A DNA stretch of 64,000 nucleotides from Apibacter sp. B3706 (lineage in GTDB: Bacteria; Bacteroidota; Bacteroidia; Flavobacteriales; Weeksellaceae), in assembly GCF_011082725.1 (NCBI RefSeq), contig NZ_CP049715.1, positions 496,001 through 560,000 of the forward strand, in the 5' to 3' direction. Below, in pieces: positions 1-64,000 of this stretch. A program made the position numbers and the translations under genes. The notes below the pieces were generated by a model that was not told the origin of the DNA, ran no database searches, and saw nothing but the letters and a program-made list of their open reading frames with translations. The stretch's first letter is position 1. Each line of letters starts with the position of its first letter.

Positions 1-1
1 A

Positions 2-388
2 CAATTAACAGAAAACCCTTGGGAAAAATACGAAGTTAAATATGCTGAAGGAACTGTACACACAGGTAAAGTAGTTCAGCTGTTCGACAAAGGAGCTACT
101 GTTCAATTTGAAGACGCTGAAGTAGAGGGTTTCTGTCCATCTAGATTATTAGAAAAAGAAGACGGTTCCAAAATTAAAAAAGGTGATGAAACTGAATTCA
201 AAGTAATTGAATTTAATAAAGAATTCAAAAGAATTGTAGTTTCTCATACCGGAACTTTCCGTGAAGAAGAAAATAGAGAAGAAACTGAAAAACAAGTTAA
301 ATCACAAAATCAAACTGTTGAAAAATCTACTTTAGGTGATTTAGACGAATTACAAGAATTAAAAAGAAAAATGGAAGAAGGACAATAA
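2..388 (+). CDS. rpsA: 30S ribosomal protein S1, C-terminal part (5' end outside window)
   Basis: The reading frame is open from base 2 to the TAA ending at 388, giving 128 residues of a protein whose start lies before the window. The visible part has an S1-type OB fold: residues EGTVHTGKVVQLFDKGATVQ, then FCPSRLL and a following basic beta strand. A charged tail ends in DLDELQELKRKMEEGQ. Repeated S1 domains ending in an acidic tail are the pattern of ribosomal protein S1, which binds mRNA on the 30S subunit. Other S1-domain proteins such as polynucleotide phosphorylase are less likely, because the Gln/Glu/Lys-rich tail resembles Bacteroidota RpsA. A strong terminator follows at 423. Confidence 0.85.
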   Translation, partial: QLTENPWEKYEVKYAEGTVHTGKVVQLFDKGATVQFEDAEVEGFCPSRLLEKEDGSKIKKGDETEFKVIEFNKEFKRIVVSHTGTFREEENREETEKQVKSQNQTVEKSTLGDLDELQELKRKMEEGQ

Positions 389-422
389 CCTTATAATATA
401 AACATTTCCTAAAATAATTCAT

Positions 423-455
423 AAAGAACCGTATTTATTTACGGTTCTTTTTTTA
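423..455 (+). terminator. Rho-independent terminator of rpsA
   Basis: An 11-bp perfect stem (423-433 with 440-450) surrounds a six-base loop and runs straight into a T tract. It lies 35 bases after the rpsA stop. Confidence 0.9.
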
Positions 456-584
456 TTTAATATAACCAATATGTAAATTTGTTATTTAGATTAACTTATT
501 GAATATAAATTTATTACCTATTATACCGCCTGTTTATATTTTATCTTTAAAAAAATAAACTTTATATCGGAAAAAATTTATATA

Positions 585-592
585 TAATTTTG
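585..592 (+). promoter_or_regulatory. -7 promoter box of ldhA
   Basis: TAATTTTG matches the Bacteroidota -7 consensus TAnnTTTG. Transcription should start near 598, leaving a leader of about 45 bases to the ATG at 644. The box overlaps the in-frame TTG at 590, so that codon cannot be the translation start if this promoter is used. No clear -33 TTG is visible. Confidence 0.55.
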
Positions 593-643
593 TACAATAT
601 TTGTAATTATATAAAAATTAAGTTTAATGATAAAAATTTAAAT

Positions 644-1645
644 ATGAAGGTATCATTTTTTTCAACACAGCCCTATGATATAAAATTCTTTAATGAATGT
701 AACAAAAATTTTAATTTTGATTTAGAATATTTTGAACCCAATTTGGATGAACATACAGTCAATATAATTGAAGAAGGAACCGATGCCATTTGCGTTTTTG
801 TAAATGATAAATTAAACGAAGGGGTAATTAAAAAACTAAAAAAAAGAGGAATTAAATATATAGCATTAAGAAATGCAGGATTCAACAATGTAGATTTAGA
901 AGCTGCTAAAAAATATGAAATAAAAGTATGCAGAGTTCCTGCATATTCTCCTCAAGCAGTAGCAGAGCATACCTTGGCGATGCTTTTAACCTTAAACAGA
1001 AAAACACATAAGGCATACAATAGAGTTAGAGAGCAAAATTTTTCCCTTAATGGATTACTGGGTACTAACATCTATAAAAAAACGGTGGGTGTTATAGGAA
1101 CAGGTAATATTGGTAAAGTATTTTGTAAAACAATAAAAGCCTTAGGTACAAACGTTTTAGCTTACGATGTCTATCCCAATGAAGAACTAAAAAAAGAAGG
1201 ATTTCAATACGTTACCTTAGAAGAATTACTAAAACAATCCGATATAATTTCTTTACATTGCCCTTTAACACCTGAAACACATCACATAATAAACAAACAT
1301 ACGATAAGCTTAATGAAAAACGGCGTGTATTTAATTAATACCAGTAGAGGAGGTCTAATTAATACACAAGATATTATTGACGGATTAAAATCTAAAAAAA
1401 TTGGTGCATTAGGAATTGATGTTTATGAACAAGAAGATAAATTATTCTTTAGGGATTTATCTGAAACCATCATTGAAGATGACAAAATACAATTATTACT
1501 TTCGTTCCCTAACGTTTTAGTAACGGCGCATCAGGCATTTTTCACAGAAGAAGCATTAACACAGATAGCATTAGTAACATTAGATAACTTAAGACAATTA
1601 AGCAAAAATAACAGTATTGACAATAAAGCGGCAGAATTAGTATAG
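644..1645 (+). CDS. ldhA: D-lactate dehydrogenase (D-2-hydroxyacid dehydrogenase family)
   Basis: Reduces pyruvate to D-lactate with NADH in the cytoplasm, a fermentative NAD-regenerating step. The frame extends up to a TTG at 590, but the ATG at 644 gives a 333-residue protein starting MKVSFFSTQPYD, the usual LdhA N-terminus and length, and sits downstream of the -7 box. The Rossmann motif GTGNIG is at residues 152-157. The catalytic triad of the family is present as Arg235 (NTSRGG), Glu263 (DVYEQE) and His296 (TAHQAFF). The gene stands alone, with about 300 bases of AT-rich DNA after it. Close relatives such as hydroxyisocaproate dehydrogenase cannot be excluded from sequence alone. Confidence 0.9.
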   Translation: MKVSFFSTQPYDIKFFNECNKNFNFDLEYFEPNLDEHTVNIIEEGTDAICVFVNDKLNEGVIKKLKKRGIKYIALRNAGFNNVDLEAAKKYEIKVCRVPAYSPQAVAEHTLAMLLTLNRKTHKAYNRVREQNFSLNGLLGTNIYKKTVGVIGTGNIGKVFCKTIKALGTNVLAYDVYPNEELKKEGFQYVTLEELLKQSDIISLHCPLTPETHHIINKHTISLMKNGVYLINTSRGGLINTQDIIDGLKSKKIGALGIDVYEQEDKLFFRDLSETIIEDDKIQLLLSFPNVLVTAHQAFFTEEALTQIALVTLDNLRQLSKNNSIDNKAAELV

Positions 1646-1947
1646 GTAGCGAAACTTTATTTTCATTTTTGAAAGCTTAAAAGAAAATAAAATCGAATTT
1701 CAACTTCATATAGGGTAAAAAATAAATTCTATATATATTATATTTCTTTATAAAATAAAATATATTTTAAGTATTTTTTTTAAAATTATAAATAATTTGA
1801 TAAATGTTTGATATATAAATAAAAAAAAATTGATTTTATCAGGTGATTTTAGATAAATAAAATAAAATGTTATTTTTATTAATCAAATTTTATTTTAATA
1901 ACTTATAATTCAAAAAAAGTACTTATTTTTACCGATGTGAAGATAAA
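1646..1947. other. AT-rich intergenic region between ldhA and the DNA glycosylase gene
   Basis: About 300 bases made mostly of A/T runs. I see no ORF and no clear hairpin terminator. A weak -7-like box, TATTTTTA near 1923-1932, lies about 20 bases before the next ATG and misses only the final G of TAnnTTTG. Confidence 0.5.
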
Positions 1948-2460
1948 ATGAGAATCGATACTAAATTTTTTCAAAAAGAAGCATTTTTTGTAGCGCAGGA
2001 ATTATTAGGGAAAAAAATCGTAAGAGCTTATGATTCCGGAGAAATAGTAAAATATACTATTACGGAAACAGAAGCATACGGAGGAGAAGAAGATTTAGCC
2101 TGTCATGCAAGTAAAGGTAGAACCAAAAGAACAGAGATTATGTACCATGAAGGAGGAAAAGTATATGTTTATCTGATATATGGAATATATTGGATGCTAA
2201 ACTTTGTTACGGGTAAAAAGAACGAACCTCAAGCAGTATTAATAAGAGGCGTTGAGGAATGTTCCGGTCCGGGACGAGTTGGCAAATTATTACAGTTAAA
2301 TAAAGATTTTTATGGAGAAGATTTAGCTTCTTCTAAAAAAATTTGGGTTGAAGATTCTCAAATTAAACCAAATTTTATTACCACCGTACGAGTAGGAATA
2401 GACTATGCAGGAGAAATTTGGAAGAATAAACTTTGGAGATTTATAATAACTAGAAACTAA
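1948..2460 (+). CDS. 3-methyladenine DNA glycosylase (AAG/MPG family)
   Basis: Base-excision repair enzyme that removes alkylated purines from DNA. The 170 residues carry the AAG signature block: ETEAYGG at 41-47, DLACHASKGRTKR at 50-62, a Tyr-rich YVYLIYGIYWMLNFV stretch near 72-86 that includes the base-flipping region, and SGPGRVGKLLQL in the second half. Length is slightly short of the typical 180-200 residues, but both ends look intact. It lies 8 bases before the NAD(P)HX repair gene and is probably co-transcribed, so the two form a damage-repair pair (DNA alkylation and damaged cofactor). Family assignment is firm; the substrate range is inferred from the family. Confidence 0.88.
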   Translation: MRIDTKFFQKEAFFVAQELLGKKIVRAYDSGEIVKYTITETEAYGGEEDLACHASKGRTKRTEIMYHEGGKVYVYLIYGIYWMLNFVTGKKNEPQAVLIRGVEECSGPGRVGKLLQLNKDFYGEDLASSKKIWVEDSQIKPNFITTVRVGIDYAGEIWKNKLWRFIITRN

Positions 2461-2468
2461 CAATACTT

Positions 2469-3959
2469 ATGAAGATATTAACATCAACGCAAATAAAAGA
2501 ATGTGCAAGTCAATTCATCGAAAGTGAAATGACAACATCCTTAGATTTAATGGAAAAATCAGCTTTAGCTTGTTTTGATTGGCTAAAAAGCAGATACTCG
2601 AACGAATATACCTATTACATTTTTTGTGGAAAAGGAAATAATGGAGGAGATGGTTTAGCTTTAGCTAGATTGTTGAATAATGAAAATTATAATGTTGAAG
2701 CTTTTATTATACAATCCTCTTCTGACTTTACAGAAGATACTCAGATCAATTTTGATAAATTTCCAAAATCAGTAGATTTTATTGAAGGAGACGATTTTGA
2801 AGTTAATGAAGAAAAAGCGATTATTATTGATGCTTTATTTGGTATAGGATTAAATAACAAATTGAAAGGAGAAGCTGAAAAAATAGTTTCAAAATTAAAT
2901 GAAATCAATGCTATAAAAATTTCAATTGATATACCTTCAGGATTATTTACAGATTCACTTCCCGAAGAAAACCAAACGGTGTTTAGGGCAGATGAAACCT
3001 TGACTTTTGAATTTTATAAAAGATCTTTTTTACATCCTGAAGCAGCACAATATGCCGGTAAAATACATGTACTGGATATAGGTTTGGATAAAAAATTCAT
3101 TGAAAATGAACAAACCGATAATTACCTTATAGAAAATGATTTTTTTGAAAAAAATTATAAAAGAAGAAGTCCGTTCAGTAATAAAGGAACTTTCGGAAAA
3201 GCCATTATAATAGGTGGGAGCTATGGAAGAATGGGATCTATTACCTTTTCTACATTGTCAGCCTTACGCGTGGGTACCGGATTAGTATTTACCGGAGCTC
3301 CGGAATACGGAAGTTTAGTACTTCAAACCGTTGCTCCCGAAGCTATGTTTTTCTCATGCGGAGATAAATACATAGAAGATATACAAATTCCATTTAAAAA
3401 TTATACCATAGGTATAGGTCCGGGGCTAGGTACAGAGGTTTTAACAAAAATGGCATTTGAAAAAATGCTGCAAAATGAAAAAAATCCGATGGTTTTGGAT
3501 GCTGACGCACTCAATATAATTTCAGAAAGCAAAGATTTATTAAATTTAGTTCCTAAAAATTCTATTATCACTCCACACCCTAAAGAATTTGAGCGATTGT
3601 TTGGTAAAACTAACTCTACTTTAGAGCAATGCGAACTTGCCAGGAAAAAAGCAAAAGAGCATGAAATTGTTATAGTCATTAAAGGACATAACACAGCAAT
3701 TTTATTACCGGATGGTCTTTGTTATTACAATGCTACAGGTAATGCCGGAATGGCAAAAGGGGGAAGTGGAGACGTTTTAACAGGTATTATCGCCGGACTA
3801 TTGGCACAAGGTTATGACTCGAAATTGGCAGCTATTTTAGGGGTTTACATTCATGGTAAAGCAGGGGATTATGCCTCAGAGAAATTTTCTCAAGAAGCTA
3901 TGACAGCTCAAAGTATTATACAGTGTCTTTCCGATGTTTTCTTGGAATTAAATAAGTAA
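2469..3959 (+). CDS. nnr: Bifunctional NAD(P)H-hydrate epimerase / ADP-dependent dehydratase
   Basis: Repairs hydrated NADH and NADPH. The N-terminal YjeF_N domain (about residues 1-215) epimerises R- to S-NAD(P)HX; its signature CGKGNNGGDGLALARLL is near residues 53-69 and SIDIPSGL near 152-159. The C-terminal YjeF_C kinase-like domain (about 225-496) dehydrates S-NAD(P)HX using ADP or ATP; it shows VLDADALNII near 344-353, TPHPKEFERL near 368-377, and the anion-hole motif GGSGDVLTGIIAG near 433-445. At 496 residues it is full length for the fused form. The gene follows the glycosylase by 8 bases. Downstream, a convergent gene begins after a gap with a 10-bp inverted repeat. Confidence 0.93.
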   Translation: MKILTSTQIKECASQFIESEMTTSLDLMEKSALACFDWLKSRYSNEYTYYIFCGKGNNGGDGLALARLLNNENYNVEAFIIQSSSDFTEDTQINFDKFPKSVDFIEGDDFEVNEEKAIIIDALFGIGLNNKLKGEAEKIVSKLNEINAIKISIDIPSGLFTDSLPEENQTVFRADETLTFEFYKRSFLHPEAAQYAGKIHVLDIGLDKKFIENEQTDNYLIENDFFEKNYKRRSPFSNKGTFGKAIIIGGSYGRMGSITFSTLSALRVGTGLVFTGAPEYGSLVLQTVAPEAMFFSCGDKYIEDIQIPFKNYTIGIGPGLGTEVLTKMAFEKMLQNEKNPMVLDADALNIISESKDLLNLVPKNSIITPHPKEFERLFGKTNSTLEQCELARKKAKEHEIVIVIKGHNTAILLPDGLCYYNATGNAGMAKGGSGDVLTGIIAGLLAQGYDSKLAAILGVYIHGKAGDYASEKFSQEAMTAQSIIQCLSDVFLELNK

Positions 3960-3986
3960 ACACAAATAAACATAATTTTTTAGTAA

Positions 3987-4062
3987 ACATTACCGGCATT
4001 ACACTTAATACTTAGCGACATAAGAAATCTATTATTCCAATAGTTTTTAATTCCGGTAATGT
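3987..4062. repeat. Widely spaced 10-bp inverted repeat between convergent genes
   Basis: ACATTACCGG at 3987-3996 is repeated as its exact complement CCGGTAATGT at 4053-4062, 56 bases apart. It fills the gap between nnr and the convergent chloride transporter gene. A small hairpin (CTATT/AATAG) followed by T residues lies inside the loop near 4029-4048. It may be a bidirectional transcription end, but the arms are unusually far apart for that. Confidence 0.5.
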
Positions 4063-4079
4063 ATTATTAAATAAATAAC

Positions 4080-5909
4080 TTAATCTTCTGAAAAATCTAC
4101 GATTAATTTTCGGTATTTATCCAATAATCTAGATTTAGAAAGCATTCCGATAAATTGATCATTTTCAACAACCGGTAAATACAATGAATTTGACTTATCG
4201 AAAACTCTAAAAATAGTTTCATTATCATCAAGTAAAGAAATACACTCAGACGGCTGGGTTATAAGATCAACAATATGTAAACTTTCATAACGTTCCTTAT
4301 GGAGCAAAATATTAATAAGATCATCCAAAATGATATATCCTTTAAATTTCTGATCAGAATCTTCAACGATAAAAAACTTTTTACTTGAAGAAGGAATTAC
4401 CTCATTTATAAACTCAGAAAAAGATAAAGATAAAGAAATTTTAACGAAATTCTTTTCTATAAGATTTTTAATATTCATTCTACGAATAGCCTCTTTGTCT
4501 TTATTATGAGTAATCATCTCATTATTTCTTTTTAAATTATAGGTATACACAGAATGTTTATCAAAATGATATTTCACAAGATAAGCAATGGTAGAAGTAA
4601 TAATTAAAGGAAATAATAAACTATATCCGCCTGTAATTTCAGCAATAAGGAAAATCGAGGTCATGGGAGCATGCATGATACCTGCCATTACACCCGCCAT
4701 TCCCACTAAAGTAAAATTATGTTCAGAAAGCTTGGTAAAGCTAGTAAGATTAATAATTTTTGTAAAAACAAAACCTAAAATTCCGCCGGTAAAAAGAGCA
4801 GGAGCGAATACCCCGCCAATACCCCCGGACGAAGTAGTAAAGCTACTGGCAACCACTTTTATAAACAAAATGCCTACTAAAAAAAGAATAAGAAAATAAT
4901 CATTTTCTCTCAATATATAAAAGAAAGAATTTTTTGCTATACTTTCCGGGTGAGAACTCATTAAATGTTGCAGCCCGATATACCCTTCACCAAAAAGCGG
5001 AGGAAAAATAAAGATAAGGATACCTACTGCTAAACCGCCCAAAATAGCTTTTAAATAGATGCTTTTACTGGTTGAAAATTTCTTCTCAATTAAACGACCG
5101 ATTTTTATAAAATACAATGAAAAAAAACCACAAATGACACCTAAAATTATATAGTAAGGAATTTTCGATTTATCGAATGGCTCAAAAATCGCAAAATAAA
5201 ACGATATATTATCACCTAATAAAAAATAAGAAATTAAAGCCCCTGTGGTTGAAGAAATTAAAATAGGTATTAATGACCACATACTTAAATCGATCATAAT
5301 AACTTCAAGCGAAAAAATAATGGCAGCTATCGGAGCCTTAAAAATACCAGCAATGGCTGCTGAACATCCACAAGCAATGAATAAAGTTCTTAATTTTAAG
5401 TTAAGTTTAAATTCCTGGGCTATATTAGAGCCAATGGCTGCTCCTGTATATACAATGGGAGCTTCGGTACCTACAGATCCTCCAAAACCGATGGTTAAAC
5501 AACTGGCTATAATCGAACTGTATGTATTTTTTTTATCTATTATACTACGTTTCTTGGATATGGCAAATAAGACTTTTTCAACTCCATGACTTATATCCAT
5601 TTTAACCCAATATTTAATAAAAATAACGGTCAAAATAATACCGATGGTAGGGAAAAAAATAGTCCAATAATTGAAATTAAAATTTTTATTATGATAAATC
5701 AGTTCTTCAGTTAAACTAACTAAATTTTTTAAAATTACCGCACTTATTCCTCCAATTATTCCAATTAATGTACTTGCTAAGTAAATAAATGCTTGAGGAT
5801 TTTGATTCCTGAATTTTCGTATTACGATGTTATATTTTACTCGTAATTTTTTAATTGAATCCCAATAGGACTCAAAATGTTTTTTTATAATAGATTGATT
5901 AATTTTCAT
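4080..5909 (-). CDS. CLC-family chloride channel/transporter with C-terminal CBS domains
   Basis: Inner-membrane anion transporter of 609 residues. A cytoplasmic N-terminus precedes about ten helices that start near residue 40. The selectivity motif GTEAP is at 147-151 and keeps the gating glutamate (Glu149), which in characterised CLC exchangers couples chloride to protons. A second motif, GGVFAPALFTGG, lies near residue 370. The usual first motif GSGIP is replaced by SHGVE near residue 108, so the canonical serine and proline are displaced. A CBS pair occupies about 470-605 and usually binds adenine nucleotides. The ATG overlaps the end of the upstream membrane-protein gene by 11 bases, which indicates co-transcription. 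Ion specificity is inferred from the family. Confidence 0.88.
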   Translation of the reverse strand: MKINQSIIKKHFESYWDSIKKLRVKYNIVIRKFRNQNPQAFIYLASTLIGIIGGISAVILKNLVSLTEELIYHNKNFNFNYWTIFFPTIGIILTVIFIKYWVKMDISHGVEKVLFAISKKRSIIDKKNTYSSIIASCLTIGFGGSVGTEAPIVYTGAAIGSNIAQEFKLNLKLRTLFIACGCSAAIAGIFKAPIAAIIFSLEVIMIDLSMWSLIPILISSTTGALISYFLLGDNISFYFAIFEPFDKSKIPYYIILGVICGFFSLYFIKIGRLIEKKFSTSKSIYLKAILGGLAVGILIFIFPPLFGEGYIGLQHLMSSHPESIAKNSFFYILRENDYFLILFLVGILFIKVVASSFTTSSGGIGGVFAPALFTGGILGFVFTKIINLTSFTKLSEHNFTLVGMAGVMAGIMHAPMTSIFLIAEITGGYSLLFPLIITSTIAYLVKYHFDKHSVYTYNLKRNNEMITHNKDKEAIRRMNIKNLIEKNFVKISLSLSFSEFINEVIPSSSKKFFIVEDSDQKFKGYIILDDLINILLHKERYESLHIVDLITQPSECISLLDDNETIFRVFDKSNSLYLPVVENDQFIGMLSKSRLLDKYRKLIVDFSED

Positions 5910-6696
5910 TTATTTCATCATCAACATCTATTGAGCCAACAGTATTTTTATACAAAGAATAAACCATGGCTTGAGAAAAAGAATACGTGAAAATTATACC
6001 TACAACACACAAAAAGATTCCTAAAACTTTACTAACCAAACATGAAATTACTAATAATAAAAATATTTTTCCAAATTTCTTATTTACGATTCTAAAACTA
6101 TAAGTAATAGCTTGAATTAAGGGGACATCATCAATAATTATTAAAGCTCCGGCTAAAATAAAAGCAGGTGTAAAATAAAGAGAAGGAATAAACAAAAAGA
6201 AAGTACTAATGAAATGTAAAATTAGTACAATGAAAGCTAATCCAATAAGTTTAAAAAACTTAGTACCTTGATAGCCACTTATAAACTCTTTAAAACTTGC
6301 TTTTTCGTTTCTATCTGTTTGATAAGCACAATAAACAACGCCTGCAGTTAAGGGATATAAAAGAATGCCAATAACTGAAGACAATAAATTTTTTACAATT
6401 ATTAAAGGATTAGATATATAGTTTTGAACTAATGGGATAATTTTGTTGAACGCTTGAGGATTATTTAATTTATTAATCGCTTTAATAAATTCCAGATCAA
6501 TTATATTAGTTCCTAGATAGCGACCCAATAAATTATTAATCAAGTTAGTAAAAATATAGGTAAACAAAACACTAAATACTCCATAAAAAATAATATTTTT
6601 CCAAGCAGTAAACCCATCCATAATTACTTGATTCATAGATAAATTATAACCGTTCTCCTTTAATTTATCTAATTTACTTTGTAGAGTACTATTCAT
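5899..6696 (-). CDS. Polytopic membrane protein of unknown function
   Basis: A 265-residue protein with hydrophobic segments near residues 35-58, 97-125, 148-170, 172-188 and 211-240, a hydrophilic N-terminal 30 residues and an acidic end (DVDDEINEN). The fold resembles the YciC/DUF975 or glycerophosphodiester-phosphodiesterase membrane-domain families, but no diagnostic motif allows a firm name. It shares a transcript with the chloride transporter, whose start overlaps its stop by 11 bases. A -7 box just upstream (6715-6722) suggests this is the first gene of the pair. A helper or regulatory role for the transporter is possible but unproven. Confidence 0.7.
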   Translation of the reverse strand: MNSTLQSKLDKLKENGYNLSMNQVIMDGFTAWKNIIFYGVFSVLFTYIFTNLINNLLGRYLGTNIIDLEFIKAINKLNNPQAFNKIIPLVQNYISNPLIIVKNLLSSVIGILLYPLTAGVVYCAYQTDRNEKASFKEFISGYQGTKFFKLIGLAFIVLILHFISTFFLFIPSLYFTPAFILAGALIIIDDVPLIQAITYSFRIVNKKFGKIFLLLVISCLVSKVLGIFLCVVGIIFTYSFSQAMVYSLYKNTVGSIDVDDEINEN

Positions 6697-6714
6697 AAAT
6701 AATTTATTAGCTTA

Positions 6715-6722
6715 CAAAATTA
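6715..6722 (-). promoter_or_regulatory. -7 promoter box of the membrane protein / chloride transporter operon
   Basis: On the minus strand the bases read TAATTTTG, a full match to TAnnTTTG. It lies 18 bases before the ATG at 6696, so the mRNA leader would be only about a dozen bases. Confidence 0.5.
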
Positions 6723-7023
6723 AACAAATATTACCTATAATATATATATTTAGGCGCATTTCGTAAGGGTAAGCCCGTTAAAAATAAATATCTGAAAAAT
6801 AAAATATAAAAACCATTGGAAAAGCTAAGTAACTATATTATTACGATATAATTAATAGGATTATATATTTTAAAAAAATATAAATTCATGGATATGTAAC
6901 ATTTAATTTAAAAATATACTAATTAAGTGATTGTCTATAAGTTAATAAATTATTAACCCTATATATTTTTATCATATAAACTCTAGGTGAAAAATAGTAT
7001 CTATGTTATAAAATAAAAATATT

Positions 7024-7031
7024 TACTTTTG
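7024..7031 (+). promoter_or_regulatory. -7 promoter box of maeB
   Basis: TACTTTTG matches TAnnTTTG and lies 23 bases before the maeB ATG. No clear -33 element is seen. Confidence 0.55.
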
Positions 7032-7054
7032 TATGTCAAAATATTATTAAAACA

Positions 7055-9334
7055 ATGTCACGAGAAAAAAATTTAAGAGAAGCTGCTTTAGAATATCATA
7101 GTTCCAAACCAGAAGGTAAAATAGAAGTTATACCTACCAAACCACATTCAACTCAAACAGATTTATCATTAGCCTATTCTCCGGGAGTGGCGGAACCCTG
7201 TTTAGAAATACAAAAAAATAGTGCAGATAGTTACAAATACACCTCAAAAGGAAATTTGGTAGCAGTAATTTCCAACGGAACCGCCGTGTTAGGATTGGGA
7301 GATATTGGTGCAGATGCCTCTAAACCTGTTATGGAAGGTAAAGGTTTATTATTTAAAATTTTTGCCGGAATCAATGTTTTTGATATTGAAGTAAATGAAA
7401 AAGATCCGGACAAATTTATTGAAATAGTTAAATCGTTAGCTCCAACCTTTGGAGGTATTAATTTAGAAGATATAAAAGCTCCTGAAGCTTTTGAAATCGA
7501 AAAACGATTAAAAGCGGAATTAAATATTCCGGTAATGCATGATGATCAACATGGAACAGCAATTATATCAGCCGCTGCCTTATTAAATGCATTGGAAATT
7601 TCCAAAAAAAATATAGCAGAGGTAAAAATTGTAGTCAGTGGCGCGGGTGCAGCGGCCATTTCTTGTACCCGATTATATAAAGCATTAGGAGCCAGCCCAC
7701 AAAATATATTAATGTGCGACAGTAAAGGGGTGATTTATAAAGGACGAACCGGATTGAATGAAGAAAAGCTTGAGTTTGCTGTAGATACTCCGGATAGAAC
7801 TTTGGAAGATGCTATGAAAAACAGCGATGTATTTATTGGATTATCTAAAGGAAACTTGGTTTCTCCTGAAATGCTTTTGTCTATGAATGAAAATCCGATT
7901 GTTTTTGCCATGGCTAATCCAACTCCCGAAATTGATTATAATTTGGCGGTTGAAACTAGAAAAGATGTTATTATGGCTACCGGTAGAAGTGATTATCCTA
8001 ATCAGGTAAACAATGTTTTAGGTTTCCCATATATTTTCAGAGGAGCATTAGATGTTAGAGCAACTGACATAAATCAAGAAATGCAATTAGCTGCAGTAAA
8101 AGCCTTAGCTGATTTAGCTAAACAAAACGTCCCTGAGCAGGTGATACAAGCCTACAATGTTAAAAATATGAAGTTTGGAAGAGATTATATCATCCCTAAG
8201 CCATTTGATAAGCGATTAATAACTAAAGTTTCAATGGCAGTGGCTAAGGCTGCAATTGATAGCGGGGTAGCACAACACATTATTACTGATTGGAATGCGT
8301 ATGAAGAAGAATTGTTAGATCGAATGGGAAGTAACGATGAAAAAATTATAAGACAATTTAAGGCAAAGGCTAAAAGTAATCCAAAAAGAATAATTTTCGA
8401 CAATGCTGAAGAGTACAATGTATTAAAAGCTGCGCAAATCATAGCTGAGGAAAAGATCGCTCAACCAATTTTGTTAGGTAAAAAAGATCTTATTGAAAAA
8501 ACAAAGCGATACTATAATTTAGAAATTGAGGCAGAAATATTGGATATTGATACGGTTTCGTCTACTCATAAATTTGACAAATATGTAGAGTATCTTTATG
8601 ATCTAAAGCAAAAAAATGGAAAAGGAATAACCTCTCAACAACAAACTGCTCAATTATTAAATAACAGCGAATATTTAGGAGCCATTGCTGTTGAAATGGG
8701 TGAGGCAGATTCATTTTTAACCGGATTTACTAAAGATTATACAGAAGCTTTAAATCAAATTATAAAAGTGGTAGATTATTCTGAATCATCAAATATAAAA
8801 GTAGCATCTGCCATGGTTCTTCTTTCTAAAAATGGACCGATATTTATTTCGGACACTTCATTAAGCAGAAATCCTTGCAGTAATGACTTAGATTTAATAG
8901 TTCAAATTACAGCCGATTTCGTAAAGAAAATGGGTATTGAACCTAGAATAGCTATGGTATCTAATGAAAATTTTGCTGGAAATTCAGTAGCATCTAAAAG
9001 TGCTGATGCAGTAGTTAAGAAACTTAACCAAACAAATCCTGATTTGCTGATTGACGGAGAAATTCAGCCCGAATATGCATTAAATGATCAATTAATCAGT
9101 GAATTTCCTTTTAGCAAATTAGGAGGTAAATCGGCAAATATTTTAATATTCCCTGACATAACCTCAGCTAATTTAAGTTCGAGTTTAGCAAAAGGTATTG
9201 GGTCTATAAAATCTATTGGTCCGGTTCTATTAGGATTAGATAAATCTATTCAAATAATTACAGAAAATTCTAAGGTAGAAGATATAGTAAATCTGGCAAC
9301 CCTAGCTGCCCTTGCTGCTCAAGAAAGAAAATAA
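7055..9334 (+). CDS. maeB: NADP-dependent malic enzyme with phosphotransacetylase-like domain
   Basis: Oxidatively decarboxylates malate to pyruvate with NADP, supplying NADPH and pyruvate in the cytoplasm. The 759 residues fit the MaeB architecture. The malic enzyme half (about 1-430) contains LAYSPGVAEPC near 38-48 with the catalytic tyrosine, HDDQHGTAII near 162-171, a Rossmann segment VVSGAGAAAIS near 193-203, and MANPTPEI near 287-294. The second half (about 430-759) is a phosphotransacetylase-like domain, which in known homologues senses acetyl-CoA rather than catalysing transfer. Its own -7 box precedes it and ruvA starts 26 bases after the stop, so maeB may head the ruvA-sprA transcript. 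Confidence 0.93.
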   Translation: MSREKNLREAALEYHSSKPEGKIEVIPTKPHSTQTDLSLAYSPGVAEPCLEIQKNSADSYKYTSKGNLVAVISNGTAVLGLGDIGADASKPVMEGKGLLFKIFAGINVFDIEVNEKDPDKFIEIVKSLAPTFGGINLEDIKAPEAFEIEKRLKAELNIPVMHDDQHGTAIISAAALLNALEISKKNIAEVKIVVSGAGAAAISCTRLYKALGASPQNILMCDSKGVIYKGRTGLNEEKLEFAVDTPDRTLEDAMKNSDVFIGLSKGNLVSPEMLLSMNENPIVFAMANPTPEIDYNLAVETRKDVIMATGRSDYPNQVNNVLGFPYIFRGALDVRATDINQEMQLAAVKALADLAKQNVPEQVIQAYNVKNMKFGRDYIIPKPFDKRLITKVSMAVAKAAIDSGVAQHIITDWNAYEEELLDRMGSNDEKIIRQFKAKAKSNPKRIIFDNAEEYNVLKAAQIIAEEKIAQPILLGKKDLIEKTKRYYNLEIEAEILDIDTVSSTHKFDKYVEYLYDLKQKNGKGITSQQQTAQLLNNSEYLGAIAVEMGEADSFLTGFTKDYTEALNQIIKVVDYSESSNIKVASAMVLLSKNGPIFISDTSLSRNPCSNDLDLIVQITADFVKKMGIEPRIAMVSNENFAGNSVASKSADAVVKKLNQTNPDLLIDGEIQPEYALNDQLISEFPFSKLGGKSANILIFPDITSANLSSSLAKGIGSIKSIGPVLLGLDKSIQIITENSKVEDIVNLATLAALAAQERK

Positions 9335-9360
9335 TTAGTATTTCCGTAAAATAAACAAAA

Positions 9361-9942
9361 ATGATAACCCATTTGTCAGGAATTATTTTTGAAATATCCC
9401 CTTCCAGTGTAGTTATAGATTGCAATGGAGTGGGGTATTTTGCCACTATAAGTTTACAAACCTATAAAGACATTCAAAACGAAAAAAAAGCCCTAGTATA
9501 TATTCAAGAAATTATACGGGAAGATTCCCATTCGTTATATGGTTTTTCAACTAAAACCGAGCGATCCTTATTTAATCTTTTAATAAGTGTTAATGGAGTA
9601 GGTCCGGCTTCTTCCATTATGATGTTGTCCTCAATGTCTGTATCGGAAATAACCTCGGCTATTTCCGGCGGCAACAACCTGACACTTCAAAAAATTAAAG
9701 GAATAGGTGCTAAAACCGCTCAAAGAATAATAGTTGATTTGCGGGATAAAATTTCTATATTTGAAACGTCTGAAATATTAGATTATAATTTAGGCAATAA
9801 AAACAAATCTGAAGCGTTAAGTGCATTGGAGGTGTTAGGTATTTCTAAAAAAATTACCGAAAAAATAATTGATAAAATTTTAAAGGATAATCCGGATATC
9901 GAAGTAGAAGAGCTTATCAAGGATACTTTAAAAAAACTATAA
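9361..9942 (+). CDS. ruvA: Holliday junction DNA helicase subunit RuvA
   Basis: Tetrameric DNA-binding subunit of the RuvABC complex that migrates and resolves Holliday junctions. The 193 residues show the standard layout. An OB-fold domain opens MITHLSGIIFEISPSSVVID. Two helix-hairpin-helix motifs follow (LLISVNGVGPASSIMML near 76-92 and LQKIKGIGAKTAQRIIVDL near 108-126), and the C-terminal RuvB-contacting domain includes SEALSALEVLGI. Its TAA (9940-9942) is in the same frame as the following sprA gene and only 3 bases before the first usable sprA start codon, so the two are translationally close. Placement of ruvA before sprA resembles other flavobacteria. Confidence 0.95.
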   Translation: MITHLSGIIFEISPSSVVIDCNGVGYFATISLQTYKDIQNEKKALVYIQEIIREDSHSLYGFSTKTERSLFNLLISVNGVGPASSIMMLSSMSVSEITSAISGGNNLTLQKIKGIGAKTAQRIIVDLRDKISIFETSEILDYNLGNKNKSEALSALEVLGISKKITEKIIDKILKDNPDIEVEELIKDTLKKL

Positions 9943-9945
9943 ACG

Positions 9946-12900
9946 TTGAAAGTGTTAAGGTATATTCGTGACTATTTGCTATTGGCAACCATATTTTGTT
10001 TAAGTGGTAGTGTTTTATTTGCTCAAGAAAATGATGATGAACAAGTTTTGCAATTGGATGACCCTGTAAAATATGAGGCGTATTATGATTATAAAAGTGG
10101 AAATTACATATTATATCCCAAGCTGGGAGGTGTAGTTGTCGGTACTCCGATAACTATGACAGCCGAGGACTATACTAAATATGTAATGCAACAAAAGTTT
10201 GATGAATATTACAAAGAACGTTCACGTTTACAAGATGAAATAGGAAGAGCGAAAAAAGAAGGAAGAGAAGTAGAAAAAAAAGGTTTTATTCCGGGAATTA
10301 CGGTTAAATCCAAATTATTTGAGCAAATATTCGGAGGTAATAAAATTGAACTAAAACCTTCAGGATTTGCATCCTTTGATTTAGGAATATTGCATCAAAA
10401 AATAGACAATCCGCAAATTTTACCACAAAACAGAAAGAACTTTACCATCGATTTAAGGCAAAGAATACAAATGAGTCTTATAGGAAATGTTGGTAATAAT
10501 GTACATTTAGGGGTAAACTATGATACTCAGGCAGGTTTCAACTTCGAAAATAAATTAAATTTAGCATGGATTCCGGGCTCGGGAAGTGGGGCGAACTTAC
10601 CCAATGGGACAAGCGGTGGAGAGGATAATATAATTAAGAAAATCGAATTTGGTAATGTAAATATGCCCCTAAGCACCAGTTTAATTACAGGCGCTGAATC
10701 ACTTTTTGGAATCAAAGGGGAATTTCAATTCGGGAGAACATTTTTGACTACCGTATTTTCAGAACAACAATCCGAAGCACGAAATATAACAGTTCAAGGA
10801 GGAGGAGTAATTAATACATTTAAAATTAAAGCAATTGATTACGATGAAAATCAACATTATTTCTTAACGCACTATTTCAGAAACAATTACGATAAAGCTC
10901 TGGAGAATTATCCGGTAATTGGTTCAACCATTAATATCACTAAGATGGAAGTGTGGAGAATCGATTTAGGAAACTCAAACCTTCAAGAGCAGCATCCCGT
11001 TATAGCATTAAGAGACTTAGGAGAAAGTACCACGGGACAACTTCCCGATAATTCAAATTTAAATTTATATAGTACCATTTCAAATTTATCTGGAATCAGG
11101 GACGCTTCCACAGCATACAATAGCGTGAATGGTGTTTCTTTACCGGTTGTACCCACCTCAAGTTCTTCAGCAACTATGAAGAATTATGAAAGTGGAAAAG
11201 AATTTGTTGTTCATAAAAGAGTAAAAAAACTTTCTGAATCAGAATATACTTATAATCCACAATTAGGATATATATCATTAAATCAAAAACTAAATAATGA
11301 TCAACTTTTAGCGGTAGCATTTCAATATACAGATTCTAAAAATCCGGGCAAAATATATAAAGTTGGGGAATTTTCCAATGAAGTTACCGGAGTATTGATC
11401 TTAAAATTGCTAAAACCTAATCAAATCGTCTCTCCCGAATCACCTATGTGGGATTTAATGATGAAAAACATCTATTCAATGGATGCATCTCAAATTTCTC
11501 CTGATGGTTTTATGGTTAATGTTATGTACCAAGACGCCTCTCAAGGGAAAATCAATTATTTACCGGATCCCAATGTAAGAAATTTACAGTTATTGCAATT
11601 ATTAAATTGGGACAGGTTAAATCAAAATAACGATGCTACCGGTACAGGTAAAGGAGATGGTATATTTGACTTTGTAGAAGGAATTACCATAAACTCAGAG
11701 AAAGGTAAATTGATATTTACTAAAGTAGAACCATTCGGGGAATTCTTAAAAAGTAAACCAGTAGACGAAAAATTTATATTTGAAAATTTATACAAAAATC
11801 TAAAAGGAGGTAATATAGTCACATCAGATCCTCTAGCTAATCGATACACCATTGAAGGTAGATTCAAAGGAAGTATAGGTAACGGCATATCCCTGGGAGC
11901 ATTTAACGTTCCGAGAGGGTCAGTTAAAGTTACGGCAAATGGTCAAACATTAAATGAAGGAATTGATTATGTAGTGGACTACCAAATGGGAATGGTAACC
12001 ATTATTAATGAAACCTACAAAAATTCAGGTGTTCCAATCAATATAAGCCTGGAGAATCAATTTGCATTCAATATGCAGAAAAAAAGGTTCATGGGATTAA
12101 ATGTGGAACATAAATTCAGTGATGAATTTATAGTGGGAGCGACCTTTCTTAATTATAAAGAAAGACCGTTAACGCAAAAAGTACAATTTGGTTCTGAACC
12201 GGTTAATAATTCAATGATCGGATTTAATATGATGCTGAATAAAGAATTTCCTTTTTTAACAAAGCTTACCAACTGGATTCCGGGAATTAAAACGGAAGCA
12301 GAATCCAATGTAAGTTTTAAAGTAGAAGGAGCAGCTTTATTACCGGGTGAAAATAAAACAATAAATGATAACTCTTACATTGATGATTTTGAAACAACTG
12401 CATCAAAAATAAGTCTTAAAGAACCCGGCTATTGGGGAATCGCAAGTAAACCCGAAAAAGGTGGATTTGGTAATACTTATATGAATGATATAAGAAATGG
12501 CGATGGAAGGGCATTGATTAGTTGGTATAATATTGACCCTAGATTTTTTGGAATTGGTGGAGGTCAACCGGCGGGTATAGATAATAATGCATTATCCTTA
12601 CACTTACAACGAAGAGTTAAATATCAAGAAATATTCACGGATAGAGATTACATTGCCGGAGAACAATTATACATGAATACGTTTGATGTATCTTTTTATC
12701 CCAAAGAAAGAGGGCCGTATAATTTTAATACACGTAATGAAGATCCTGAATCAGAACGATGGGGAGGTTTAATGAGACCCATATCGGTAACAAATTTTGC
12801 TGAAGCGAATATAGAATATCTTGAATTTTGGATGATGGACCCGTATGCTGACAGTAAAACACCGGGATCTAATCCGTTAGGAAATAAGCCTGAACTAATT

Positions 12901-15900
12901 CTTCAGTTAGGAAATGTGTCTGAAGATGTGTTAAAGGACGGCTTTATGCAATATGAAAATGGTATCACTGACGATATAAGTCAAATGACAACCACTAATA
13001 TTGGGAAACAACCTAAAAATTATCCGTTAGTATATGCTTTTGATACAGAAGGAGAAGCCAGGAGAAAACAAGACGTTGGATATGACGGATTAACAAGTTT
13101 TGAAGAAGCAGATTACTATAAAAATAAAGGATACGATATAGGCAGTAACGCCAATTATGTAAATCCTATAACGGGTGAAGTTGACCCGTCTGCAGATGAT
13201 TACGTATTTTATTTACATGGCGCCTGGGATTCATCTAATGAAAAAAATTCAATCATAGGAAGATATAAATATTACAGGAATTTAGAAGGCAACTCACCTT
13301 CAAATTCTATGGACGCTTCTTCAGCATCTCCGGATACAGAAGACTTGAATAAAGATTTTAACTTAGATGAAACAGAAAATTATACACAATATCGTCTTTC
13401 TTTACTAGATTCCGATTTAAGAAATAATCAAAATCCATTGGTTGTTGATAAAAAAGAGGTTGAAGTATCACTACCCAACGGAAAAAAAGGAAATACAACT
13501 TGGTATTTGGTTCGAATTCCCGTGAGTGCATATGAATTTGGTTCCGCTGAAATTTTAAACAACGTACGATATATACGTATGTTAATGAAAGGATTTTCCA
13601 ATACTGCAACGTTACGTTTTGCAACTCTAGATTTAGTTAGAAGTGATTGGAGAAAATACGAAAAAAATATTTCCTCAGTTAGTGGAGAAAGCAAACAAGA
13701 TACAGACGAAGGAAATGCAACCCTATTACCGGTATCAAATGTCATCATCAGCGCTGTTAACTTAGAAGAAAATTCTACATCGCGACCACCATATGTATTG
13801 CCTCCGGGAATAAGCAGAGAAATTTTAGGTAATACTACCGGAACGCAAATGCAAAATGAATCCTCATTAAAGTTAGAAATAAAAGATTTAAAAAATTCAG
13901 AACCTAGAGGTATTTATAAAAATATTGCATTAGACATGAGACGTTACAAAACATTAAAAATGTTTGTACACGCTGAAAATATGCAAGATGCCTCAAGTAA
14001 TATTGTAGATAAAGAAGCTAAGTTTTTCATCCGTATCGGTAGTGATTTGTCAGATAATTACTATGAATATGAATTCCCATTAAAATACACTCCGAATACT
14101 GCTACGTCTGCTATTGATATATGGCCGATTGAAAATACGATTGAATTAAAATTAAAAGATTTAGTAGCTGCAAAAAATGAAAAAGATAAGAATAACTTAT
14201 ATAATAGTACTGTTCGATATCGTAGTTATGTAACTGGTAGTGATGATAAAATCATCTATGTTAAAGGTAGACCTTCCATAGGAAATGTTAATTCCATAAT
14301 GATGGGGGTACGAAATACTTCCAGCATAGACAAGCATGTAGTTTTATGGCTGGATGAACTTCGTTTATCTGATATTGATAACGAAGGAGGATATGCAGCC
14401 AATGCAAGTATTAATTTTAATTTGGCTGATTTTGCTCAAGTATCCGCATCCGGAACGTATCAATCGGTTGGTTTTGGAGCAATCGATAGTAAACCGAGTG
14501 AAAGAAGCCAAGACGAAACCAAACAATATATGGTAAGTGCTGCCGTAAATGTAGATAGAGTTCTTCCGGATAAATGGGGAATGAAAATACCGGTTAGCAT
14601 TAGTATGTCTGAAACATTTATAGATCCAAAATATAATCCGTTGGATAATGATGTGAAGTTAAAAAATGATCCAAGAAAAAATGAACTTAAAAAAGTGGTG
14701 AGAAGCTATTCCTCACAAAAAAATATTTCTATTTCGAATTTAAGAAAAGACAGAACCACCGGTAAAACACCTAGATTTTATGATGTAGAAAACTTATCGG
14801 CTTCTTTTTCTTATTCCACGGATTATTTTAGAGATATATATACAACTTATAACATATACCAAAATTTACAAGCCTATATTGATTATAACTTCTCGCCTAA
14901 AGGTGTTTATTATCAACCATTTAAAAAAATGAGAGCGGTGCAAGATACCAGCCGATTTGCTAAATATTTAAAATGGTTAAAAGAAGTTAACTTTAATCCG
15001 GTTCCTTCTCGTTTATCTTTTAAAGCTGATATTGCGAGAACCTATAATGAATTCCAATACAGAGATATCAATGCTTATCTCAATAATAATCCTAACAGTT
15101 ATACTCCTATTTTTGCCAATAATTTCTTGTTCGGTTGGCAATACAATATAGGATTTAATCTAACACGTTCGCTTAAATTAGATTTCTCTTCAGGAACAAG
15201 AACCATATTAGATGATATAGGAAACGGAGTACCGGATGACGGAATGATCTGGAATGGATTGTTTACTGCAGGAAGACCTATCAATTTTAATCAAAGATTC
15301 CAATTAAATTATAGAGTACCTATACATTTACTTCCTTATTTAGATTTCACGTCTATAGAAGTTGGATATACAGGTCAATACGATTGGCAGGCCGGTTCTA
15401 ATTTCCAAACTTCATACGATCCTGCAAATGCCGATCCAAGAAAAAGAAGTTTGGGAAATACTGCACAAAATGCTCAAACTATAACAGTCATAGGAAATGT
15501 TGATTTCAGTAAATTCTATAATTATTTTTCAAACTATAAAAAATTTGAAGAAAAAAAACGTAAGAGACAAAGAGAAATAGATTCTTTAAATAGGGCTTAT
15601 GAAACAAATTTTGCCTTAAAAAAACCTAAATCCTTTAAAAAATATACTATTAAAAATAAGTATAAGGCTACGGATTATTTATGGATGATTGCAAGTAGTT
15701 TTAAAAGAGGTCAAATTCAGGTAAACGAAAATAAAGGAACAATTTTGCCGGGATTCTTGCCTGAACCAAGTTTTTTTGGAGTTGGTAGATATGCCGGTTC
15801 AACAAGTGGTCCTACATTCGGATTTTTATTTGGTTCTCAATTCGATTTAAGGAATAAAGCAGTAACAGAAGGTTGGGTTTCGTTAAATGAATATATGACC

Positions 15901-17040
15901 AGTCCATATGTGAAAACAAATAATTCGCAATTGTCAGCTACCCTTCAATTAGAACCGATTAACCATTTACAAATTGATTTAAATATCATGCGTAATCATC
16001 AAAAGACATTATCTCATTCAGGGTTTAATTCTATAGATCCATTGACAGGACAAATTGCTAATACATTCGTCAATCGATCTGCAATGTTCAGTTCTTCAAT
16101 TATATCTTTTGCGACTGCATTCAAATCAGGAGATTATGTATATAATAAAATGATTAGCAACTCAATGATTTTATCACAAAGAGTGGCTGCAAAACAAGGG
16201 CAACCTTTAATCGATACCAATAATGACGGATATGTAGATGGTTATGGGTTAACCAATTCAGAAGTTTTATTACCTTCATTTGTATCTGCATTTTCAGGAA
16301 GAAGTGCAGGAAGTCAAAAGTTAGGTTATAAACGCAGTATGCCGGTTCCAAACTGGAAAATTACCTATGGAGGATTAAAAAACATTCCATTTATTAATTA
16401 TTGGTTCAAAGAATTTAGAATTAATCATAGTTATATTTCAAACTATACCGTTAATGGGGTACAAACCAATCCCGATTATTATTTAGCACAAAACGATTCG
16501 ACAGCACCTGAACGAGATTTAAACGGGAACAGATACAACTATTACACCTACGGAACAGTAGTCATGTCTGAAGGGTTCAGTCCACTTGCAGGAGTAGATG
16601 TCACTATGAGAAATAATATCCAAATTAGAATAGCTTACAATAAAGATAGAATCTATTCTTTAGGATTAACAAATTACACCCTACAAGAAGATTATGGCAA
16701 TGAAGTAGTTTTCGGTCTGGGATATATTGTAAAAGATGTTAAGTTAAAATTGCGTTATCGAGGAGCTACTAAACCGGTAACGGGCGATTTAAATATTAGA
16801 GGAGACGTTTCAATTAGAGATAACAAAACCACCATTAGACGATTGGTAGAGTTAGATTCTCAAGTAACGGGTGGACAAAATTTAGTTTCATTGAAATTTT
16901 CAACAGATTATAACTTTACTAAGAATTTTAATCTTAAATTCTTCTATGAGCAAATGATTACTAAATACAAGGTTTCAACTGCATATCCGCTTTCAACGAT
17001 AAGAGCGGGATTAAGTGCTACATTTACTTTTGGAAATTAA
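9946..17040 (+). CDS. sprA: SprA, outer-membrane translocon of the type IX secretion system
   Basis: Giant outer-membrane barrel through which T9SS cargo leaves the cell; in gliding flavobacteria it also exports motility adhesins. The 2364 residues match the size of known SprA (about 2400). A signal peptide of about 26 residues (hydrophobic LLLATIFCLSGSVLFAQ) precedes the mature protein. Typical blocks include GIPGIKTEAESNVSFKVEGA near residue 785 and long beta-rich stretches to the C-terminus. The frame is closed upstream by the ruvA stop, so translation must begin at TTG 9946 or GTG 9952; the next in-frame ATG is about 70 codons downstream, after the signal peptide. gcvH and a vanZ-like gene follow, as in other Flavobacteriia. 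A sorting-domain protease elsewhere in the window is a likely substrate. Confidence 0.95.
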   Translation: MKVLRYIRDYLLLATIFCLSGSVLFAQENDDEQVLQLDDPVKYEAYYDYKSGNYILYPKLGGVVVGTPITMTAEDYTKYVMQQKFDEYYKERSRLQDEIGRAKKEGREVEKKGFIPGITVKSKLFEQIFGGNKIELKPSGFASFDLGILHQKIDNPQILPQNRKNFTIDLRQRIQMSLIGNVGNNVHLGVNYDTQAGFNFENKLNLAWIPGSGSGANLPNGTSGGEDNIIKKIEFGNVNMPLSTSLITGAESLFGIKGEFQFGRTFLTTVFSEQQSEARNITVQGGGVINTFKIKAIDYDENQHYFLTHYFRNNYDKALENYPVIGSTINITKMEVWRIDLGNSNLQEQHPVIALRDLGESTTGQLPDNSNLNLYSTISNLSGIRDASTAYNSVNGVSLPVVPTSSSSATMKNYESGKEFVVHKRVKKLSESEYTYNPQLGYISLNQKLNNDQLLAVAFQYTDSKNPGKIYKVGEFSNEVTGVLILKLLKPNQIVSPESPMWDLMMKNIYSMDASQISPDGFMVNVMYQDASQGKINYLPDPNVRNLQLLQLLNWDRLNQNNDATGTGKGDGIFDFVEGITINSEKGKLIFTKVEPFGEFLKSKPVDEKFIFENLYKNLKGGNIVTSDPLANRYTIEGRFKGSIGNGISLGAFNVPRGSVKVTANGQTLNEGIDYVVDYQMGMVTIINETYKNSGVPINISLENQFAFNMQKKRFMGLNVEHKFSDEFIVGATFLNYKERPLTQKVQFGSEPVNNSMIGFNMMLNKEFPFLTKLTNWIPGIKTEAESNVSFKVEGAALLPGENKTINDNSYIDDFETTASKISLKEPGYWGIASKPEKGGFGNTYMNDIRNGDGRALISWYNIDPRFFGIGGGQPAGIDNNALSLHLQRRVKYQEIFTDRDYIAGEQLYMNTFDVSFYPKERGPYNFNTRNEDPESERWGGLMRPISVTNFAEANIEYLEFWMMDPYADSKTPGSNPLGNKPELILQLGNVSEDVLKDGFMQYENGITDDISQMTTTNIGKQPKNYPLVYAFDTEGEARRKQDVGYDGLTSFEEADYYKNKGYDIGSNANYVNPITGEVDPSADDYVFYLHGAWDSSNEKNSIIGRYKYYRNLEGNSPSNSMDASSASPDTEDLNKDFNLDETENYTQYRLSLLDSDLRNNQNPLVVDKKEVEVSLPNGKKGNTTWYLVRIPVSAYEFGSAEILNNVRYIRMLMKGFSNTATLRFATLDLVRSDWRKYEKNISSVSGESKQDTDEGNATLLPVSNVIISAVNLEENSTSRPPYVLPPGISREILGNTTGTQMQNESSLKLEIKDLKNSEPRGIYKNIALDMRRYKTLKMFVHAENMQDASSNIVDKEAKFFIRIGSDLSDNYYEYEFPLKYTPNTATSAIDIWPIENTIELKLKDLVAAKNEKDKNNLYNSTVRYRSYVTGSDDKIIYVKGRPSIGNVNSIMMGVRNTSSIDKHVVLWLDELRLSDIDNEGGYAANASINFNLADFAQVSASGTYQSVGFGAIDSKPSERSQDETKQYMVSAAVNVDRVLPDKWGMKIPVSISMSETFIDPKYNPLDNDVKLKNDPRKNELKKVVRSYSSQKNISISNLRKDRTTGKTPRFYDVENLSASFSYSTDYFRDIYTTYNIYQNLQAYIDYNFSPKGVYYQPFKKMRAVQDTSRFAKYLKWLKEVNFNPVPSRLSFKADIARTYNEFQYRDINAYLNNNPNSYTPIFANNFLFGWQYNIGFNLTRSLKLDFSSGTRTILDDIGNGVPDDGMIWNGLFTAGRPINFNQRFQLNYRVPIHLLPYLDFTSIEVGYTGQYDWQAGSNFQTSYDPANADPRKRSLGNTAQNAQTITVIGNVDFSKFYNYFSNYKKFEEKKRKRQREIDSLNRAYETNFALKKPKSFKKYTIKNKYKATDYLWMIASSFKRGQIQVNENKGTILPGFLPEPSFFGVGRYAGSTSGPTFGFLFGSQFDLRNKAVTEGWVSLNEYMTSPYVKTNNSQLSATLQLEPINHLQIDLNIMRNHQKTLSHSGFNSIDPLTGQIANTFVNRSAMFSSSIISFATAFKSGDYVYNKMISNSMILSQRVAAKQGQPLIDTNNDGYVDGYGLTNSEVLLPSFVSAFSGRSAGSQKLGYKRSMPVPNWKITYGGLKNIPFINYWFKEFRINHSYISNYTVNGVQTNPDYYLAQNDSTAPERDLNGNRYNYYTYGTVVMSEGFSPLAGVDVTMRNNIQIRIAYNKDRIYSLGLTNYTLQEDYGNEVVFGLGYIVKDVKLKLRYRGATKPVTGDLNIRGDVSIRDNKTTIRRLVELDSQVTGGQNLVSLKFSTDYNFTKNFNLKFFYEQMITKYKVSTAYPLSTIRAGLSATFTFGN

Positions 17041-17067
17041 TTATATAGGTAAAGATAAAATATTGAT

Positions 17068-17445
17068 ATGAAGACTCCATCGGATTTACTTTATAGTTCT
17101 AAACATATTTGGATAAAAATTGAAGGTAACACAGCACTTATCGGTATAACTGATTACGCACAACAACAATTGGGAGATATTATTTATATAGATGTAAATA
17201 GCATCGGTAATCAACTAAAGTTAGATGAAATTTTTGGAACTGTGGAAGCTATAAAGACCGTATCAGACCTTTTAATGCCTCTTGATGGAAAAGTGCTTGA
17301 AATGAATCTTGAGCTTGAAAATTTGCCGACATTAGTAAACACCGATCCTTATGGAAAAGGTTGGATTATAAAAGTTCAAATACAAAATAATACTTTACTA
17401 GATCAACTATTGAATGCTGAAGACTATAAAAAACTGCTTACTTAA
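17068..17445 (+). CDS. gcvH: Glycine cleavage system H protein
   Basis: Lipoyl-carrying shuttle protein of the glycine cleavage system. At 125 residues it is the normal length. It starts MKTPSDLLYSSKHIWIKIEG, and the lipoylation region reads GTVEAIKTVSDL near residues 53-64, with the acceptor lysine in VEAIK and MPLDGKVLEMN after it. The gene lies 27 bases after sprA, the conserved flavobacterial arrangement; the reason for this linkage is unknown, since no gcvT or gcvP is nearby. Its last 32 bases overlap the start of the vanZ-like gene in another frame. Confidence 0.93.
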   Translation: MKTPSDLLYSSKHIWIKIEGNTALIGITDYAQQQLGDIIYIDVNSIGNQLKLDEIFGTVEAIKTVSDLLMPLDGKVLEMNLELENLPTLVNTDPYGKGWIIKVQIQNNTLLDQLLNAEDYKKLLT

Positions 17446-17797
17446 ACAGTATAAAAAAGTACGTATTATACTTTTCTTATATTTTGGGATATTGACATGG
17501 TTATTATTACGAGCCCCCCAAGGAAATAAAAATTTATTAAACTATTTTCCTCATTTCAGTGATAAGTTAATCCATACCCTAACATTTTTAGGATTAGCTT
17601 TTTTAGCTAAAATTTCATTTCCTAAAAAAAATCAATTGCTAATAATAGGAATAGGTACTCTCTATGGAATTTTGATTGAATTTTTACAAGAATATATGAA
17701 ATTGGGAAGAACCTTTGAATATTCTGATATGGTGGCGGATTTTATAGGTTGTATAATTGGTTATTATATGGCAAAAAAAATGATTGAAATATTATAA
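17414..17797 (+). CDS. VanZ-like membrane protein
   Basis: A 127-residue integral membrane protein. After a basic N-terminus (MLKTIKNCLLKQYKKVR) come four hydrophobic segments: near 18-34, 50-66, 72-90 and 103-122. The VanZ-family signature is visible as HFSDKLIHTLTFLGLAFL, where the family usually has a DKxxHxxxYxxLxxL pattern, followed by GTLYGILIEFLQ and a TFEYSDMVADFIGCIIGY segment. VanZ relatives confer low-level teicoplanin resistance in Gram-positives, but the role in Bacteroidota is unknown. The ATG lies 32 bases inside gcvH, and no other plausible start exists before the first membrane helix, so translational coupling with gcvH is likely. Confidence 0.85.
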   Translation: MLKTIKNCLLKQYKKVRIILFLYFGILTWLLLRAPQGNKNLLNYFPHFSDKLIHTLTFLGLAFLAKISFPKKNQLLIIGIGTLYGILIEFLQEYMKLGRTFEYSDMVADFIGCIIGYYMAKKMIEIL

Positions 17798-18193
17798 GCT
17801 ATTTTTTTACTTGAAATCAATGATTATTCGAAAATATAATTTCAATTAAAGTTAAAATTTCATTAATCAAAAGAAATTTTAGAAATTTAAAAATACACCC
17901 GTTCGCAACATATCGCAGATTTACTTCTAAATTAGATAAAATAAAAATATTTTGCATTTAAATTTTATAATAAAATACTCTTAAAATTTAAGATAAGTGT
18001 AAAAACTAAGTATGAAAAGCATTTTTTTATTCTTATAAAAAATAAAAAATAAAATTAGAGTTTATTGATAAAATTGTGTAAATTAGCACGTTGAGATTGT
18101 TATTATACTTCCTTCTACTTTTTAATTTGAATAGCTAGTTTTTAGTCTGATTTCTTCTCAATTAATTTTTTACCAATTTTTTAAAATTTTTAT
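17798..18193. other. AT-rich intergenic region upstream of the RRM protein gene
   Basis: About 400 bases with no ORF. There is no exact TAnnTTTG box; TAAATTAG at 18079-18086 is the nearest match and would give a leader of about 100 bases. Long leaders are common for cold-induced RNA-binding proteins, but I see no defined structure here. Confidence 0.45.
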
Positions 18194-18469
18194 ATGAACA
18201 TTTTTATTTCAAACCTGAATTACAGGTTGACCAACGAAGATTTACATGACTTATTTTCAGAGTACGGAGAAGTTGAATCAGCAAAAATAATACAAGATCG
18301 TGAAACCGGAAGATCCAGAGGTTTTGGATTTGTTGAAATGGCAGATGCAGAAGCTAAAACGGCAATTCAGGAATTAAATCAAAAAGAATTTGACGGTAAA
18401 GTTATTAATGTCTCAGAAGCTAGACCAAGAGATGAAAAACCAAGAAATAACTTTAGAAGAAGTTATTAA
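18194..18469 (+). CDS. Single-RRM RNA-binding protein
   Basis: A 91-residue protein consisting of one RNA recognition motif (about residues 1-77) and a short basic, Arg/Asn-rich tail (RPRDEKPRNNFRRSY). RNP2 is MNIFISNL at the N-terminus and RNP1 is RSRGFGFVEM near 39-48, with the aromatic residues that stack on RNA bases in place. Such small RRM proteins are widespread in Bacteroidota and cyanobacteria, where some are cold-induced; here the function is inferred as RNA chaperone or post-transcriptional regulator. The gene is monocistronic, with a strong terminator 30 bases after its stop. Confidence 0.92.
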   Translation: MNIFISNLNYRLTNEDLHDLFSEYGEVESAKIIQDRETGRSRGFGFVEMADAEAKTAIQELNQKEFDGKVINVSEARPRDEKPRNNFRRSY

Positions 18470-18500
18470 TTATGGGTTTACTAATTAATAAGTAAAATAA

Positions 18501-18531
18501 AAAACGACTGAATAGAATTCAGTCGTTTTTT
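18501..18531 (+). terminator. Terminator of the RRM gene, probably bidirectional
   Basis: A 13-bp perfect stem (18501-18513 with 18517-18529) with a three-base loop is flanked by A residues on the left and T residues on the right. It could also end transcription of the convergent TonB receptor gene on the minus strand. Confidence 0.9.
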
Positions 18532-18556
18532 GTTTACAGGTCAATGTAAATAATTT

Positions 18557-20824
18557 TTATAATTTAAAATCAAATCCCAAATAAAACATTGAAGATACAA
18601 TAGGAGCATAAATTAAAGAAGTATCGAAATAAGAACCAAAAGGGTTTTCCGGATTTATAATAGGATTTTTTTGTTTATAGCCTCCCAAATTTTCCACTCC
18701 TAGATAAGATCTAAACTTATCTGTAAAATATCTGGATAGTTGAGCATTCATTAAAGTATAATTAGGCGAAAACGATTTTCGCTGATATTCTATCGGATTT
18801 TTAGAGGTGTCCGGAAGTCTTTGTTTTCCTATATATTGCAATGTAAAGTCCAATGCCCATTTACTTTTGTTTTCAGTTTCTAGAGTAGAATATGATATAG
18901 AAAATAAGCCTCTGTTTTTAGAAGTAAAGGGAACTTGTCGCCTGCCATCCAAATAATCGGCTTTAATATCATACCATTTATAAGCAAAATGCAATTCCAG
19001 ATTGGAAATAGGAATAATATCCCATACTGCCTGAAAAGTATTTGAAAAAGATTTTCCATCTAAATTATAAAACCAAAGCGCTTGAGACGATCGATCCAAG
19101 TCTATAAGAACTTGTTTTTTAAAATCCGTTCGGTAAAAATCGATCGTAAACGTATTCTTGATAGCTCCAATTTTAAAATCCTGAATTATACTACCTCCAT
19201 AGTTCCATGCAATTTCATGTTTTAAACCATAAATATCGCCATGGTTTGATTGAATATGTACCTTACGAGACGAAGCAAAATACTGCATATTTTCAGAAAA
19301 TATATTGGCTGTTCTCATGCCTTTTCCCGCAGCTAATCGAAGGGTTGTTTTAGGCAAGAAAGAATATTTAATATTAATTCTTGGTAACACTTGGTTTCCC
19401 GCCAAATTGTGAAAATCAGTTCTGGCGCCCAATACTAAAGTTACATTTTTAATTGCAGTAGTAGTATATTCGGCAAAAATCCCGGGTACATTTTCAGTTC
19501 TTTTATAATTGGAATTTTCAAAATCCTCATTGAAAGCATCATGAAGATAACTTGCACCTAAGGTATATTTGTGATTCGTGTTACCAATGATACTCTCAAA
19601 TAATAAATTGGTAAAAAATGAATTTTCATTACCATTATATACCCTTTGACCGAAATAACTATCAATAGTATGATGAATAAATTTAGTTTGTAAACCTATG
19701 CTTTGATAAGGTTTAGTAAGAAAGACAAATCCGGTTTTATTCCAGATTTCAAAATGTGTATTTTCAATACCTAGTCCATAATGATTTTGAGTCAAACGGT
19801 CTGTTGATTCTCTGAATTTTTTTTGACCTCCGATTTGTTTATCATAAAGCGCCTGAATACCTATTTGAGAACCCCATCCGTTTTTTTTAATACCGTCATA
19901 ATGGATGATATCCATTACATTTAGTTGTTTGGAAAGAGGACTATCAAGATATCCGTCATGATTCATATCTTCTTTAGCAAACCTTCCGCTCAAATGAGTT
20001 AATGTGGTATTACTCCAATTATTGGAAATAGAAGATGCATTGACAACATTAAATTCCAAACGAGCATTTTGATTTGCAAAAAAATTGATAGTGGTAAAAT
20101 TTTTATCTTTATACTTCATCAATTCAGTATTTATTTGACCGGTTATAGCCTCGTAGCCATTAGTAACAGTGCTGCCTCCTTTGGTAAGTTGAATACTGTT
20201 TATCCATGTGCCGGGTATAAAATTTATTCCACTGGCGGTGGACAATCCTCTTACCTCCGGCATATTATCAACGGTTAAGGAAGTATATTTTTGATCTAAT
20301 CCTAACATTTTAATCTGTTTTGAACCCGTTACTGCATTGGTTGTAGAAATATCCACAGTAGGATTTGTTTCAAAACTTTCAGCCAAATTACAACAGGCGG
20401 CTTTCAACAATTCCGTTTTATTAATTGTATAGGTAAGAGCAGCAGAATTGGCTTTTATACTTACCGCCTTGGCTCTTTGTCGGACAACAACCTCATCCAA
20501 TACTTTCTCTGAAGAAGAAGGTTTGGGTTCTAAAAAAATATCTAGGGGATGATCAACATCATCAATTTTAATTTCTTGAGAAATAAAGCCGTCCTTTGCA
20601 GCTTCAATAGTATAGAGACCGTCGTGGTACATCAGCTCAAAATTGCCTAAGCTGTCAGTAACAGTTTTCATGATCGGGTGTTCTTTCCAATTTACATCAG
20701 CTCCCCGAACGGGTATATTTTCTCCATTTTCCAAAGTAGTTAGTATACGACCTTTTAATGTTTTATGCTGGGCTACAGCCAATAGACCGTAAACGAGCAA
20801 AAACATACTTATATATTTTTTCAT
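18557..20824 (-). CDS. TonB-dependent outer-membrane receptor, probably for a metal such as copper
   Basis: Outer-membrane receptor of 755 residues. It has a signal peptide (about 1-18, ending AVAQ), a carboxypeptidase-regulatory-like beta domain (about 22-98), a plug domain (about 110-240) and a beta barrel to the C-terminal LGFDFKL, which ends in an aromatic-rich strand. The plug begins with an unusual Cys-Cys pair in KAACCNLAESFETNPTVD (Cys144-Cys145). In Bacteroidota this CCNL-SFETNP-VD pattern is typical of receptors found next to Cys-rich or heavy-metal-associated proteins. The gene just upstream encodes a Cys-rich HYC_CC_PP-type protein, which supports a metal role. Substrate identity is inference; a siderophore or other ligand is not excluded. 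Confidence 0.85.
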   Translation of the reverse strand: MKKYISMFLLVYGLLAVAQHKTLKGRILTTLENGENIPVRGADVNWKEHPIMKTVTDSLGNFELMYHDGLYTIEAAKDGFISQEIKIDDVDHPLDIFLEPKPSSSEKVLDEVVVRQRAKAVSIKANSAALTYTINKTELLKAACCNLAESFETNPTVDISTTNAVTGSKQIKMLGLDQKYTSLTVDNMPEVRGLSTASGINFIPGTWINSIQLTKGGSTVTNGYEAITGQINTELMKYKDKNFTTINFFANQNARLEFNVVNASSISNNWSNTTLTHLSGRFAKEDMNHDGYLDSPLSKQLNVMDIIHYDGIKKNGWGSQIGIQALYDKQIGGQKKFRESTDRLTQNHYGLGIENTHFEIWNKTGFVFLTKPYQSIGLQTKFIHHTIDSYFGQRVYNGNENSFFTNLLFESIIGNTNHKYTLGASYLHDAFNEDFENSNYKRTENVPGIFAEYTTTAIKNVTLVLGARTDFHNLAGNQVLPRINIKYSFLPKTTLRLAAGKGMRTANIFSENMQYFASSRKVHIQSNHGDIYGLKHEIAWNYGGSIIQDFKIGAIKNTFTIDFYRTDFKKQVLIDLDRSSQALWFYNLDGKSFSNTFQAVWDIIPISNLELHFAYKWYDIKADYLDGRRQVPFTSKNRGLFSISYSTLETENKSKWALDFTLQYIGKQRLPDTSKNPIEYQRKSFSPNYTLMNAQLSRYFTDKFRSYLGVENLGGYKQKNPIINPENPFGSYFDTSLIYAPIVSSMFYLGFDFKL

Positions 20825-20950
20825 TTTTTGTTATTTAGTTATAAAAAATTGATTTTTAAACCGGCATTACTGAATGTTGATTATATACAATAATGCATCT
20901 TATCCTATCTTATATAAAATAGAATAAACTGAACCATGAAAAAATATACG

Positions 20951-21361
20951 TTATCCGTAGTAGGTATAACGACAATAAAATTTATATAATTGATAAACAG
21001 GGGGAGGAGGGTTACAATAAAGTTGTGCTATACCCTCTTGTTGAGAAGATGCCCAATTAAATAGATTCCAATTTACATTGGGAATAATTCCCAGAACTGT
21101 AAAAATTAAATGTTGAAAATTGGAATCAAATGAAAAAAAGCTATTTTCGTTCGATTTTATTAGGACGTCCTTACAGCAAAAATCTCTTTCAAAAGAAGGA
21201 TAATCCTTTTTCTCAGAATGTTTTAATTCGTTGGAAAATTTTTTGAAATTAATGGTATAGCCAATATTTTCTCCGTGACACCAATTTTGGTATATGAAGA
21301 GATTAAGATTTGCAAATAAAACCAAGCAAATCAAAAGTATAGACTGAATTAATTTCATCAA
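20951..21361 (-). CDS. Cys-rich exported protein of HYC_CC_PP type
   Basis: A 136-residue protein with one N-terminal hydrophobic segment (about residues 4-24) and spaced motifs: WCHGE at 27-31, FCCKD at 61-65 and CNPPPPVY at 116-123. This order (His/Cys, then Cys-Cys, then poly-Pro) is that of the Bacteroidota HYC_CC_PP family, although the first motif reads WCH rather than HYC. The rest of the protein has no recognisable enzyme motif. It sits 126 bases upstream of a TonB receptor that itself carries a Cys-Cys pair, so the two probably act together in binding or delivering a thiophilic metal. The partnership is inferred from context; the exact biochemical role of the family is not established. 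Confidence 0.7.
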   Translation of the reverse strand: MMKLIQSILLICLVLFANLNLFIYQNWCHGENIGYTINFKKFSNELKHSEKKDYPSFERDFCCKDVLIKSNENSFFSFDSNFQHLIFTVLGIIPNVNWNLFNWASSQQEGIAQLYCNPPPPVYQLYKFYCRYTYYG

Positions 21362-21428
21362 GTAAAGATAAAAAAATTATTTGGATTGGCCGGTTGAAAT
21401 TAATTGCATGATATAAAAATCAATGATA

Positions 21429-22937
21429 CTAATGCTTAAAATGACGTATTCCCGTAAATATCATAGGAATATTGTATTCATTACAAGCCTCAATGCTTTC
21501 TTTATCACGTATGGAACCTCCGGGCTGAATAATAGCAGTTATACCATTCTTTGCGGCGGTATCTACTACATCTCGAAAGGGAAAGAATGCATCAGAAGCC
21601 AAAACCAAATGATCGGTTCTTTTTTCTTTGGCACGTTCAATTGCTTCTTGAGCCGCCCATATTCTATTAGTTTGTCCCGAACCAATACCCAGGGCTTGGA
21701 AATCAGAAGCAACCACAATAGCATTGGATTTGGCATGTTTAACTATTTTTTGAGCAAAAATTAAATCTTCCAATTGTTTTTTGTCAGGAGCTGAATTTGT
21801 TACTTGAGTAAAATCAGTAGCTGCAGCATGATCCACGTCCTGAACTAATAAACCGCCGTCGACCTTAACGAATTCAATTGAATCCGATACAGGGTTGTTT
21901 ACTTTTATAACGCGCAAACTTTTTTTAGAAGATAATACTTGTAAAGCTTCACCCGTAAATGATGGAGCAATAACTATTTCTAAAAAAACGGTTACCAATA
22001 AACGAGCTGTTTCCTCATCAACAGTTCGATTAAAAGCGATGATCCCTCCAAAAATTGAAATTGGATCACATTCAAATGCTTTTTGATAAGCTTCAACTAT
22101 AGTATTTCCCAGAGCTACTCCACAGGGAGTAGAATGTTTTACCGCACAACAGGAAATTTCTGAAAATTCATTAACAACCTTATACGCCATATCCATATCT
22201 CGGAAATTATTAAATGAAAGTTCTTTGCCTTGTAATTGTTCAAAGTCCTTCATAGCTCCGTTTTTGGTTTTATCTATATAAAAGGCTGCTTTTTGATGCG
22301 GATTTTCTCCATACCTTAGATTTTCAACTTTTTCAAAAGAAGTGTTCAAATACTGTGGATAATCATCCTGCAAAAGATATCCGGATATGGCTGCATCATA
22401 AGAAGATGTCAGGTTAAACACTTTACCGGCCAATTTTTTTCGTGTAGTTAAAGAAGTATCTCCATCTTTTTTTAACTCTTCTATTACTAAACTATAATCT
22501 TCAATTTGAGATATAACCGTTACAGAGTGAAAATTTTTTGCAGCTGATCGTAGCATAGTAGGTCCACCTATATCAATAAATTCTATCATTTCCTGCTCTG
22601 ATAATCCTTTATTTAGTTTATCGAAAAACGGATATAAGTTCACAATAACCAGATCTATAGTTTTTATTTTAAGATCATGAATGGATTGTAAATGTTCTTC
22701 TTTTGTTCTGGAAGCCAGTATCCCTCCATGAATAGATGGATGTAACGTTTTAACTCTTCCATCCAATATTTCAGGAAAACCGGTATATTCACTAACTTCG
22801 GTGACATTAAGGCCGTTGGATATTAGATGCTTATAAGTTCCACCGGTTGAAATAATTTCATACCCTTGAGATTGTAAAAAAATTGAAAAATCAATTATAT
22901 TGGTTTTGTCTGAAACACTTATTAAAGCTCTTTTCAT
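21429..22937 (-). CDS. purH: Bifunctional AICAR transformylase / IMP cyclohydrolase
   Basis: Catalyses the last two steps of de novo IMP synthesis in the cytoplasm. The 502 residues contain the MGS-like cyclohydrolase domain at the N-terminus ([39 protein letters not shown] near 61-76) and the transformylase domain from about residue 190 ([27 protein letters not shown] with the catalytic Lys-His, [21 protein letters not shown] near the end). Length is normal. It follows the SRPBCC/GyrI-like gene by 16 bases and is likely co-transcribed with it, an association with no obvious metabolic reason. guaA, another purine gene, lies elsewhere in the window. Confidence 0.95.
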
Positions 22938-22953
22938 TACTATGATTTTACAT

Positions 22954-23994
22954 TTATTCGGTAATTAAATAAAAGGCTTTTCCTTTTACATCATCATCAA
23001 CAGATTGAGGGATATCCTGATATTCTTCCCAGTAAATATTTTTAAGTTTAACTCCGTTTTCTTTAGCATATTTATCTAAAATGTAACGGGTTTTAAAAAG
23101 GGTATGAACGTTTTCATTTATAGGGGTAGTGATAGCTTTTCCGGCAGGTACAGTTATCAAGCTCATAGCAGAATTAGGAGGGTTTATATTGGATTCCACG
23201 GGATAACCTGTATAGAAAATGGTACTTTTAGCCAATGTGTCAAAAGTACTATAATAAACAATAGGATTATCAATATCTTTATAAGAATATTTTAAACTAT
23301 CTGTTAAATAATTTGATATTTCATGTAAAGATTTATACATAGCTTTATAAACATCCTCAGCATTTGTGGAAGTTTCATTTTTAATGGCTAACAATTGAAT
23401 CCCTTTGAAATCAATATATTCAGCATCACCTTCGTGGAGTTGTTTATTCGATCGCCCATTCTGCAACAATATAGAAAGTTTATCAAGACTTTTATTTAAG
23501 CTTTCCTCCAATTTTTGAGAATATAAATAAGCAAAAATGCGAGTAAAATAAGTAAAATTTTCTGTTGTGAGGTGGATGGTTACATTGGTTACTCCTCCGT
23601 TTGATTGAAAATCTATATCCTCGATACAAACTACACCGTTTTCAACAAAAATTATTTGAGATTTTATGGTGTTATTTATTTTACTTTTTAAAATTTTATA
23701 TTCTCCTTTACCTATGGAATGGTCCTTAGCATTATTCCAAGTTAAACTGCTTCCTGTACCTTTATAAGGGGCAAAATAATTAATCCGTGTATTTACAGAA
23801 TCTTCATTAATTAACAAGCCCCAAGAAGCGTAATTTTCAAGATCATTAAATTCCGCAAAGACTTCACTGATTGGATTGTTAAATTCTTTAGTAGTTGTAA
23901 TTTCTATTTTTTTTGGAAGAAAAGATGGCATTATGCATCCGGCAACAATTATCAAAAAAACTAAAAAAAGAAAAATATTAACAATCTTTTTCAT
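22954..23994 (-). CDS. Membrane-anchored SRPBCC-domain protein with GyrI-like C-terminal domain
   Basis: A 346-residue protein that opens with a hydrophobic segment (about 4-21, with Cys20 in VAGCIMPS, a possible lipoprotein cysteine). An SRPBCC/START-like ligand-binding domain follows (about 33-175; [28 protein letters not shown] is characteristic, with the fixed NDLENYASW helix). The second half (about 190-345) looks like a GyrI-like small-molecule-binding domain, ending in KAFYLITE. Both domains bind hydrophobic or aromatic small ligands in other proteins. It is 16 bases upstream of purH. The ligand and role are unknown; the two-domain reading comes from sequence pattern only. Confidence 0.7.
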
Positions 23995-24094
23995 GTAAAT
24001 AAGAAGTTATTAGACGTAAATAATGAATTTAGTGTGAAAACACAAAGCTACAAAAAACATATATACAGACTTATAAAAAGACTATTAATTTTAA

Positions 24095-24131
24095 AAAGTA
24101 AGGACACTGAACTATGCAATGTCCTTACTTT
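24095..24131 (-). terminator. Terminator of the DUF1573 gene pair
   Basis: A 12-bp perfect stem (24095-24106 with 24120-24131) around a 13-base loop, followed on the minus strand by a T-rich tract. It lies just after the stop of the downstream DUF1573 gene. Confidence 0.8.
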
Positions 24132-24152
24132 AAATATTTTAAATTATTACAA

Positions 24153-24557
24153 TTATTTATCAGTACTAGGATTGCTTTCAGGAGCTAAAACAACACCTTC
24201 TATTCTTACCGGTAAATTGGGTTTTTTCTCATCATTAGAAGATATGGTAATGGTTCTGCTGAATCTTCCTACATTAGAAGTATTGTAGGTTACCGTAATT
24301 TCTCCTTTTTTTCCCGGAGCGATAGGTTCTGTAGTCCATTGAGGTACAGTACATCCGCAAGAAGTGTTTATATTGGAAATAATTAACGGTTTATCTCCCA
24401 CATTTTGAATTTTTATAATTCTTTTACCATTAGATCCTTTGTTTACATTCCCATAATCCACCGTATTATTTTCATAATTGGTAATTTTAATTTCCTGAGC
24501 ATTGCTGAAAATGTATGCTCCCAATAGGAATGCCGAACTTAAAACGAACTTTTTCAT
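24153..24557 (-). CDS. Exported DUF1573 protein (second of a tandem pair)
   Basis: A 134-residue secreted protein with a signal peptide (about 1-20, ending SNAQ) and one immunoglobulin-like DUF1573 domain. The family core is clear: DYGNVNKGSNGKRIIKIQN, then PLIISNINTSCGCTVPQW near 57-74, then TVTYNTSNVGRFSRTITI. The CGC pair is typical of the family. A short hydrophilic tail (LAPESNPSTDK) follows. Its upstream neighbour is a clear paralogue 29 bases away. DUF1573 proteins are abundant in Bacteroidota and probably sit in the periplasm or envelope, but their function is unknown. Confidence 0.88.
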   Translation of the reverse strand: MKKFVLSSAFLLGAYIFSNAQEIKITNYENNTVDYGNVNKGSNGKRIIKIQNVGDKPLIISNINTSCGCTVPQWTTEPIAPGKKGEITVTYNTSNVGRFSRTITISSNDEKKPNLPVRIEGVVLAPESNPSTDK

Positions 24558-24586
24558 GTTTGATATATATTTAACTATTTTTTTAA

Positions 24587-24949
24587 CTATTGAACTTCCC
24601 CTTTAATTTTTAAAAGTTTTCTTGAAATTTTAGGATCATTACTGAATACCTCAATTGATTTGGAAAATTTACCAAGATTCTTTGTATTATACTTAACGTT
24701 TATCTCACCTGATTTACCCGGTAAAATAGGAGTTCTGGTCCATGAAGGTACAGAACAATCACATGATGATTTAACGTTGGAAATAATCAAAGGTTTGTCA
24801 CCTGTATTGGTAAATTTGAAAATTTGATTACCGTCAGAATTTTTTTTAATTATTCCATAATCTATTTGATCTTGACTGAATGTTATAGATTGAGCGGAAA
24901 TGAAACTTCCTAAAAATAGGAGAAAAACTAATATAGCAGTTTTTTTCAT
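24587..24949 (-). CDS. Exported DUF1573 protein (first of a tandem pair)
   Basis: The frame extends to an ATG at 24979, but the ATG at 24949 gives a standard signal peptide, MKKTAILVFLLFLGSFISAQ, and a 120-residue protein; the extra ten residues would spoil it. One DUF1573 domain follows, with DYGIIKKNSDGNQIFKF, IISNVKSSCDCSVPSW and KYNTKNLGKFSKSIEV. It is closely similar to the next gene, so the pair arose by tandem duplication, with CDC here replacing CGC. A -7-like box, TATCTTTA at 24955-24962 on the minus strand, is only 5 bases from the chosen ATG, which would give an almost leaderless mRNA. Confidence 0.82.
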   Translation of the reverse strand: MKKTAILVFLLFLGSFISAQSITFSQDQIDYGIIKKNSDGNQIFKFTNTGDKPLIISNVKSSCDCSVPSWTRTPILPGKSGEINVKYNTKNLGKFSKSIEVFSNDPKISRKLLKIKGEVQ

Positions 24950-25068
24950 ACTTGTAAAGATATAAAATTTTAAATTCACTTTAGCTTAATTTTATTTTCA
25001 AAAATAATACCATCTAATAATATAATTGGTAATAAAAATGAATTTTTTGAAATCATAAACAGAAGGTC

Positions 25069-26136
25069 TTATCTAAATTTAGCTCTTTCATAGGGTAGGG
25101 GCCATAAAGTGTCTATTTCTAAAATATGGGCGGCTTCTAAAGCAAAGTATGGATTACGTAACAGCTCTCTACCCAGGAAAATTAAATCAGCTTCGTTATT
25201 TTCGAGTATTTCTTCTGCTTGAACAGCTTGGGTTATCAATCCAACCGTTCCGGTTATTATGGCAGAATTATTTTTTATTTTATTGGCAAAAGGCACTTGG
25301 TAATTAGGTTTATTGGGTATTTTAGCATGGGGAGTTAAACCACCGGATGAGACATCTAAAACCTCTACACCTAAATTTTTTACTATTTCGGCCAATTCTA
25401 CAGATTCATCAACACTCCAACCGCCTTCTATCCAATCGGTGGCAGAAATTCTAACCCATAGAGAAATTTTTTTAGGAAGTATCTGTTTAATTGCTTCTAT
25501 AATTCTAACCAACAATCGAATTCTATTTTGAAAATTACCTCCGTAATCATCTTTTCTTACATTACTAAGAGGAGATAAAAATTCATGAATAAGATATCCA
25601 TGAGCAGCGTGTATTTCAATAATATCATAACCTGCTTTCACAGCTCTTTCTGCACCTTCTTTAAAATCATTGATAATGATATTTATTTCATCAATAGAAA
25701 GTTCCCTTGGTTTTTGGGAATTGCCGTCGAAAGGAACAGGAGAAGGCGCCACAATAGCCCATTTTTTATATCCTTCATCCAGTTTTTCATTGGGAAGCCA
25801 AGGAATAGGAGTACTAGCTTTTCGTCCTGCATGAGCTAATTGGATACCCGCTAAACAGTTATTATCGTGAATTGATTGCACAATTTCACTTAATTTAAGA
25901 ATATGTTCGTCTTTCCAGATACCCAAATCTTTATAAGTAATTCTACCTTGAGGAGAAACGGCAGAGGCCTCTTGAATAATTGCCGCAACTCCTCCCACCG
26001 CACGGGTTCCATAATGTATTAAGTGCCAATTATTGGCAAAACCATCATGAGCAGAATATTGACACATGGGAGACATTATGATCCTGTTTTTTAGCGTGTT
26101 ACCCTCTAAAGGTAAGGGTTTAAATAATTTTGACAT
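25069..26136 (-). CDS. namA: NADPH-dependent flavin oxidoreductase, YqjM/NamA-like old yellow enzyme
   Basis: FMN enzyme that reduces activated C=C bonds of enones and related electrophiles in the cytoplasm. The 355 residues form the TIM barrel of the OYE family. The N-terminus MSKLFKPLPLEGNTLKNRIIMSPMCQYSA contains Cys25, equivalent to the redox-tuning cysteine of YqjM. HAAHGYLIHEFLSPLSNVRKDDYGG near 178-202 is the family signature, and IFLGRELLRNPYFA near the end contacts FMN. The YqjM subclass, rather than classical OYE, is supported by the cysteine and length. A minus-strand -7 box lies about 76 bases upstream. The physiological substrate is unknown; detoxification is inferred from the family. 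Confidence 0.9.
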   Translation of the reverse strand: MSKLFKPLPLEGNTLKNRIIMSPMCQYSAHDGFANNWHLIHYGTRAVGGVAAIIQEASAVSPQGRITYKDLGIWKDEHILKLSEIVQSIHDNNCLAGIQLAHAGRKASTPIPWLPNEKLDEGYKKWAIVAPSPVPFDGNSQKPRELSIDEINIIINDFKEGAERAVKAGYDIIEIHAAHGYLIHEFLSPLSNVRKDDYGGNFQNRIRLLVRIIEAIKQILPKKISLWVRISATDWIEGGWSVDESVELAEIVKNLGVEVLDVSSGGLTPHAKIPNKPNYQVPFANKIKNNSAIITGTVGLITQAVQAEEILENNEADLIFLGRELLRNPYFALEAAHILEIDTLWPLPYERAKFR

Positions 26137-26211
26137 ACTATTTTTAGGTTTTTATTGTTTTTTTAGATAATATATAATAACTATGATGTTGTTTTTAAAA
26201 CATATACAAAT

Positions 26212-26219
26212 CAAAGTTA
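26212..26219 (-). promoter_or_regulatory. -7 promoter box of the YqjM-like gene
   Basis: TAACTTTG on the minus strand, an exact TAnnTTTG match, implies a leader of about 70 bases before the ATG at 26136. Confidence 0.45.
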
Positions 26220-26272
26220 ATAACTTTACAATGGATACCCCAATTAAAAATAAATTATATTAAAAAATATTA

Positions 26273-26280
26273 TATTTTTG
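26273..26280 (+). promoter_or_regulatory. -7 promoter box of the TolC-HlyD-permease operon
   Basis: TATTTTTG, an exact TAnnTTTG match, lies 22 bases before the ATG at 26303. Confidence 0.55.
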
Positions 26281-26302
26281 TAATTATAATATTTATAAAA
26301 GT

Positions 26303-27676
26303 ATGATAGGATATATCAGAAATTCCTTGACATTAGTGTTAGCTTTTAGCATATCTTTAAGACTCTGTTCTCAATCACTATCATTTTCTGAATCTCAGAT
26401 TATTATGTATAAAGAAAATAATCTGATTAAAGCAGCCGAGAAGCAAGAAGAAGCCTATCAATTTGACTTAAAATCTTACAAAGGATTACGTTTTCCTCAA
26501 TTAGACATTTTTGGAGCCGGTATATACCGAGATAAAAAAATTGGAACCAATTTAAATGGTGCCAGATCAGAAGTTGCAGATGCTTTAAATATTTCAGATC
26601 CTGAAGAATTAGGAAATTGGGATGTAAATCTTCTCAAAAGAGATATAGCCTTAGGAGGACTTAAATTTACTTGGCCATTGTTCACAGGAGGAAAAATTAA
26701 TGCCGCTATTGAAGCTTCAAAATTAAAGGCAGAAATAGGTAATAAAGAGTTAGTAAGTACTAAAAATAAGCTGATTTCGGAATTAGCCGAAAGATATTTT
26801 CAAGTTAAACTAGCTGAAGATGCAGTTTTAGTAAGAAAACAAGTGTTGGACGGAATGAATCAACATTTATATAATGCAACTAAAATGGAACAACAAGGGT
26901 TGATAGCACCTGTTGAAAAACTTCAAGCAGATGTTGCCGTATCAGAAGCTAATCGACAATATCTTGCCGCTCAAAAAGATGCTGAATTGGCAAGAGTAGC
27001 CTTGGCAAATACCTTAGGTATAGATCAAGTTAATGAAGAATTAACAACTCCATTTTTTATTGTTCCTTATTTACATCCGTTAGATTATTACCAGGATTTC
27101 GCCGTTGAAAATTATCCGGAATTACAAAAGCTTAAACTTCAAGTTGAATTAACCGAACAATCAATTAAATCCAAAAAATCAACCTATTACCCAACCATAT
27201 CAGCCTTAGGAAATTCAATTTTAATTCATAATAACCCGATAGGAGGTATGAAAAAAAATAGAAAACCCTGGTCTTTGGGTGTAGGAATGACCTATACTAT
27301 TTTTAATGGTCTGCAATACAAAAATGAAATAAAATCAGCAAAAGCAACTAAAGAAAGTGTGTTATATTCTCAAGATAAAGCTAAAAAAGACATTCGGACT
27401 CTGATTGAAAAAATATTTCAAGACATACAAAAACAAGAAGAACAAATACAAAACTTAGATGTTCAAATAGTTCAAGCAGAAGAATTACTTCGAGTGAGAG
27501 TAAAAGGATTTTCAGAAGGGGTTCAAACCTCAACAGATGTGGTCGATGCTGAAGTTAATTTATCGGGTATAAAGCTGCAAAAAATACAAGCCAGTTATAA
27601 TTATGTGGTCGATTTAGCATCTTTATTAGAATATAGCGGATTAAGTCAAGATTTTATAAAATATACGAATCAATAA
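26303..27676 (+). CDS. TolC-family outer-membrane efflux protein
   Basis: Outer-membrane channel of a tripartite export system. The 457 residues start with a signal peptide (about 1-24, SLTLVLAFSISLRLCSQS) and consist of two repeated coiled-coil halves, with long heptad-rich helices near 140-225 and 330-440 and short beta segments between them (LGGLKFTWPLFTGGKINAAI and GVGMTYTIFNGLQYKNEI), as in TolC repeats. It heads an operon with a membrane-fusion protein and two ABC-2 permeases, so the complex spans both membranes. No regulator gene is adjacent. The exported substrate cannot be read from the sequence. Confidence 0.9.
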   Translation: MIGYIRNSLTLVLAFSISLRLCSQSLSFSESQIIMYKENNLIKAAEKQEEAYQFDLKSYKGLRFPQLDIFGAGIYRDKKIGTNLNGARSEVADALNISDPEELGNWDVNLLKRDIALGGLKFTWPLFTGGKINAAIEASKLKAEIGNKELVSTKNKLISELAERYFQVKLAEDAVLVRKQVLDGMNQHLYNATKMEQQGLIAPVEKLQADVAVSEANRQYLAAQKDAELARVALANTLGIDQVNEELTTPFFIVPYLHPLDYYQDFAVENYPELQKLKLQVELTEQSIKSKKSTYYPTISALGNSILIHNNPIGGMKKNRKPWSLGVGMTYTIFNGLQYKNEIKSAKATKESVLYSQDKAKKDIRTLIEKIFQDIQKQEEQIQNLDVQIVQAEELLRVRVKGFSEGVQTSTDVVDAEVNLSGIKLQKIQASYNYVVDLASLLEYSGLSQDFIKYTNQ

Positions 27677-27685
27677 TCATTTTAT

Positions 27686-28678
27686 ATGAAAAGTAAACTT
27701 ATAAGTTCCATCATAAGTATCATAATAATTGTAGCCATAATAGGCCTTTCTATATGGTTTATGAATAAGCCGACTCAAGTAACCATTCAAGGTCAAGTAG
27801 ATGCTACTCAAATTAATGTATCACCTAAAATTGCAGGAAGACTCGAACAGGTACTAATCAAGGAAGGAGACATGGTAAAAGAAGGTGATTTGTTGGCTGT
27901 CTTAAGTACACCGGAGTTAGATGCTAAATTAGTACAAGCAGAATCTGCAAAAGCTGCAGCAGAAGCACAAGATAAAAAAGCCAAAAAAGGAACTCGAACA
28001 GAACAAATACAAGGGGCTTACAATCAATGGCAACAAGCTAAAGCATCAGCAGAGCTGGCAGATAAGACTTATGAAAGAATGCAGAATTTATATAACGATA
28101 AAGTAATATCTGCGCAAAAAAGAGATGAAGCGTACACTCAAAGTAAGGCTTCCAGAGAATTAGAGAAAGCAGCCTATGCAAATTATAAAATGGCAATAAA
28201 TGGGTCAAGAAGTGAGGATAAAGAAGCAGCATCTGCACAAGTTAATCAGGCACAAGGAGCAATAGAAGAGGTATTAGCTTATAAAAAAGAAGCTAAAGTA
28301 CTTTCACCTTCAAATGCCGAAGTATTAAAAATAATTCCGAATAGAGGAGAGGTTGTGAGTGCGGGATATCCAATTGTAAATCTGGTTGATTTAAATGATG
28401 TTTGGGTGGTGTTTAACATCAAAGAGAATTTAATGTCAAGTTTTAAAAAAGGTTCCACTTTCGAAGCACAAATTCCCGCGTTAAACAATAAAAAAATTAA
28501 ATTACAAGTTCGTTATATTGCAGCTCAAGGAGACTTTGCTACATGGAGTGCTACCAAAACTCAAGGCGATTTTGATATGAAAACCTTTGAGATTAAAGCA
28601 TATCCCATGGAAAAAGTGGAGGGCTTAAGACCCGGTATGAGTGCATTAGTTGATGAAAAATCATTGAAAAAAGATTAA
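27686..28678 (+). CDS. HlyD-family membrane fusion protein (periplasmic adaptor)
   Basis: Periplasmic adaptor joining the inner-membrane permeases to the TolC channel. The 330 residues have one N-terminal membrane anchor (about 5-26), then a lipoyl/barrel-sandwich half-motif (VSPKIAGRLEQVLIKEGDMVKEGDLLAVL near 47-75). A long alpha-helical hairpin rich in Ala, Lys and Gln follows (about 80-200), then the second half-motif (LSPSNAEVLKIIPNRGEVVSAGYPIVNLVD near 206-235) and a beta-barrel domain. The layout matches EmrA/YhiI-type adaptors. Its stop overlaps the next start as TAATG, indicating tight coupling. Confidence 0.9.
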   Translation: MKSKLISSIISIIIIVAIIGLSIWFMNKPTQVTIQGQVDATQINVSPKIAGRLEQVLIKEGDMVKEGDLLAVLSTPELDAKLVQAESAKAAAEAQDKKAKKGTRTEQIQGAYNQWQQAKASAELADKTYERMQNLYNDKVISAQKRDEAYTQSKASRELEKAAYANYKMAINGSRSEDKEAASAQVNQAQGAIEEVLAYKKEAKVLSPSNAEVLKIIPNRGEVVSAGYPIVNLVDLNDVWVVFNIKENLMSSFKKGSTFEAQIPALNNKKIKLQVRYIAAQGDFATWSATKTQGDFDMKTFEIKAYPMEKVEGLRPGMSALVDEKSLKKD

Positions 28679-29844
28679 TGCAAAAAGGCTTTTTTTCCAT
28701 ATTTTTAAATGAGGTTCAAAGGCTTTTGACCAGTCCAAGATTAATGTTTTTGGCTGTAATTTTGCCTTGTGGATTGTTTTTATATTATGCTAGTCTTTTG
28801 CAGGAAGGAGTACCTCGAAAATTTCCCGTTGTTTTATTAGATCAAGACAAATCGAATACATCCAGAGAATTGGGAAGGATGCTGAATGCAACATCTTCTA
28901 TGGATATCGTAGCTGAAGTGGAGAATCAACAAGATGGGGAGAAAATGATACGAACGGATAAGGCTTTTGCCTTAATAATTATTCCGGCAAATTTTGAAAA
29001 TGATATTTATAGAAATATCGATACTCAGGTAGCTTGTTATTACAATAATAACTATCTCTTAGCCGGAGGATTGATTAATAAGGCCTTTCAATCAACGGTG
29101 GGATCTTTTGCTGCCGGAGCTCACATCAGCGGTTTAACACAAAAAGGACTTACTCAACAACAAGCTTTAGCAGCTACATCTCCCATAAATTCAAAACAAC
29201 ATATACTGTTTAATCCCTACACAAACTATTCCTATTATCTTACTATTGCTTTAATGCCTATGGCCTTGCAAATAATAGTGATGGTAGTATCAATCTATGT
29301 GTTAGGATCAGTACTGAAAGACCGAAAAGGCAGAGAACTATATGTAAAAAGTAGAGGAAATGTATGGGTTTCATTTTGGGCCAAAACTTTACCGTATACC
29401 CTTTTGTTTTCTTTAATCGGTTTTTTTATGAATAGTTTATTGTACTATAAAATAGGAATTCCTTTAAGAGGTAATTTTCTTATTGTGAATATTTATTTTA
29501 TAGTATTTGTTATCGTTTGTCAGTTATTTGGATTATTTTACGTCAGCTTTAATAAAGATTTGCGTTCGGCCTTGACCCTAGGCGGTTCCTATTCAGCCAT
29601 AGCATTTTCATTTACCGGATATACTTTTCCTAAGGAAGGCTTACCGGATGTGATACAATATTTAAGTTATACATTTCCATTTACTTCTTATTTACGGTTT
29701 ATTATTGATTATGCCGTCAGAGGAATTGCGATAGGTAGCCTTAACTTCGGTTATATAATAGCTTTTATGATATTTTGTCTGATAGGATTTGCGTCCATGC
29801 CCGGCTATAATCGATTATTAAAAAAAGGAGGATATTATGTTTAA
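28678..29844 (+). CDS. ABC-2 type transporter permease (first of two)
   Basis: Inner-membrane permease of 388 residues with the ABC-2 layout: one N-terminal helix (about 20-40), a large periplasmic domain (about 45-175) beginning VVLLDQDKSNTSRELGRML, then five to six helices from about residue 180, and a C-terminal family-like segment FPFTSYLRFIIDYAVRG. It resembles the YhhJ/YbhS group used in drug or lipid efflux. It is translationally linked on both sides: the start overlaps the hlyD stop by one base, and the end overlaps the second permease by 8 bases. No nucleotide-binding subunit is encoded in the operon. Confidence 0.87.
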   Translation: MQKGFFSIFLNEVQRLLTSPRLMFLAVILPCGLFLYYASLLQEGVPRKFPVVLLDQDKSNTSRELGRMLNATSSMDIVAEVENQQDGEKMIRTDKAFALIIIPANFENDIYRNIDTQVACYYNNNYLLAGGLINKAFQSTVGSFAAGAHISGLTQKGLTQQQALAATSPINSKQHILFNPYTNYSYYLTIALMPMALQIIVMVVSIYVLGSVLKDRKGRELYVKSRGNVWVSFWAKTLPYTLLFSLIGFFMNSLLYYKIGIPLRGNFLIVNIYFIVFVIVCQLFGLFYVSFNKDLRSALTLGGSYSAIAFSFTGYTFPKEGLPDVIQYLSYTFPFTSYLRFIIDYAVRGIAIGSLNFGYIIAFMIFCLIGFASMPGYNRLLKKGGYYV

Positions 29845-31027
29845 AGATCTAGTAGAATATATATCGGTAATAGGCAAAACATTTGTAAAAGAAATTCGTC
29901 TTATATTTTCAGATGCAGCCGTAAAATCATCCTATCTTATTAGTCCCATAATAGTTGGCTTTTTATATTCATATATTTATTCTAATGAAATAGTTACTAA
30001 AATACCCATAGCTGTTGTAGACCAGGACCAGTCACAGATGACTCATACCATTACACGAATGGTAAATTCATCTCAACAGGTTAAAATAGATCATTCTGCT
30101 ACCAGCTTATTAGAAGCTGAAAATCTTTTTAATTTAGGAAAGGTTAAAGGTATTATTCTTTTACCTAAAGATTTTACCAGAAAATTACAAAGAGGGGAAG
30201 TACCTTCCATTTCTGTATATTGTGATGCATCATACATGCTTTATTACAAACAGTTTTTAACTTCTGTAACCGCTTCTATAGGAACTTATAGTGCTCAAAT
30301 TGAAGTTAATAAATTGATGGCGGGTGGAACGCCTCAAAAACAAGCAGTTGCCTCAAGAAGACCTATTGATACGGTATCCGTTCCGTTATTTAACATAGAT
30401 TCGGGATATGCAACTTTTGTTATGCCGGTTGTATTTTTAATTGCCATACAAACGCTGCAAATTTCTGCTATGGGAGTTTTGGGAGGAACACAAAGAGAAC
30501 GAAAATCATATACGAAATTATACCCTTTTATTAAAAAACCGTTGGGTACTATTCCGGTATTGTTGGGTAGATCAGGTGCTTATTTGTTAATATCAATGAT
30601 CTTGATGGTAATTCAAGTAGGATTGGTTATGGGACTTTTTAAATTTCCACAACGGGGTAATCCTTTTGAGGTATTTGTATTTTTAATTCCCTTTCTCTTT
30701 TCCGTTACATTTTTAGGAATATTTTTGATGAACTTTTTTAAAAAACGAGAAGATGCCATTATGATCGTCACTATATTTTCCATCCCCTCATTATTTCTTT
30801 GCGGGGTATCTTGGCCTACACTGGCATTTCCTGAATGGATAAAAGTAGTATCCTATGTATTTCCGACAACGTTAGCCGTAAAAGGATTTTTGGAAATAAC
30901 CCAATCGGGAGCTTCACTTATAGAAATAAAAGAATTGTGGTTGCAAATGTGGATCATGTGTCTGATTTATTTCGTAATTGCTGCATTAACATTAAAAAGA
31001 TTAGCTTATGTGAATTTAAGCAAATAA
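29837..31027 (+). CDS. ABC-2 type transporter permease (second of two)
   Basis: A 396-residue paralogue of the preceding permease with the same architecture: helix at about 28-48, a periplasmic domain starting IPIAVVDQDQSQMTHTITRMV, then six helices from about 190. The sequence FLCGVSWPTLAFPEWIKVVSYVFPTTLAVKGFLEI near 335 is the typical ABC-2 end region. The two permeases probably form a heterodimer. The operon ends here, since 208 bases of non-coding DNA precede pckA. Energy coupling is unclear without an ATPase gene; such ATPase-less cassettes recur in Bacteroidota. Confidence 0.87.
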   Translation: MFKDLVEYISVIGKTFVKEIRLIFSDAAVKSSYLISPIIVGFLYSYIYSNEIVTKIPIAVVDQDQSQMTHTITRMVNSSQQVKIDHSATSLLEAENLFNLGKVKGIILLPKDFTRKLQRGEVPSISVYCDASYMLYYKQFLTSVTASIGTYSAQIEVNKLMAGGTPQKQAVASRRPIDTVSVPLFNIDSGYATFVMPVVFLIAIQTLQISAMGVLGGTQRERKSYTKLYPFIKKPLGTIPVLLGRSGAYLLISMILMVIQVGLVMGLFKFPQRGNPFEVFVFLIPFLFSVTFLGIFLMNFFKKREDAIMIVTIFSIPSLFLCGVSWPTLAFPEWIKVVSYVFPTTLAVKGFLEITQSGASLIEIKELWLQMWIMCLIYFVIAALTLKRLAYVNLSK

Positions 31028-31191
31028 GATAAAAATAAGCCACTTTAGAACATAATACTCAAATTAAGCTGGGATCTGTTATTTTAATATTCTGATAATT
31101 TGCCATAAATTTTAATTTTTTAATAATTACATTTTTTCGACTAGTGAGTTATATCATATATAAGAGAAAAAAATATGTAGATTTATATTGT

Positions 31192-31199
31192 TAGATTTG
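31192..31199 (+). promoter_or_regulatory. -7 promoter box of pckA
   Basis: TAGATTTG, an exact TAnnTTTG match, lies 36 bases before the ATG and predicts a leader of about 30 bases. Confidence 0.55.
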
Positions 31200-31235
31200 T
31201 ATATACAAAAAAAAGAAATTAATTTATTTTAAATT

Positions 31236-32828
31236 ATGGAAAACTTAATAAAATCACTAGAGAAACATGGGATTTCAGGTATTAAAGAAATTGTTCACAA
31301 TCCAACCTATGAACAACTATATCAAGCGGAAATGGATCCTAAAAATGAGGGGTATGAAAAAGGAGAATTAACTACTTCAGGAGCCGTAGCCGTTAAAACA
31401 GGAGTTTTCACCGGACGTTCGCCAAAAGACCGATATATTGTAAAAGATTCAGTAACTGAAAATACTATATGGTGGGATGGTAAAATTAATGTACCAACAA
31501 CTCCACAAACTTTCGATAATCTAAAAGGTTTAGTAGCTAAACAACTATCTAATAAAAAATTGTACGTGGTTGATACTTTTTGTGGAACCAATAAAGATAC
31601 AAGAATGAAAGTAAGATTTGTTATGGAAGTAGCATGGCAGGCACATTTTGTTACCAATATGTTTATACGTCCATCTCAATACGAACTTGAACACTATGGA
31701 GAACCGGATTTCTTTATTATGAACGGATCTAAGGTTACCAATCCAAACTGGAAAGAACAAGGGCTGAATTCAGAAAACTTTGTTATGTTTAATCTTACCC
31801 AAAAAGTTCAAATTATTGGAGGAACATGGTATGGAGGAGAAATGAAAAAAGGTATGTTCTCCATGATGAATTACTATTTACCTTTAAAAGGAATGGCCTC
31901 TATGCACTGTTCAGCAAATGTTGGAGAAGCCGGAGATGTAGCCATTTACTTTGGTTTATCAGGTACAGGAAAAACTACTCTATCTGCTGATCCGAAGCGT
32001 TATCTAATTGGTGATGATGAACACGGATGGGATGATAACGGAGTATTTAACTACGAAGGAGGTTGCTATGCAAAAGTAATTGACCTTTCCGAGGAAAAAG
32101 AACCGGATATTTGGAGAGCTATCAGAAGAGATGCTTTATTAGAAAATGTTGTTGTAAAATCAAATGGAGAAGTAGATTTTAAAGATAAATCTATTACAGA
32201 AAACACCCGTGTTTCTTATCCTATTTACTATATCAATAAAATTGTTCTTCCATCTAAAGCCGGACATGCTAAAAAAATAATTTATTTGTCAGCAGATGCT
32301 TTTGGAGTATTGCCTCCGGTTTCCATTTTAGATGAAGAACAAGCACAATATCACTTCCTATGTGGATATACTTCCAAATTAGCAGGAACTGAAAGAGGAA
32401 TAACAGAACCTCTACCATCTTTCTCACCGGCTTTTGGTGAAGCTTTTCTTTCATTACACCCAACCATGTATTCAAAAACATTGGTTTCTAAAATGAAAAA
32501 ACATGGAGCTAAAGCGTATTTAGTAAATACCGGATGGAACGGAACAGGAAAACGTATATCTTTAAAAGATACTCGTGCTATTGTAGATGCTATAATTGAT
32601 GGATCTATTGAGAAAGCAGCTACTAACAAAATCCCATATTTAAATCTAACTTTCCCTACTAAAGTGCCAAACGTTTCCGATATATTAGACCCAAGAACTA
32701 CCTATTCTAATGTATCAGAATGGGAAACAAAAGCTAAAGACTTAGCAGCTAAATATATTGCAAACTTTAAGCAATATACGGATACTGAAGAAGGTAAAAA
32801 ATTAGTAGCAGCAGGACCGAAATTATAA
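31236..32828 (+). CDS. pckA: Phosphoenolpyruvate carboxykinase (ATP)
   Basis: Interconverts oxaloacetate plus ATP with PEP plus CO2, either for gluconeogenesis or, in CO2-rich fermenters, for energy-yielding carboxylation of PEP. The 530 residues are full length. The kinase-type P-loop GLSGTGKT is at 240-247 and the metal-binding DDEHGW at 260-265. The family segments TGRSPKDRY (59-67) and FSPAFGEAF near 390 are present, and [20 protein letters not shown] near 430 contacts the nucleotide. The P-loop form identifies the ATP-dependent rather than the GTP-dependent enzyme. The gene is monocistronic, with its own -7 box and a strong terminator. Confidence 0.96.
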
Positions 32829-32851
32829 ATAACAAACATAATCACATTTTT

Positions 32852-32888
32852 AAATTCTCTGATTAGTTAAAATCAGAGAATTTTTTTT
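32852..32888 (+). terminator. Rho-independent terminator of pckA
   Basis: A 13-bp perfect stem (32852-32864 with 32871-32883) with a six-base loop, ending in eight T residues. Confidence 0.92.
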
Positions 32889-32978
32889 GAATTAAAAACT
32901 GTTAACACTATAAATTGAAAAACTTTGAAATTTGATTTACCTTCAAAATCATTATATAGAAATTTAATGAATAATTCC

Positions 32979-32986
32979 TAACTTTG
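32979..32986 (+). promoter_or_regulatory. -7 promoter box immediately before the UvrD-like gene
   Basis: TAACTTTG matches TAnnTTTG exactly and ends only 7 bases before the ATG at 32994. Transcription would start at or just before the start codon, so the mRNA may be leaderless. Confidence 0.5.
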
Positions 32987-32993
32987 ACTTCGT

Positions 32994-35315
32994 ATGAAAG
33001 ATTTATTTGCAGATTTAAACGAAGTTCAAAAACAGGCAGTTAGTACAACAGAAGGCCCCTTAATGATAATAGCAGGTGCAGGTTCAGGAAAGACCAGGGT
33101 TTTAACTTACAGGATTGCCCATTTAATAGATAAAGGAGTAGATTCCTTTAATATTCTTGCGCTTACCTTTACGAATAAAGCAGCACGAGAAATGAAAGAA
33201 AGAATAGCTGCATTAATTGAAGGAACTGAAGCTAAAAATTTATGGATGGGAACATTTCATTCCGTTTTTGCTAGAATTTTACGTGCAGAAGCAAATAAAT
33301 TAGGGTTTCCTTCTAATTTTACTATTTATGATCAACAAGATTGTCTTAATGTTATAAAAAAAATAATAAATGAACTACAGCTTGATACTGATATATATAA
33401 ACCCAAACAGGTTTTAGGACGCATATCAAGTTACAAAAATAATTTAATCACGGTTCGTGCATATTTTAATAATCCGGAATTAATTGAAGCAGATACTGCC
33501 GCTATGCGACCAAAAATTGGTCACATATATCAAGCCTATGTAGATCGTTGTTTCAAATCGGGAGCAATGGATTTTGATGACCTTTTGCTTCGAACCAATG
33601 AATTGCTTACCCGTTTTCCGGAATCCTTGGCCAAATACCAAGACCGTTTTCGCTATATTATGGTGGATGAGTATCAAGATACGAATCATTCTCAATATTT
33701 AATTGTAAAAGCACTTGCATCCAGATTTGAAAATATATGTGTGGTAGGAGATGATGCGCAATCTATATATGCATTTAGGGGAGCAAATATTAGAAATATT
33801 CTAAATTTCAAAAAAGATTATCCGGATGCCAAAATAATTCCTCTGGAACAAAATTATCGATCCACCCAAATTATTGTGGAAGCAGCGAATGAGGTGATTG
33901 CCAAAAACAGGGATCAACTTGAAAAAAATGTATGGACGCAAAATCCTTCAGGAGATAAAATTCCTGTTTATAGAGCTCTCTCGGATGCGGATGAGGCAAA
34001 TTATGTAGCATCAGAGATATTTTCATTGAAAATGTCTCAACAGAAAAAAAATAAAAATTTTGCCGTACTTTATCGCACCAATGCCCAATCAAGAGCTATA
34101 GAAGAAGCCTTACGAAAGAAAAATATATCTTATAAAGTATTTGGAGGACTTTCTTTTTATCAAAGAAAAGAAATTAAGGATCTCTTGGCTTATTTAAGAA
34201 TATTAGTGAATCCAAAAGATCAGGAAGCACTATTAAGAATTATAAATTATCCTGCCAGAGGTATAGGAGATACAACTGTAAACAAGCTAATTGTAGGAGC
34301 AGATCAACAGCAAAAGTCTTTGGATGAAATTCTGGAACAGATTGAGTTTTTAGGAAATTCTTTAGGATTAAATAAACCAACCATTGATAAATTAGTCAAC
34401 TTTTGGACTATGATTAAAAGTTTTCAGGTTTTACTGAAGACAGAAGACGTATATGAAGTTGCCATGAAAGTTGCCGTTACCTCAGGAATTCTAAAAACAT
34501 TAAAAGAAGACGACACACCTGAAGGAATTTCACGAGTAGAAAATATACAAGAATTATTAAACAGTTTACAAGGTTTTGTAGATGAACAAAGACAGTTGGA
34601 TGAAGGGGATTCTAGTTTGAATTTTTTCCTGGAAAATATAGCTTTGGCGTCAGATTTAGATTCAGGTGAAGAAGACGATGATAAAGTTTCATTAATGACG
34701 ATCCATTTAGCCAAAGGGTTGGAATTTCCGGTGGTTTTTATAGTTGGTTTAGAAGAAAATTTATTTCCTTCACAAATGTCATTAAATACTCGTCAGGAAT
34801 TAGAAGAAGAAAGAAGATTATTTTATGTAGCATTAACCAGAGCTGAAGAAAAAGCCTATTTTACATACGCTACTACACGTTTCAGATGGGGTAAAATAGT
34901 GGATGGAGAGCCGAGTAGATTTTTGGAGGAAATCAGCGAAAAGCATTTGGAAGTCTTGAATATCAGTTTTACGAATTCGATAAGAAATAATTCGGGATTG
35001 AACTCGGATATCTTTGCCGATGATTTTGCACCTAGATATCCCAAAGGACCCAATCCTGTTTATCAGAAGTCGAAAGATCCGATTAAATCACCTCAAAACT
35101 TAAAGCCCATATCTAATGCAAAATTAGCAAATCCGGTAGGTGGTTCGATTGCCAATTTAAAAATAGGAGATCATGTCTTGCATGACCGTTTCGGAAAAGG
35201 TACAGTAGTATCTATTGAAGGGGATCCCGAAAATGCTAAAGCACTTATAAATTTTGAAAATGAGGGAGATAAAAAATTATTGTTAAAATTTGCTAAACTC
35301 AAAGTTTTAGAATAA
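32994..35315 (+). CDS. ATP-dependent DNA helicase, UvrD/PcrA type
   Basis: Superfamily 1A 3'-5' helicase for nucleotide-excision and mismatch repair and for removing RecA or stalled polymerase. The 773 residues carry all motifs in order: the Q-motif region LNEVQKQAV (8-16), Walker A GAGSGKT (28-34), TFTNKAAREM (59-68), DEYQDTN near 223, VGDDAQSIYAFRGA near 253, LEQNYRST near 283, MTIHLAKGLEFPVVF near 566 and LFYVALTRAEE near 610. A C-terminal Tudor-like segment (IGDHVLHDRFGKGTVVSIEG) is the RNA-polymerase-contacting module of PcrA/UvrD. The gene stands alone with its own terminator. Whether it is the only UvrD paralogue cannot be told here. Confidence 0.94.
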   Translation: MKDLFADLNEVQKQAVSTTEGPLMIIAGAGSGKTRVLTYRIAHLIDKGVDSFNILALTFTNKAAREMKERIAALIEGTEAKNLWMGTFHSVFARILRAEANKLGFPSNFTIYDQQDCLNVIKKIINELQLDTDIYKPKQVLGRISSYKNNLITVRAYFNNPELIEADTAAMRPKIGHIYQAYVDRCFKSGAMDFDDLLLRTNELLTRFPESLAKYQDRFRYIMVDEYQDTNHSQYLIVKALASRFENICVVGDDAQSIYAFRGANIRNILNFKKDYPDAKIIPLEQNYRSTQIIVEAANEVIAKNRDQLEKNVWTQNPSGDKIPVYRALSDADEANYVASEIFSLKMSQQKKNKNFAVLYRTNAQSRAIEEALRKKNISYKVFGGLSFYQRKEIKDLLAYLRILVNPKDQEALLRIINYPARGIGDTTVNKLIVGADQQQKSLDEILEQIEFLGNSLGLNKPTIDKLVNFWTMIKSFQVLLKTEDVYEVAMKVAVTSGILKTLKEDDTPEGISRVENIQELLNSLQGFVDEQRQLDEGDSSLNFFLENIALASDLDSGEEDDDKVSLMTIHLAKGLEFPVVFIVGLEENLFPSQMSLNTRQELEEERRLFYVALTRAEEKAYFTYATTRFRWGKIVDGEPSRFLEEISEKHLEVLNISFTNSIRNNSGLNSDIFADDFAPRYPKGPNPVYQKSKDPIKSPQNLKPISNAKLANPVGGSIANLKIGDHVLHDRFGKGTVVSIEGDPENAKALINFENEGDKKLLLKFAKLKVLE

Positions 35316-35405
35316 ATAACTATTTTCAAAAATATATTTAATCTTTTTGCACAAAAAATTCAAACCCCATAAAGACAGAAAAATTAATAATAAAATGTAA
35401 TAAAG

Positions 35406-35432
35406 AAAACGGTTGATAAAACCGTTTTTTTT
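35406..35432 (+). terminator. Rho-independent terminator of the UvrD-like gene
   Basis: A 9-bp perfect stem (35406-35414 with 35420-35428) and a five-base loop followed by a T tract, about 90 bases after the stop codon. Confidence 0.85.
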
Positions 35433-35996
35433 GTTTAATCGTTTTAAATTATTTCCATTCTATTAAAAGCTTCAGATTTCAATCAAAATATCTATGAATG
35501 TTGACTTATCTAATTTTAAAACCTAATATCTAAATTATTCACATTACCTATTCTTATGTCTTTATAAAATATTAAAAATGAATTATCTAGTATAAAAGAG
35601 GATATGATTTTAAAAATTATTTTTTTGCTTTTTAAAGGAAATTAAAAAATTCATTTATTTAAACGTTAAAATTTTATATTACTAACAAAAATCATATAAT
35701 TTTTATTAATTACTATAATATTGTTTTTTATAATTAAAATCGATATAATATATATTATATATATTTTAATATGTTAATTATACTGTTAATTTTTTTTTAT
35801 ATACATAATGTTAAATTTTAAAAGTAAAAATAATATTGGATAATAATTTGTAATTTGGCATAGTAATAGCTATATTGCATGTAAATATTATAATATGAGG
35901 AATATTTATACTATATTAAAATCAATCAATTGATTTGATGTAAAGGTTTATTAAACACTCAAAAAAAACTTTATTAACACTTAAAGAGCAATTCAA
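35433..35996. other. Long AT-rich region upstream of katA
   Basis: About 560 bases, almost entirely A/T, with no ORF. It contains short palindromic TA runs near 35740-35770, expected by chance at this composition. TAATTTGG near 35850 is a one-mismatch -7 box and could be the catalase promoter, with a leader of about 140 bases. I cannot identify an OxyR or PerR site. Confidence 0.45.
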
Positions 35997-37436
35997 ATGA
36001 GCAACGAGAAGTTGACTACTACTGCTGGAAATCCGATAGCTAATAATCAAAAATCATTGACGGCAGGCATAAGAGGTCCGGTTTTAATACAAGACTATCA
36101 ACTAATTGAAAAATTAGCCAATCAAAATAGAGAACGTATACCGGAACGAGTAGTTCACGCTAAAGGTTGGGGGGCTTTCGGGACCTTTACGGTGACTCAT
36201 GACATTACCCGCTACACACGGGCAAAAATCTTTTCAGAAATCGGGAAAAAGACCAGGATGTTGGCACGTTTTTCTGTAGTTGCAGGTGAATCAGGAGCAT
36301 CAGACTTAGATAGGGATGTTAGAGGTTTCGCACTGAAATTTTATACAGAAGAAGGAAATTGGGATATGGTTGGAAATAATACACCGGTATTCTTTATTAG
36401 AGACGGTTATAAATTCCCTGATTTTATACACACACAAAAAAGACACCCTAAAACAAATTTAAGATCAAGTGAAGCCATGTGGGACTTCTGGTCATTGACT
36501 CCGGAAAGCTTACATCAAGTTACCATATTGATGTCAGACCGAGGTATACCTAAAAGCCCGATGCATATGCATGGATTTAGTTCACATACTTTTTCGTTTT
36601 GGAATAATAATGGAGAACGTTTTTGGTTTAAACTTCATTTCAAAACTCAACAAGAGATACAAAACTTAACCAATCAAGAAGCACAAGATATCACCGGTAA
36701 AACCAGAGAATATTATCAAGAACAATTGTTTGGGGCAATCGAAAAAGGAGACTTTCCCAGATGGACCGTATATGCTCAAATCATGCCGGAAGAAGATGCC
36801 TTAAAAACTCCTTATAATCCTTTTGATTTAACTAAAGTATGGCCTCATTCAGACTATCCGTTAATTGAAATTGGAGTTATGGAATTAAATGAAAATCCGA
36901 GCAATTATTTTCAATACATTGAAAATGCGGCATTTTCACCATCTAATATAGTTCCCGGTATATCCTTTTCACCGGACAAAGTTTTACAAGCCAGAATTTT
37001 CTCTTATGCTGATGCGCACCGTTATAGATTAGGAACTCATTATGAGTTTTTACCTGCAAATCATCCCTTATCAGAGAATAATCCCTATTATAAAGACGGA
37101 CAAATGCGTTTTTTTGAAAATTTAAACGAAAATCCGGATGCCTATTATGAGCCAAATTCTAAAAATGGACCGGTTGAAGATCGCTCGTTTCAAGAACCGC
37201 CTTATAAAATCCATGGAGATATAAATCGTTTCGAAGAAAATGATACTTATGGTGATTTTAAGCAACCCGGAGACTTATTTAGATTATTTACGGAAGAAGA
37301 AAAACAGAGGCTTTTTAATAATATCAAAGATGCTATGCAAGGAGTATCCAGAGAAATAATTGAGAGACAATTGAAATTATTTGATCAAGCAGATCCTGAA
37401 TACGGAAATGGTGTTAGAAAAGCACTTGGAATTTAA
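35997..37436 (+). CDS. katA: Haem catalase, small-subunit monofunctional type
   Basis: Decomposes hydrogen peroxide to water and oxygen. The 479 residues are typical of clade 3 small-subunit catalases. The distal haem histidine is His54 in [12 protein letters not shown], the family segment [25 protein letters not shown] lies near 90-115, and the proximal haem-ligand tyrosine is in [14 protein letters not shown] near 335-345. There is no C-terminal flavodoxin-like domain, which excludes the large-subunit class. An ankyrin-repeat gene follows after a hairpin, an arrangement seen in other bacteria where the ankyrin protein supports catalase activity. The upstream AT-rich region probably holds the peroxide-responsive control, but no operator is recognisable. 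Confidence 0.95.
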
Positions 37437-37477
37437 AAAAATACACTAAAAATTAATATTCACTAATAAACTTTTAC

Positions 37478-37506
37478 TCTGCCGAAATACTATTCGGCAG
37501 ATTTTC
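37478..37506 (+). terminator. Hairpin between katA and the ankyrin gene (terminator or attenuator)
   Basis: A 9-bp stem (37478-37486 with 37493-37501) containing the GC-rich CTGCCGAA, with a six-base loop, is followed by TTTTCTTT. It lies only 15 bases before the ankyrin start, so it could reduce read-through from katA. Confidence 0.75.
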
Positions 37507-37521
37507 TTTAATATTTTTTAT

Positions 37522-38001
37522 ATGGGAAATCCAGAAGTATTATTTCAAGCAATAAGAGATAACAATTTAGATCTTGTAACTGAAATTTTGAAAAAAGATT
37601 TATCTCTATTAACTTATAAAGACAGACGCGGTTATAATCCTTTACTTTTAGCAACTTATTATGGTCATGAGGAAATCGTTGATTATTTATTGGAATTTGA
37701 TTCTAGGGTAGATGAAAAAGATGCTTCGGGTAATACCGCATTAATGGGAGTATGTTTTAAAGGGTTTGATACCATTGCTGATAAATTAATAAATGCAGGT
37801 GCAAACGTTAATGAAACTAATTATAGCGGAGCTACTGCATTAATATATGCTGCTTCATTTAATCGGCCTTCTATAGTAAAATTATTATTAGAAAGTGGGG
37901 CAGATCCATCGATCGCAGACCTAAGAGGAAATACTCCGGCCATTCATGCAAAAATTCAAGGTTTAAAAGAAATATCCGCTTTATTGGAAAAGATATATTA
38001 A
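37522..38001 (+). CDS. Ankyrin-repeat protein linked to catalase
   Basis: A 159-residue protein with no signal peptide, built of about four to five ankyrin repeats. Repeat cores are visible as YNPLLLATYYGHEEIVDYLLEF, GNTALMGVCFKGFDTIADKLI, GATALIYAASFNRPSIVKLL and GNTPAIHAKIQGLKEISALL. It follows katA by 85 bases. In Pseudomonas an ankyrin gene follows katB, and in Campylobacter the ankyrin protein next to katA helps deliver haem to the catalase. A similar accessory role is therefore inferred here. The protein itself has no catalytic motif and ankyrin repeats in general only mediate binding. Confidence 0.9.
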   Translation: MGNPEVLFQAIRDNNLDLVTEILKKDLSLLTYKDRRGYNPLLLATYYGHEEIVDYLLEFDSRVDEKDASGNTALMGVCFKGFDTIADKLINAGANVNETNYSGATALIYAASFNRPSIVKLLLESGADPSIADLRGNTPAIHAKIQGLKEISALLEKIY

Positions 38002-38137
38002 CTTTATAGATTCAATATATTTATTTTTACTTGTATATCGTTATAATTAATTTATGACGATATGCACTTGTTCATAGAGTTTACAGATAAAAATACAATA
38101 TATAAAATGAGATGTTAAAGTTAGTCGGAAGATAAAG

Positions 38138-40069
38138 ATGGAAGAAAAATTAATTAAGATTTTAAATAATAGAGAAGAGCGTAATTTTTTACTGAGTTTG
38201 CTAAAATACGGTAGGAAAAATTTTGATAACTCTATTGATTTTATAGACTATATTACCAACTTATTACATACTAATGATTCCATAAAAGAAAAATTTATCG
38301 GGCGTCTTATTCCTTTATTCAGGAATATATACATGCAGAAATTTTTAACGGATTTTGGAATATTTACTAATGATAAACTGATATCATTATTTTTCAGACA
38401 AATAGGTAATAAAATTTTACCTCAAATTTCTGATGACCAAACGCTGCTCTCATTAGCTAATGAAGTTCTTTATTCTAATGTAAACCATAATTTCATGAAA
38501 TTGATTCCGCTGGACCGATGGGAAAAATTTTATGAAGTTTTATTTAATGATGATGTAATTATTTGTAATAGGGGATATGTAATTAAACAAATCAGAGAAG
38601 GGGCTCTCATATTAATTGACAGGGTTATAGGAGGAGCTGCAGATACAGAAGTTTTTAAAATGAGTTACATAAGGAATATTGAAGAAAACCCATTTCAAAA
38701 ATTAACCAGCAGTCTTATAAAGATATTACAAGATCATGAAATTATAAATCAAGAAAAAATAGATACTTTATCCGATCAAATCAAATTATGTAAAATTTAC
38801 TTAGATAATATCATTGATCAAAAAGAAAGTAAAGGTATATCTTTACCGATTACGATTAAAGTAACCTGTTTAAGACAACAATTGGATCGTATACTTATAC
38901 TTTTAAATGCTCTCTATCTACTGGATAATAAATCTTTATCCCTTGCAATGGCTAACATTACTAAAAAATTATTGGGTATATACTCAACAAAAAGTAGTGT
39001 TACAAACTCATTTCAAAGTACACTTTATGTAGTTGCTTCTTTAGTAACATGGCACAATAGACAAGCGGGAAAAAAATACATAACCAATACATCAAAAGAG
39101 TACATCCAAATGCTTTATTCTGCAATGGGAGGAGGTTTTTTGGTGGCTATTTTATGTTTTATAAAAGCTCAAATAGGTATGCGTACTTATACGCCTTTTA
39201 TCCAAGCCTTATTGTACAGTCTAAATTATTCCTGGGGATTTGTTTCTATATACCTAATTCATTGGACCTTAGCAACCAAACAACCCGCCATGACAGCGGC
39301 TACATTGGCTCATGCTTTAAATCAAGATGAAAAATCTGCCAATGATTATACAGAGTTTGGATTGTTATTTTCAAGAATATTCAGAAGCCAGTTTATCGCT
39401 TTTATAGGTAATGTTTTTGCAGCTTTTGTTGTTGGCGTAGGATTATATTACTTTTTGTCCTATTTTACAGGAATTCAGCTATTGAACTTGCATAAAGCAA
39501 CCGATTTTAGAGATGAAGTGGTTCACCTTGATTTTAAAATTTTTTGGTTTGCTTCCATTGCAGGTCTATTTTTGTTTATATCCGGCTTAATATCAGGAAT
39601 CACAGAAAATTATACCCGCTATCACAATATACCGGAAAGGCTTTATAATCATCCTTTACTAAAACGTTTTGTCAAAGAAAAAAGAAGAAGGAGCTGGGCC
39701 AATTGGTATAATAAAAAAATAGGAGGTATCTCGGGAAATGTTTTTTTAGGTTTTTGTTTGGGGAGCGCATTTCTGATCGGTAACTTTTTAGGCGTACCTT
39801 TCGATATTCGCCATATTACATTTTCAGGAGGTAATTATGCAATGGCCTTATCGTTTTTTAACTTTGATATTTCATGTGGAGACTTTATTTTAGGATTTGT
39901 AGGAATTTTCGGAATAGGATTATTTAATTTTCTGGTAAGCTTTTCGTTATCATTATGGGTTGCTATGAAATCCGTTAATGTCCCGACTAAAGAAATGGGA
40001 AAAATACTTTATTCAGCATTAAAATTATTTATAAAAAATCCGGCTCGTTTTTTCTTACCAATAGAATAA
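38138..40069 (+). CDS. Large membrane protein of the Gcr / so-called site-specific recombinase family
   Basis: A 643-residue protein. The first half (about 1-320) is soluble and helical, and the second half holds about six hydrophobic segments (near 331-350, 362-380, 417-445, 469-490, 540-560 and 585-612). The layout and segments such as YVVASLVTWHNRQAGKKY, MYSAMGGGF-like LYSAMGGGFLVAILC, HWTLATKQPAMTAATLAHAL and ISGNVFLGFCLGS match Pfam PF10136, called site-specific recombinase after gonococcal Gcr. Neither tyrosine- nor serine-recombinase catalytic motifs are present and the protein is clearly membrane-embedded, so a recombinase role is doubtful. It is monocistronic with a strong bidirectional terminator. 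Its function is unknown. Confidence 0.75.
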   Translation: MEEKLIKILNNREERNFLLSLLKYGRKNFDNSIDFIDYITNLLHTNDSIKEKFIGRLIPLFRNIYMQKFLTDFGIFTNDKLISLFFRQIGNKILPQISDDQTLLSLANEVLYSNVNHNFMKLIPLDRWEKFYEVLFNDDVIICNRGYVIKQIREGALILIDRVIGGAADTEVFKMSYIRNIEENPFQKLTSSLIKILQDHEIINQEKIDTLSDQIKLCKIYLDNIIDQKESKGISLPITIKVTCLRQQLDRILILLNALYLLDNKSLSLAMANITKKLLGIYSTKSSVTNSFQSTLYVVASLVTWHNRQAGKKYITNTSKEYIQMLYSAMGGGFLVAILCFIKAQIGMRTYTPFIQALLYSLNYSWGFVSIYLIHWTLATKQPAMTAATLAHALNQDEKSANDYTEFGLLFSRIFRSQFIAFIGNVFAAFVVGVGLYYFLSYFTGIQLLNLHKATDFRDEVVHLDFKIFWFASIAGLFLFISGLISGITENYTRYHNIPERLYNHPLLKRFVKEKRRRSWANWYNKKIGGISGNVFLGFCLGSAFLIGNFLGVPFDIRHITFSGGNYAMALSFFNFDISCGDFILGFVGIFGIGLFNFLVSFSLSLWVAMKSVNVPTKEMGKILYSALKLFIKNPARFFLPIE

Positions 40070-40070
40070 A

Positions 40071-40107
40071 AAAAACAACTTTCAGTGATCTTCTGAAAGT
40101 TGTTTTT
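40071..40107. terminator. Bidirectional terminator between convergent genes
   Basis: A 15-bp perfect stem (40071-40085 with 40093-40107) with a seven-base loop, carrying A residues at one end and T residues at the other. It serves the membrane-protein gene on the plus strand and the subtilase gene on the minus strand. Confidence 0.92.
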
Positions 40108-40128
40108 AAATCCATTATCTCTTAAGAT

Positions 40129-41685
40129 TTATTTTATAATACTTATTTTCTTGGAAATTTTTTTACCGTCATCTAATTGAAAATGTATAAAATATATTCC
40201 CGGTTGTGAAATATAAAAGCTATCACTAGTCAATCCGTTAATAGTTTTAGATTGAATAATCTGTCCCAAATTAGTAAAAATGGTAATTTGTGTAGTATTT
40301 GAAGGAAAATCACAAGTAAATTTATATTTAGCCGGATTAGGATATATTTTTACGCTTTTTTTATTTAAATCATTATTTTCATCAATAATTTTTTCTGAAA
40401 GAGCACGATAAGCATTGATTCTTCCATATCCGTAATATTTATCCCAACCGGGGGTATCCTCTAAAGGATTTCCCATTTGATCGTCAGCTGTTTTTTCAAT
40501 AATAGCTTTAATATCGGCGGGAGTTCTGCGTGAATCTTGAGCCAAAAGTAGAGAAGCTAATCCCACAACATGAGGAGTAGCCTGTGAAGTGCCACTTAAG
40601 CAATTATTTAGATTAAATATTGAATTATCATATATACTGCAAATAACATCTCCGGGAGCTACAACAGAAATATGATTTCCATAATTACTTCCGGTATTCG
40701 ATGTGCGAAAAAAAGGATTAGAACGGTTAGATTCAGCATTTATAGCTCCAACCGCAATAACACCGGGATAGGCTGCGGGATAATTCTCCTGAATGCTATT
40801 TTCATTTCCCATAGCTGCTACTACGACCACATTATTTTTTATGGCTTTTTCAATTGCCGTACTCATTAATTGGGAATAATTTCTACTACCCAATGACAAA
40901 TTAATTACTCTGGCGCCATTATCAACGGCGTAATGTATTGCATTGGCAATAGCAGTTGTATACCCGGAACCGTCGTTATCCAAAGTTTTTAGAATCATTA
41001 GCTTACAATACCAATCAATTCCGGCAAATCCCATACCATCATTAGCATTTGCTGCGATAATACCTGCAATATTGGTTGCATGGTCATTGGTGGAAGATAA
41101 GTCGTTGGGGTTTTGATTCTCGATAAAATTTTTACCTATATTAGACCAGAATCGGTTTTTAAGTTCCGGATGATTTATATTTAATCCTGTATCAATTATT
41201 GCCACAATTATAGAATCACTCCCTTTTTCAATTTCCCAGGCTTTTTCCATATTTATATCCGCTCCTATTTTGGAAGGATAATTATTTATAGCGGTTGAAA
41301 TCGATCCGTCATTATGCAATCCCCATTGATATTTATAAAACGGATCATTTGGGTGAACAGTTGTAGATTGAACTTGAGTAGTATAAATATAGTCCGGTTC
41401 GGCGTATTCAATTTCTCCGGTTTTATAATATTCTTCAATAATTTTTTTTAAATCAGAATGTTCCGGGAATTCTACGGTGTAAATGGTATTATGGTCTTTT
41501 TCGCTCAGTACGATTTTCTCTGCTTTACTCGACGAAAATAATCTATTTATGCCGGATACTTTATTCGCGCGATTCAATTCTCCATGAGAACTATCTTTCA
41601 GCTTAACAATAATTTTGTTACCTGTTTGAGCATTTATAAAAAGTAGAGAAAAAAGGTAAAAAAGAACAGCATATTTTTTTTTCAT
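40129..41685 (-). CDS. Secreted subtilisin-like (S8) serine protease with T9SS sorting domain
   Basis: Extracellular protease of 518 residues. A signal peptide (about 1-19) precedes a propeptide region to about 115. The catalytic domain shows Asp165 (AIIDTGLN), His202 (NDHATNIAG) and Ser367 (LSGTSQATPH), with the oxyanion Asn in AMGNEN near 294. The histidine block reads DHATN where subtilases usually have HGTH; the catalytic His is kept, but the second His is Asn. From about residue 445 a type A T9SS C-terminal domain follows (VKIYPNPAKYKF to the final KKISKKISIIK), so the enzyme is predicted to be exported through SprA. It is 19 bases downstream of pepT and probably co-transcribed. Confidence 0.93.
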   Translation of the reverse strand: MKKKYAVLFYLFSLLFINAQTGNKIIVKLKDSSHGELNRANKVSGINRLFSSSKAEKIVLSEKDHNTIYTVEFPEHSDLKKIIEEYYKTGEIEYAEPDYIYTTQVQSTTVHPNDPFYKYQWGLHNDGSISTAINNYPSKIGADINMEKAWEIEKGSDSIIVAIIDTGLNINHPELKNRFWSNIGKNFIENQNPNDLSSTNDHATNIAGIIAANANDGMGFAGIDWYCKLMILKTLDNDGSGYTTAIANAIHYAVDNGARVINLSLGSRNYSQLMSTAIEKAIKNNVVVVAAMGNENSIQENYPAAYPGVIAVGAINAESNRSNPFFRTSNTGSNYGNHISVVAPGDVICSIYDNSIFNLNNCLSGTSQATPHVVGLASLLLAQDSRRTPADIKAIIEKTADDQMGNPLEDTPGWDKYYGYGRINAYRALSEKIIDENNDLNKKSVKIYPNPAKYKFTCDFPSNTTQITIFTNLGQIIQSKTINGLTSDSFYISQPGIYFIHFQLDDGKKISKKISIIK

Positions 41686-41704
41686 ACGGAGTGAATTTTA
41701 ATTT

Positions 41705-42952
41705 TTACTTTATATTTTGAGAAATCTCTATTATTACTTGAGTTGCTTTAATCATAGATTCTAAAGGTACAAATTCATAAGGTCCGTGAAAATTAAGACC
41801 TCCGGCAAATATATTCGGACAAGGCAATCCCATATAGGAAAGTTTCGAACCATCTGTGCCTCCTCTGATTGCTTTAATATTAGGGGTAACTCCAACCTTT
41901 TCCATTGCGGTTTTTGCAATGTCAATGATGTACATTTTATCTTCAATTTTTTCCTTCATATTGAAATATTGATCTTCAATTTCAATTTTAAAAGTTCCTT
42001 CGCCGTATTTGGAGTTAAGTTTCGTACTAACATCCTTCATAAAGGCTTTTCTTGATTTATATTTTTTAAAGTCATGATCTCGAATGATATATTGCAATTG
42101 AGCTTTTTCAACGTTACCGGTAATTTTTGTCAAATGATAAAATCCTTCATAGCCATCGGTGTTTGCCGGTGTTTCATCTGAAGGCATGGCATTTGCAAAT
42201 TCAACAGCCAGTAAGCCCGCGTTAATCATTTTTCCTTTTGCAGATCCGGGATGAACACTTTTACCGATAATTGATATGACAGCTCCTCCGGCATTAAAAT
42301 TTTCAAATTCCAGCTCGCCAACTTCACCGCCATCTACAGTATACGCCCATTTAGCACCAAATTTTTTTACATCGAACAAATCGGCACCTTTTCCAACTTC
42401 TTCATCGGGAGTAAATCCAATGGCTATTCTTCCATGTTTAATTTCGGGATTCTGTAATAAATATTCCGCAGCGGTTACTATTTCTGCAATTCCGGCTTTA
42501 TCGTCAGCTCCTAGTAAGGTTGTTCCATCGGTAGTTATTAAAGTTTCTCCCATGTGATCTTTAAGCTCAGGAAATTCAGTAACTTTTAATGTAAAACCGG
42601 TGGCTTCATTTAAAAGTAAATCATTACCATCATAATTCTTCCAAATTTTAGGTTTTACGTTTTCTCCTGAAAAATCAGGTGAAGTATCATAATGAGATAT
42701 AAATCCCACGGTTGGTATTTCTTGAGAACTGTTTGAAGGAATAAAACCCATAACATAACCGTTTTCATCAATGGAAACATTTTCCAATCCTATGGATTTT
42801 AATTCATTGAAAATGTAGTTGGCTATATTCCATTGTCTTTCAGTACTAGGTATTTTTTCTATACCTGCTTCGCTGGTAGAATGAAAGCTAACATATTTTA
42901 AAAAACGATTAAGAAGTTTATCTTCCCATTGTGAGGTTAAATTTGTTGACAT
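41705..42952 (-). CDS. pepT: Peptidase T (tripeptide aminopeptidase)
   Basis: Cytoplasmic zinc aminopeptidase of the M20 family that cleaves the N-terminal residue of tripeptides. The 415 residues are full length. Metal and catalytic motifs are FISHYDTSPDFSGENVKP near 84-101 (His and Asp), LLGADDKAGIAEI near 145-157 (bridging Asp), TPDEEVGKGADLF near 180-192 (general-base Glu and ligand Glu) and a C-terminal NIFAGGLNFHGPYEFVP with the last His ligand. PIRGG-like IRGGTDGSKLS near 370 is the typical substrate site. It heads an operon with the secreted subtilase, pairing outside digestion of protein with inside trimming of peptides. A -7 box lies 26 bases upstream. Confidence 0.95.
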   Translation of the reverse strand: MSTNLTSQWEDKLLNRFLKYVSFHSTSEAGIEKIPSTERQWNIANYIFNELKSIGLENVSIDENGYVMGFIPSNSSQEIPTVGFISHYDTSPDFSGENVKPKIWKNYDGNDLLLNEATGFTLKVTEFPELKDHMGETLITTDGTTLLGADDKAGIAEIVTAAEYLLQNPEIKHGRIAIGFTPDEEVGKGADLFDVKKFGAKWAYTVDGGEVGELEFENFNAGGAVISIIGKSVHPGSAKGKMINAGLLAVEFANAMPSDETPANTDGYEGFYHLTKITGNVEKAQLQYIIRDHDFKKYKSRKAFMKDVSTKLNSKYGEGTFKIEIEDQYFNMKEKIEDKMYIIDIAKTAMEKVGVTPNIKAIRGGTDGSKLSYMGLPCPNIFAGGLNFHGPYEFVPLESMIKATQVIIEISQNIK

Positions 42953-42978
42953 TATTTAATAGATAGTGATAATTTCAT

Positions 42979-42986
42979 CAAATTTA
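42979..42986 (-). promoter_or_regulatory. -7 promoter box of the pepT-subtilase operon
   Basis: TAAATTTG on the minus strand, an exact TAnnTTTG match, lies 26 bases before the ATG at 42952. Confidence 0.5.
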
Positions 42987-43219
42987 TAAAAAAATATATT
43001 TGTTATTAAAAGATTTAATAAATGATATAGATGAACACTTAAACTTTTTATTGAGTCTAATGGAATTTAATCATTTAATTAGTTATATTTTTAATTAAAA
43101 TCTTTGGATTTTAATTTGAATGAAAACCCATATTCCCTAAAATTTAGTATAAAATATAAAAAATAATATAAATACTCACGTTGTAAATAATTTTCCTTTA
43201 ATGAAGTAAATATATTTTT

Positions 43220-43816
43220 TTAAGAAATATTATTCAGAAAATGACCGAAGAAATCCTTTTTAGTTTTTAAATATTCTAAATTTTCTTTTTCCGGATTAAT
43301 TTCAAGAGGGATTCTATGGATTAATTTAATCGAACTATCTTTTATAAACGATATCTTTTCCGGATTATTAGTTAATAAATTTACAGATTGGATACCCAAG
43401 TCCTCCAAAATTTCCACGGCAATTTTAAAATCTCTTGCATCGGCTGGAAATCCTAATTCAATATTAGCTTCAGCAGTATTGAGACCTTTATCTTGAAGAT
43501 TGTATGCTTTGAGTTTGTTGATAATTCCGATATTTCTACCTTCTTGTCTTAAATAAAGGAGAACCCCTCCATTTTCATGAATATATTTCATGGCCGCATC
43601 TAATTGCTTTCCACAATCACATCGTTTCGAATGAAATAAGTCCCCTGTAATGCATTCAGAATGTATACGAATATTTACGGTTTTACTTAAATCCGTATTT
43701 TTACTGATCATTGCCAGATGAGGCATCCAATCGTTTTCATTTTCCGAATATGCTATTATTTCGAATTCTCCCCATTCGGTGGGTAAATTAGCTTCCGCTT
43801 GTCTTTTCATCTTCAT
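43220..43816 (-). CDS. ribA: GTP cyclohydrolase II
   Basis: First committed enzyme of riboflavin synthesis: opens the GTP imidazole ring, releasing formate and pyrophosphate. The 198 residues are a standalone RibA, without the DHBP synthase domain found in fused RibBA. The zinc-binding cysteines lie in SECITGDLFHSKRCDCGKQL near 53-72, and the GTP-site segments YLRQEGRNIGIINKLKAYNLQD near 92-113 and LLTNNPEKI near 152-160 are intact. It has its own minus-strand -7 box and no visible FMN riboswitch. The ATG two codons downstream (MKRQ) is an equally possible start. Confidence 0.94.
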   Translation of the reverse strand: MKMKRQAEANLPTEWGEFEIIAYSENENDWMPHLAMISKNTDLSKTVNIRIHSECITGDLFHSKRCDCGKQLDAAMKYIHENGGVLLYLRQEGRNIGIINKLKAYNLQDKGLNTAEANIELGFPADARDFKIAVEILEDLGIQSVNLLTNNPEKISFIKDSSIKLIHRIPLEINPEKENLEYLKTKKDFFGHFLNNIS

Positions 43817-43829
43817 TATTTACAAATAG

Positions 43830-43837
43830 CAAAATTA
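43830..43837 (-). promoter_or_regulatory. -7 promoter box of ribA
   Basis: TAATTTTG on the minus strand matches TAnnTTTG and ends 13 bases before the ribA ATG, implying a very short leader. Confidence 0.5.
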
Positions 43838-43938
43838 ATACAATTATTGATATGTGAAATTGGCAGTATTCATTAACTTTATTTAGGATAAATCTAAATG
43901 AGTAACTATATAGCAATCAATTTTTAACCTAAAAGCAG

Positions 43939-43946
43939 TATCTTTG
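43939..43946 (+). promoter_or_regulatory. -7 promoter box of the sigma-54 activator gene
   Basis: TATCTTTG, an exact TAnnTTTG match, lies 21 bases before the ATG at 43968. Confidence 0.55.
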
Positions 43947-43967
43947 TAAGTACAAATAAATTAATTT

Positions 43968-45146
43968 ATGACAAAAATTTTAATTGTTGAAGATGAGGGA
44001 ACTATACGAAGAGTTTTAAAAAACATACTGCTTGATGAAAATAAAAAATTTGAGATTGATGAAGCTAAAGATGGATTGGAAGCTAAGCAATTAATTGACA
44101 AGAATGAATATGACCTCGTAATTTGTGATATCAAAATGCCAAAGATGGACGGTGAGGAATTATTATGTCAGGTCATGAAAGAAAAACCTTTATTGCCCTT
44201 TATTATGATTTCGGGACACGGTACTATTGAAATTGCAGTTGATTGTATTAAAAAAGGGGCTTTTGATTATATTTCCAAACCCCCGGATTTAGGCAGGTTA
44301 TTAAGTGCAGTAAGAAACGCATTGGATAAGAAAAATTTGATCACTGAAAACCAAAAGCTATTTTCTCAGAATAAAATACTAAAGAAGAAAGTAAGCAAGA
44401 AGTATGAAATGATCGGAAATTCTAAAAAGCTAAACGAAATTAAAGAAATAATTGATAAAATAGCTGCAAAAGATGCCAAGGTATTAATTACCGGTCCCAA
44501 TGGTACAGGTAAAGAATTGGTAGCTCATTCCATACATGAAAAAAGTGATCGAGCCGCAATGACTATCGTCGAAGTAAATTGCGCAGCTATCCCTTCTGAA
44601 TTAATTGAAAGCGAGCTTTTCGGTCATATGAAAGGATCTTTTACGGGAGCAGTAAAAGATAAGCAAGGTAAATTTGAATTAGCTGACAAAGGAACCTTGT
44701 TTTTGGATGAAATAGGTGATATGAGTTTATCAGCTCAGGCAAAAGTTTTAAGAGCTTTACAAGAGGGAAAAGTTAGCAGAGTCGGTAGTGATAATGAAAT
44801 TTCTGTAGATGTTCGTGTAATTGCTGCAACGAACAAAAATTTAAAAGAAGAAATTAAACAAGGAAGATTCAGAGAAGATTTATATCATAGATTGTCTGTT
44901 ATTGAACTAAAAGTTCCGGCATTGAAAGACAGAATTGAAGACATCCCTCTGTTAATTGAACATTTTTCAGGAATTATTGCAGAAGAACAGGGTTCTAAAG
45001 TTAAAAAGTTTGATAAAGAAGCTATTGAATTATTAAAAACTTTTGAATGGACCGGAAATATCCGTGAATTAAGGAATGTTGTGGAGAGATTAATTATTTT
45101 GGGAGGAGATACAATCACTAAACAAGATGTTATAAATTTTTGTTAA
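43968..45146 (+). CDS. NtrC-type response regulator (receiver + sigma-54 AAA+ domain) without DNA-binding domain
   Basis: A 392-residue two-component response regulator. The receiver domain (1-120) has the phospho-acceptor Asp54 in VICDIKMPKMDG and the conserved Lys in YISKPPDL. The AAA+ domain (about 145-365) has Walker A TGPNGTGKE near 172, the sigma-54 contact loop GSFTGA near 223, Walker B TLFLDEIGDMS near 243 and an arginine-rich REDLYHRLSV. The protein stops at KQDVINFC, just after the IRELRNVVERL segment, so the Fis-type helix-turn-helix normally following is missing. It should activate sigma-54 polymerase without specific DNA binding. No histidine kinase is adjacent; it has its own -7 box and is monocistronic. 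Confidence 0.9.
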   Translation: MTKILIVEDEGTIRRVLKNILLDENKKFEIDEAKDGLEAKQLIDKNEYDLVICDIKMPKMDGEELLCQVMKEKPLLPFIMISGHGTIEIAVDCIKKGAFDYISKPPDLGRLLSAVRNALDKKNLITENQKLFSQNKILKKKVSKKYEMIGNSKKLNEIKEIIDKIAAKDAKVLITGPNGTGKELVAHSIHEKSDRAAMTIVEVNCAAIPSELIESELFGHMKGSFTGAVKDKQGKFELADKGTLFLDEIGDMSLSAQAKVLRALQEGKVSRVGSDNEISVDVRVIAATNKNLKEEIKQGRFREDLYHRLSVIELKVPALKDRIEDIPLLIEHFSGIIAEEQGSKVKKFDKEAIELLKTFEWTGNIRELRNVVERLIILGGDTITKQDVINFC

Positions 45147-45643
45147 TACTAATCAAGCTAAAAATACTTTTATTTTATAAAATCTATAATTTTATTTTCT
45201 TTTACTAATTTTAAATTGTATAATATAAATTAATATATATTCATATAAATATATTTAATAGGGCTAAATATTGAATTATTTATGTTATTTTAAATAATTA
45301 TTTGGTTTTAATTAATTGTAGTCAATAGTGCTATAAATTAAATACATTTTACCATAATTTAACATATATTTATTATATGGAGTAAATATGTTATAAAGCC
45401 GTAAATGCTGGATGTAGAGATCTATTATAAATTTTTTAAATTTGCAGAATTTTAATAATAAAACTCTGTTTAATTTAAAATTCAGCCGGAACTCATTTTG
45501 AAATATTTAAACCAATGATTCAAAAATATATACATTAATTTCAGTTTAGTAAAAACTGATTTTAAGTACATATACATATCATAAGGTTTTTAATTTAAAT
45601 AAAGTTCATCGGTGGCATTAAAAATATATTTATACGATACTTA
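45147..45643. other. Leader and intergenic region before guaA
   Basis: About 500 bases without an ORF. A consensus -7 box at 45437-45444 would give guaA a leader of about 190 bases. Within it, TCAGTTT at 45541-45547 pairs with 45553-45559 and is followed by four T residues, a small attenuator-like hairpin. No purine riboswitch consensus is recognisable to me. Confidence 0.5.
45437..45444 (+). promoter_or_regulatory. Probable -7 promoter box of guaA
   Basis: TAAATTTG matches TAnnTTTG exactly, but it lies 199 bases before the ATG. No better box is closer to the gene, so a long leader is predicted. Confidence 0.4.
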
Positions 45644-47176
45644 ATGAAAAATGGAATTATCATTTTGGATTTCGGTTCCCAATATAATCAATTGATTGGA
45701 CGTCGAATCCGCGAATTTGGTGTATACTCTGAAATTTTACCCTACTATACTCCATTAGAAGAAATATTATCACACCGGCCTAAAGGAATTATACTTTCCG
45801 GAGGTCCTTCGTCCGTTAATTCAAAGGATGCTCATCTGGTTGAAAAGGAACTATACGAGCAAAATATACCTGTTTTGGGAATTTGCTACGGTATGCAGGT
45901 TACGGCTAAAATTTTAGGAGGCGAAGTATCGGAAGGAATAAAAGGAGAGTATGGGAAGTCTGATTTTAAAATTGTTAAGAATACTCCGTTACTGACTAAT
46001 TTACCTGAAAACTCTACAGTATGGATGAGTCATTTTGATGAAGTTACTAAATTACCCGAGGGTTTTGAACTTATTGGAACATCCACTAATTCTATAGCAT
46101 GTATTGCTCATGAAAATAAAAAAATATATGCTGTTCAATTTCATCCTGAGGTTTCCCACAGTGACTATGGAGAGCATATATTAAGAAATTTTGTTTTTGA
46201 TATTTGTCAATGCAGTAAAAACTGGGAGATTTCTGATTTCATAGAAACTGAAGTCAGAAAGATCCGAGAGAAAGTTGGCAGCAAAAAAGTAATGCTCGGA
46301 CTTTCCGGAGGGGTAGATTCTTCTGTTGCAGCTGTTTTAATACATAAAGCCATAGGAAATCAACTTACCTGTATTTTCGTAGATACGGGCTTATTGCGTA
46401 AAAATGAAGGAGACAAGGTGATGAAAGTGTACGGAGAGCATTTTCATATGAATATAAAAAGAGTAAATGCAGAAGAAAGGTTTTTCTTTAAACTTAAAGG
46501 TGTAGATGAGCCGGAAAGAAAAAGAAAAATTATTGGTAATGAATTTATACGAGTTTTTGAAGAAGAAGCTTTTAAAATGGAAAATATAGATTTCCTTGCT
46601 CAAGGAACTATATATCCCGATGTAATAGAATCCAAATCTATAAAAGGACCTTCAGCAGTAATTAAATCACATCATAATGTAGGCGGATTACCTGATGAGC
46701 TTAATCTCCAATTATTAGAACCTTTGCGAGAATTATTTAAAGATGAAGTTAGAAAAGTAGGTATTGAATTAGGCATTCCAAAAGAATTGGTATACCGTCA
46801 TCCATTCCCCGGACCCGGTTTGGGAATACGCGTGATAGGTGAAGTTGACGAAGAAAAAGTAAAAATTTTACAAGAAGCAGATGATATATTTATTGAGGAA
46901 TTAAATAAACACGATTTATATGATAAAGTAAGTCAGGCATTTGTAGTTCTTTTGCCCGTGAAATCGGTTGGAGTTATGGGGGATGAAAGGACTTATGAAT
47001 ATACAGCAGTGATACGCTCAGCCAATACTGTTGACTTTATGACGGCTACTTGGTCAAAATTCCCTTATGAATTTTTAGAATTGGTTTCTAATCGTATTAT
47101 CAATGAAGTTAAAGGTATAAATCGCGTGGCCTATGATATTTCTTCTAAACCACCGGCTACTATTGAATGGGAATAA
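45644..47176 (+). CDS. guaA: GMP synthase (glutamine-hydrolysing)
   Basis: Converts XMP to GMP using glutamine and ATP. The 510 residues have the class I glutamine amidotransferase domain at the N-terminus, with nucleophile Cys81 in GICYGMQ and the His-Glu pair in QFHPEVSHS near 166-174. The ATP-pyrophosphatase domain follows, with P-loop [13 protein letters not shown] near 220. The dimerisation domain (about 390-510) has [16 protein letters not shown] near 387 and the final PPATIEWE, which closes the XMP site in this family. A strong terminator follows. The long leader is the only regulatory hint. Confidence 0.96.
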
Positions 47177-47190
47177 AATAGTATATATAA

Positions 47191-47229
47191 AAAAAACGTC
47201 CTGAATTAATTCAATTCAGGGCGTTTTTT
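47191..47229 (+). terminator. Rho-independent terminator of guaA
   Basis: A 17-bp stem with one G-T wobble (47191-47207 with 47213-47229), five-base loop and terminal T tract, 14 bases after the stop. Confidence 0.92.
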
Positions 47230-47274
47230 ATTTTAACATTTCATGAATAAGTGGACAAGATAACTAAATGTTCA

Positions 47275-47282
47275 TATTTTTG
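47275..47282 (+). promoter_or_regulatory. -7 promoter box of the DUF2461-VIT1 pair
   Basis: TATTTTTG, an exact TAnnTTTG match, predicts a leader of about 45 bases before the ATG at 47334. Confidence 0.5.
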
Positions 47283-47333
47283 TAATTAAATATAATGTTT
47301 ATTGATATATTTGTATATAGTAAATAAAATGGC

Positions 47334-47987
47334 ATGTTGCATAAAGAATCTATAAATTTTCTATCAGAATTAACTAAAAATAATAATAGAGAATGGTTTG
47401 CTGAAAATAAAGATTGGTATGAAAATTCACGAAAAGATTTTGAGCAATTAGTGACTGAGTTGCTTCAATCAATTTCTCAATTTGATATCCAAACTAGATA
47501 TTTAAATCCTAAAAAATGTATATTCAGGATTTATAGAGATATACGATTTTCAAAAGACAAAACTCCTTATAAAACTCATTTTGGAGCGGTATTCAATGAA
47601 AAAAAAGGATCAGGATTTTATATACACATACAACCGAATAATAATTTTCTAAGCTGCGGATTTTATGATTTGACTTCGAAACAAGTAAAGAACGTTCGAA
47701 AAGGTATTGAAGAAAATTTTGAAGAATTTAAATCGATTCTATCTGAAAGCAAATTCAAAAAAGAAATCGGCGATTTATCCAGAGATTTCGATGTTTTAAA
47801 AAGAGTACCTGTAGGATTTAATATAGAAAGCCCGGCAGTTGAATATTTGAAATTAAAACGATTTTATGTAACCAAACCCTTCGCCCAAGAAAAATTATTT
47901 ACTAATAGCTTTATAGAATATACTACGAATCTATATAAAATTATGCATCCGATTTACGAATTTTTAGAAGAATTCGCACACGAATAA
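47334..47987 (+). CDS. DUF2461 family protein
   Basis: A 217-residue soluble protein of the DUF2461 family, which is common in Bacteroidota and fungi but has no known activity. Diagnostic stretches are FLSELTKNNNREWFAENKDWYE near 9-30, FRIYRDIRFSKDKTPYKTHFGAVF near 63-86, GSGFYIHIQPNNNFLSCGFY near 91-110 and LKRFYVTKPF near 177-186. The conserved charged RDIRFS-KTPYK block looks like a possible active or binding site, but this is only suggested by conservation. It is 37 bases upstream of a VIT1-type transporter and probably shares its transcript. Confidence 0.88.
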   Translation: MLHKESINFLSELTKNNNREWFAENKDWYENSRKDFEQLVTELLQSISQFDIQTRYLNPKKCIFRIYRDIRFSKDKTPYKTHFGAVFNEKKGSGFYIHIQPNNNFLSCGFYDLTSKQVKNVRKGIEENFEEFKSILSESKFKKEIGDLSRDFDVLKRVPVGFNIESPAVEYLKLKRFYVTKPFAQEKLFTNSFIEYTTNLYKIMHPIYEFLEEFAHE

Positions 47988-48024
47988 ATCCAATTAAGGT
48001 ATAATGATTGATGATTAATTCATT

Positions 48025-48732
48025 ATGATGGAAAAAAAATCTTATACCTCAGAAAAACATTATGTTCATAAGATCGGTTGGTTGCGTGCAGCAGTTTTAG
48101 GAGCAAATGACGGCATACTTTCTACAACCAGTTTAGTAATAGGAGTTGCAGCAGCTAGTACCAATAGAGAATTTATTATTTTATCTGCCGTATCGGGGAT
48201 AATTGCCGGAGCCATGTCTATGGCTTCAGGAGAATATGTTTCGGTAAGTTCCCAGGAGGACATTGAAAAATCGGATTTAATCAGAGAGCAAAGAGAATTA
48301 GATGCGACACCTGAAGTTGAATTAGAAGAACTAGCTAAAATATATCAAAAACGGGGTTTAGATAAGGAATTATCGATTAAAGTAGCTGAACAACTTACGA
48401 ATCATAATGCGTTAGCAGCCCATGCAAGGGATGAGCTGGGAATTAATGAAATATCTAAAGCTCGTCCTTTACAAGCAGCTTTAGCATCCTTATTTTCTTT
48501 TTTATCGGGTGGAATTTTACCTTTACTTCTTTCGATTTTTGCACCTCTCACTCATATGGTTTTAATGCAATATTTATTTTCAATTATCTTTCTTATTATA
48601 CTTGGAGCCATATCTGCAAAGACCGGAGGGTATAGCATGCTAAAAGGAATGTTCAAAATTGCTTTTTGGGGCACTCTTTCAATGGGTTTAGCAGCCTTAG
48701 TTGGACATCTTTTTGGCGTTCAAGTCGGATAG
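48025..48732 (+). CDS. VIT1/CCC1-family iron or manganese transporter
   Basis: Inner-membrane metal transporter of 235 residues. The N-terminal KIGWLRAAVLGANDGILSTTSLVIGV (about 16-41) is the family signature in the first helix. The second helix has MSMASGEYVSVSSQEDIEKSD, whose Met and Glu residues line the metal site in plant VIT1. A cytoplasmic Glu-rich helical section (about 84-145) is the metal-capturing domain, and three further helices follow (about 157-230). Homologues export Fe(II) or Mn(II) from the cytoplasm. Which metal is used here is not determined. Two adjacent Met codons (48025 and 48028) are both possible starts. Confidence 0.9.
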   Translation: MMEKKSYTSEKHYVHKIGWLRAAVLGANDGILSTTSLVIGVAAASTNREFIILSAVSGIIAGAMSMASGEYVSVSSQEDIEKSDLIREQRELDATPEVELEELAKIYQKRGLDKELSIKVAEQLTNHNALAAHARDELGINEISKARPLQAALASLFSFLSGGILPLLLSIFAPLTHMVLMQYLFSIIFLIILGAISAKTGGYSMLKGMFKIAFWGTLSMGLAALVGHLFGVQVG

Positions 48733-48979
48733 TATAAATTCATAAGAATTAATCTGTTAAATTGTTTTTATCTAATGGAATGTTTCAGAAATCAAATGTA
48801 TTACCTGTATTTTAGTTAAGGTACAATTAAACCTTTAAATCATTAATGATTACAATAAATACTAACTAAAAATAATATGGAATGATTCAATTTATAGAAA
48901 ATATATATACACATAAATTTAAAAGCCACGATTATATAACGAAATAGGCTAAAAAAGGTTAAAATAGTAAACAATTATT

Positions 48980-48987
48980 TATATTTG
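48980..48987 (+). promoter_or_regulatory. -7 promoter box of the LolC/E-like permease operon
   Basis: TATATTTG matches TAnnTTTG exactly and overlaps the in-frame TTG at 48985. It therefore argues for initiation at the next TTG, 49003. Confidence 0.5.
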
Positions 48988-49002
48988 AAAAAAATTTCCG
49001 AG

Positions 49003-50232
49003 TTGAATTTTACCTGGTTTATATCCAAAAAAATAGCTTTATCAAAAAGTAATAAAAATAATCTTTCGCAAACCATCATTCGTATCGGTCAAACGGCTAT
49101 TGCAATAGGTATCGTAGTATCTGTTTTAACTATGGCTATAGGGCTTGGATCTAAAAAAGCCATTAAACAAAAAATGGCCGATTTCAACGGTCATATCACC
49201 ATTAGAAGTTACGACAGTAACAATTCATTCAATAGTTCTAAACTAAATAGAAAAAATGTACTGCTTGAAAAAATAAAAAATAATCCTGAGGTTTCCAATA
49301 TTCAAGAATATGCTACCCGAAGCGGCGTAATTAGAACAAATATAAGTTTTGCCGGAGTTATTTTAAAAGGAGTTTCGGAAGATTTTGACCGCAAACGATT
49401 TAAAGAATTCATGATTAAAGGGGAAATTCCCAACTATTCTAAAAATTCGATAAGTAATGAGGTGATTTTGTCCGAAAAAATTGCCAAGGAAATGAAGCTG
49501 GATATTGATTCAACCTTTGTCATGTTTTTTGTAAGAGAAAATCAAACACCTATTTACAGACGATTTACGTTAAAGGGGATTTTCAGAACAGACATAAAAC
49601 AAATTGATGATGTCTTTTTGATAGGAGATATACAACATATCCAAAAATTAAATCATTGGAACGGAGATGATATAGGAGGATATGATATTTTTATAAAAGA
49701 TATTGAAGATTTAGACAAGGTTTTCCCTAAAATTGAAGAATGTGCCGGATTTAATAATTATGCAGAAAAGGCAACAACAACATTTTCACAAATCAATGAT
49801 TGGATACGTATTTTTGATACCAATATTTTCATAATCATGTCGATTATGATGGTTGTAGTTGTCATAAATATTATCATGGTGCTTCTTATTCTGATTATTG
49901 AGCGAACCAATTCAATAGGAATGTTAAAAACGTTGGGAGCATCAAATAAACAAATTAGAAAAATTTTTATAAATTATACTCTTTTCATAATGATTCCGGG
50001 ATTGTTGGTGGGAAATTGTATTGCTATTGCATTATTATATATTCAAAAGTATTTTGAGGTTATAAAATTGAATCCTGATAATTACTATGTAAGTTCAGTA
50101 CCGGTTTACATAAATTTCTTTTATATTTTTATTATATCTTTGGTTTCTTTAGTTATTAGCGGAATAGTATTACTTTTACCTTCTTATTTAATAACTAAAA
50201 TATCTCCTATAAAAGCTATAAAATTTCAATAA
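49003..50232 (+). CDS. ABC transporter permease, FtsX / LolC-LolE-like
   Basis: Inner-membrane permease probably involved in moving lipoproteins or lipids to the outer membrane. The open frame has no ATG start. TTG at 49003 gives MNFTWFISKKIALSK, the usual LolC/E N-terminus, and the alternative TTG at 48985 lies inside the -7 box. From 49003 the protein has 409 residues: a helix at about 28-48, a large periplasmic MacB-like domain (about 50-265), and three helices near 268-292, 313-340 and 368-395. The FtsX signature IIERTNSIGMLKTLGASNKQIRKIF follows helix two. The ATPase partner is not nearby. A DUF3810 gene starts 2 bases after the stop. Confidence 0.85.
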   Translation: MNFTWFISKKIALSKSNKNNLSQTIIRIGQTAIAIGIVVSVLTMAIGLGSKKAIKQKMADFNGHITIRSYDSNNSFNSSKLNRKNVLLEKIKNNPEVSNIQEYATRSGVIRTNISFAGVILKGVSEDFDRKRFKEFMIKGEIPNYSKNSISNEVILSEKIAKEMKLDIDSTFVMFFVRENQTPIYRRFTLKGIFRTDIKQIDDVFLIGDIQHIQKLNHWNGDDIGGYDIFIKDIEDLDKVFPKIEECAGFNNYAEKATTTFSQINDWIRIFDTNIFIIMSIMMVVVVINIIMVLLILIIERTNSIGMLKTLGASNKQIRKIFINYTLFIMIPGLLVGNCIAIALLYIQKYFEVIKLNPDNYYVSSVPVYINFFYIFIISLVSLVISGIVLLLPSYLITKISPIKAIKFQ

Positions 50233-50234
50233 AT

Positions 50235-51341
50235 ATGTTAAATAAGAAGAAAATAAAAGTAAGTATAAGCGGTTTATTATCTTCACTTTTGTTGCAATTT
50301 TTCATATTTCAAGTTATAAAATTGAGTTTAAATCCGACAGATAGTTGGTATTATCATTTTGTAATAAAAGTAAAGTTTTTTTTAAATTCAGTATTCGGAA
50401 ATATTTCAATTTCAATAGGAGATATATTTTATATAATTTTAGCCGTATTTATCTTAGCATGTTTGATACAAGCATTCGTTTTTTTTATTAAAAAGAAGAA
50501 AGAAAAAATAACAGCATGTTTTATCAAGATCTTACTTCTTTTAAACATTTTATACGGATGGTTTATGTTGTCGTTTGGGCTTTTATACAACTATAGAAAT
50601 TTCTCCCAATATGAAAATTCTCAAGAAAAATTATTTCTAATTGATTATAAAATTGTTGCGGGTCATTTGTTGAATGAATGTGTTAAACTAAAGGAGGAAG
50701 TTTCCAACAATAAAAAAGGAGAATTTACGGTCAACCGTGAAAAAATGATTCAAATAATTAATCAAGAACAAAGTGCTTTTTATGGTATTCCGAGGCAAAA
50801 TGAAAACGTTAAAAAATCAATCTTTAATCCCATTTTAATTAAATTGGGAATACTGGGATATTATAATCCATTTACAGGAGAAGCTCAAGTTGCTAAAGGA
50901 ATTCCCGATACATCGATCCCCTTTACCATAGCACATGAAATGGGACATCAGGTAGGAGTAGCCAGAGAAGATGAAGCAAACTTTTATTCCTTTTATATGG
51001 GAGAATCTTCACCCAATAAAGATTTTCAATATAGTGTTAAATATAAAGCATTAAATTATCTATTACGAGAAATCTATGTAAATGATTCTGCATTTGTGCA
51101 TTTACTTTTACGAAATTATTCGGAAGGAATGAAATTGGATCGAGAAAAAGAAAAAAAATATTATCTGGGAATGTCAGGGTTAGGATCAGATGTATTTTCT
51201 TATATGAATAATATATACCTTAAATCAAATTCGCAAAAAGAGGGAATTATTGCTTATAATCTTGTATCTCAAATGATTGTCAGCTATTACAAAAAACAAT
51301 ATCCTTCCTTGTTTTTAAAAGAAAACCCTTTAATTCAATAA
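50235..51341 (+). CDS. DUF3810 membrane-anchored zinc-metallopeptidase-like protein
   Basis: A 368-residue protein with three N-terminal hydrophobic segments (about 11-30, 53-76 and 92-115) and a soluble C-terminal part. The sequence FTIAHEMGHQVGVAREDEANFYS near 228-250 contains HEMGH, an HExxH zinc site, with Glu residues downstream as possible third ligands. The family DUF3810 is characteristic of Bacteroidota and resembles a membrane-anchored metallopeptidase, but no substrate is known. It starts 2 bases after the LolC/E-like permease gene, so the two are co-expressed and may both act in envelope maturation; that link is inference. Confidence 0.88.
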   Translation: MLNKKKIKVSISGLLSSLLLQFFIFQVIKLSLNPTDSWYYHFVIKVKFFLNSVFGNISISIGDIFYIILAVFILACLIQAFVFFIKKKKEKITACFIKILLLLNILYGWFMLSFGLLYNYRNFSQYENSQEKLFLIDYKIVAGHLLNECVKLKEEVSNNKKGEFTVNREKMIQIINQEQSAFYGIPRQNENVKKSIFNPILIKLGILGYYNPFTGEAQVAKGIPDTSIPFTIAHEMGHQVGVAREDEANFYSFYMGESSPNKDFQYSVKYKALNYLLREIYVNDSAFVHLLLRNYSEGMKLDREKEKKYYLGMSGLGSDVFSYMNNIYLKSNSQKEGIIAYNLVSQMIVSYYKKQYPSLFLKENPLIQ

Positions 51342-51575
51342 AATAAAAATTAAGAGTAGCAATAGTATATAGTTATATAAATTTATATCTTCACTAATCT
51401 CATAAACTTTGCATATAATCAACTGGTTATAGTTAATATCATATCCGGTTCCTCCCTTTACTTTAGTGCCCGGTCATACATCAGATTATCATGATTTATT
51501 GAGTCAATAAAATCAGGTATTTTCAAGTATAAAACAAAAATTTACATCGATGAAGATAAATTAAGAATTAAATAC

Positions 51576-51604
51576 TTGACAATGGGACACAATAAGTATA
51601 TTTG
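51576..51604 (+). promoter_or_regulatory. Promoter of the Ig-like lipoprotein gene, with -33 and -7 elements
   Basis: TTG at 51576-51578 and TATATTTG at 51597-51604 are 18 bases apart, the spacing of Bacteroidota -33/-7 promoters. The start codon at 51629 is 24 bases further on. This is the best two-element promoter in the window. Confidence 0.65.
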
Positions 51605-51628
51605 TAAACACTATACTAAACTTTGTAT

Positions 51629-53236
51629 ATGTATAAAATAATTAAAATTCTTGTAGTAAGCAGCCTAATAATTTCATGTGCACGAGTTGGGAGTCCAAGC
51701 GGAGGTCCTAAAGATATTACACCCCCTAAATTTTTAGGCTCTAAACCGGATACATTAGCTACAAATGTTAATCCTAATACTAAGGAAATTGTATTAAATT
51801 TTGATGAATATGTGATTTTGAAAGATATAGCACAGCAGGTCATCATTTCACCCCCCCCCGGAATCACTCCTACCATTTCTCCTGTAGGTACGGCAAGGAA
51901 ATATGTAACCGTTCGTTTTTATGAACCGTTACTTTCGAATACTACCTATACTATCAATTTTGGATCGAGTATTCAAGATAATAACGAAGGAAATAAATTA
52001 AACAATTTTTCCTATACATTTTCTACGGGAAATACAATTGATAGTCTACAAGTTAATGGTACGGTTAGGCAAAGTTTAAAAAAAGAATTGGCAAACCCGA
52101 CGATCGTATCCTTGTATAAGATTGAAAAAGATAAATCAGGTAAAGATTCCGTAAATTTAAAAAATAAACCCTATTACATTTCAAGAGTAGATTCTGCAGG
52201 AAATTTCAAATTAAAACATTTGCATGAAGGAAAGTATAGATTATTGGCATTTAATGATCTAAATTCAAATTTAATTCCTGACACGGATAAAGAAATGGTA
52301 GGATTTGCAGCACAAGATATTAATCCTTTGTATCCGGAAACTTATTCATTAGTATTGTCTCCTGTAAAGCAATCGTACAAATTTTTAAAAGCAGAACAAG
52401 AGGGTCAAGGCATAATAAAAGTTAAATTTAAAGGACACCCCGATAAATTAAGTATAACTCCTGTTGATCGTGATTTTCCTTCTTATAAAATAGAACATCA
52501 GCCCTTTGCAGACAGTTTATATGTATATTTTAACAATGCAGAATTCAAAAAAACAGAAAAGAAATTTAGAATAAAATTACTTTTAAAATACCTTCAAAAA
52601 GTAGATACGCTTAATTTATTATATGATAATACCTTAAAGTCTGAGTTGTCAATTACACCCATCGAAAAAGAAGTTTCTCCCACTGCCAGTTTTATGTTAA
52701 AAGCATCCAATTACATTAATCGGATTGACAAAAACAGAATAGAAGTTAGTAAAAATAATGAACCCATAAATTTTAATGCGGAAATAGATTCTTTAAATGC
52801 TAAAAATATTGCTATTAAATTTCCTGTAGCTTATGATACGGAATACAAGGTAACCATCAAAGATCAATCATTTAAAGATTTTTTAAATCAAACTAATAAA
52901 GATACGTTGTCATATGTTATTAAAACCAAAAAGCAGAATGAATTTGGAAATTTAAGTATCAGATTACAAAATAAGCCTGATTCAAAATTTTTCTTTCAAC
53001 TGGTAAATGAAAAATACGAAGTGTTGGAAAATATTTATGGATCGCAAGATACTTTTATATTTCAAAACATGAAACCGGGAAAATATTTGATTCGTATATT
53101 GGTAGATCAGAATAATAACGGAATTTGGGATTCGGCAGATCTGGAAAATTTCAAACCGGCAGAACCTACCTATTTATATCCCAATGTTATCGATGTCAGA
53201 CCTTTATGGGATATTAATGAAGTTTGGATTTTATAA
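51629..53236 (+). CDS. Ig-like domain lipoprotein with carboxypeptidase-regulatory-like repeats
   Basis: A 535-residue envelope lipoprotein. The start is taken at ATG 51629 instead of TTG 51623, giving a lipoprotein signal peptide MYKIIKILVVSSLIISC with lipid cysteine Cys17. The N-terminal Big_5-type Ig domain (about 25-130) reads DITPPKFLGSKPDTLATNV, NFDEYVILKD, and YTINFGSSIQDNNEGN. Carboxypeptidase-regulatory-like beta modules follow (YRLLAFNDLNSNLIPDTDKEMVGF near 205 and YLIRILVDQNNNGIWDSADLENF near 490). Function is unknown; the family is common in Flavobacteriia. Codons 75-77 are a run of nine C residues (51851-51859), striking in this AT-rich DNA. A haem-binding-domain gene follows by 43 bases. 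Confidence 0.85.
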   Translation: MYKIIKILVVSSLIISCARVGSPSGGPKDITPPKFLGSKPDTLATNVNPNTKEIVLNFDEYVILKDIAQQVIISPPPGITPTISPVGTARKYVTVRFYEPLLSNTTYTINFGSSIQDNNEGNKLNNFSYTFSTGNTIDSLQVNGTVRQSLKKELANPTIVSLYKIEKDKSGKDSVNLKNKPYYISRVDSAGNFKLKHLHEGKYRLLAFNDLNSNLIPDTDKEMVGFAAQDINPLYPETYSLVLSPVKQSYKFLKAEQEGQGIIKVKFKGHPDKLSITPVDRDFPSYKIEHQPFADSLYVYFNNAEFKKTEKKFRIKLLLKYLQKVDTLNLLYDNTLKSELSITPIEKEVSPTASFMLKASNYINRIDKNRIEVSKNNEPINFNAEIDSLNAKNIAIKFPVAYDTEYKVTIKDQSFKDFLNQTNKDTLSYVIKTKKQNEFGNLSIRLQNKPDSKFFFQLVNEKYEVLENIYGSQDTFIFQNMKPGKYLIRILVDQNNNGIWDSADLENFKPAEPTYLYPNVIDVRPLWDINEVWIL

Positions 53237-53279
53237 ATTCAGTATCCATATTTAAACTATAAACGGTAATTGATTACTG

Positions 53280-53726
53280 ATGAAGAAAATATTGCTTTAT
53301 GGAATTTTCATTTTTTTGTCTTTCCAATTAATTCAAATAGATAAAGAAAATCCATCGGTTGACAAAAAAATAGACTATAACCGGGTAACATATGCATCTC
53401 CGGAAATACAAAAAATTTTAAAAAAAGCCTGCTACGATTGTCATTCCAATGAAGTAAATTATCCATGGTATTCTTCCATTGCTCCTATATCTTGGTTTAT
53501 TAAAGAACATGTAAATCAAGGAAAAGAATACGTTAATTTTTCAGAATATGGAAAATATAATCGTTATCAGAAAGAACATATTAATTCATCCCTATACCGA
53601 GTAATTGAAAATAAAACCATGCCCCTCAACAGTTATCTTTGGATGCATAAAGACGCGAATTTATCGGAAAAAGATTATATCCTTTTACTTAATTGGTTTC
53701 GGACACAATGTAGCATAAAAAATTAA
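53280..53726 (+). CDS. Haem-binding domain protein (Haem_bd type)
   Basis: A 148-residue exported or membrane-anchored protein with an N-terminal hydrophobic segment (about 3-20). The c-type haem motif CYDCH is at 51-55 within ILKKACYDCHSNEVNYPWYSSIAPISWFIKEHV, the characteristic start of the Haem_bd domain of Bacteroidota. MPLNSYLWMHKDANLSEKDYILLLNWF near the C-terminus supplies a methionine candidate for the second haem ligand. It is likely a small periplasmic cytochrome-like protein, but its redox partner is unknown. It follows the Ig-like lipoprotein gene by 43 bases and may be co-transcribed. Confidence 0.88.
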   Translation: MKKILLYGIFIFLSFQLIQIDKENPSVDKKIDYNRVTYASPEIQKILKKACYDCHSNEVNYPWYSSIAPISWFIKEHVNQGKEYVNFSEYGKYNRYQKEHINSSLYRVIENKTMPLNSYLWMHKDANLSEKDYILLLNWFRTQCSIKN

Positions 53727-53804
53727 AAATGCATACATTTTGTAGATACCTGTTAGATGGAAAAAGTAAAAGAAAATTAAATCAATCAACAGAACAGGAT
53801 AGTA

Positions 53805-54746
53805 ATGAGTCTATATCATAATTTTATGAAACCTATTAAAAAAGGAGATACTATTTTAATTGTAGCACCGGCAGGAGCAGTTAAAAAAGAGGACATTCAA
53901 CCGGCGATAGATATAATTACAAAACAAGGCTGGAAGTATGAAATAGGTAAAAATACATTCAATCATTATTACTTCGGATATAATTATTCGGGAAAAGTAA
54001 AAGAAAGGTTGGAAGATTTGCAATGGGCATTAGATCATCCTCATGCTAAGGCTATATGGTTTGCTCGAGGCGGCTACGGAGGTGTGCAACTAGTGGATTT
54101 TTTAAAATTGAATAAATTTAAAGAAAATCCTAAATGGTTAATCGGATATTCGGATAATACGGTTTTTCATCAGCATTTTAATAGAAGAGGAATTCCTACT
54201 TTACATGCAACCGTTTGTAAATCATTACCGCAAGGACAGTCAGATGAAACCTATACAACTCTTGTTGATGCCTTAGAGAATAGAAAACTTGAATATGAAA
54301 TAGAAAGCACTTCTTTTAATAAAACAGGAAAAGTTGAAGGAATTTTGACGGGAGGCAACCTATCGATTTTATACAGTCTGTTAGGAAGTAGATCCTTAGA
54401 TCATTGGGAAGATAAAATTATATTTATGGAGGATTGGTATGAGAATTATTATCATATTGATCGAATGCTGATCGCATTGAAAAGAGCGGGAGTACTTAAT
54501 AAAATTAAAGGATTACTGGTAGGAGCTTTTACGAAAATGGATTCAAAAGATGAAAATAAATTCTATGATGAACCGTTTGATCAAGAAGCCTATAAAATTA
54601 TTGCTTTACGGTTTCAAAAATACAATATTCCCATGGCATTTGGTTTTCCCGGGGGACATATTTTCGATACACGCGCCTTAATGATGGGAGGAAACATAAT
54701 TCTAGATATACAAAAAGATAAGGTTTTTCTTAGAAATACAATTTAA
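53805..54746 (+). CDS. LD-carboxypeptidase (S66 family)
   Basis: Serine peptidase that removes the terminal D-alanine from murein tetrapeptides during cytoplasmic recycling of the cell wall; MccF-like immunity proteins share the fold. The 313 residues carry the nucleophile Ser in WLIGYSDNTVFHQHF near 113-127, the oxyanion FARGGYGGVQLVDFL near 86-100, the Glu in MEDWYENYYHIDRML near 208-222, and the His in FGFPGGHIFDTRALMMGG near 283-300. The family N-terminus usually begins a few residues before KGDTI, so ATG 53826 (MKPIKKGD) is a good alternative to 53805. It follows the haem-binding gene by about 80 bases. Confidence 0.92.
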   Translation: MSLYHNFMKPIKKGDTILIVAPAGAVKKEDIQPAIDIITKQGWKYEIGKNTFNHYYFGYNYSGKVKERLEDLQWALDHPHAKAIWFARGGYGGVQLVDFLKLNKFKENPKWLIGYSDNTVFHQHFNRRGIPTLHATVCKSLPQGQSDETYTTLVDALENRKLEYEIESTSFNKTGKVEGILTGGNLSILYSLLGSRSLDHWEDKIIFMEDWYENYYHIDRMLIALKRAGVLNKIKGLLVGAFTKMDSKDENKFYDEPFDQEAYKIIALRFQKYNIPMAFGFPGGHIFDTRALMMGGNIILDIQKDKVFLRNTI

Positions 54747-54849
54747 TCAATAGATATAGTTAATAGAAAATAAATATATCAGATCCGAAATACGATCTTT
54801 TTTCAATATATATAGGTAGTATTAAAACTTACCTCAAAGCATGAAAATC

Positions 54850-54880
54850 CTAAATACAGTAAATATTATACTGTATTTAG
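54850..54880. terminator. Hairpin between convergent LD-carboxypeptidase and gtrA-like genes
   Basis: A 12-bp perfect stem (54850-54861 with 54869-54880) around a seven-base loop. The following sequence is AT-rich but lacks a clean T run, so termination strength is uncertain. Confidence 0.6.
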
Positions 54881-54902
54881 ATTATAAGATTATAAATTTT
54901 TA

Positions 54903-55361
54903 TTAATTAGAAAATACTATTTTCTTTTTTGCGATATAATTGATTATAGATACTGCGAAAATAGCGGCAGCTTTACAAAATACTATGTCTCCTATAGTAT
55001 AAAAGTAAAAATTAATGGGTTTGTTAACGAAAAAATGAAAAAACGCAAATGCTCCCCAGCTCATAAACATAGTAATTATAGAAAGGCTAAAAAATAATAC
55101 AAATTCCTTTCTTCTGGAATGTTTACCTCGTTCAAAAACATAGCGAATGCTAAAAAAATAATTGCTCAAAATACCCGCTCCGGTAGATAAAAGATTGGAT
55201 AATGGGTAGGCGTTGGACTTGTTTTCAAAAGAAAAAAAATGAGGCAGCATATTAGGCAAGCTTAGTAATTTCATACAAAAAATTTCAATTACGGCACTTA
55301 AGGCTCCTGCTAGAAAAAACAAAACTAATTGTTTTTTGTGCTTATTTATGGAAGTGATCAC
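54903..55361 (-). CDS. GtrA-like membrane protein
   Basis: A 152-residue integral membrane protein with four helices (about 12-31, 50-72, 88-112 and 118-143), the GtrA fold. Family features include FFLAGALSAVIEIFCMKLL at the first helix, GAGILSNYFFSIRYVFE near 62-78 and a last helix AAAIFAVSIINYIAKKKIVF. GtrA proteins usually help move undecaprenyl-linked sugars across the inner membrane for decoration of polysaccharides or teichoic acids. No glycosyltransferase partner is adjacent here. Divergent -7 boxes for this gene and the agmatine deiminase gene lie 22 bases apart upstream. Confidence 0.9.
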   Translation of the reverse strand: MITSINKHKKQLVLFFLAGALSAVIEIFCMKLLSLPNMLPHFFSFENKSNAYPLSNLLSTGAGILSNYFFSIRYVFERGKHSRRKEFVLFFSLSIITMFMSWGAFAFFHFFVNKPINFYFYTIGDIVFCKAAAIFAVSIINYIAKKKIVFSN

Positions 55362-55387
55362 TTAATAGAAATTATTAAAAATTTTTA

Positions 55388-55395
55388 CAAAAATA
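55388..55395 (-). promoter_or_regulatory. -7 promoter box of the gtrA-like gene
   Basis: TATTTTTG on the minus strand matches TAnnTTTG and lies 26 bases before the ATG at 55361. Confidence 0.5.
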
Positions 55396-55416
55396 GATTA
55401 ATTTTTTTTATTTCTG

Positions 55417-55424
55417 TAATTTTG
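55417..55424 (+). promoter_or_regulatory. -7 promoter box of the agmatine deiminase gene
   Basis: TAATTTTG matches TAnnTTTG and lies 36 bases before the ATG at 55461. Confidence 0.55.
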
Positions 55425-55460
55425 GATTAAATAAATAATAATTTAAAACATAGACTGAAT

Positions 55461-56549
55461 ATGTCAAGCAAAGATTATATGAAATATACTCCGCAAGAAT
55501 TTTTAAATAAAACTCCTAAAGAATTGGGATTCTTTTTTCCGGCTGAATTTTATCCTCATAAATCTACTTGGTTATCTTGGCCGCATAAAGAATTATCATG
55601 GCCGGGTAAAATTGAAAAAATCTATGCTCCGTATGCGCAATTTATTGCAGAAGTATCTAATGGGGAAGAAGTTAATATAAATGTGGTTAGTGTTGAGATG
55701 AAAGACTTTGCCATGAATTATATAGAAAAAACAAATGCTAATTTGGATATGATCAATTTTTATATTCATCCGACTAATGATGCATGGTGTCGCGACCATG
55801 GTCCCGCGTTTGTAATTAATCCCCATTCATTAGAACATAAAAAAGCCATTGTAAATTGGAATTATAATGCCTGGGGTGATAAATATCCTCCCTATGATTT
55901 GGATAATGAAATACCTCTCCATATAGCCAAAGAAGAAAGATTACCTGTTTTTAATCCGGGCATAGTGATGGAAGGTGGTTCCGTTGAATTTAACGGTAGA
56001 GGAACGGTCCTAACATCTAAGTCATGTCTACTTAATAAAAACAGAAATCCTCATTTAAATCAAAGTCAAATCGAAGAATATCTGAAAAATTATTATGGAG
56101 TAAATCAAGTCCTTTGGATCGATGAGGGAATTGTTGGCGATGATACAGATGGTCATATAGATGATACCGTACGTTTTATAAATGAAAATACCGTACTTGC
56201 TGTGGTAGAAAATAATAAAAATGATGAAAACTATCACATATTACAACAAAATTTAAAACAATTAAAAGCTATGAAACTTTCCGATGGTTCTCCTTTACAA
56301 ATTATAGAATTACCTATGCCAGAACCGGTATATTACGATGGATGTCGTTTACCTGCTTCTTATGCAAATTTTTACATAGCTAATAAATCAGTGATTGTAC
56401 CAATTTTTAATGGTGAAAATGATAAACGAGCGTTGGATATCATAAAAAAATGTTTTCCGAATAGAAATGTAATAGGAATAGATTCCACTGATATCATTTG
56501 GGGATTAGGTAGTTTCCATTGTTTGAGTCAACAGGAACCGGCGATTTAA
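55461..56549 (+). CDS. aguA: Agmatine deiminase (PAD_porph family)
   Basis: Hydrolyses agmatine to N-carbamoylputrescine and ammonia, a step in putrescine synthesis. The 362 residues show the deiminase motifs: WLSWPHKELSW near 37-47, TNDAWCRDHGPAFVINP near 107-123 (substrate-binding Arg-Asp-His), MEGGSVEFNGRGTVLT near 171-186, DTDGHIDDTVRF near 231-242 (catalytic His and Asp) and GLGSFHCLSQQEPA near 347-360 with the nucleophile Cys. It is monocistronic with its own -7 box. No N-carbamoylputrescine amidase gene is in the window. The related peptidylarginine deiminase function is less likely at this length and without a signal peptide. Confidence 0.93.
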   Translation: MSSKDYMKYTPQEFLNKTPKELGFFFPAEFYPHKSTWLSWPHKELSWPGKIEKIYAPYAQFIAEVSNGEEVNINVVSVEMKDFAMNYIEKTNANLDMINFYIHPTNDAWCRDHGPAFVINPHSLEHKKAIVNWNYNAWGDKYPPYDLDNEIPLHIAKEERLPVFNPGIVMEGGSVEFNGRGTVLTSKSCLLNKNRNPHLNQSQIEEYLKNYYGVNQVLWIDEGIVGDDTDGHIDDTVRFINENTVLAVVENNKNDENYHILQQNLKQLKAMKLSDGSPLQIIELPMPEPVYYDGCRLPASYANFYIANKSVIVPIFNGENDKRALDIIKKCFPNRNVIGIDSTDIIWGLGSFHCLSQQEPAI

Positions 56550-56685
56550 TAGCTATCAATTAAAAAAGTGGAATGGATCTTTTTAACGATTTAATTTTAA
56601 ACCAAATCATCTGAAACAAAGAACACTTTGTAATTTACAAATGGAGAGATAAAAATACTAGTTTTTAGCAAATTAAAGTAAATAA

Positions 56686-56712
56686 TAAAGTCGCAATTAT
56701 ATTGCGACTTTA
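56686..56712. terminator. Bidirectional terminator between agmatine deiminase and nuoN
   Basis: A 12-bp perfect stem (56686-56697 with 56701-56712) with a three-base loop lies between the convergent genes, about 136 bases after the deiminase stop and 90 bases after the nuoN stop. The flanks are AT-rich rather than clean T runs. Confidence 0.75.
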
Positions 56713-56802
56713 ATTATTTGTATGATATAATTATGCGTATCTTTTTTAAATAATATTGTTGATCTAACCTTATAATGCTCAACATTAAAAACTGTTTATT
56801 TC

Positions 56803-58197
56803 TTAATTAGCCAAAGCTAAACAAGAAAAAACAGGTTCAGGATAAACTCCCAAAAGGATTATTAAAATTACCAATATAACAGCTATAACATTGTAAATAA
56901 TTGGAGCTTTTTTAGCTTCATTTAATTCTTTATAACCCGGTTTAAAATACATGGCAATGATAAGCTTAAGATAGTATCCAATACTGATTGCAGATCCTAT
57001 AATAGCTATAATGACTAATATCGGTTGAGTATATAATGCTTGTGAAAACAACGTAAATTTAGCAATGAATCCGGAAGTTAACGGAATACCTGCCATTGAT
57101 AATAGAGAGATTGTAGTTACCAAAGCTAAGATGGGTTGTTTCTTAGCCAATCCGTTGAAAGCATTTATATCGGTAATACCATTTGAAATTCTTTCGATGT
57201 AAATAAGGCTGATAAAAGCACCTATAGTTGAAAGTGAATAAGCTAATAAATAGAATGCTAATGTATAGATAGAATTAGCATCTGTATTAAAATAAATTAG
57301 CAATAAATAACCAGCATGCGAAATACTGGAATATGCCAACATTCTTTTAGCATTTTTTTGCAATACACCTACAATATTGGCAGATAATAATGTTAAAATT
57401 GCTGCATAGAAAATTATATATTGCCATTGGTTTAGTTGCCCGATAAAAGCTGTTTCAACCAATTTATATAAAGCAACAAAACCTGATATTTTTACCACAG
57501 AAGCCATAAAAGCGGTGATCAGGGAAGGTGATCCTTCGTATACGTCCGGAGCCCAAAAATGAAAAGGAACTATGGATATTTTAAAAAGTAACCCGACTAA
57601 CAATAGAATTATACCGGTTATGTACATAGTAGGGTAGTGAGTCGCTTGTATGCTGTATAAACGAATAGTTTGTAAATCAAAAGATCCGGTTATACCGTAT
57701 ATTAATGCAATTCCGAAAAGTAAAAATCCGGTTGCAAATGCTCCTAATAGGAAATATTTAATGGAAGCTTCATTGGAACGTAAGTCATTCTTATTGCTTC
57801 CTGCTAATACATATAAAGGAATAGATAAAATTTCAATACCTAGAAATAAAGTAATTAAATTTTGGTAGGAGAAAAGGACTATACCGCCACAAAGTGCAAA
57901 AAGCATTAAGCTATATACCTCTGCCTGATGATGATCTATGAGACGAAATGCATATTTTCCTAAGAATACGATTAGCAAAGTGGTCAAAATAGATATTTGA
58001 GTAAATATTTTAGCTGTTTGATCAAAAGCAAACATGGAGGCATATCGTGTGAAAAAAGGACTATCTCCGTAAAAAGAGACGATCAAAGCGATAAGTAATC
58101 CTAAAATTGCAAATGGTTGAGAGTATTTTCCTTGCCCGAAAACACCTGAATATAAACTCAGAATGGCTGCTGCGAAAATAATGATGATGATGCTCAT
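56803..58197 (-). CDS. nuoN: NADH-quinone oxidoreductase subunit N
   Basis: Antiporter-like membrane subunit of respiratory complex I, part of the proton-pumping arm. The 464 residues form about 13-14 hydrophobic helices. The conserved Glu and Lys residues of the family are visible in LFLGIEILSIPLYVLAG near 116-132 and LLFKISIVPFHFWAPDVYEGSPSLITAFMASVVKISG near 202-238, and RMLAYSSISHAGYLLL near 284-299 contains the broken-helix region. It is normally the last gene of a nuoA-N operon. Here it stands alone: upstream are its own -7 box and then the terminator of the cobalamin lipoprotein gene. Confidence 0.95.
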   Translation of the reverse strand: MSIIIIIFAAAILSLYSGVFGQGKYSQPFAILGLLIALIVSFYGDSPFFTRYASMFAFDQTAKIFTQISILTTLLIVFLGKYAFRLIDHHQAEVYSLMLFALCGGIVLFSYQNLITLFLGIEILSIPLYVLAGSNKNDLRSNEASIKYFLLGAFATGFLLFGIALIYGITGSFDLQTIRLYSIQATHYPTMYITGIILLLVGLLFKISIVPFHFWAPDVYEGSPSLITAFMASVVKISGFVALYKLVETAFIGQLNQWQYIIFYAAILTLLSANIVGVLQKNAKRMLAYSSISHAGYLLLIYFNTDANSIYTLAFYLLAYSLSTIGAFISLIYIERISNGITDINAFNGLAKKQPILALVTTISLLSMAGIPLTSGFIAKFTLFSQALYTQPILVIIAIIGSAISIGYYLKLIIAMYFKPGYKELNEAKKAPIIYNVIAVILVILIILLGVYPEPVFSCLALAN

Positions 58198-58231
58198 TAT
58201 ATTTTTAGTATTTTTTGTAAAGTTTTGCTGC

Positions 58232-58239
58232 CAAAGTTA
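58232..58239 (-). promoter_or_regulatory. -7 promoter box of nuoN
   Basis: TAACTTTG on the minus strand is an exact TAnnTTTG match, 34 bases before the ATG at 58197, supporting independent transcription of nuoN. Confidence 0.5.
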
Positions 58240-58475
58240 CAATTTTTGATTAAACTGTGAAATTAAAAAATGAAAATAGTATCGTATTATAATAACGCCG
58301 ATATATTTGATAAATTTATGAAATATAATAAGTTGTTTTAAATTTCAGATGCCTTGCCAATTTTTAGATTTTATCTTAACATTTAGCAATAGTATTATTT
58401 ATTTACCCATTTTTCATCAGTTTTCCGACAATATTTTTATGCTATATAATAGGTAGGATATTAAGATATAGTACC
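58240..58475. other. Intergenic region upstream of nuoN
   Basis: About 235 AT-rich bases between the nuoN promoter and the terminator of the upstream operon. No ORF, RNA gene or remnant of another nuo gene was recognised. Confidence 0.5.
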
Positions 58476-58517
58476 AAAAAGTAAAAAGATTGTTGAAAAA
58501 CAATCTTTTTACTTTTT
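58476..58517 (-). terminator. Terminator of the cobalamin uptake operon
   Basis: A 19-bp perfect stem (58476-58494 with 58499-58517) with loop GAAA, the longest hairpin in the window. It lies 25 bases after the stop of the propeller lipoprotein gene and could stop transcription in both directions. Confidence 0.92.
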
Positions 58518-58542
58518 TTAAAGCTATAGTAGTTTAAAAAAT

Positions 58543-59673
58543 TTATTTACTTACTAAAGCAAAATGTCCTGGAGATACGCCGGTTGATTTCCACCATTGT
58601 AAGTCGCCATTTTTTGAGAAATAATATATTTTTCCATTGGAAACAAAATCCATAGCATCCCCAATATAAAAGCTGCCATTTTCAGGATCAACAATTATCC
58701 CATATGGGGACATAATTTCAGACTTTGAACCCTCTTTGATTAATTCGGAACTTATCACTTTTTGCGTATCTATATTTATAATACCATAATTATTTATAGT
58801 TTTTCCTGAAGAATATTCCGATCCATAAAAATAAAGTTTTTCTTTATAAAAAGTGAAGTCTGAAACCGCTATATCCAGTTTATTAATGACTTGATCAGTC
58901 GATGGATCAATAACAGCAACGAAAGGCTTTAAATTAGCATAATCGCCTCTTGAAGTAACCCAAATATGATTATTCTTATCTTTACGTATTCTATGTAAGT
59001 TTTTACCGACTTCTATATCATTAATTTTTGTAAAACTGTTCATGTCAATTACAGAAACCGTTGTGTCATAATCCGGAGAATAATATCCTCCTGAATTAGC
59101 AACATAAAGCTTATTATTTACAATAGTCATTTCTTCCGGATTGCGTCCGACAGTAACTTCATTTACAATGGTGCCGTTAGCAAGATCAACTTTGGCAACA
59201 TATCCTTGTCCGTTGGGAGTAGAACCGGCATATGAAGACACATACGCATAGTCGCCGTTAAATGTAATGTATCTGCAATTTGGAATAGTTATTTTTCCTA
59301 TATGCTTGGCTGTTTTAGCGTCCATAATTTCAACATAATTAGAACCATTGATTACGGCATACATTTTATCTTTATAAATTTTTAAATCATTACCTGTATC
59401 GCCCAATCCACCTTGATCAGGGTTGATTTTAGTAAAATAGTTATTAAAAAAATCGGCTGTATCATAATCAAAATAGGATAGAGAAGAGTTGTTTTGTTGA
59501 TAATTACCTTCATTTAAAATATATAACCCTTTTTTGGCATCCGGTTGGGATATAATGTTTGAATCATCTTCAGACCATGAATCGTCATTACTACAAGAAA
59601 CAATGAACCCTGTAATAATTACTAAAATTGGTACTAAAAATTTCCTTGCTACCATAGTTTCTAGTTTTTTCAT
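58543..59673 (-). CDS. BtuG-like surface lipoprotein, beta-propeller (DUF5074/YncE-like)
   Basis: A 376-residue lipoprotein: signal peptide with lipobox GFIVSC and lipid cysteine Cys27, then an acidic linker SNDDSWSEDDSN, then a repeated beta-propeller. Blade-like repeats of about 45 residues are visible (GLYILNEGNYQQNNSSLSYF, DKMYAVINGSNYVEIMDA, DYAYVSSYAGSTPNGQGYVA, NKLYVANSGGYYSPDYDTTV, HIWVTSRGDYANLKPFVAVI, GSFYIGDAMDFVSNGKIYYF). The ATG overlaps the receptor stop by 4 bases, and both genes lie behind a cobalamin riboswitch. In Bacteroides, BtuG is a propeller lipoprotein that captures cobalamin on the BtuB surface. This gene is very likely a functional counterpart, though sequence identity was not tested. 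Confidence 0.82.
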   Translation of the reverse strand: MKKLETMVARKFLVPILVIITGFIVSCSNDDSWSEDDSNIISQPDAKKGLYILNEGNYQQNNSSLSYFDYDTADFFNNYFTKINPDQGGLGDTGNDLKIYKDKMYAVINGSNYVEIMDAKTAKHIGKITIPNCRYITFNGDYAYVSSYAGSTPNGQGYVAKVDLANGTIVNEVTVGRNPEEMTIVNNKLYVANSGGYYSPDYDTTVSVIDMNSFTKINDIEVGKNLHRIRKDKNNHIWVTSRGDYANLKPFVAVIDPSTDQVINKLDIAVSDFTFYKEKLYFYGSEYSSGKTINNYGIINIDTQKVISSELIKEGSKSEIMSPYGIIVDPENGSFYIGDAMDFVSNGKIYYFSKNGDLQWWKSTGVSPGHFALVSK

Positions 59674-61706
59674 ATGTTTAATTTAATGATGATCGTATAG
59701 TTTCTACCCGGCATGGGATAATTGGCTACTATGTCGTAATATTTATTAAAAATATTATTAATTTGTAAAGATGCTTTGCATTTGATATGAGTGAAAAATA
59801 ATTCTCTTGAAAGTTGTATATCATGAGTATACCAAGCTTTTACATGATTTTCAGGATTATTAGAAGGAGAATTGTACCGTTCTCCCGTATACATAAAGCT
59901 ATAATTTAGATTCCAATCTCTGTAAGCAGCTTCTAAAGTAAATGTTCCACTGTGCCAAGGTATATAAGGAAGTTGATTTTTATAATTTAAAATAGGAGAA
60001 GATAAATTTTGTGCATCTTCATACGTATAGGTTATAAAGGTTGAAACTAAAACGTTTTTTACTAATATTGAAGTCTTAGAAGATAAATCTAATCCTTTTA
60101 TGCGTGCTTTACCAAAATTTAACATGGTCCAACGAAATTGTTGTCCTTTGGGATAAGCTATGATTTTATCTTTGACCGTATTATAATAGGCATCGATAGT
60201 AAAATCAAAATGAGTACAACTACCGGAAGTAAAGTTTTTATTTATACGAATACCTGCATCAAACTGATTAGTATATTCAGGTTTTAAGTTTGAATTTCCA
60301 AAATCCGTATAGTATAAATCATTAAATGTTGGCATTCTAAAAATTCTCTTGTAAAAACCATGAATGCTAATATCTTTAGAATGTAAAGGTTGGTAATTTA
60401 AGAAAACAGCTGGGGTAAATTCATTTCTGTCTGAAGCTGTACCCATACTGTTCATGTGTTTCGTTATTTCTTGCACAAATGTACCTAAAACACTTGTTTG
60501 AATTTTAATTTTATCCCAATGAAAAGCAGTAGCCAAAGCGATCATTTCTGTATTTCTCGAAGGAGAAGAGAAATTTTTTAAATCGGCATTCATTCCATTA
60601 TGTTGGTAATCTGCAGATAAAGAAATATCCCAGAAAGAAAATAAAGTAACCAGTTGTGAAGATGAAATATATAGTTCATCTTGCTTATAAGTATTATTAA
60701 TACGATTGGAAAATTTATTTCCCCAAATAGGGTCATTAAAAACTTCTAAATTTTTATAATGGGTAAAATCATGAGCATATTTAGCGTTTAATGCTATTCT
60801 GTATTTTGTGCTGATTATTTTTTCAAAAGAACCCTGCAAAAAGAAATTACGATCCCATTGTTGAGCAAACTGATACCTTTTATACGAATTTTTTAAAACG
60901 GCACCGGGTATTCCTCTGCTTGAATCATAATAATATCCTTTCAGATTCCATTTACCATTAGGTAGGGTACCAAATAAATTTCCTTCTGTTCGAAAAGCAC
61001 TTATGTTACCATTTTGTCTTACAGCGATCGTATCCCAATTACCTTTCTTTTGTTGAAATTTATATTTTCCATCTGAATTAATATATTCCATAGTAAGAGA
61101 AGATGAAATTAATGAGGATAATTTTTGTTCCCATAGGAGGGAGGGGTTAATTAAATGAAACGATCCGGAACGATAGGTGGCACCTATATTAGTTTTTTTT
61201 TCACCCGTAAAAACAGGACGTTTGGTAGTTAAATAGATACTTCCCGCAGAGCCGAAATCTTTAGCGGGTTGGAAAATTTGACTTTTTTGTCCGTTGTATA
61301 CTGATATTGATTCTAAATTATCCATGGAAAATTTTCCTAAGTCAACCATACCATTTTGAGCATTTCCTATGGCTATTCCATCATAAAATACCCCCACGTG
61401 TTCGCTTCCCATTCCTCGAATGTTAACTGTTTTCATTCCTCCTACACCTCCATAATCTTTAAGTTGAATTCCTGAAAATAATCGTACGGCATCAGCTACC
61501 GAAGAGCTGTTTCGATTTTCTAATTCTTTTCCTTTCAATTCTTGGAAAGGAATTATTCCCTTATCATTTCTTTTTCCCGTTGCCAGTATTTCCTGTAATT
61601 CTGTTACAGTAATGCTGTCTTTTTTTTCTTGGGAATAAGATAATGGACTCATCAGGCTTAATAAAAAAGCAAATACACTATATTTATGATTGATGTTCAT
61701 CATCAT
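59670..61706 (-). CDS. BtuB-like TonB-dependent cobalamin receptor
   Basis: Outer-membrane receptor of 678 residues. A signal peptide (about 1-25, ending SYSQ) is followed by a probable TonB box (DSITVTEL near 30-37). The plug domain (about 40-165) shows VADAVRLFSGIQLKDYGGVGG, VNIRGMGSEHVGVFYDGIAIG and SAGSIYLTTKRP. The beta barrel ends in YTIIIKLNI. There is no carboxypeptidase-like N-terminal domain, unlike most Bacteroidota SusC-type receptors, as in BtuB. The cobalamin riboswitch in its leader identifies the substrate class. The translation start is one of three adjacent Met codons. It overlaps the BtuG-like gene by 4 bases. Confidence 0.88.
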   Translation of the reverse strand: MMMNINHKYSVFAFLLSLMSPLSYSQEKKDSITVTELQEILATGKRNDKGIIPFQELKGKELENRNSSSVADAVRLFSGIQLKDYGGVGGMKTVNIRGMGSEHVGVFYDGIAIGNAQNGMVDLGKFSMDNLESISVYNGQKSQIFQPAKDFGSAGSIYLTTKRPVFTGEKKTNIGATYRSGSFHLINPSLLWEQKLSSLISSSLTMEYINSDGKYKFQQKKGNWDTIAVRQNGNISAFRTEGNLFGTLPNGKWNLKGYYYDSSRGIPGAVLKNSYKRYQFAQQWDRNFFLQGSFEKIISTKYRIALNAKYAHDFTHYKNLEVFNDPIWGNKFSNRINNTYKQDELYISSSQLVTLFSFWDISLSADYQHNGMNADLKNFSSPSRNTEMIALATAFHWDKIKIQTSVLGTFVQEITKHMNSMGTASDRNEFTPAVFLNYQPLHSKDISIHGFYKRIFRMPTFNDLYYTDFGNSNLKPEYTNQFDAGIRINKNFTSGSCTHFDFTIDAYYNTVKDKIIAYPKGQQFRWTMLNFGKARIKGLDLSSKTSILVKNVLVSTFITYTYEDAQNLSSPILNYKNQLPYIPWHSGTFTLEAAYRDWNLNYSFMYTGERYNSPSNNPENHVKAWYTHDIQLSRELFFTHIKCKASLQINNIFNKYYDIVANYPMPGRNYTIIIKLNI

Positions 61707-61838
61707 GGAGTCGAATATCTTAAATTACAGATATAGTAAACTAGTTTCCGGAAAAGTAAACAGGAAAAGTGAATATGAAATGCTTTTAATGTTTCAGCCT
61801 TGTTCCACGAAAGCTTGTAAACTTGTAAAACTATAGTT

Positions 61839-62014
61839 AAATTTGGCAGGTATTCTGACTTACTTCATTTTAAGAACCTTCCCAAGAAAGCAACTCCTCA
61901 GTGGTATATCTCTTAAAACGTACTAGAAGATTACAGCAGCGGGCCTGTTTCGGATTTTCACCGAATTCCCTTTTAAGATTGCGTATTTATCGGTAAATAA
62001 CAATCACCAAATTT
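61839..62014 (-). ncRNA. Cobalamin (adenosylcobalamin-type) riboswitch
   Basis: Read on the minus strand, the leader has the hallmarks of the cobalamin riboswitch in order: GGGAATTCGGTGAAAATCCG, then ACAGGCCCGCTGCTGTAA (the conserved core), CCACTG, GGGAAGG and the B12 box AGTCAGAATACCTGCC. The ends pair perfectly as P1, with 62007-62014 (AAATTTGG, minus strand) against 61839-61846 (CCAAATTT). Length is about 176 bases. It lies 132 bases before the receptor start and should repress receptor synthesis when cobalamin is plentiful. Confidence 0.96.
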
Positions 62015-62017
62015 AGG

Positions 62018-62025
62018 CAAATATA
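62018..62025 (-). promoter_or_regulatory. -7 promoter box of the cobalamin uptake operon
   Basis: TATATTTG on the minus strand, an exact TAnnTTTG match, ends 3 bases before the riboswitch P1 stem. The transcript should therefore begin at or within the first bases of P1. Confidence 0.65.
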
Positions 62026-62132
62026 AATAAATATTTTTAGGGCATCCTTATAGATTATTTGGGTAGTACTAATAATTCTAAAAAAAGATTAATTTTTTAA
62101 ACGAACAATAGTAAGTTGAATTAAAAAATCAT

Positions 62133-62140
62133 TAGATTTG
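62133..62140 (+). promoter_or_regulatory. -7 promoter box adjacent to the MerR-type gene
   Basis: TAGATTTG matches TAnnTTTG and ends 4 bases before the ATG at 62145, so transcription would begin at about the start codon. Confidence 0.45.
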
Positions 62141-62144
62141 AATA

Positions 62145-62477
62145 ATGAACGTACAACTTCCTGAAAAATTATATTATTCTATAGGCGAAGTAGCACAGGC
62201 TTTTAATGTTAATACTTCACTTATAAGGTTTTGGGAAAAAGAATTTGATAGTATTTCACCCAAAAAGAATAAAAAAGGTGACCGTTTTTTTACCCCAAAA
62301 GATATTGAAAATTTTAAAATAATTTTTCATTTAGTAAAAGAAAAAGGATATACCTTAGAAGGAGCAAAAGTTGTTTTACAATCACAAAAAAATTTATCCA
62401 AAAAAGTTGAAATCATTGCTCGTTTAGAGTTAGTGAAGGCAGAATTAATTAAGTTAAAAGAATTATTAGACGAATAA
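62145..62477 (+). CDS. MerR-family transcriptional regulator
   Basis: A 110-residue protein with an N-terminal MerR winged helix-turn-helix (about 10-78): YYSIGEVAQAFNVNTSLIRFWEKEFDSI, then KKGDRFFTPKDIENFKIIFHLVKEKGYTLEGAKVVL. A coiled-coil dimerisation helix follows (about 85-110, LSKKVEIIARLELVKAELIKLKELL). It lacks a C-terminal ligand-binding domain and the Cys residues of metal-sensing MerR proteins, so the signal is unknown. It is divergent from the cobalamin operon, with about 130 bases between, but there is no evidence that it controls it. A small acidic-protein gene follows by 19 bases. Confidence 0.9.
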   Translation: MNVQLPEKLYYSIGEVAQAFNVNTSLIRFWEKEFDSISPKKNKKGDRFFTPKDIENFKIIFHLVKEKGYTLEGAKVVLQSQKNLSKKVEIIARLELVKAELIKLKELLDE

Positions 62478-62496
62478 AAATTTAAATAAAGACAAT

Positions 62497-62733
62497 ATGA
62501 AATTACCTAAGTTTTTAATGGCAGACAATTCAGATTTTCCTGAAGATTTATTTGTTGTGCATACAGAGTATCCTAGATTTATATTAAATGTAGAAGAAGA
62601 GGAGGTTGAATGGTTTGATGATTTGGAAGGAGAAGAGGAAGAGGTTGCTAATGAAGTAAATTCATTGATTCAACAAGCATTCGATTTTTGCGATGCTGAA
62701 ATCGAAAAATACGAAGATGATGAAGAGGAGTAA
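62497..62733 (+). CDS. Small highly acidic protein, unknown function
   Basis: A 78-residue soluble protein with 28 Asp/Glu residues (about 36 percent). The N-terminus MKLPKFLMADNSDFPEDLFVVHTEYPRFILNV is ordered-looking and of the kind conserved among flavobacterial hypothetical proteins, followed by EEEEVEWFDDLEGEEEEV, a helix with LIQQAFDFCDAEI, and an acidic tail. There is no signal peptide or known motif. It follows the MerR gene by 19 bases and ends before a clear terminator, so the two form an operon. Highly acidic small proteins can be protein-binding or DNA-mimic factors, but nothing here proves this. Confidence 0.82.
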   Translation: MKLPKFLMADNSDFPEDLFVVHTEYPRFILNVEEEEVEWFDDLEGEEEEVANEVNSLIQQAFDFCDAEIEKYEDDEEE

Positions 62734-62760
62734 TGACTTCTTAGATTAATTTATGATATT

Positions 62761-62796
62761 AAAAAAAGTAAGCAGTAAATCACTGCTTATTTTTTT
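62761..62796 (+). terminator. Terminator of the MerR-acidic protein operon
   Basis: A stem of about 15 pairs with one G-T wobble (around 62761-62776 with 62782-62796), core AAGCAGT/ACTGCTT, five-base loop and a T tract. It may also end the convergent glycosyltransferase transcript. Confidence 0.88.
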
Positions 62797-62832
62797 TGCT
62801 CTTTGATTTGATTAATTTAATAAATGATATTT

Positions 62833-63858
62833 TTAATCATCAACAACACACCCCTGAATCCTATATTGATTTTTAAATTTTTCTGACCATTTTTTCCATT
62901 CTTCCGGTTTTATTTTTTGGTTATTTTCAATTTTCAAAAATGATAGGATGTAATCTTCTGAGAAATCCTTAGGAAAATTTTGCATGGGATCAAATGCATC
63001 ATTATACCATTTTTCATTAATTAAATAATTAAGTTGATTAACATCAAAATCAAATCCATAATTATGATAGGAATTGGTAGCAGAAGAATTAAACGTAGTT
63101 TTCATAACTTCATGATTTAATTGAGCGATCATGTTTTTGTGTTTATGCTTTCTAAAATACAGGGTAGCATTGTATAATTGTTTTTTTTCATCAACTTTTC
63201 CATTAATATTTTCCCAAGTTTTAAGCCAAAATTCTTTTTTATGAACACCCATAAGTATTGAAATTAATATCCAATATTTAGTTTTAGTAGTGTTAGATAC
63301 CAAACCCAATTTATATAAAATACTAAAAAACTTATATTTATTATAAAAAAAACATTTCAGAATGAAAGGAGGAGCAGTAAAAAGATCCGGATAAATGGAA
63401 ATTATATCGGAATTGATTTTATCATGTTTAAACTGATCAACAAAATTTTTATTTCCCGACCAACCTAATTTGAGTAAGGATATATTTTCTTTTTCCATTA
63501 CTTCATTGATTTCATTCACATTAATTTTTCTCGTAAACCAAACATCATCTTCCGTTATAATGAAATAATCTGAAGCTTCTTTTACTGAATTGACCCAAAG
63601 TTGAGTAGGAATTTTAAAGCCATTAATATCTTTTCCTGACTTTAAATTATCTTTAATTGCTTCTTCCTTTTCTATATAATTTTCAGATTTTATAATTTTA
63701 ATGGACGGGTATTTTAATTTAATTTTATTTAGATATTTTTCAGGAGTTCCATCATCTAATACTTTAACTGAATAAGTACCCACTACATATTTTTGGATAC
63801 TGGCTAAGCATCTGTCCAAATAAAAGGGGCGGTTAAAAGATTTAATTAAAATATCCAT
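62833..63858 (-). CDS. Glycosyltransferase, GT-A type
   Basis: A 341-residue cytoplasmic enzyme that probably transfers a sugar in surface polysaccharide synthesis. It begins with a nucleotide-sugar-binding fold, MDILIKSFNRPFYLDRCLASIQKY, typical of family 2-like enzymes. An EDD motif in DYFIITEDDVWFTRK near 112-126 stands at the metal-binding DxD position. The rest (about 130-341) has no obvious acceptor-specific motif and no membrane helix. The stop of an upstream gene lies three bases before its ATG, in the same frame, so it is in an operon running out of the window. Donor and acceptor are unknown. Confidence 0.8.
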   Translation of the reverse strand: MDILIKSFNRPFYLDRCLASIQKYVVGTYSVKVLDDGTPEKYLNKIKLKYPSIKIIKSENYIEKEEAIKDNLKSGKDINGFKIPTQLWVNSVKEASDYFIITEDDVWFTRKINVNEINEVMEKENISLLKLGWSGNKNFVDQFKHDKINSDIISIYPDLFTAPPFILKCFFYNKYKFFSILYKLGLVSNTTKTKYWILISILMGVHKKEFWLKTWENINGKVDEKKQLYNATLYFRKHKHKNMIAQLNHEVMKTTFNSSATNSYHNYGFDFDVNQLNYLINEKWYNDAFDPMQNFPKDFSEDYILSFLKIENNQKIKPEEWKKWSEKFKNQYRIQGCVVDD

Positions 63859-63861
63859 AGT

Positions 63862-63999
63862 TTAAAGTTTGGAATAAATTTTACAAATGAGATTAAAAGT
63901 ATTTTTATTTAGGGAAGATAAAGAATAAAGTAAATAATCTAAAGATATAGGATAATACTTACGATATTTTTTTACTAAAAATTTTAATTGGTTTGCATC
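63862..63999 (-). CDS. C-terminal end of an unidentified gene (5' part outside window)
   Basis: On the minus strand a frame is open from the window edge to a TAA at 63862-63864, giving the last 45 residues: basic and Tyr/Leu/Ser-rich, including LKFLVKKYRKYYPISLDYLL and ending KIYSKL. The stop is 3 bases before the glycosyltransferase ATG, so the two are co-transcribed. Context suggests another polysaccharide gene, but nothing in the fragment identifies it. Confidence 0.55.
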   Translation of the reverse strand, partial: DANQLKFLVKKYRKYYPISLDYLLYSLSSLNKNTFNLICKIYSKL

Positions 64000-64000
64000 T

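Follow-up and report, generated by a model that had tools for sequence, protein, structure and literature searches.

The window analysed here, a stretch of 64,000 nucleotides of DNA from Apibacter sp. B3706, contains a small HYC_CC_PP gene followed by a gene for a TonB-dependent receptor, which are arranged as follows:

18557 to 20824, minus strand: gene of the CC-type TonB-dependent receptor, putative copper uptake (open reading frame; Plug PF07715; CC-receptor plug profile)
20825 to 20950, minus strand: spacer between the leader and receptor genes, 126 nt (predicted RNA fold)
20951 to 21361, minus strand: gene of the HYC_CC_PP small protein, proposed copper-sensing leader (uORF) (open reading frame; NF047658)

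The receptor consists of 755 amino acids from an ATG at 20824 and carries a Plug domain (PF07715, Pfam search, E = 6.7e-08). The segment LLKAACCNLAESFETNP holds Cys144-Cys145, and residues 144-149 read CCNLAE, which bears out the initial annotation in placing a cysteine pair at the start of the plug. Its description of a small upstream protein with WCH, CC and CNPPPP motifs also stands. This HYC protein consists of 136 amino acids from a TTG at 21361 (ATG is the next codon, at 21358), ends with a UAA stop (20953-20951), and has a hydrophobic helix at its N-terminus, WCH at residues 27-29, CC at 62-63, and CNPPPP at 116-121. All three motifs of the family name were found, HYC being represented by NWCH with its Cys aligned. 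The protein belongs to NF047658 (46.3 bits, curated cut-off 28), of which it is the single match in the whole genome, and it has no match in the Pfam search. Its predicted structure includes an N-terminal helix and a beta hairpin (block pLDDT 77-89); past residue 40 the model is weak (mean pLDDT 66, pTM 0.38), perhaps owing to a shallow alignment (depth 39). The gene purH lies about 70 nt before the HYC gene on the same strand, so the latter is not clearly the first in its transcript.

The CC-type TonB receptor family is defined in the present analysis. With plug profile A1, the window receptor scored E = 3.2e-63, within the range of the family (at most 5.7e-41) and apart from other matches (at least 1.8e-19). 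The CC pair is located at the plug start in 34/34 receptors that were BLAST-clustered beside HYC genes, where CC was not a selection criterion; possession of CC was required for entry into the larger sets, A1 and the named loci, and its constancy in them follows from that choice. An HMA domain is fused to some CC receptors (PF00403, E = 1.9e-9 and 1.3e-8). The known copper receptors OprC and CrtA are TonB-dependent and linked to copper, as is putatively the CC receptor. OprC carries the motif CxxxM-HxM, and an OprC-like receptor has been reported in a flavobacterium (both from the available text of PMC11213822). Unlike OprC, the CC receptor shows no CxxxM-HxM around Cys144-Cys145; the OprC-type pattern, a plug CxxxM together with a barrel HxM, was not found in the window receptor, and CxxxM is absent from the invariant columns of receptor alignment A4. 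CrtA is described, in the part of PMC12914433 available, as having no conserved Cys or Met, whereas the CC receptor has Cys144-Cys145. The best 50 of 759 Foldseek matches were siderophore, B12 and other TonB receptors, with OprC not among them, and neither OprC nor CrtA was among the eight solved sequences matched by the receptor profile at E ≤ 1e-5. Placement of Cys144-Cys145 in a three-dimensional structure was dropped because the plug model had a pLDDT below 50. Two of the 34 clustered receptors (rows 61 and 89) carry an extra CC earlier in the sequence, besides the plug CC.

Across 296 Bacteroidota genomes, an NF047658 gene lies upstream of 45/77 CC-type receptors by a strict test. An upstream HYC-type gene is present at 68/77 with an iterated profile, which may have drifted and also weakly matched a second leader type (E 5e-7 to 3e-4). 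Among other TonB receptors, none of 39 has an NF047658 gene upstream, this control using the strict places and not the iterated profile. Co-occurrence of the two families across genomes, set beforehand as the test of the proposed link between them, was found: HYC and receptor occur together in 54 genomes, HYC alone in 37, receptor alone in 23, and neither in 182 (p = 2.9e-17). Nine of the 77 CC receptors have no detected HYC gene (L136, L137, L152, L153, L161, L164, L165, L166, and L167). Among the eight whose upstream region was inspected (all except L152), leaders ending in WQPP plus three residues are located at L153, L166, and L167, and a small Cys-rich open reading frame lies directly upstream at L136, L161, and L165; at L164 such a frame lies 483 nt upstream with another one in between, and no small leader frame was seen upstream of the receptor at L137. 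In the 80 named loci, the profile matched at 65, a WQPP leader accounts for 7 more, the upstream region is truncated at 2, and none was found at 6. In other genera of Weeksellaceae, a very different leader ending in IWQPPKxG occupies the same place with CruR-like geometry. PP stands three residues before the stop in 17/18 of these leaders, and in those with CxxC, 43-45 residues intervene between CxxC and PP (16/16).

The HYC search gave 123 places (E ≤ 0.001), of which 102 were analysed, leaving out 6 near-identical ones of the same genus and the 15 weakest. The next gene is on the same strand in 101/102, with a median gap of 85 nt. The upstream neighbour is on the opposite strand or more than 100 nt away for 73/102 HYC genes, compared with 341/826 other genes of the same loci (p = 6e-9), and the HYC gene thus tends to head its operon. 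Within 3.5 kb downstream on the same strand, an RND pump gene was found at 45 loci, a CC receptor at 35, and neither at 22; within 5 kb on either side, the corresponding counts were 49 for RND pumps, 35 for CC receptors, 8 for clusters c22/c26, and 10 for none. Representatives of the neighbouring clusters contain ACR_tran, a CusB-type adaptor with HMBD, OEP and, in c22, HMA; the common small c4 protein has an HMA match below cut-off (E = 0.0024). This company of RND-pump, CC-receptor and HMA-type genes agrees with the earlier suggestion of copper, which is likely the metal of the HYC/CC-receptor system. The initial annotation had also taken the HYC protein for the receptor's hand-over partner. 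A dedicated role of this kind was rejected, since RND pump genes follow HYC at least as often as receptor genes do; the features of the linker described below and the very different leader of other Weeksellaceae genera also speak against it. The natural reading, in which adjacent envelope proteins with Cys pairs hand metal over, is probably wrong.

Aligned HYC proteins always keep the first Cys and CC and nearly always PP, which is absent from the expected place in 11/102. The CC-to-PP spacing is near-fixed (SD 1.8 residues, IQR 55-58, n = 91) and the spacing from the HYC motif to CC is loose (SD 9.4, IQR 32-40, n = 99), although, in the 28 proteins whose spacing is exactly 55, the CC-PP linker is only 13% identical. 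PP stands about 13-18 codons before the stop in most HYC proteins, including that of the window. UGA is used as the stop codon in 56/102 HYC genes versus 163/1032 comparison genes (p = 2e-17). The family thus has a DUF2946-type architecture, namely an N-terminal hydrophobic helix, from which export is inferred, a Cys motif, a C-terminal PP at conserved spacing, and copper-transport genes downstream. Membership in DUF2946 itself was dropped. PF11162 was not among the 25 families listed, out of 29 matched, for 62 HYC members (E ≤ 1); DUF2946 exceeded its cut-off in 5/296 Bacteroidota genomes, no listed place coinciding with a HYC place; and profile-profile similarity was weak (probability 9-15%, P 0.002-0.004, 14-32 columns), with 9% and P = 0.004 over 32 columns against five DUF2946-like proteins.

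According to previous studies, the DUF2946 protein CruR is the leader of the TonB copper receptor gene bfrG/crtA in Bordetella pertussis and works through Rho, with a conserved Cys-to-PP spacing of 45 residues and a spacer of 162 nt (excerpts of PMC9426467); its arrest was seen in vitro (abridged text of PMC12992588). HYC resembles CruR as a small, predicted exported Cys protein whose gene stands first before a TonB copper receptor (putative for HYC). Both have PP close to the C terminus at a conserved distance from Cys, and a long spacer. However, CruR has CXXC where HYC has CC, PF11162 was not found in HYC members, and PP is three residues from the stop in CruR and the WQPP leaders, in contrast to the more distant PP of HYC. 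Another DUF2946 protein, CutF, is encoded upstream of cutO in Rhodobacter capsulatus, where a stem-loop shields the Shine-Dalgarno site; the CutF-like CzcI precedes an RND pump, as HYC often does, and is described as having no proline motif (CutF and CzcI as given in the portion of PMC9973294 available). CutF shares with HYC Sec export (predicted for HYC), a Cys motif, a proline-rich C terminus, and RNA structure between the leader and the next gene, but the two are separate sequence families. Bacteroidota leaders with a C-terminal NAP-stop or NSP-stop lie upstream of Sec genes (partial text of PMC10987492). They are exported leaders of the same phylum, with the conserved motif at the very end, yet they concern protein export and not metal, and differ in sequence and downstream genes. 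A literature search by the HYC_CC_PP name or the NF047658 accession found no published function, and no Bacteroidota copper leader was among the matches listed.

The minimum-free-energy structure of the window spacer consists of a closing helix, P1, and several hairpins:

20936 to 20947, minus strand: P1 closing helix, 5' strand, AUAUUUUUUCAU, 4-15 nt past the leader stop codon
20813 to 20824, minus strand: P1 3' strand, AUGAAAAAAUAU, the receptor's first four codons including AUG
20899 to 20928, minus strand: predicted internal hairpin 1 of the spacer
20864 to 20896, minus strand: predicted internal hairpin 2 of the spacer
20837 to 20862, minus strand: predicted internal hairpin 3 of the spacer
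20949 to 20971, minus strand: predicted hairpin spanning the leader's last codons and stop codon

The fold of 20813-20981 has z = -5.13, with 0/200 shuffles as stable, and spacers between HYC and the next gene have a mean z of -2.69 (n = 94) versus -1.02 in controls (n = 260). Control spacers were the first 260 met for fold z, the first 130 met for P1 pairs, and a random 90 for the own-partner test. Family-wide, the HYC stop codon and about 10 nt after it pair with RNA immediately ahead of the next start. The expected number of pairs is 12.7 in native spacers, against 6.0 after spacer shuffling (n = 78) and 5.8 for 130 control gaps. The stop codon is paired in 40/78 HYC loci versus 24/163 other same-strand gene pairs of the same loci; P1 is not universal, the stop codon being unpaired in 38/78 and P1 pairs nearly absent from several loci. 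The helix shows partner-specific covariation: the locus's own partner was among the best 5% in 36/85 HYC loci versus 5/90 controls (CusA-sized next genes 16/25, receptor-sized 9/18, small 7/35). In the named genomes the own partner reaches the best 5% at the stop codon in 24/63, and an excess also occurs away from it (12/63 at -40, 15-18 at +8 to +14). The A-U rich P1 of the window has 9.9 expected pairs (shuffled mean 2.5), not above the best of 8 shuffles (13.6), and is not among the best-5% partners (rank 0.29-0.90 by offset, the tests ending about 5 nt into the gene and the helix running 12 nt in); taken alone, it is weak evidence. Known RNA families gave five sub-threshold matches in the window, and only two tRNAs and one S15 leader in eight related loci. 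P1 as a family-wide start-codon blocker was rejected (start-region pairing 0.54 native, 0.53 with shuffled spacer).

We consider it somewhat probable, by analogy with CruR and CutF, that HYC is a cis-acting, copper-responsive exported leader (regulatory uORF) for the following receptor gene, joined to it by an RNA clasp at the stop codon; the CutF stem-loop covers the Shine-Dalgarno site, whereas P1 begins at the leader's stop codon, and differs likewise from the Rho termination described for CruR. HYC would be translated while SecYEG exports the nascent chain; when PP reaches the peptidyl-transferase centre, CC, about 55 residues back, would just have arrived on the periplasmic side. Binding of Cu(I) by CC and other Cys might then alter the pull on the chain and thereby how long the ribosome dwells on the final codons, from PP to the stop. 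P1 would pair the stop codon and some 10 nt that follow it with the strand just before the next start codon (in the window, at the start codon), and a ribosome held at the HYC end would cover its P1 strand and expose the start region, so that dwell time sets output. We infer that the ribosome dwells or arrests, that copper is the ligand, and in which direction the genes respond, with uptake expected off and efflux on at high copper. Counter to the prediction of a stall-position model, P1 does not shift upstream in leaders with PP beside the stop (p = 0.31 and 0.90), and tracking of PP by P1, at first hinted at in the named genomes, was discarded.

HYC might instead be a stable periplasmic copper chaperone or sensor acting in trans, delivering Cu(I) to the receptor, an HMA protein or a pump, with the RNA helix merely coupling translation. 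Such a role would agree with the conserved Cys, the hydrophobic helix at the N-terminus, the usual proximity of metal-transport genes, and the modelled helix and hairpin, but the model weakens past residue 40 and the same HYC family precedes both uptake-like and efflux genes. The linker is kept in length and not in sequence, and elsewhere HYC gives way to a very different leader of similar Cys/PP/stop geometry. A cis copper sensor or leader fits these facts better, and we regard the chaperone as unlikely.

Two further accounts are each rather improbable. P1, being centred near the stop codon and linking it to the RNA that immediately precedes the next start, could simply let terminating ribosomes reinitiate, the nascent chain not sensing copper; near-fixed CC-PP spacing, the UGA excess and the PP motifs are then left unexplained, and such pairing is rare in the other same-strand pairs of these loci. 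Leader translation could also act on termination within the spacer, by Rho or at a hairpin, instead of on initiation at the next gene, as the Rho mechanism of CruR and the strong predicted structure of HYC spacers would suggest, but the second P1 strand lies at the initiation region of the next gene and several spacers show, by eye, no obvious U-run terminator.

If the cis-acting copper leader is true, HYC_CC_PP, so far named by motifs alone, would gain a function as a compact RNA-protein element of leader, stop-codon helix, and next start; metal-sensing nascent chains would reach beyond DUF2946, and one device would be suggested for setting copper uptake and efflux genes in Bacteroidota. More tentatively, this may be a phylum-wide switch: an HYC_CC_PP or IWQPPKxG nascent leader would detect copper in the periplasm on emerging from SecYEG, and a ribosome pausing on the leader's stop codon would melt P1 and so set translation of the next uptake or efflux gene. 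Leader families whose sequences show little similarity, or none that can be detected, would then share a Cys-spacer-PP-stop ruler. In the WQPP leaders, the predicted pairing probability of the stop codon is 0.97 over 16 loci and 0.99 in 8 cluster representatives.

The TonB-dependent receptor with a Cys-Cys pair at the start of its plug (CC receptor) and the small exported protein paired with it in the initial annotation were both found as described on the minus strand, the former with its cysteine pair and the latter with WCH (residues 27-29), CC (62-63) and CNPPPP (116-121) motifs:

18557-20824, minus strand: CC receptor, 755 aa, plug domain, Cys144-Cys145
20951-21361, minus strand: HYC small protein, 136 aa from TTG, with an ATG at 21358

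The small protein scored 46.3 bits against NF047658 (HYC_CC_PP; cut-off 28), is the sole NF047658 match in the 2.30-Mb Apibacter genome, and gave no match in a Pfam search. Co-occurrence of the two families, set beforehand as the refutation test, was borne out. NF047658 was matched at E<=0.001 in 91 of 296 Bacteroidota genomes (123 places), 84 genomes being above the cut-off. The plug profile A1, which was built from receptors selected for CC, retrieved 77 CC receptors, one per genome, at E<=5.7e-41, with the remaining matches at E>=1.8e-19. For 45 of these 77 (68 by iterated profile), the same strand has an NF047658 place no more than 5 kb upstream, compared with 0 of 39 other receptors (strict places). 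Both families occur in 54 genomes, HYC alone in 37, the receptor alone in 23 and neither in 182 (p=2.9e-17, kinship ignored). In a second set of 80 genomes, retrieved by receptor motifs, a leader-profile match was present upstream in 65 and a WQPP leader in seven more.

Among 102 HYC loci, the 3.5 kb that follow HYC hold an RND pump gene on its strand in 45, a CC receptor in 35 and neither in 22; within 5 kb on either side, the counts are 49 for RND, 35 for the CC receptor, eight for the neighbourhood protein clusters c22/c26, and ten for none of these. The occurrence of HYC extends well beyond a pairing with the receptor. Among the cluster representatives there were matches to ACR_tran, to OEP and to a CusB-type adaptor that includes a heavy-metal-binding domain, and the c22 representative matched HMA; the common small c4 protein matched HMA below the cut-off only. 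The CC receptor of Chryseobacterium (locus L171) has an N-terminal HMA domain of its own (PF00403, E=1.3e-8), and so does that of L142 by the same Pfam family (E=1.9e-9). The genome of the window encodes a haem-copper oxidase and an 817-aa ORF bearing HMA, which makes a copper need plausible. Copper is well supported as the metal of these loci, and another soft metal such as silver may stand in its place.

HMA-fused CC receptors of about 845-920 aa were seen in L171 and L142 by Pfam, and in L140, L141, L145, L148 and L153 by regular expression only. A third HYC context (L080, L083, L096, L100 and L110) consists of the HMA-domain protein c22, whose representative carries GGITCSMC, and the ~270-aa protein c26, which is without NCBIfam match and outer-membrane-like by eye. 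Also by eye, some of the ten remaining loci have P-type ATPase or HMA-AraC-like neighbours, and in L046 two HYC genes stand head to head, ahead of an RND pump gene and an HMA-AraC type regulator, respectively.

HYC looks like a leader. In 73 of 102 cases its upstream neighbour lies on the opposite strand or is separated from it by over 100 nt, versus 341 of 826 other genes in the same loci (p=6e-9), and the next gene is on its strand in 101 of 102 (median gap 85 nt). The CC-PP spacing is 53-59 residues in 87 of 91 proteins (SD 1.8), versus an SD of 9.4 (IQR 32-40) from the HYC motif to CC; in 28 proteins with a spacing of exactly 55, the linker is 13% identical and the final 14 residues 29%. 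In this respect the HYC protein is a ruler; a chain of about 55 residues would reach through the ribosome tunnel and the SecYEG channel. The final residue is Ile in 74 of 102 proteins, and 56 of 102 HYC genes terminate in UGA, versus 163 of 1032 other genes in the same loci. AlphaFold2 modelling of HYC with 39 sequences (pLDDT 66, pTM 0.38) gave no confident fold past an N-terminal helix and hairpin.

According to previous reports, CruR (PMC9426467) and CutF (PMC9973294) are metal-sensing leaders, CruR arrest was demonstrated in vitro (PMC12992588), and Bacteroidota have leaders of Sec genes with a C-terminal NAP/NSP-stop (PMC10987492). Our literature text search found no mention of HYC_CC_PP or NF047658. 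As far as that search reaches, it is new to read HYC_CC_PP as a metal-sensing leader and to find it ahead of pump genes as well as receptor genes; the second leader and the RNA clasp at the stop codon, both described below, are new within the same limits.

Spacers after HYC are more stably folded than expected, with a mean z of -2.69 (58/94 below -2), versus -1.02 (68/260) for other same-strand spacers in the same loci; the 169 nt of the window gave z=-5.13, with equal stability in 0 of 200 shuffles. In a recurring predicted closing helix (P1), the stop codon and about 10 nt downstream pair with the stretch directly ahead of the next start. Expected P1 pairs were 12.7 in 78 loci, versus 6.0 in shuffled spacers and 5.8 in 130 control gaps; positions -2 to +10 relative to the stop paired to the pre-start stretch at 0.43-0.57 (shuffled 0.16-0.24, controls 0.14-0.20). 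Of 78 HYC loci, 40 have a paired stop codon, versus 24 of 163 controls, and since these 40 comprise 23 UGA, 10 UAG and 7 UAA, the pairing partners must have changed along with them. An alignment-free swap test shows covariation of leader end and spacer: the own spacer was within the best 5% of all spacers for 36 of 85 leader ends (control 5/90), namely 16/25 ahead of CusA-sized, 9/18 ahead of receptor-sized and 7/35 ahead of small genes. With a sliding window, the first set peaked at -4 to +4 (27, 30 and 23 of 79; elsewhere 4-14) and the second at -8 to -4 (24/63; 5 at -30 and at -20), the latter with an excess away from the stop codon too (12/63 at -40, 15-18/63 at +8 to +14). No Rfam family matched the HYC-spacer RNA of the window and related loci. 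In the window, the predicted fold is:

4-15 nt past the leader stop, minus strand: P1, paired with the first four codons of the receptor

In 18 loci of other Weeksellaceae, the CC receptor is preceded by a second type of Cys-rich protein, which has a hydrophobic stretch near its N terminus and ends in IWQPPK[IL][GDSV] or VWNPPKF. PP is 3 residues from the stop in 17 of 18, and 43-45 residues separate CxxC from PP in all 16 having CxxC, resembling CruR, for which PMC9426467 gives 45 residues from CXXC to RAPP and RAPP three residues from the end. Its stop-codon pairing in P1 was 0.97 in 16 loci with suitable spacers and 0.99 in 8 cluster representatives. One member scores E=0.008 against NF047658 and several were picked up by the iterated profile, while profile-profile comparison of HYC, the second leader and DUF2946 gave a probability of just 9-15%; judging from sequence, the second leader may be a far-diverged HYC. 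These Weeksellaceae (L170-L187) carry the IWQPPKxG leader where the genome of the window has a Flavobacterium-like HYC ahead of its CC receptor, a pattern suggesting that, within a single family, the leader has either been exchanged or diverged strongly. True DUF2946 leaders were above the cut-off in 5 of 296 genomes; in L252 and L254 they have RAPP and RGPP followed by six final residues, and the gene directly after them encodes a TonB receptor outside the CC-type matches, with its plug domain at E=2.5e-19 and 1.1e-12, respectively.

We lean slightly towards HYC being a co-translationally exported copper sensor that acts in cis as leader for the next gene. With the ribosome at PP, the CC pair would just have arrived in the periplasm, and copper binding could alter the pull on the nascent chain; ribosome dwell at the HYC end would hold P1 open and free the next start region, and uptake and efflux operons may respond with opposite signs. 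By toeprint geometry, a ribosome positioned at a stop codon shields about 11 nt beyond it, which is near the length of the 5' strand of P1. Several results count against this mechanism: across the HYC family P1 showed no preference for hiding the start codon itself, no shift of P1 with PP position was seen, around half of the loci show little or no P1, PP comes well before the stop in the majority of HYC proteins, and the P1 of the window is A-U rich, fails the swap test and has no more pairs than the best of 8 shuffles. A phylum-wide copper switch, built from HYC or the second leader plus the stop-codon RNA clasp, is a tentative reading that falls somewhat short of probable. Confidence in both readings was slightly reduced because of the swap excess off the stop codon in the second set and because the second leader is perhaps a diverged HYC.

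Around the window HYC, purH (AICARFT/IMPCHase, PF01808; 21429-22937) ends about 70 nt ahead of it on the same strand, and in four other loci HYC has a purH-related gene (cluster c32) close by, encoded on the opposite strand. A tandem pair of DUF1573 proteins (PF07610) is located at 24153-24979.
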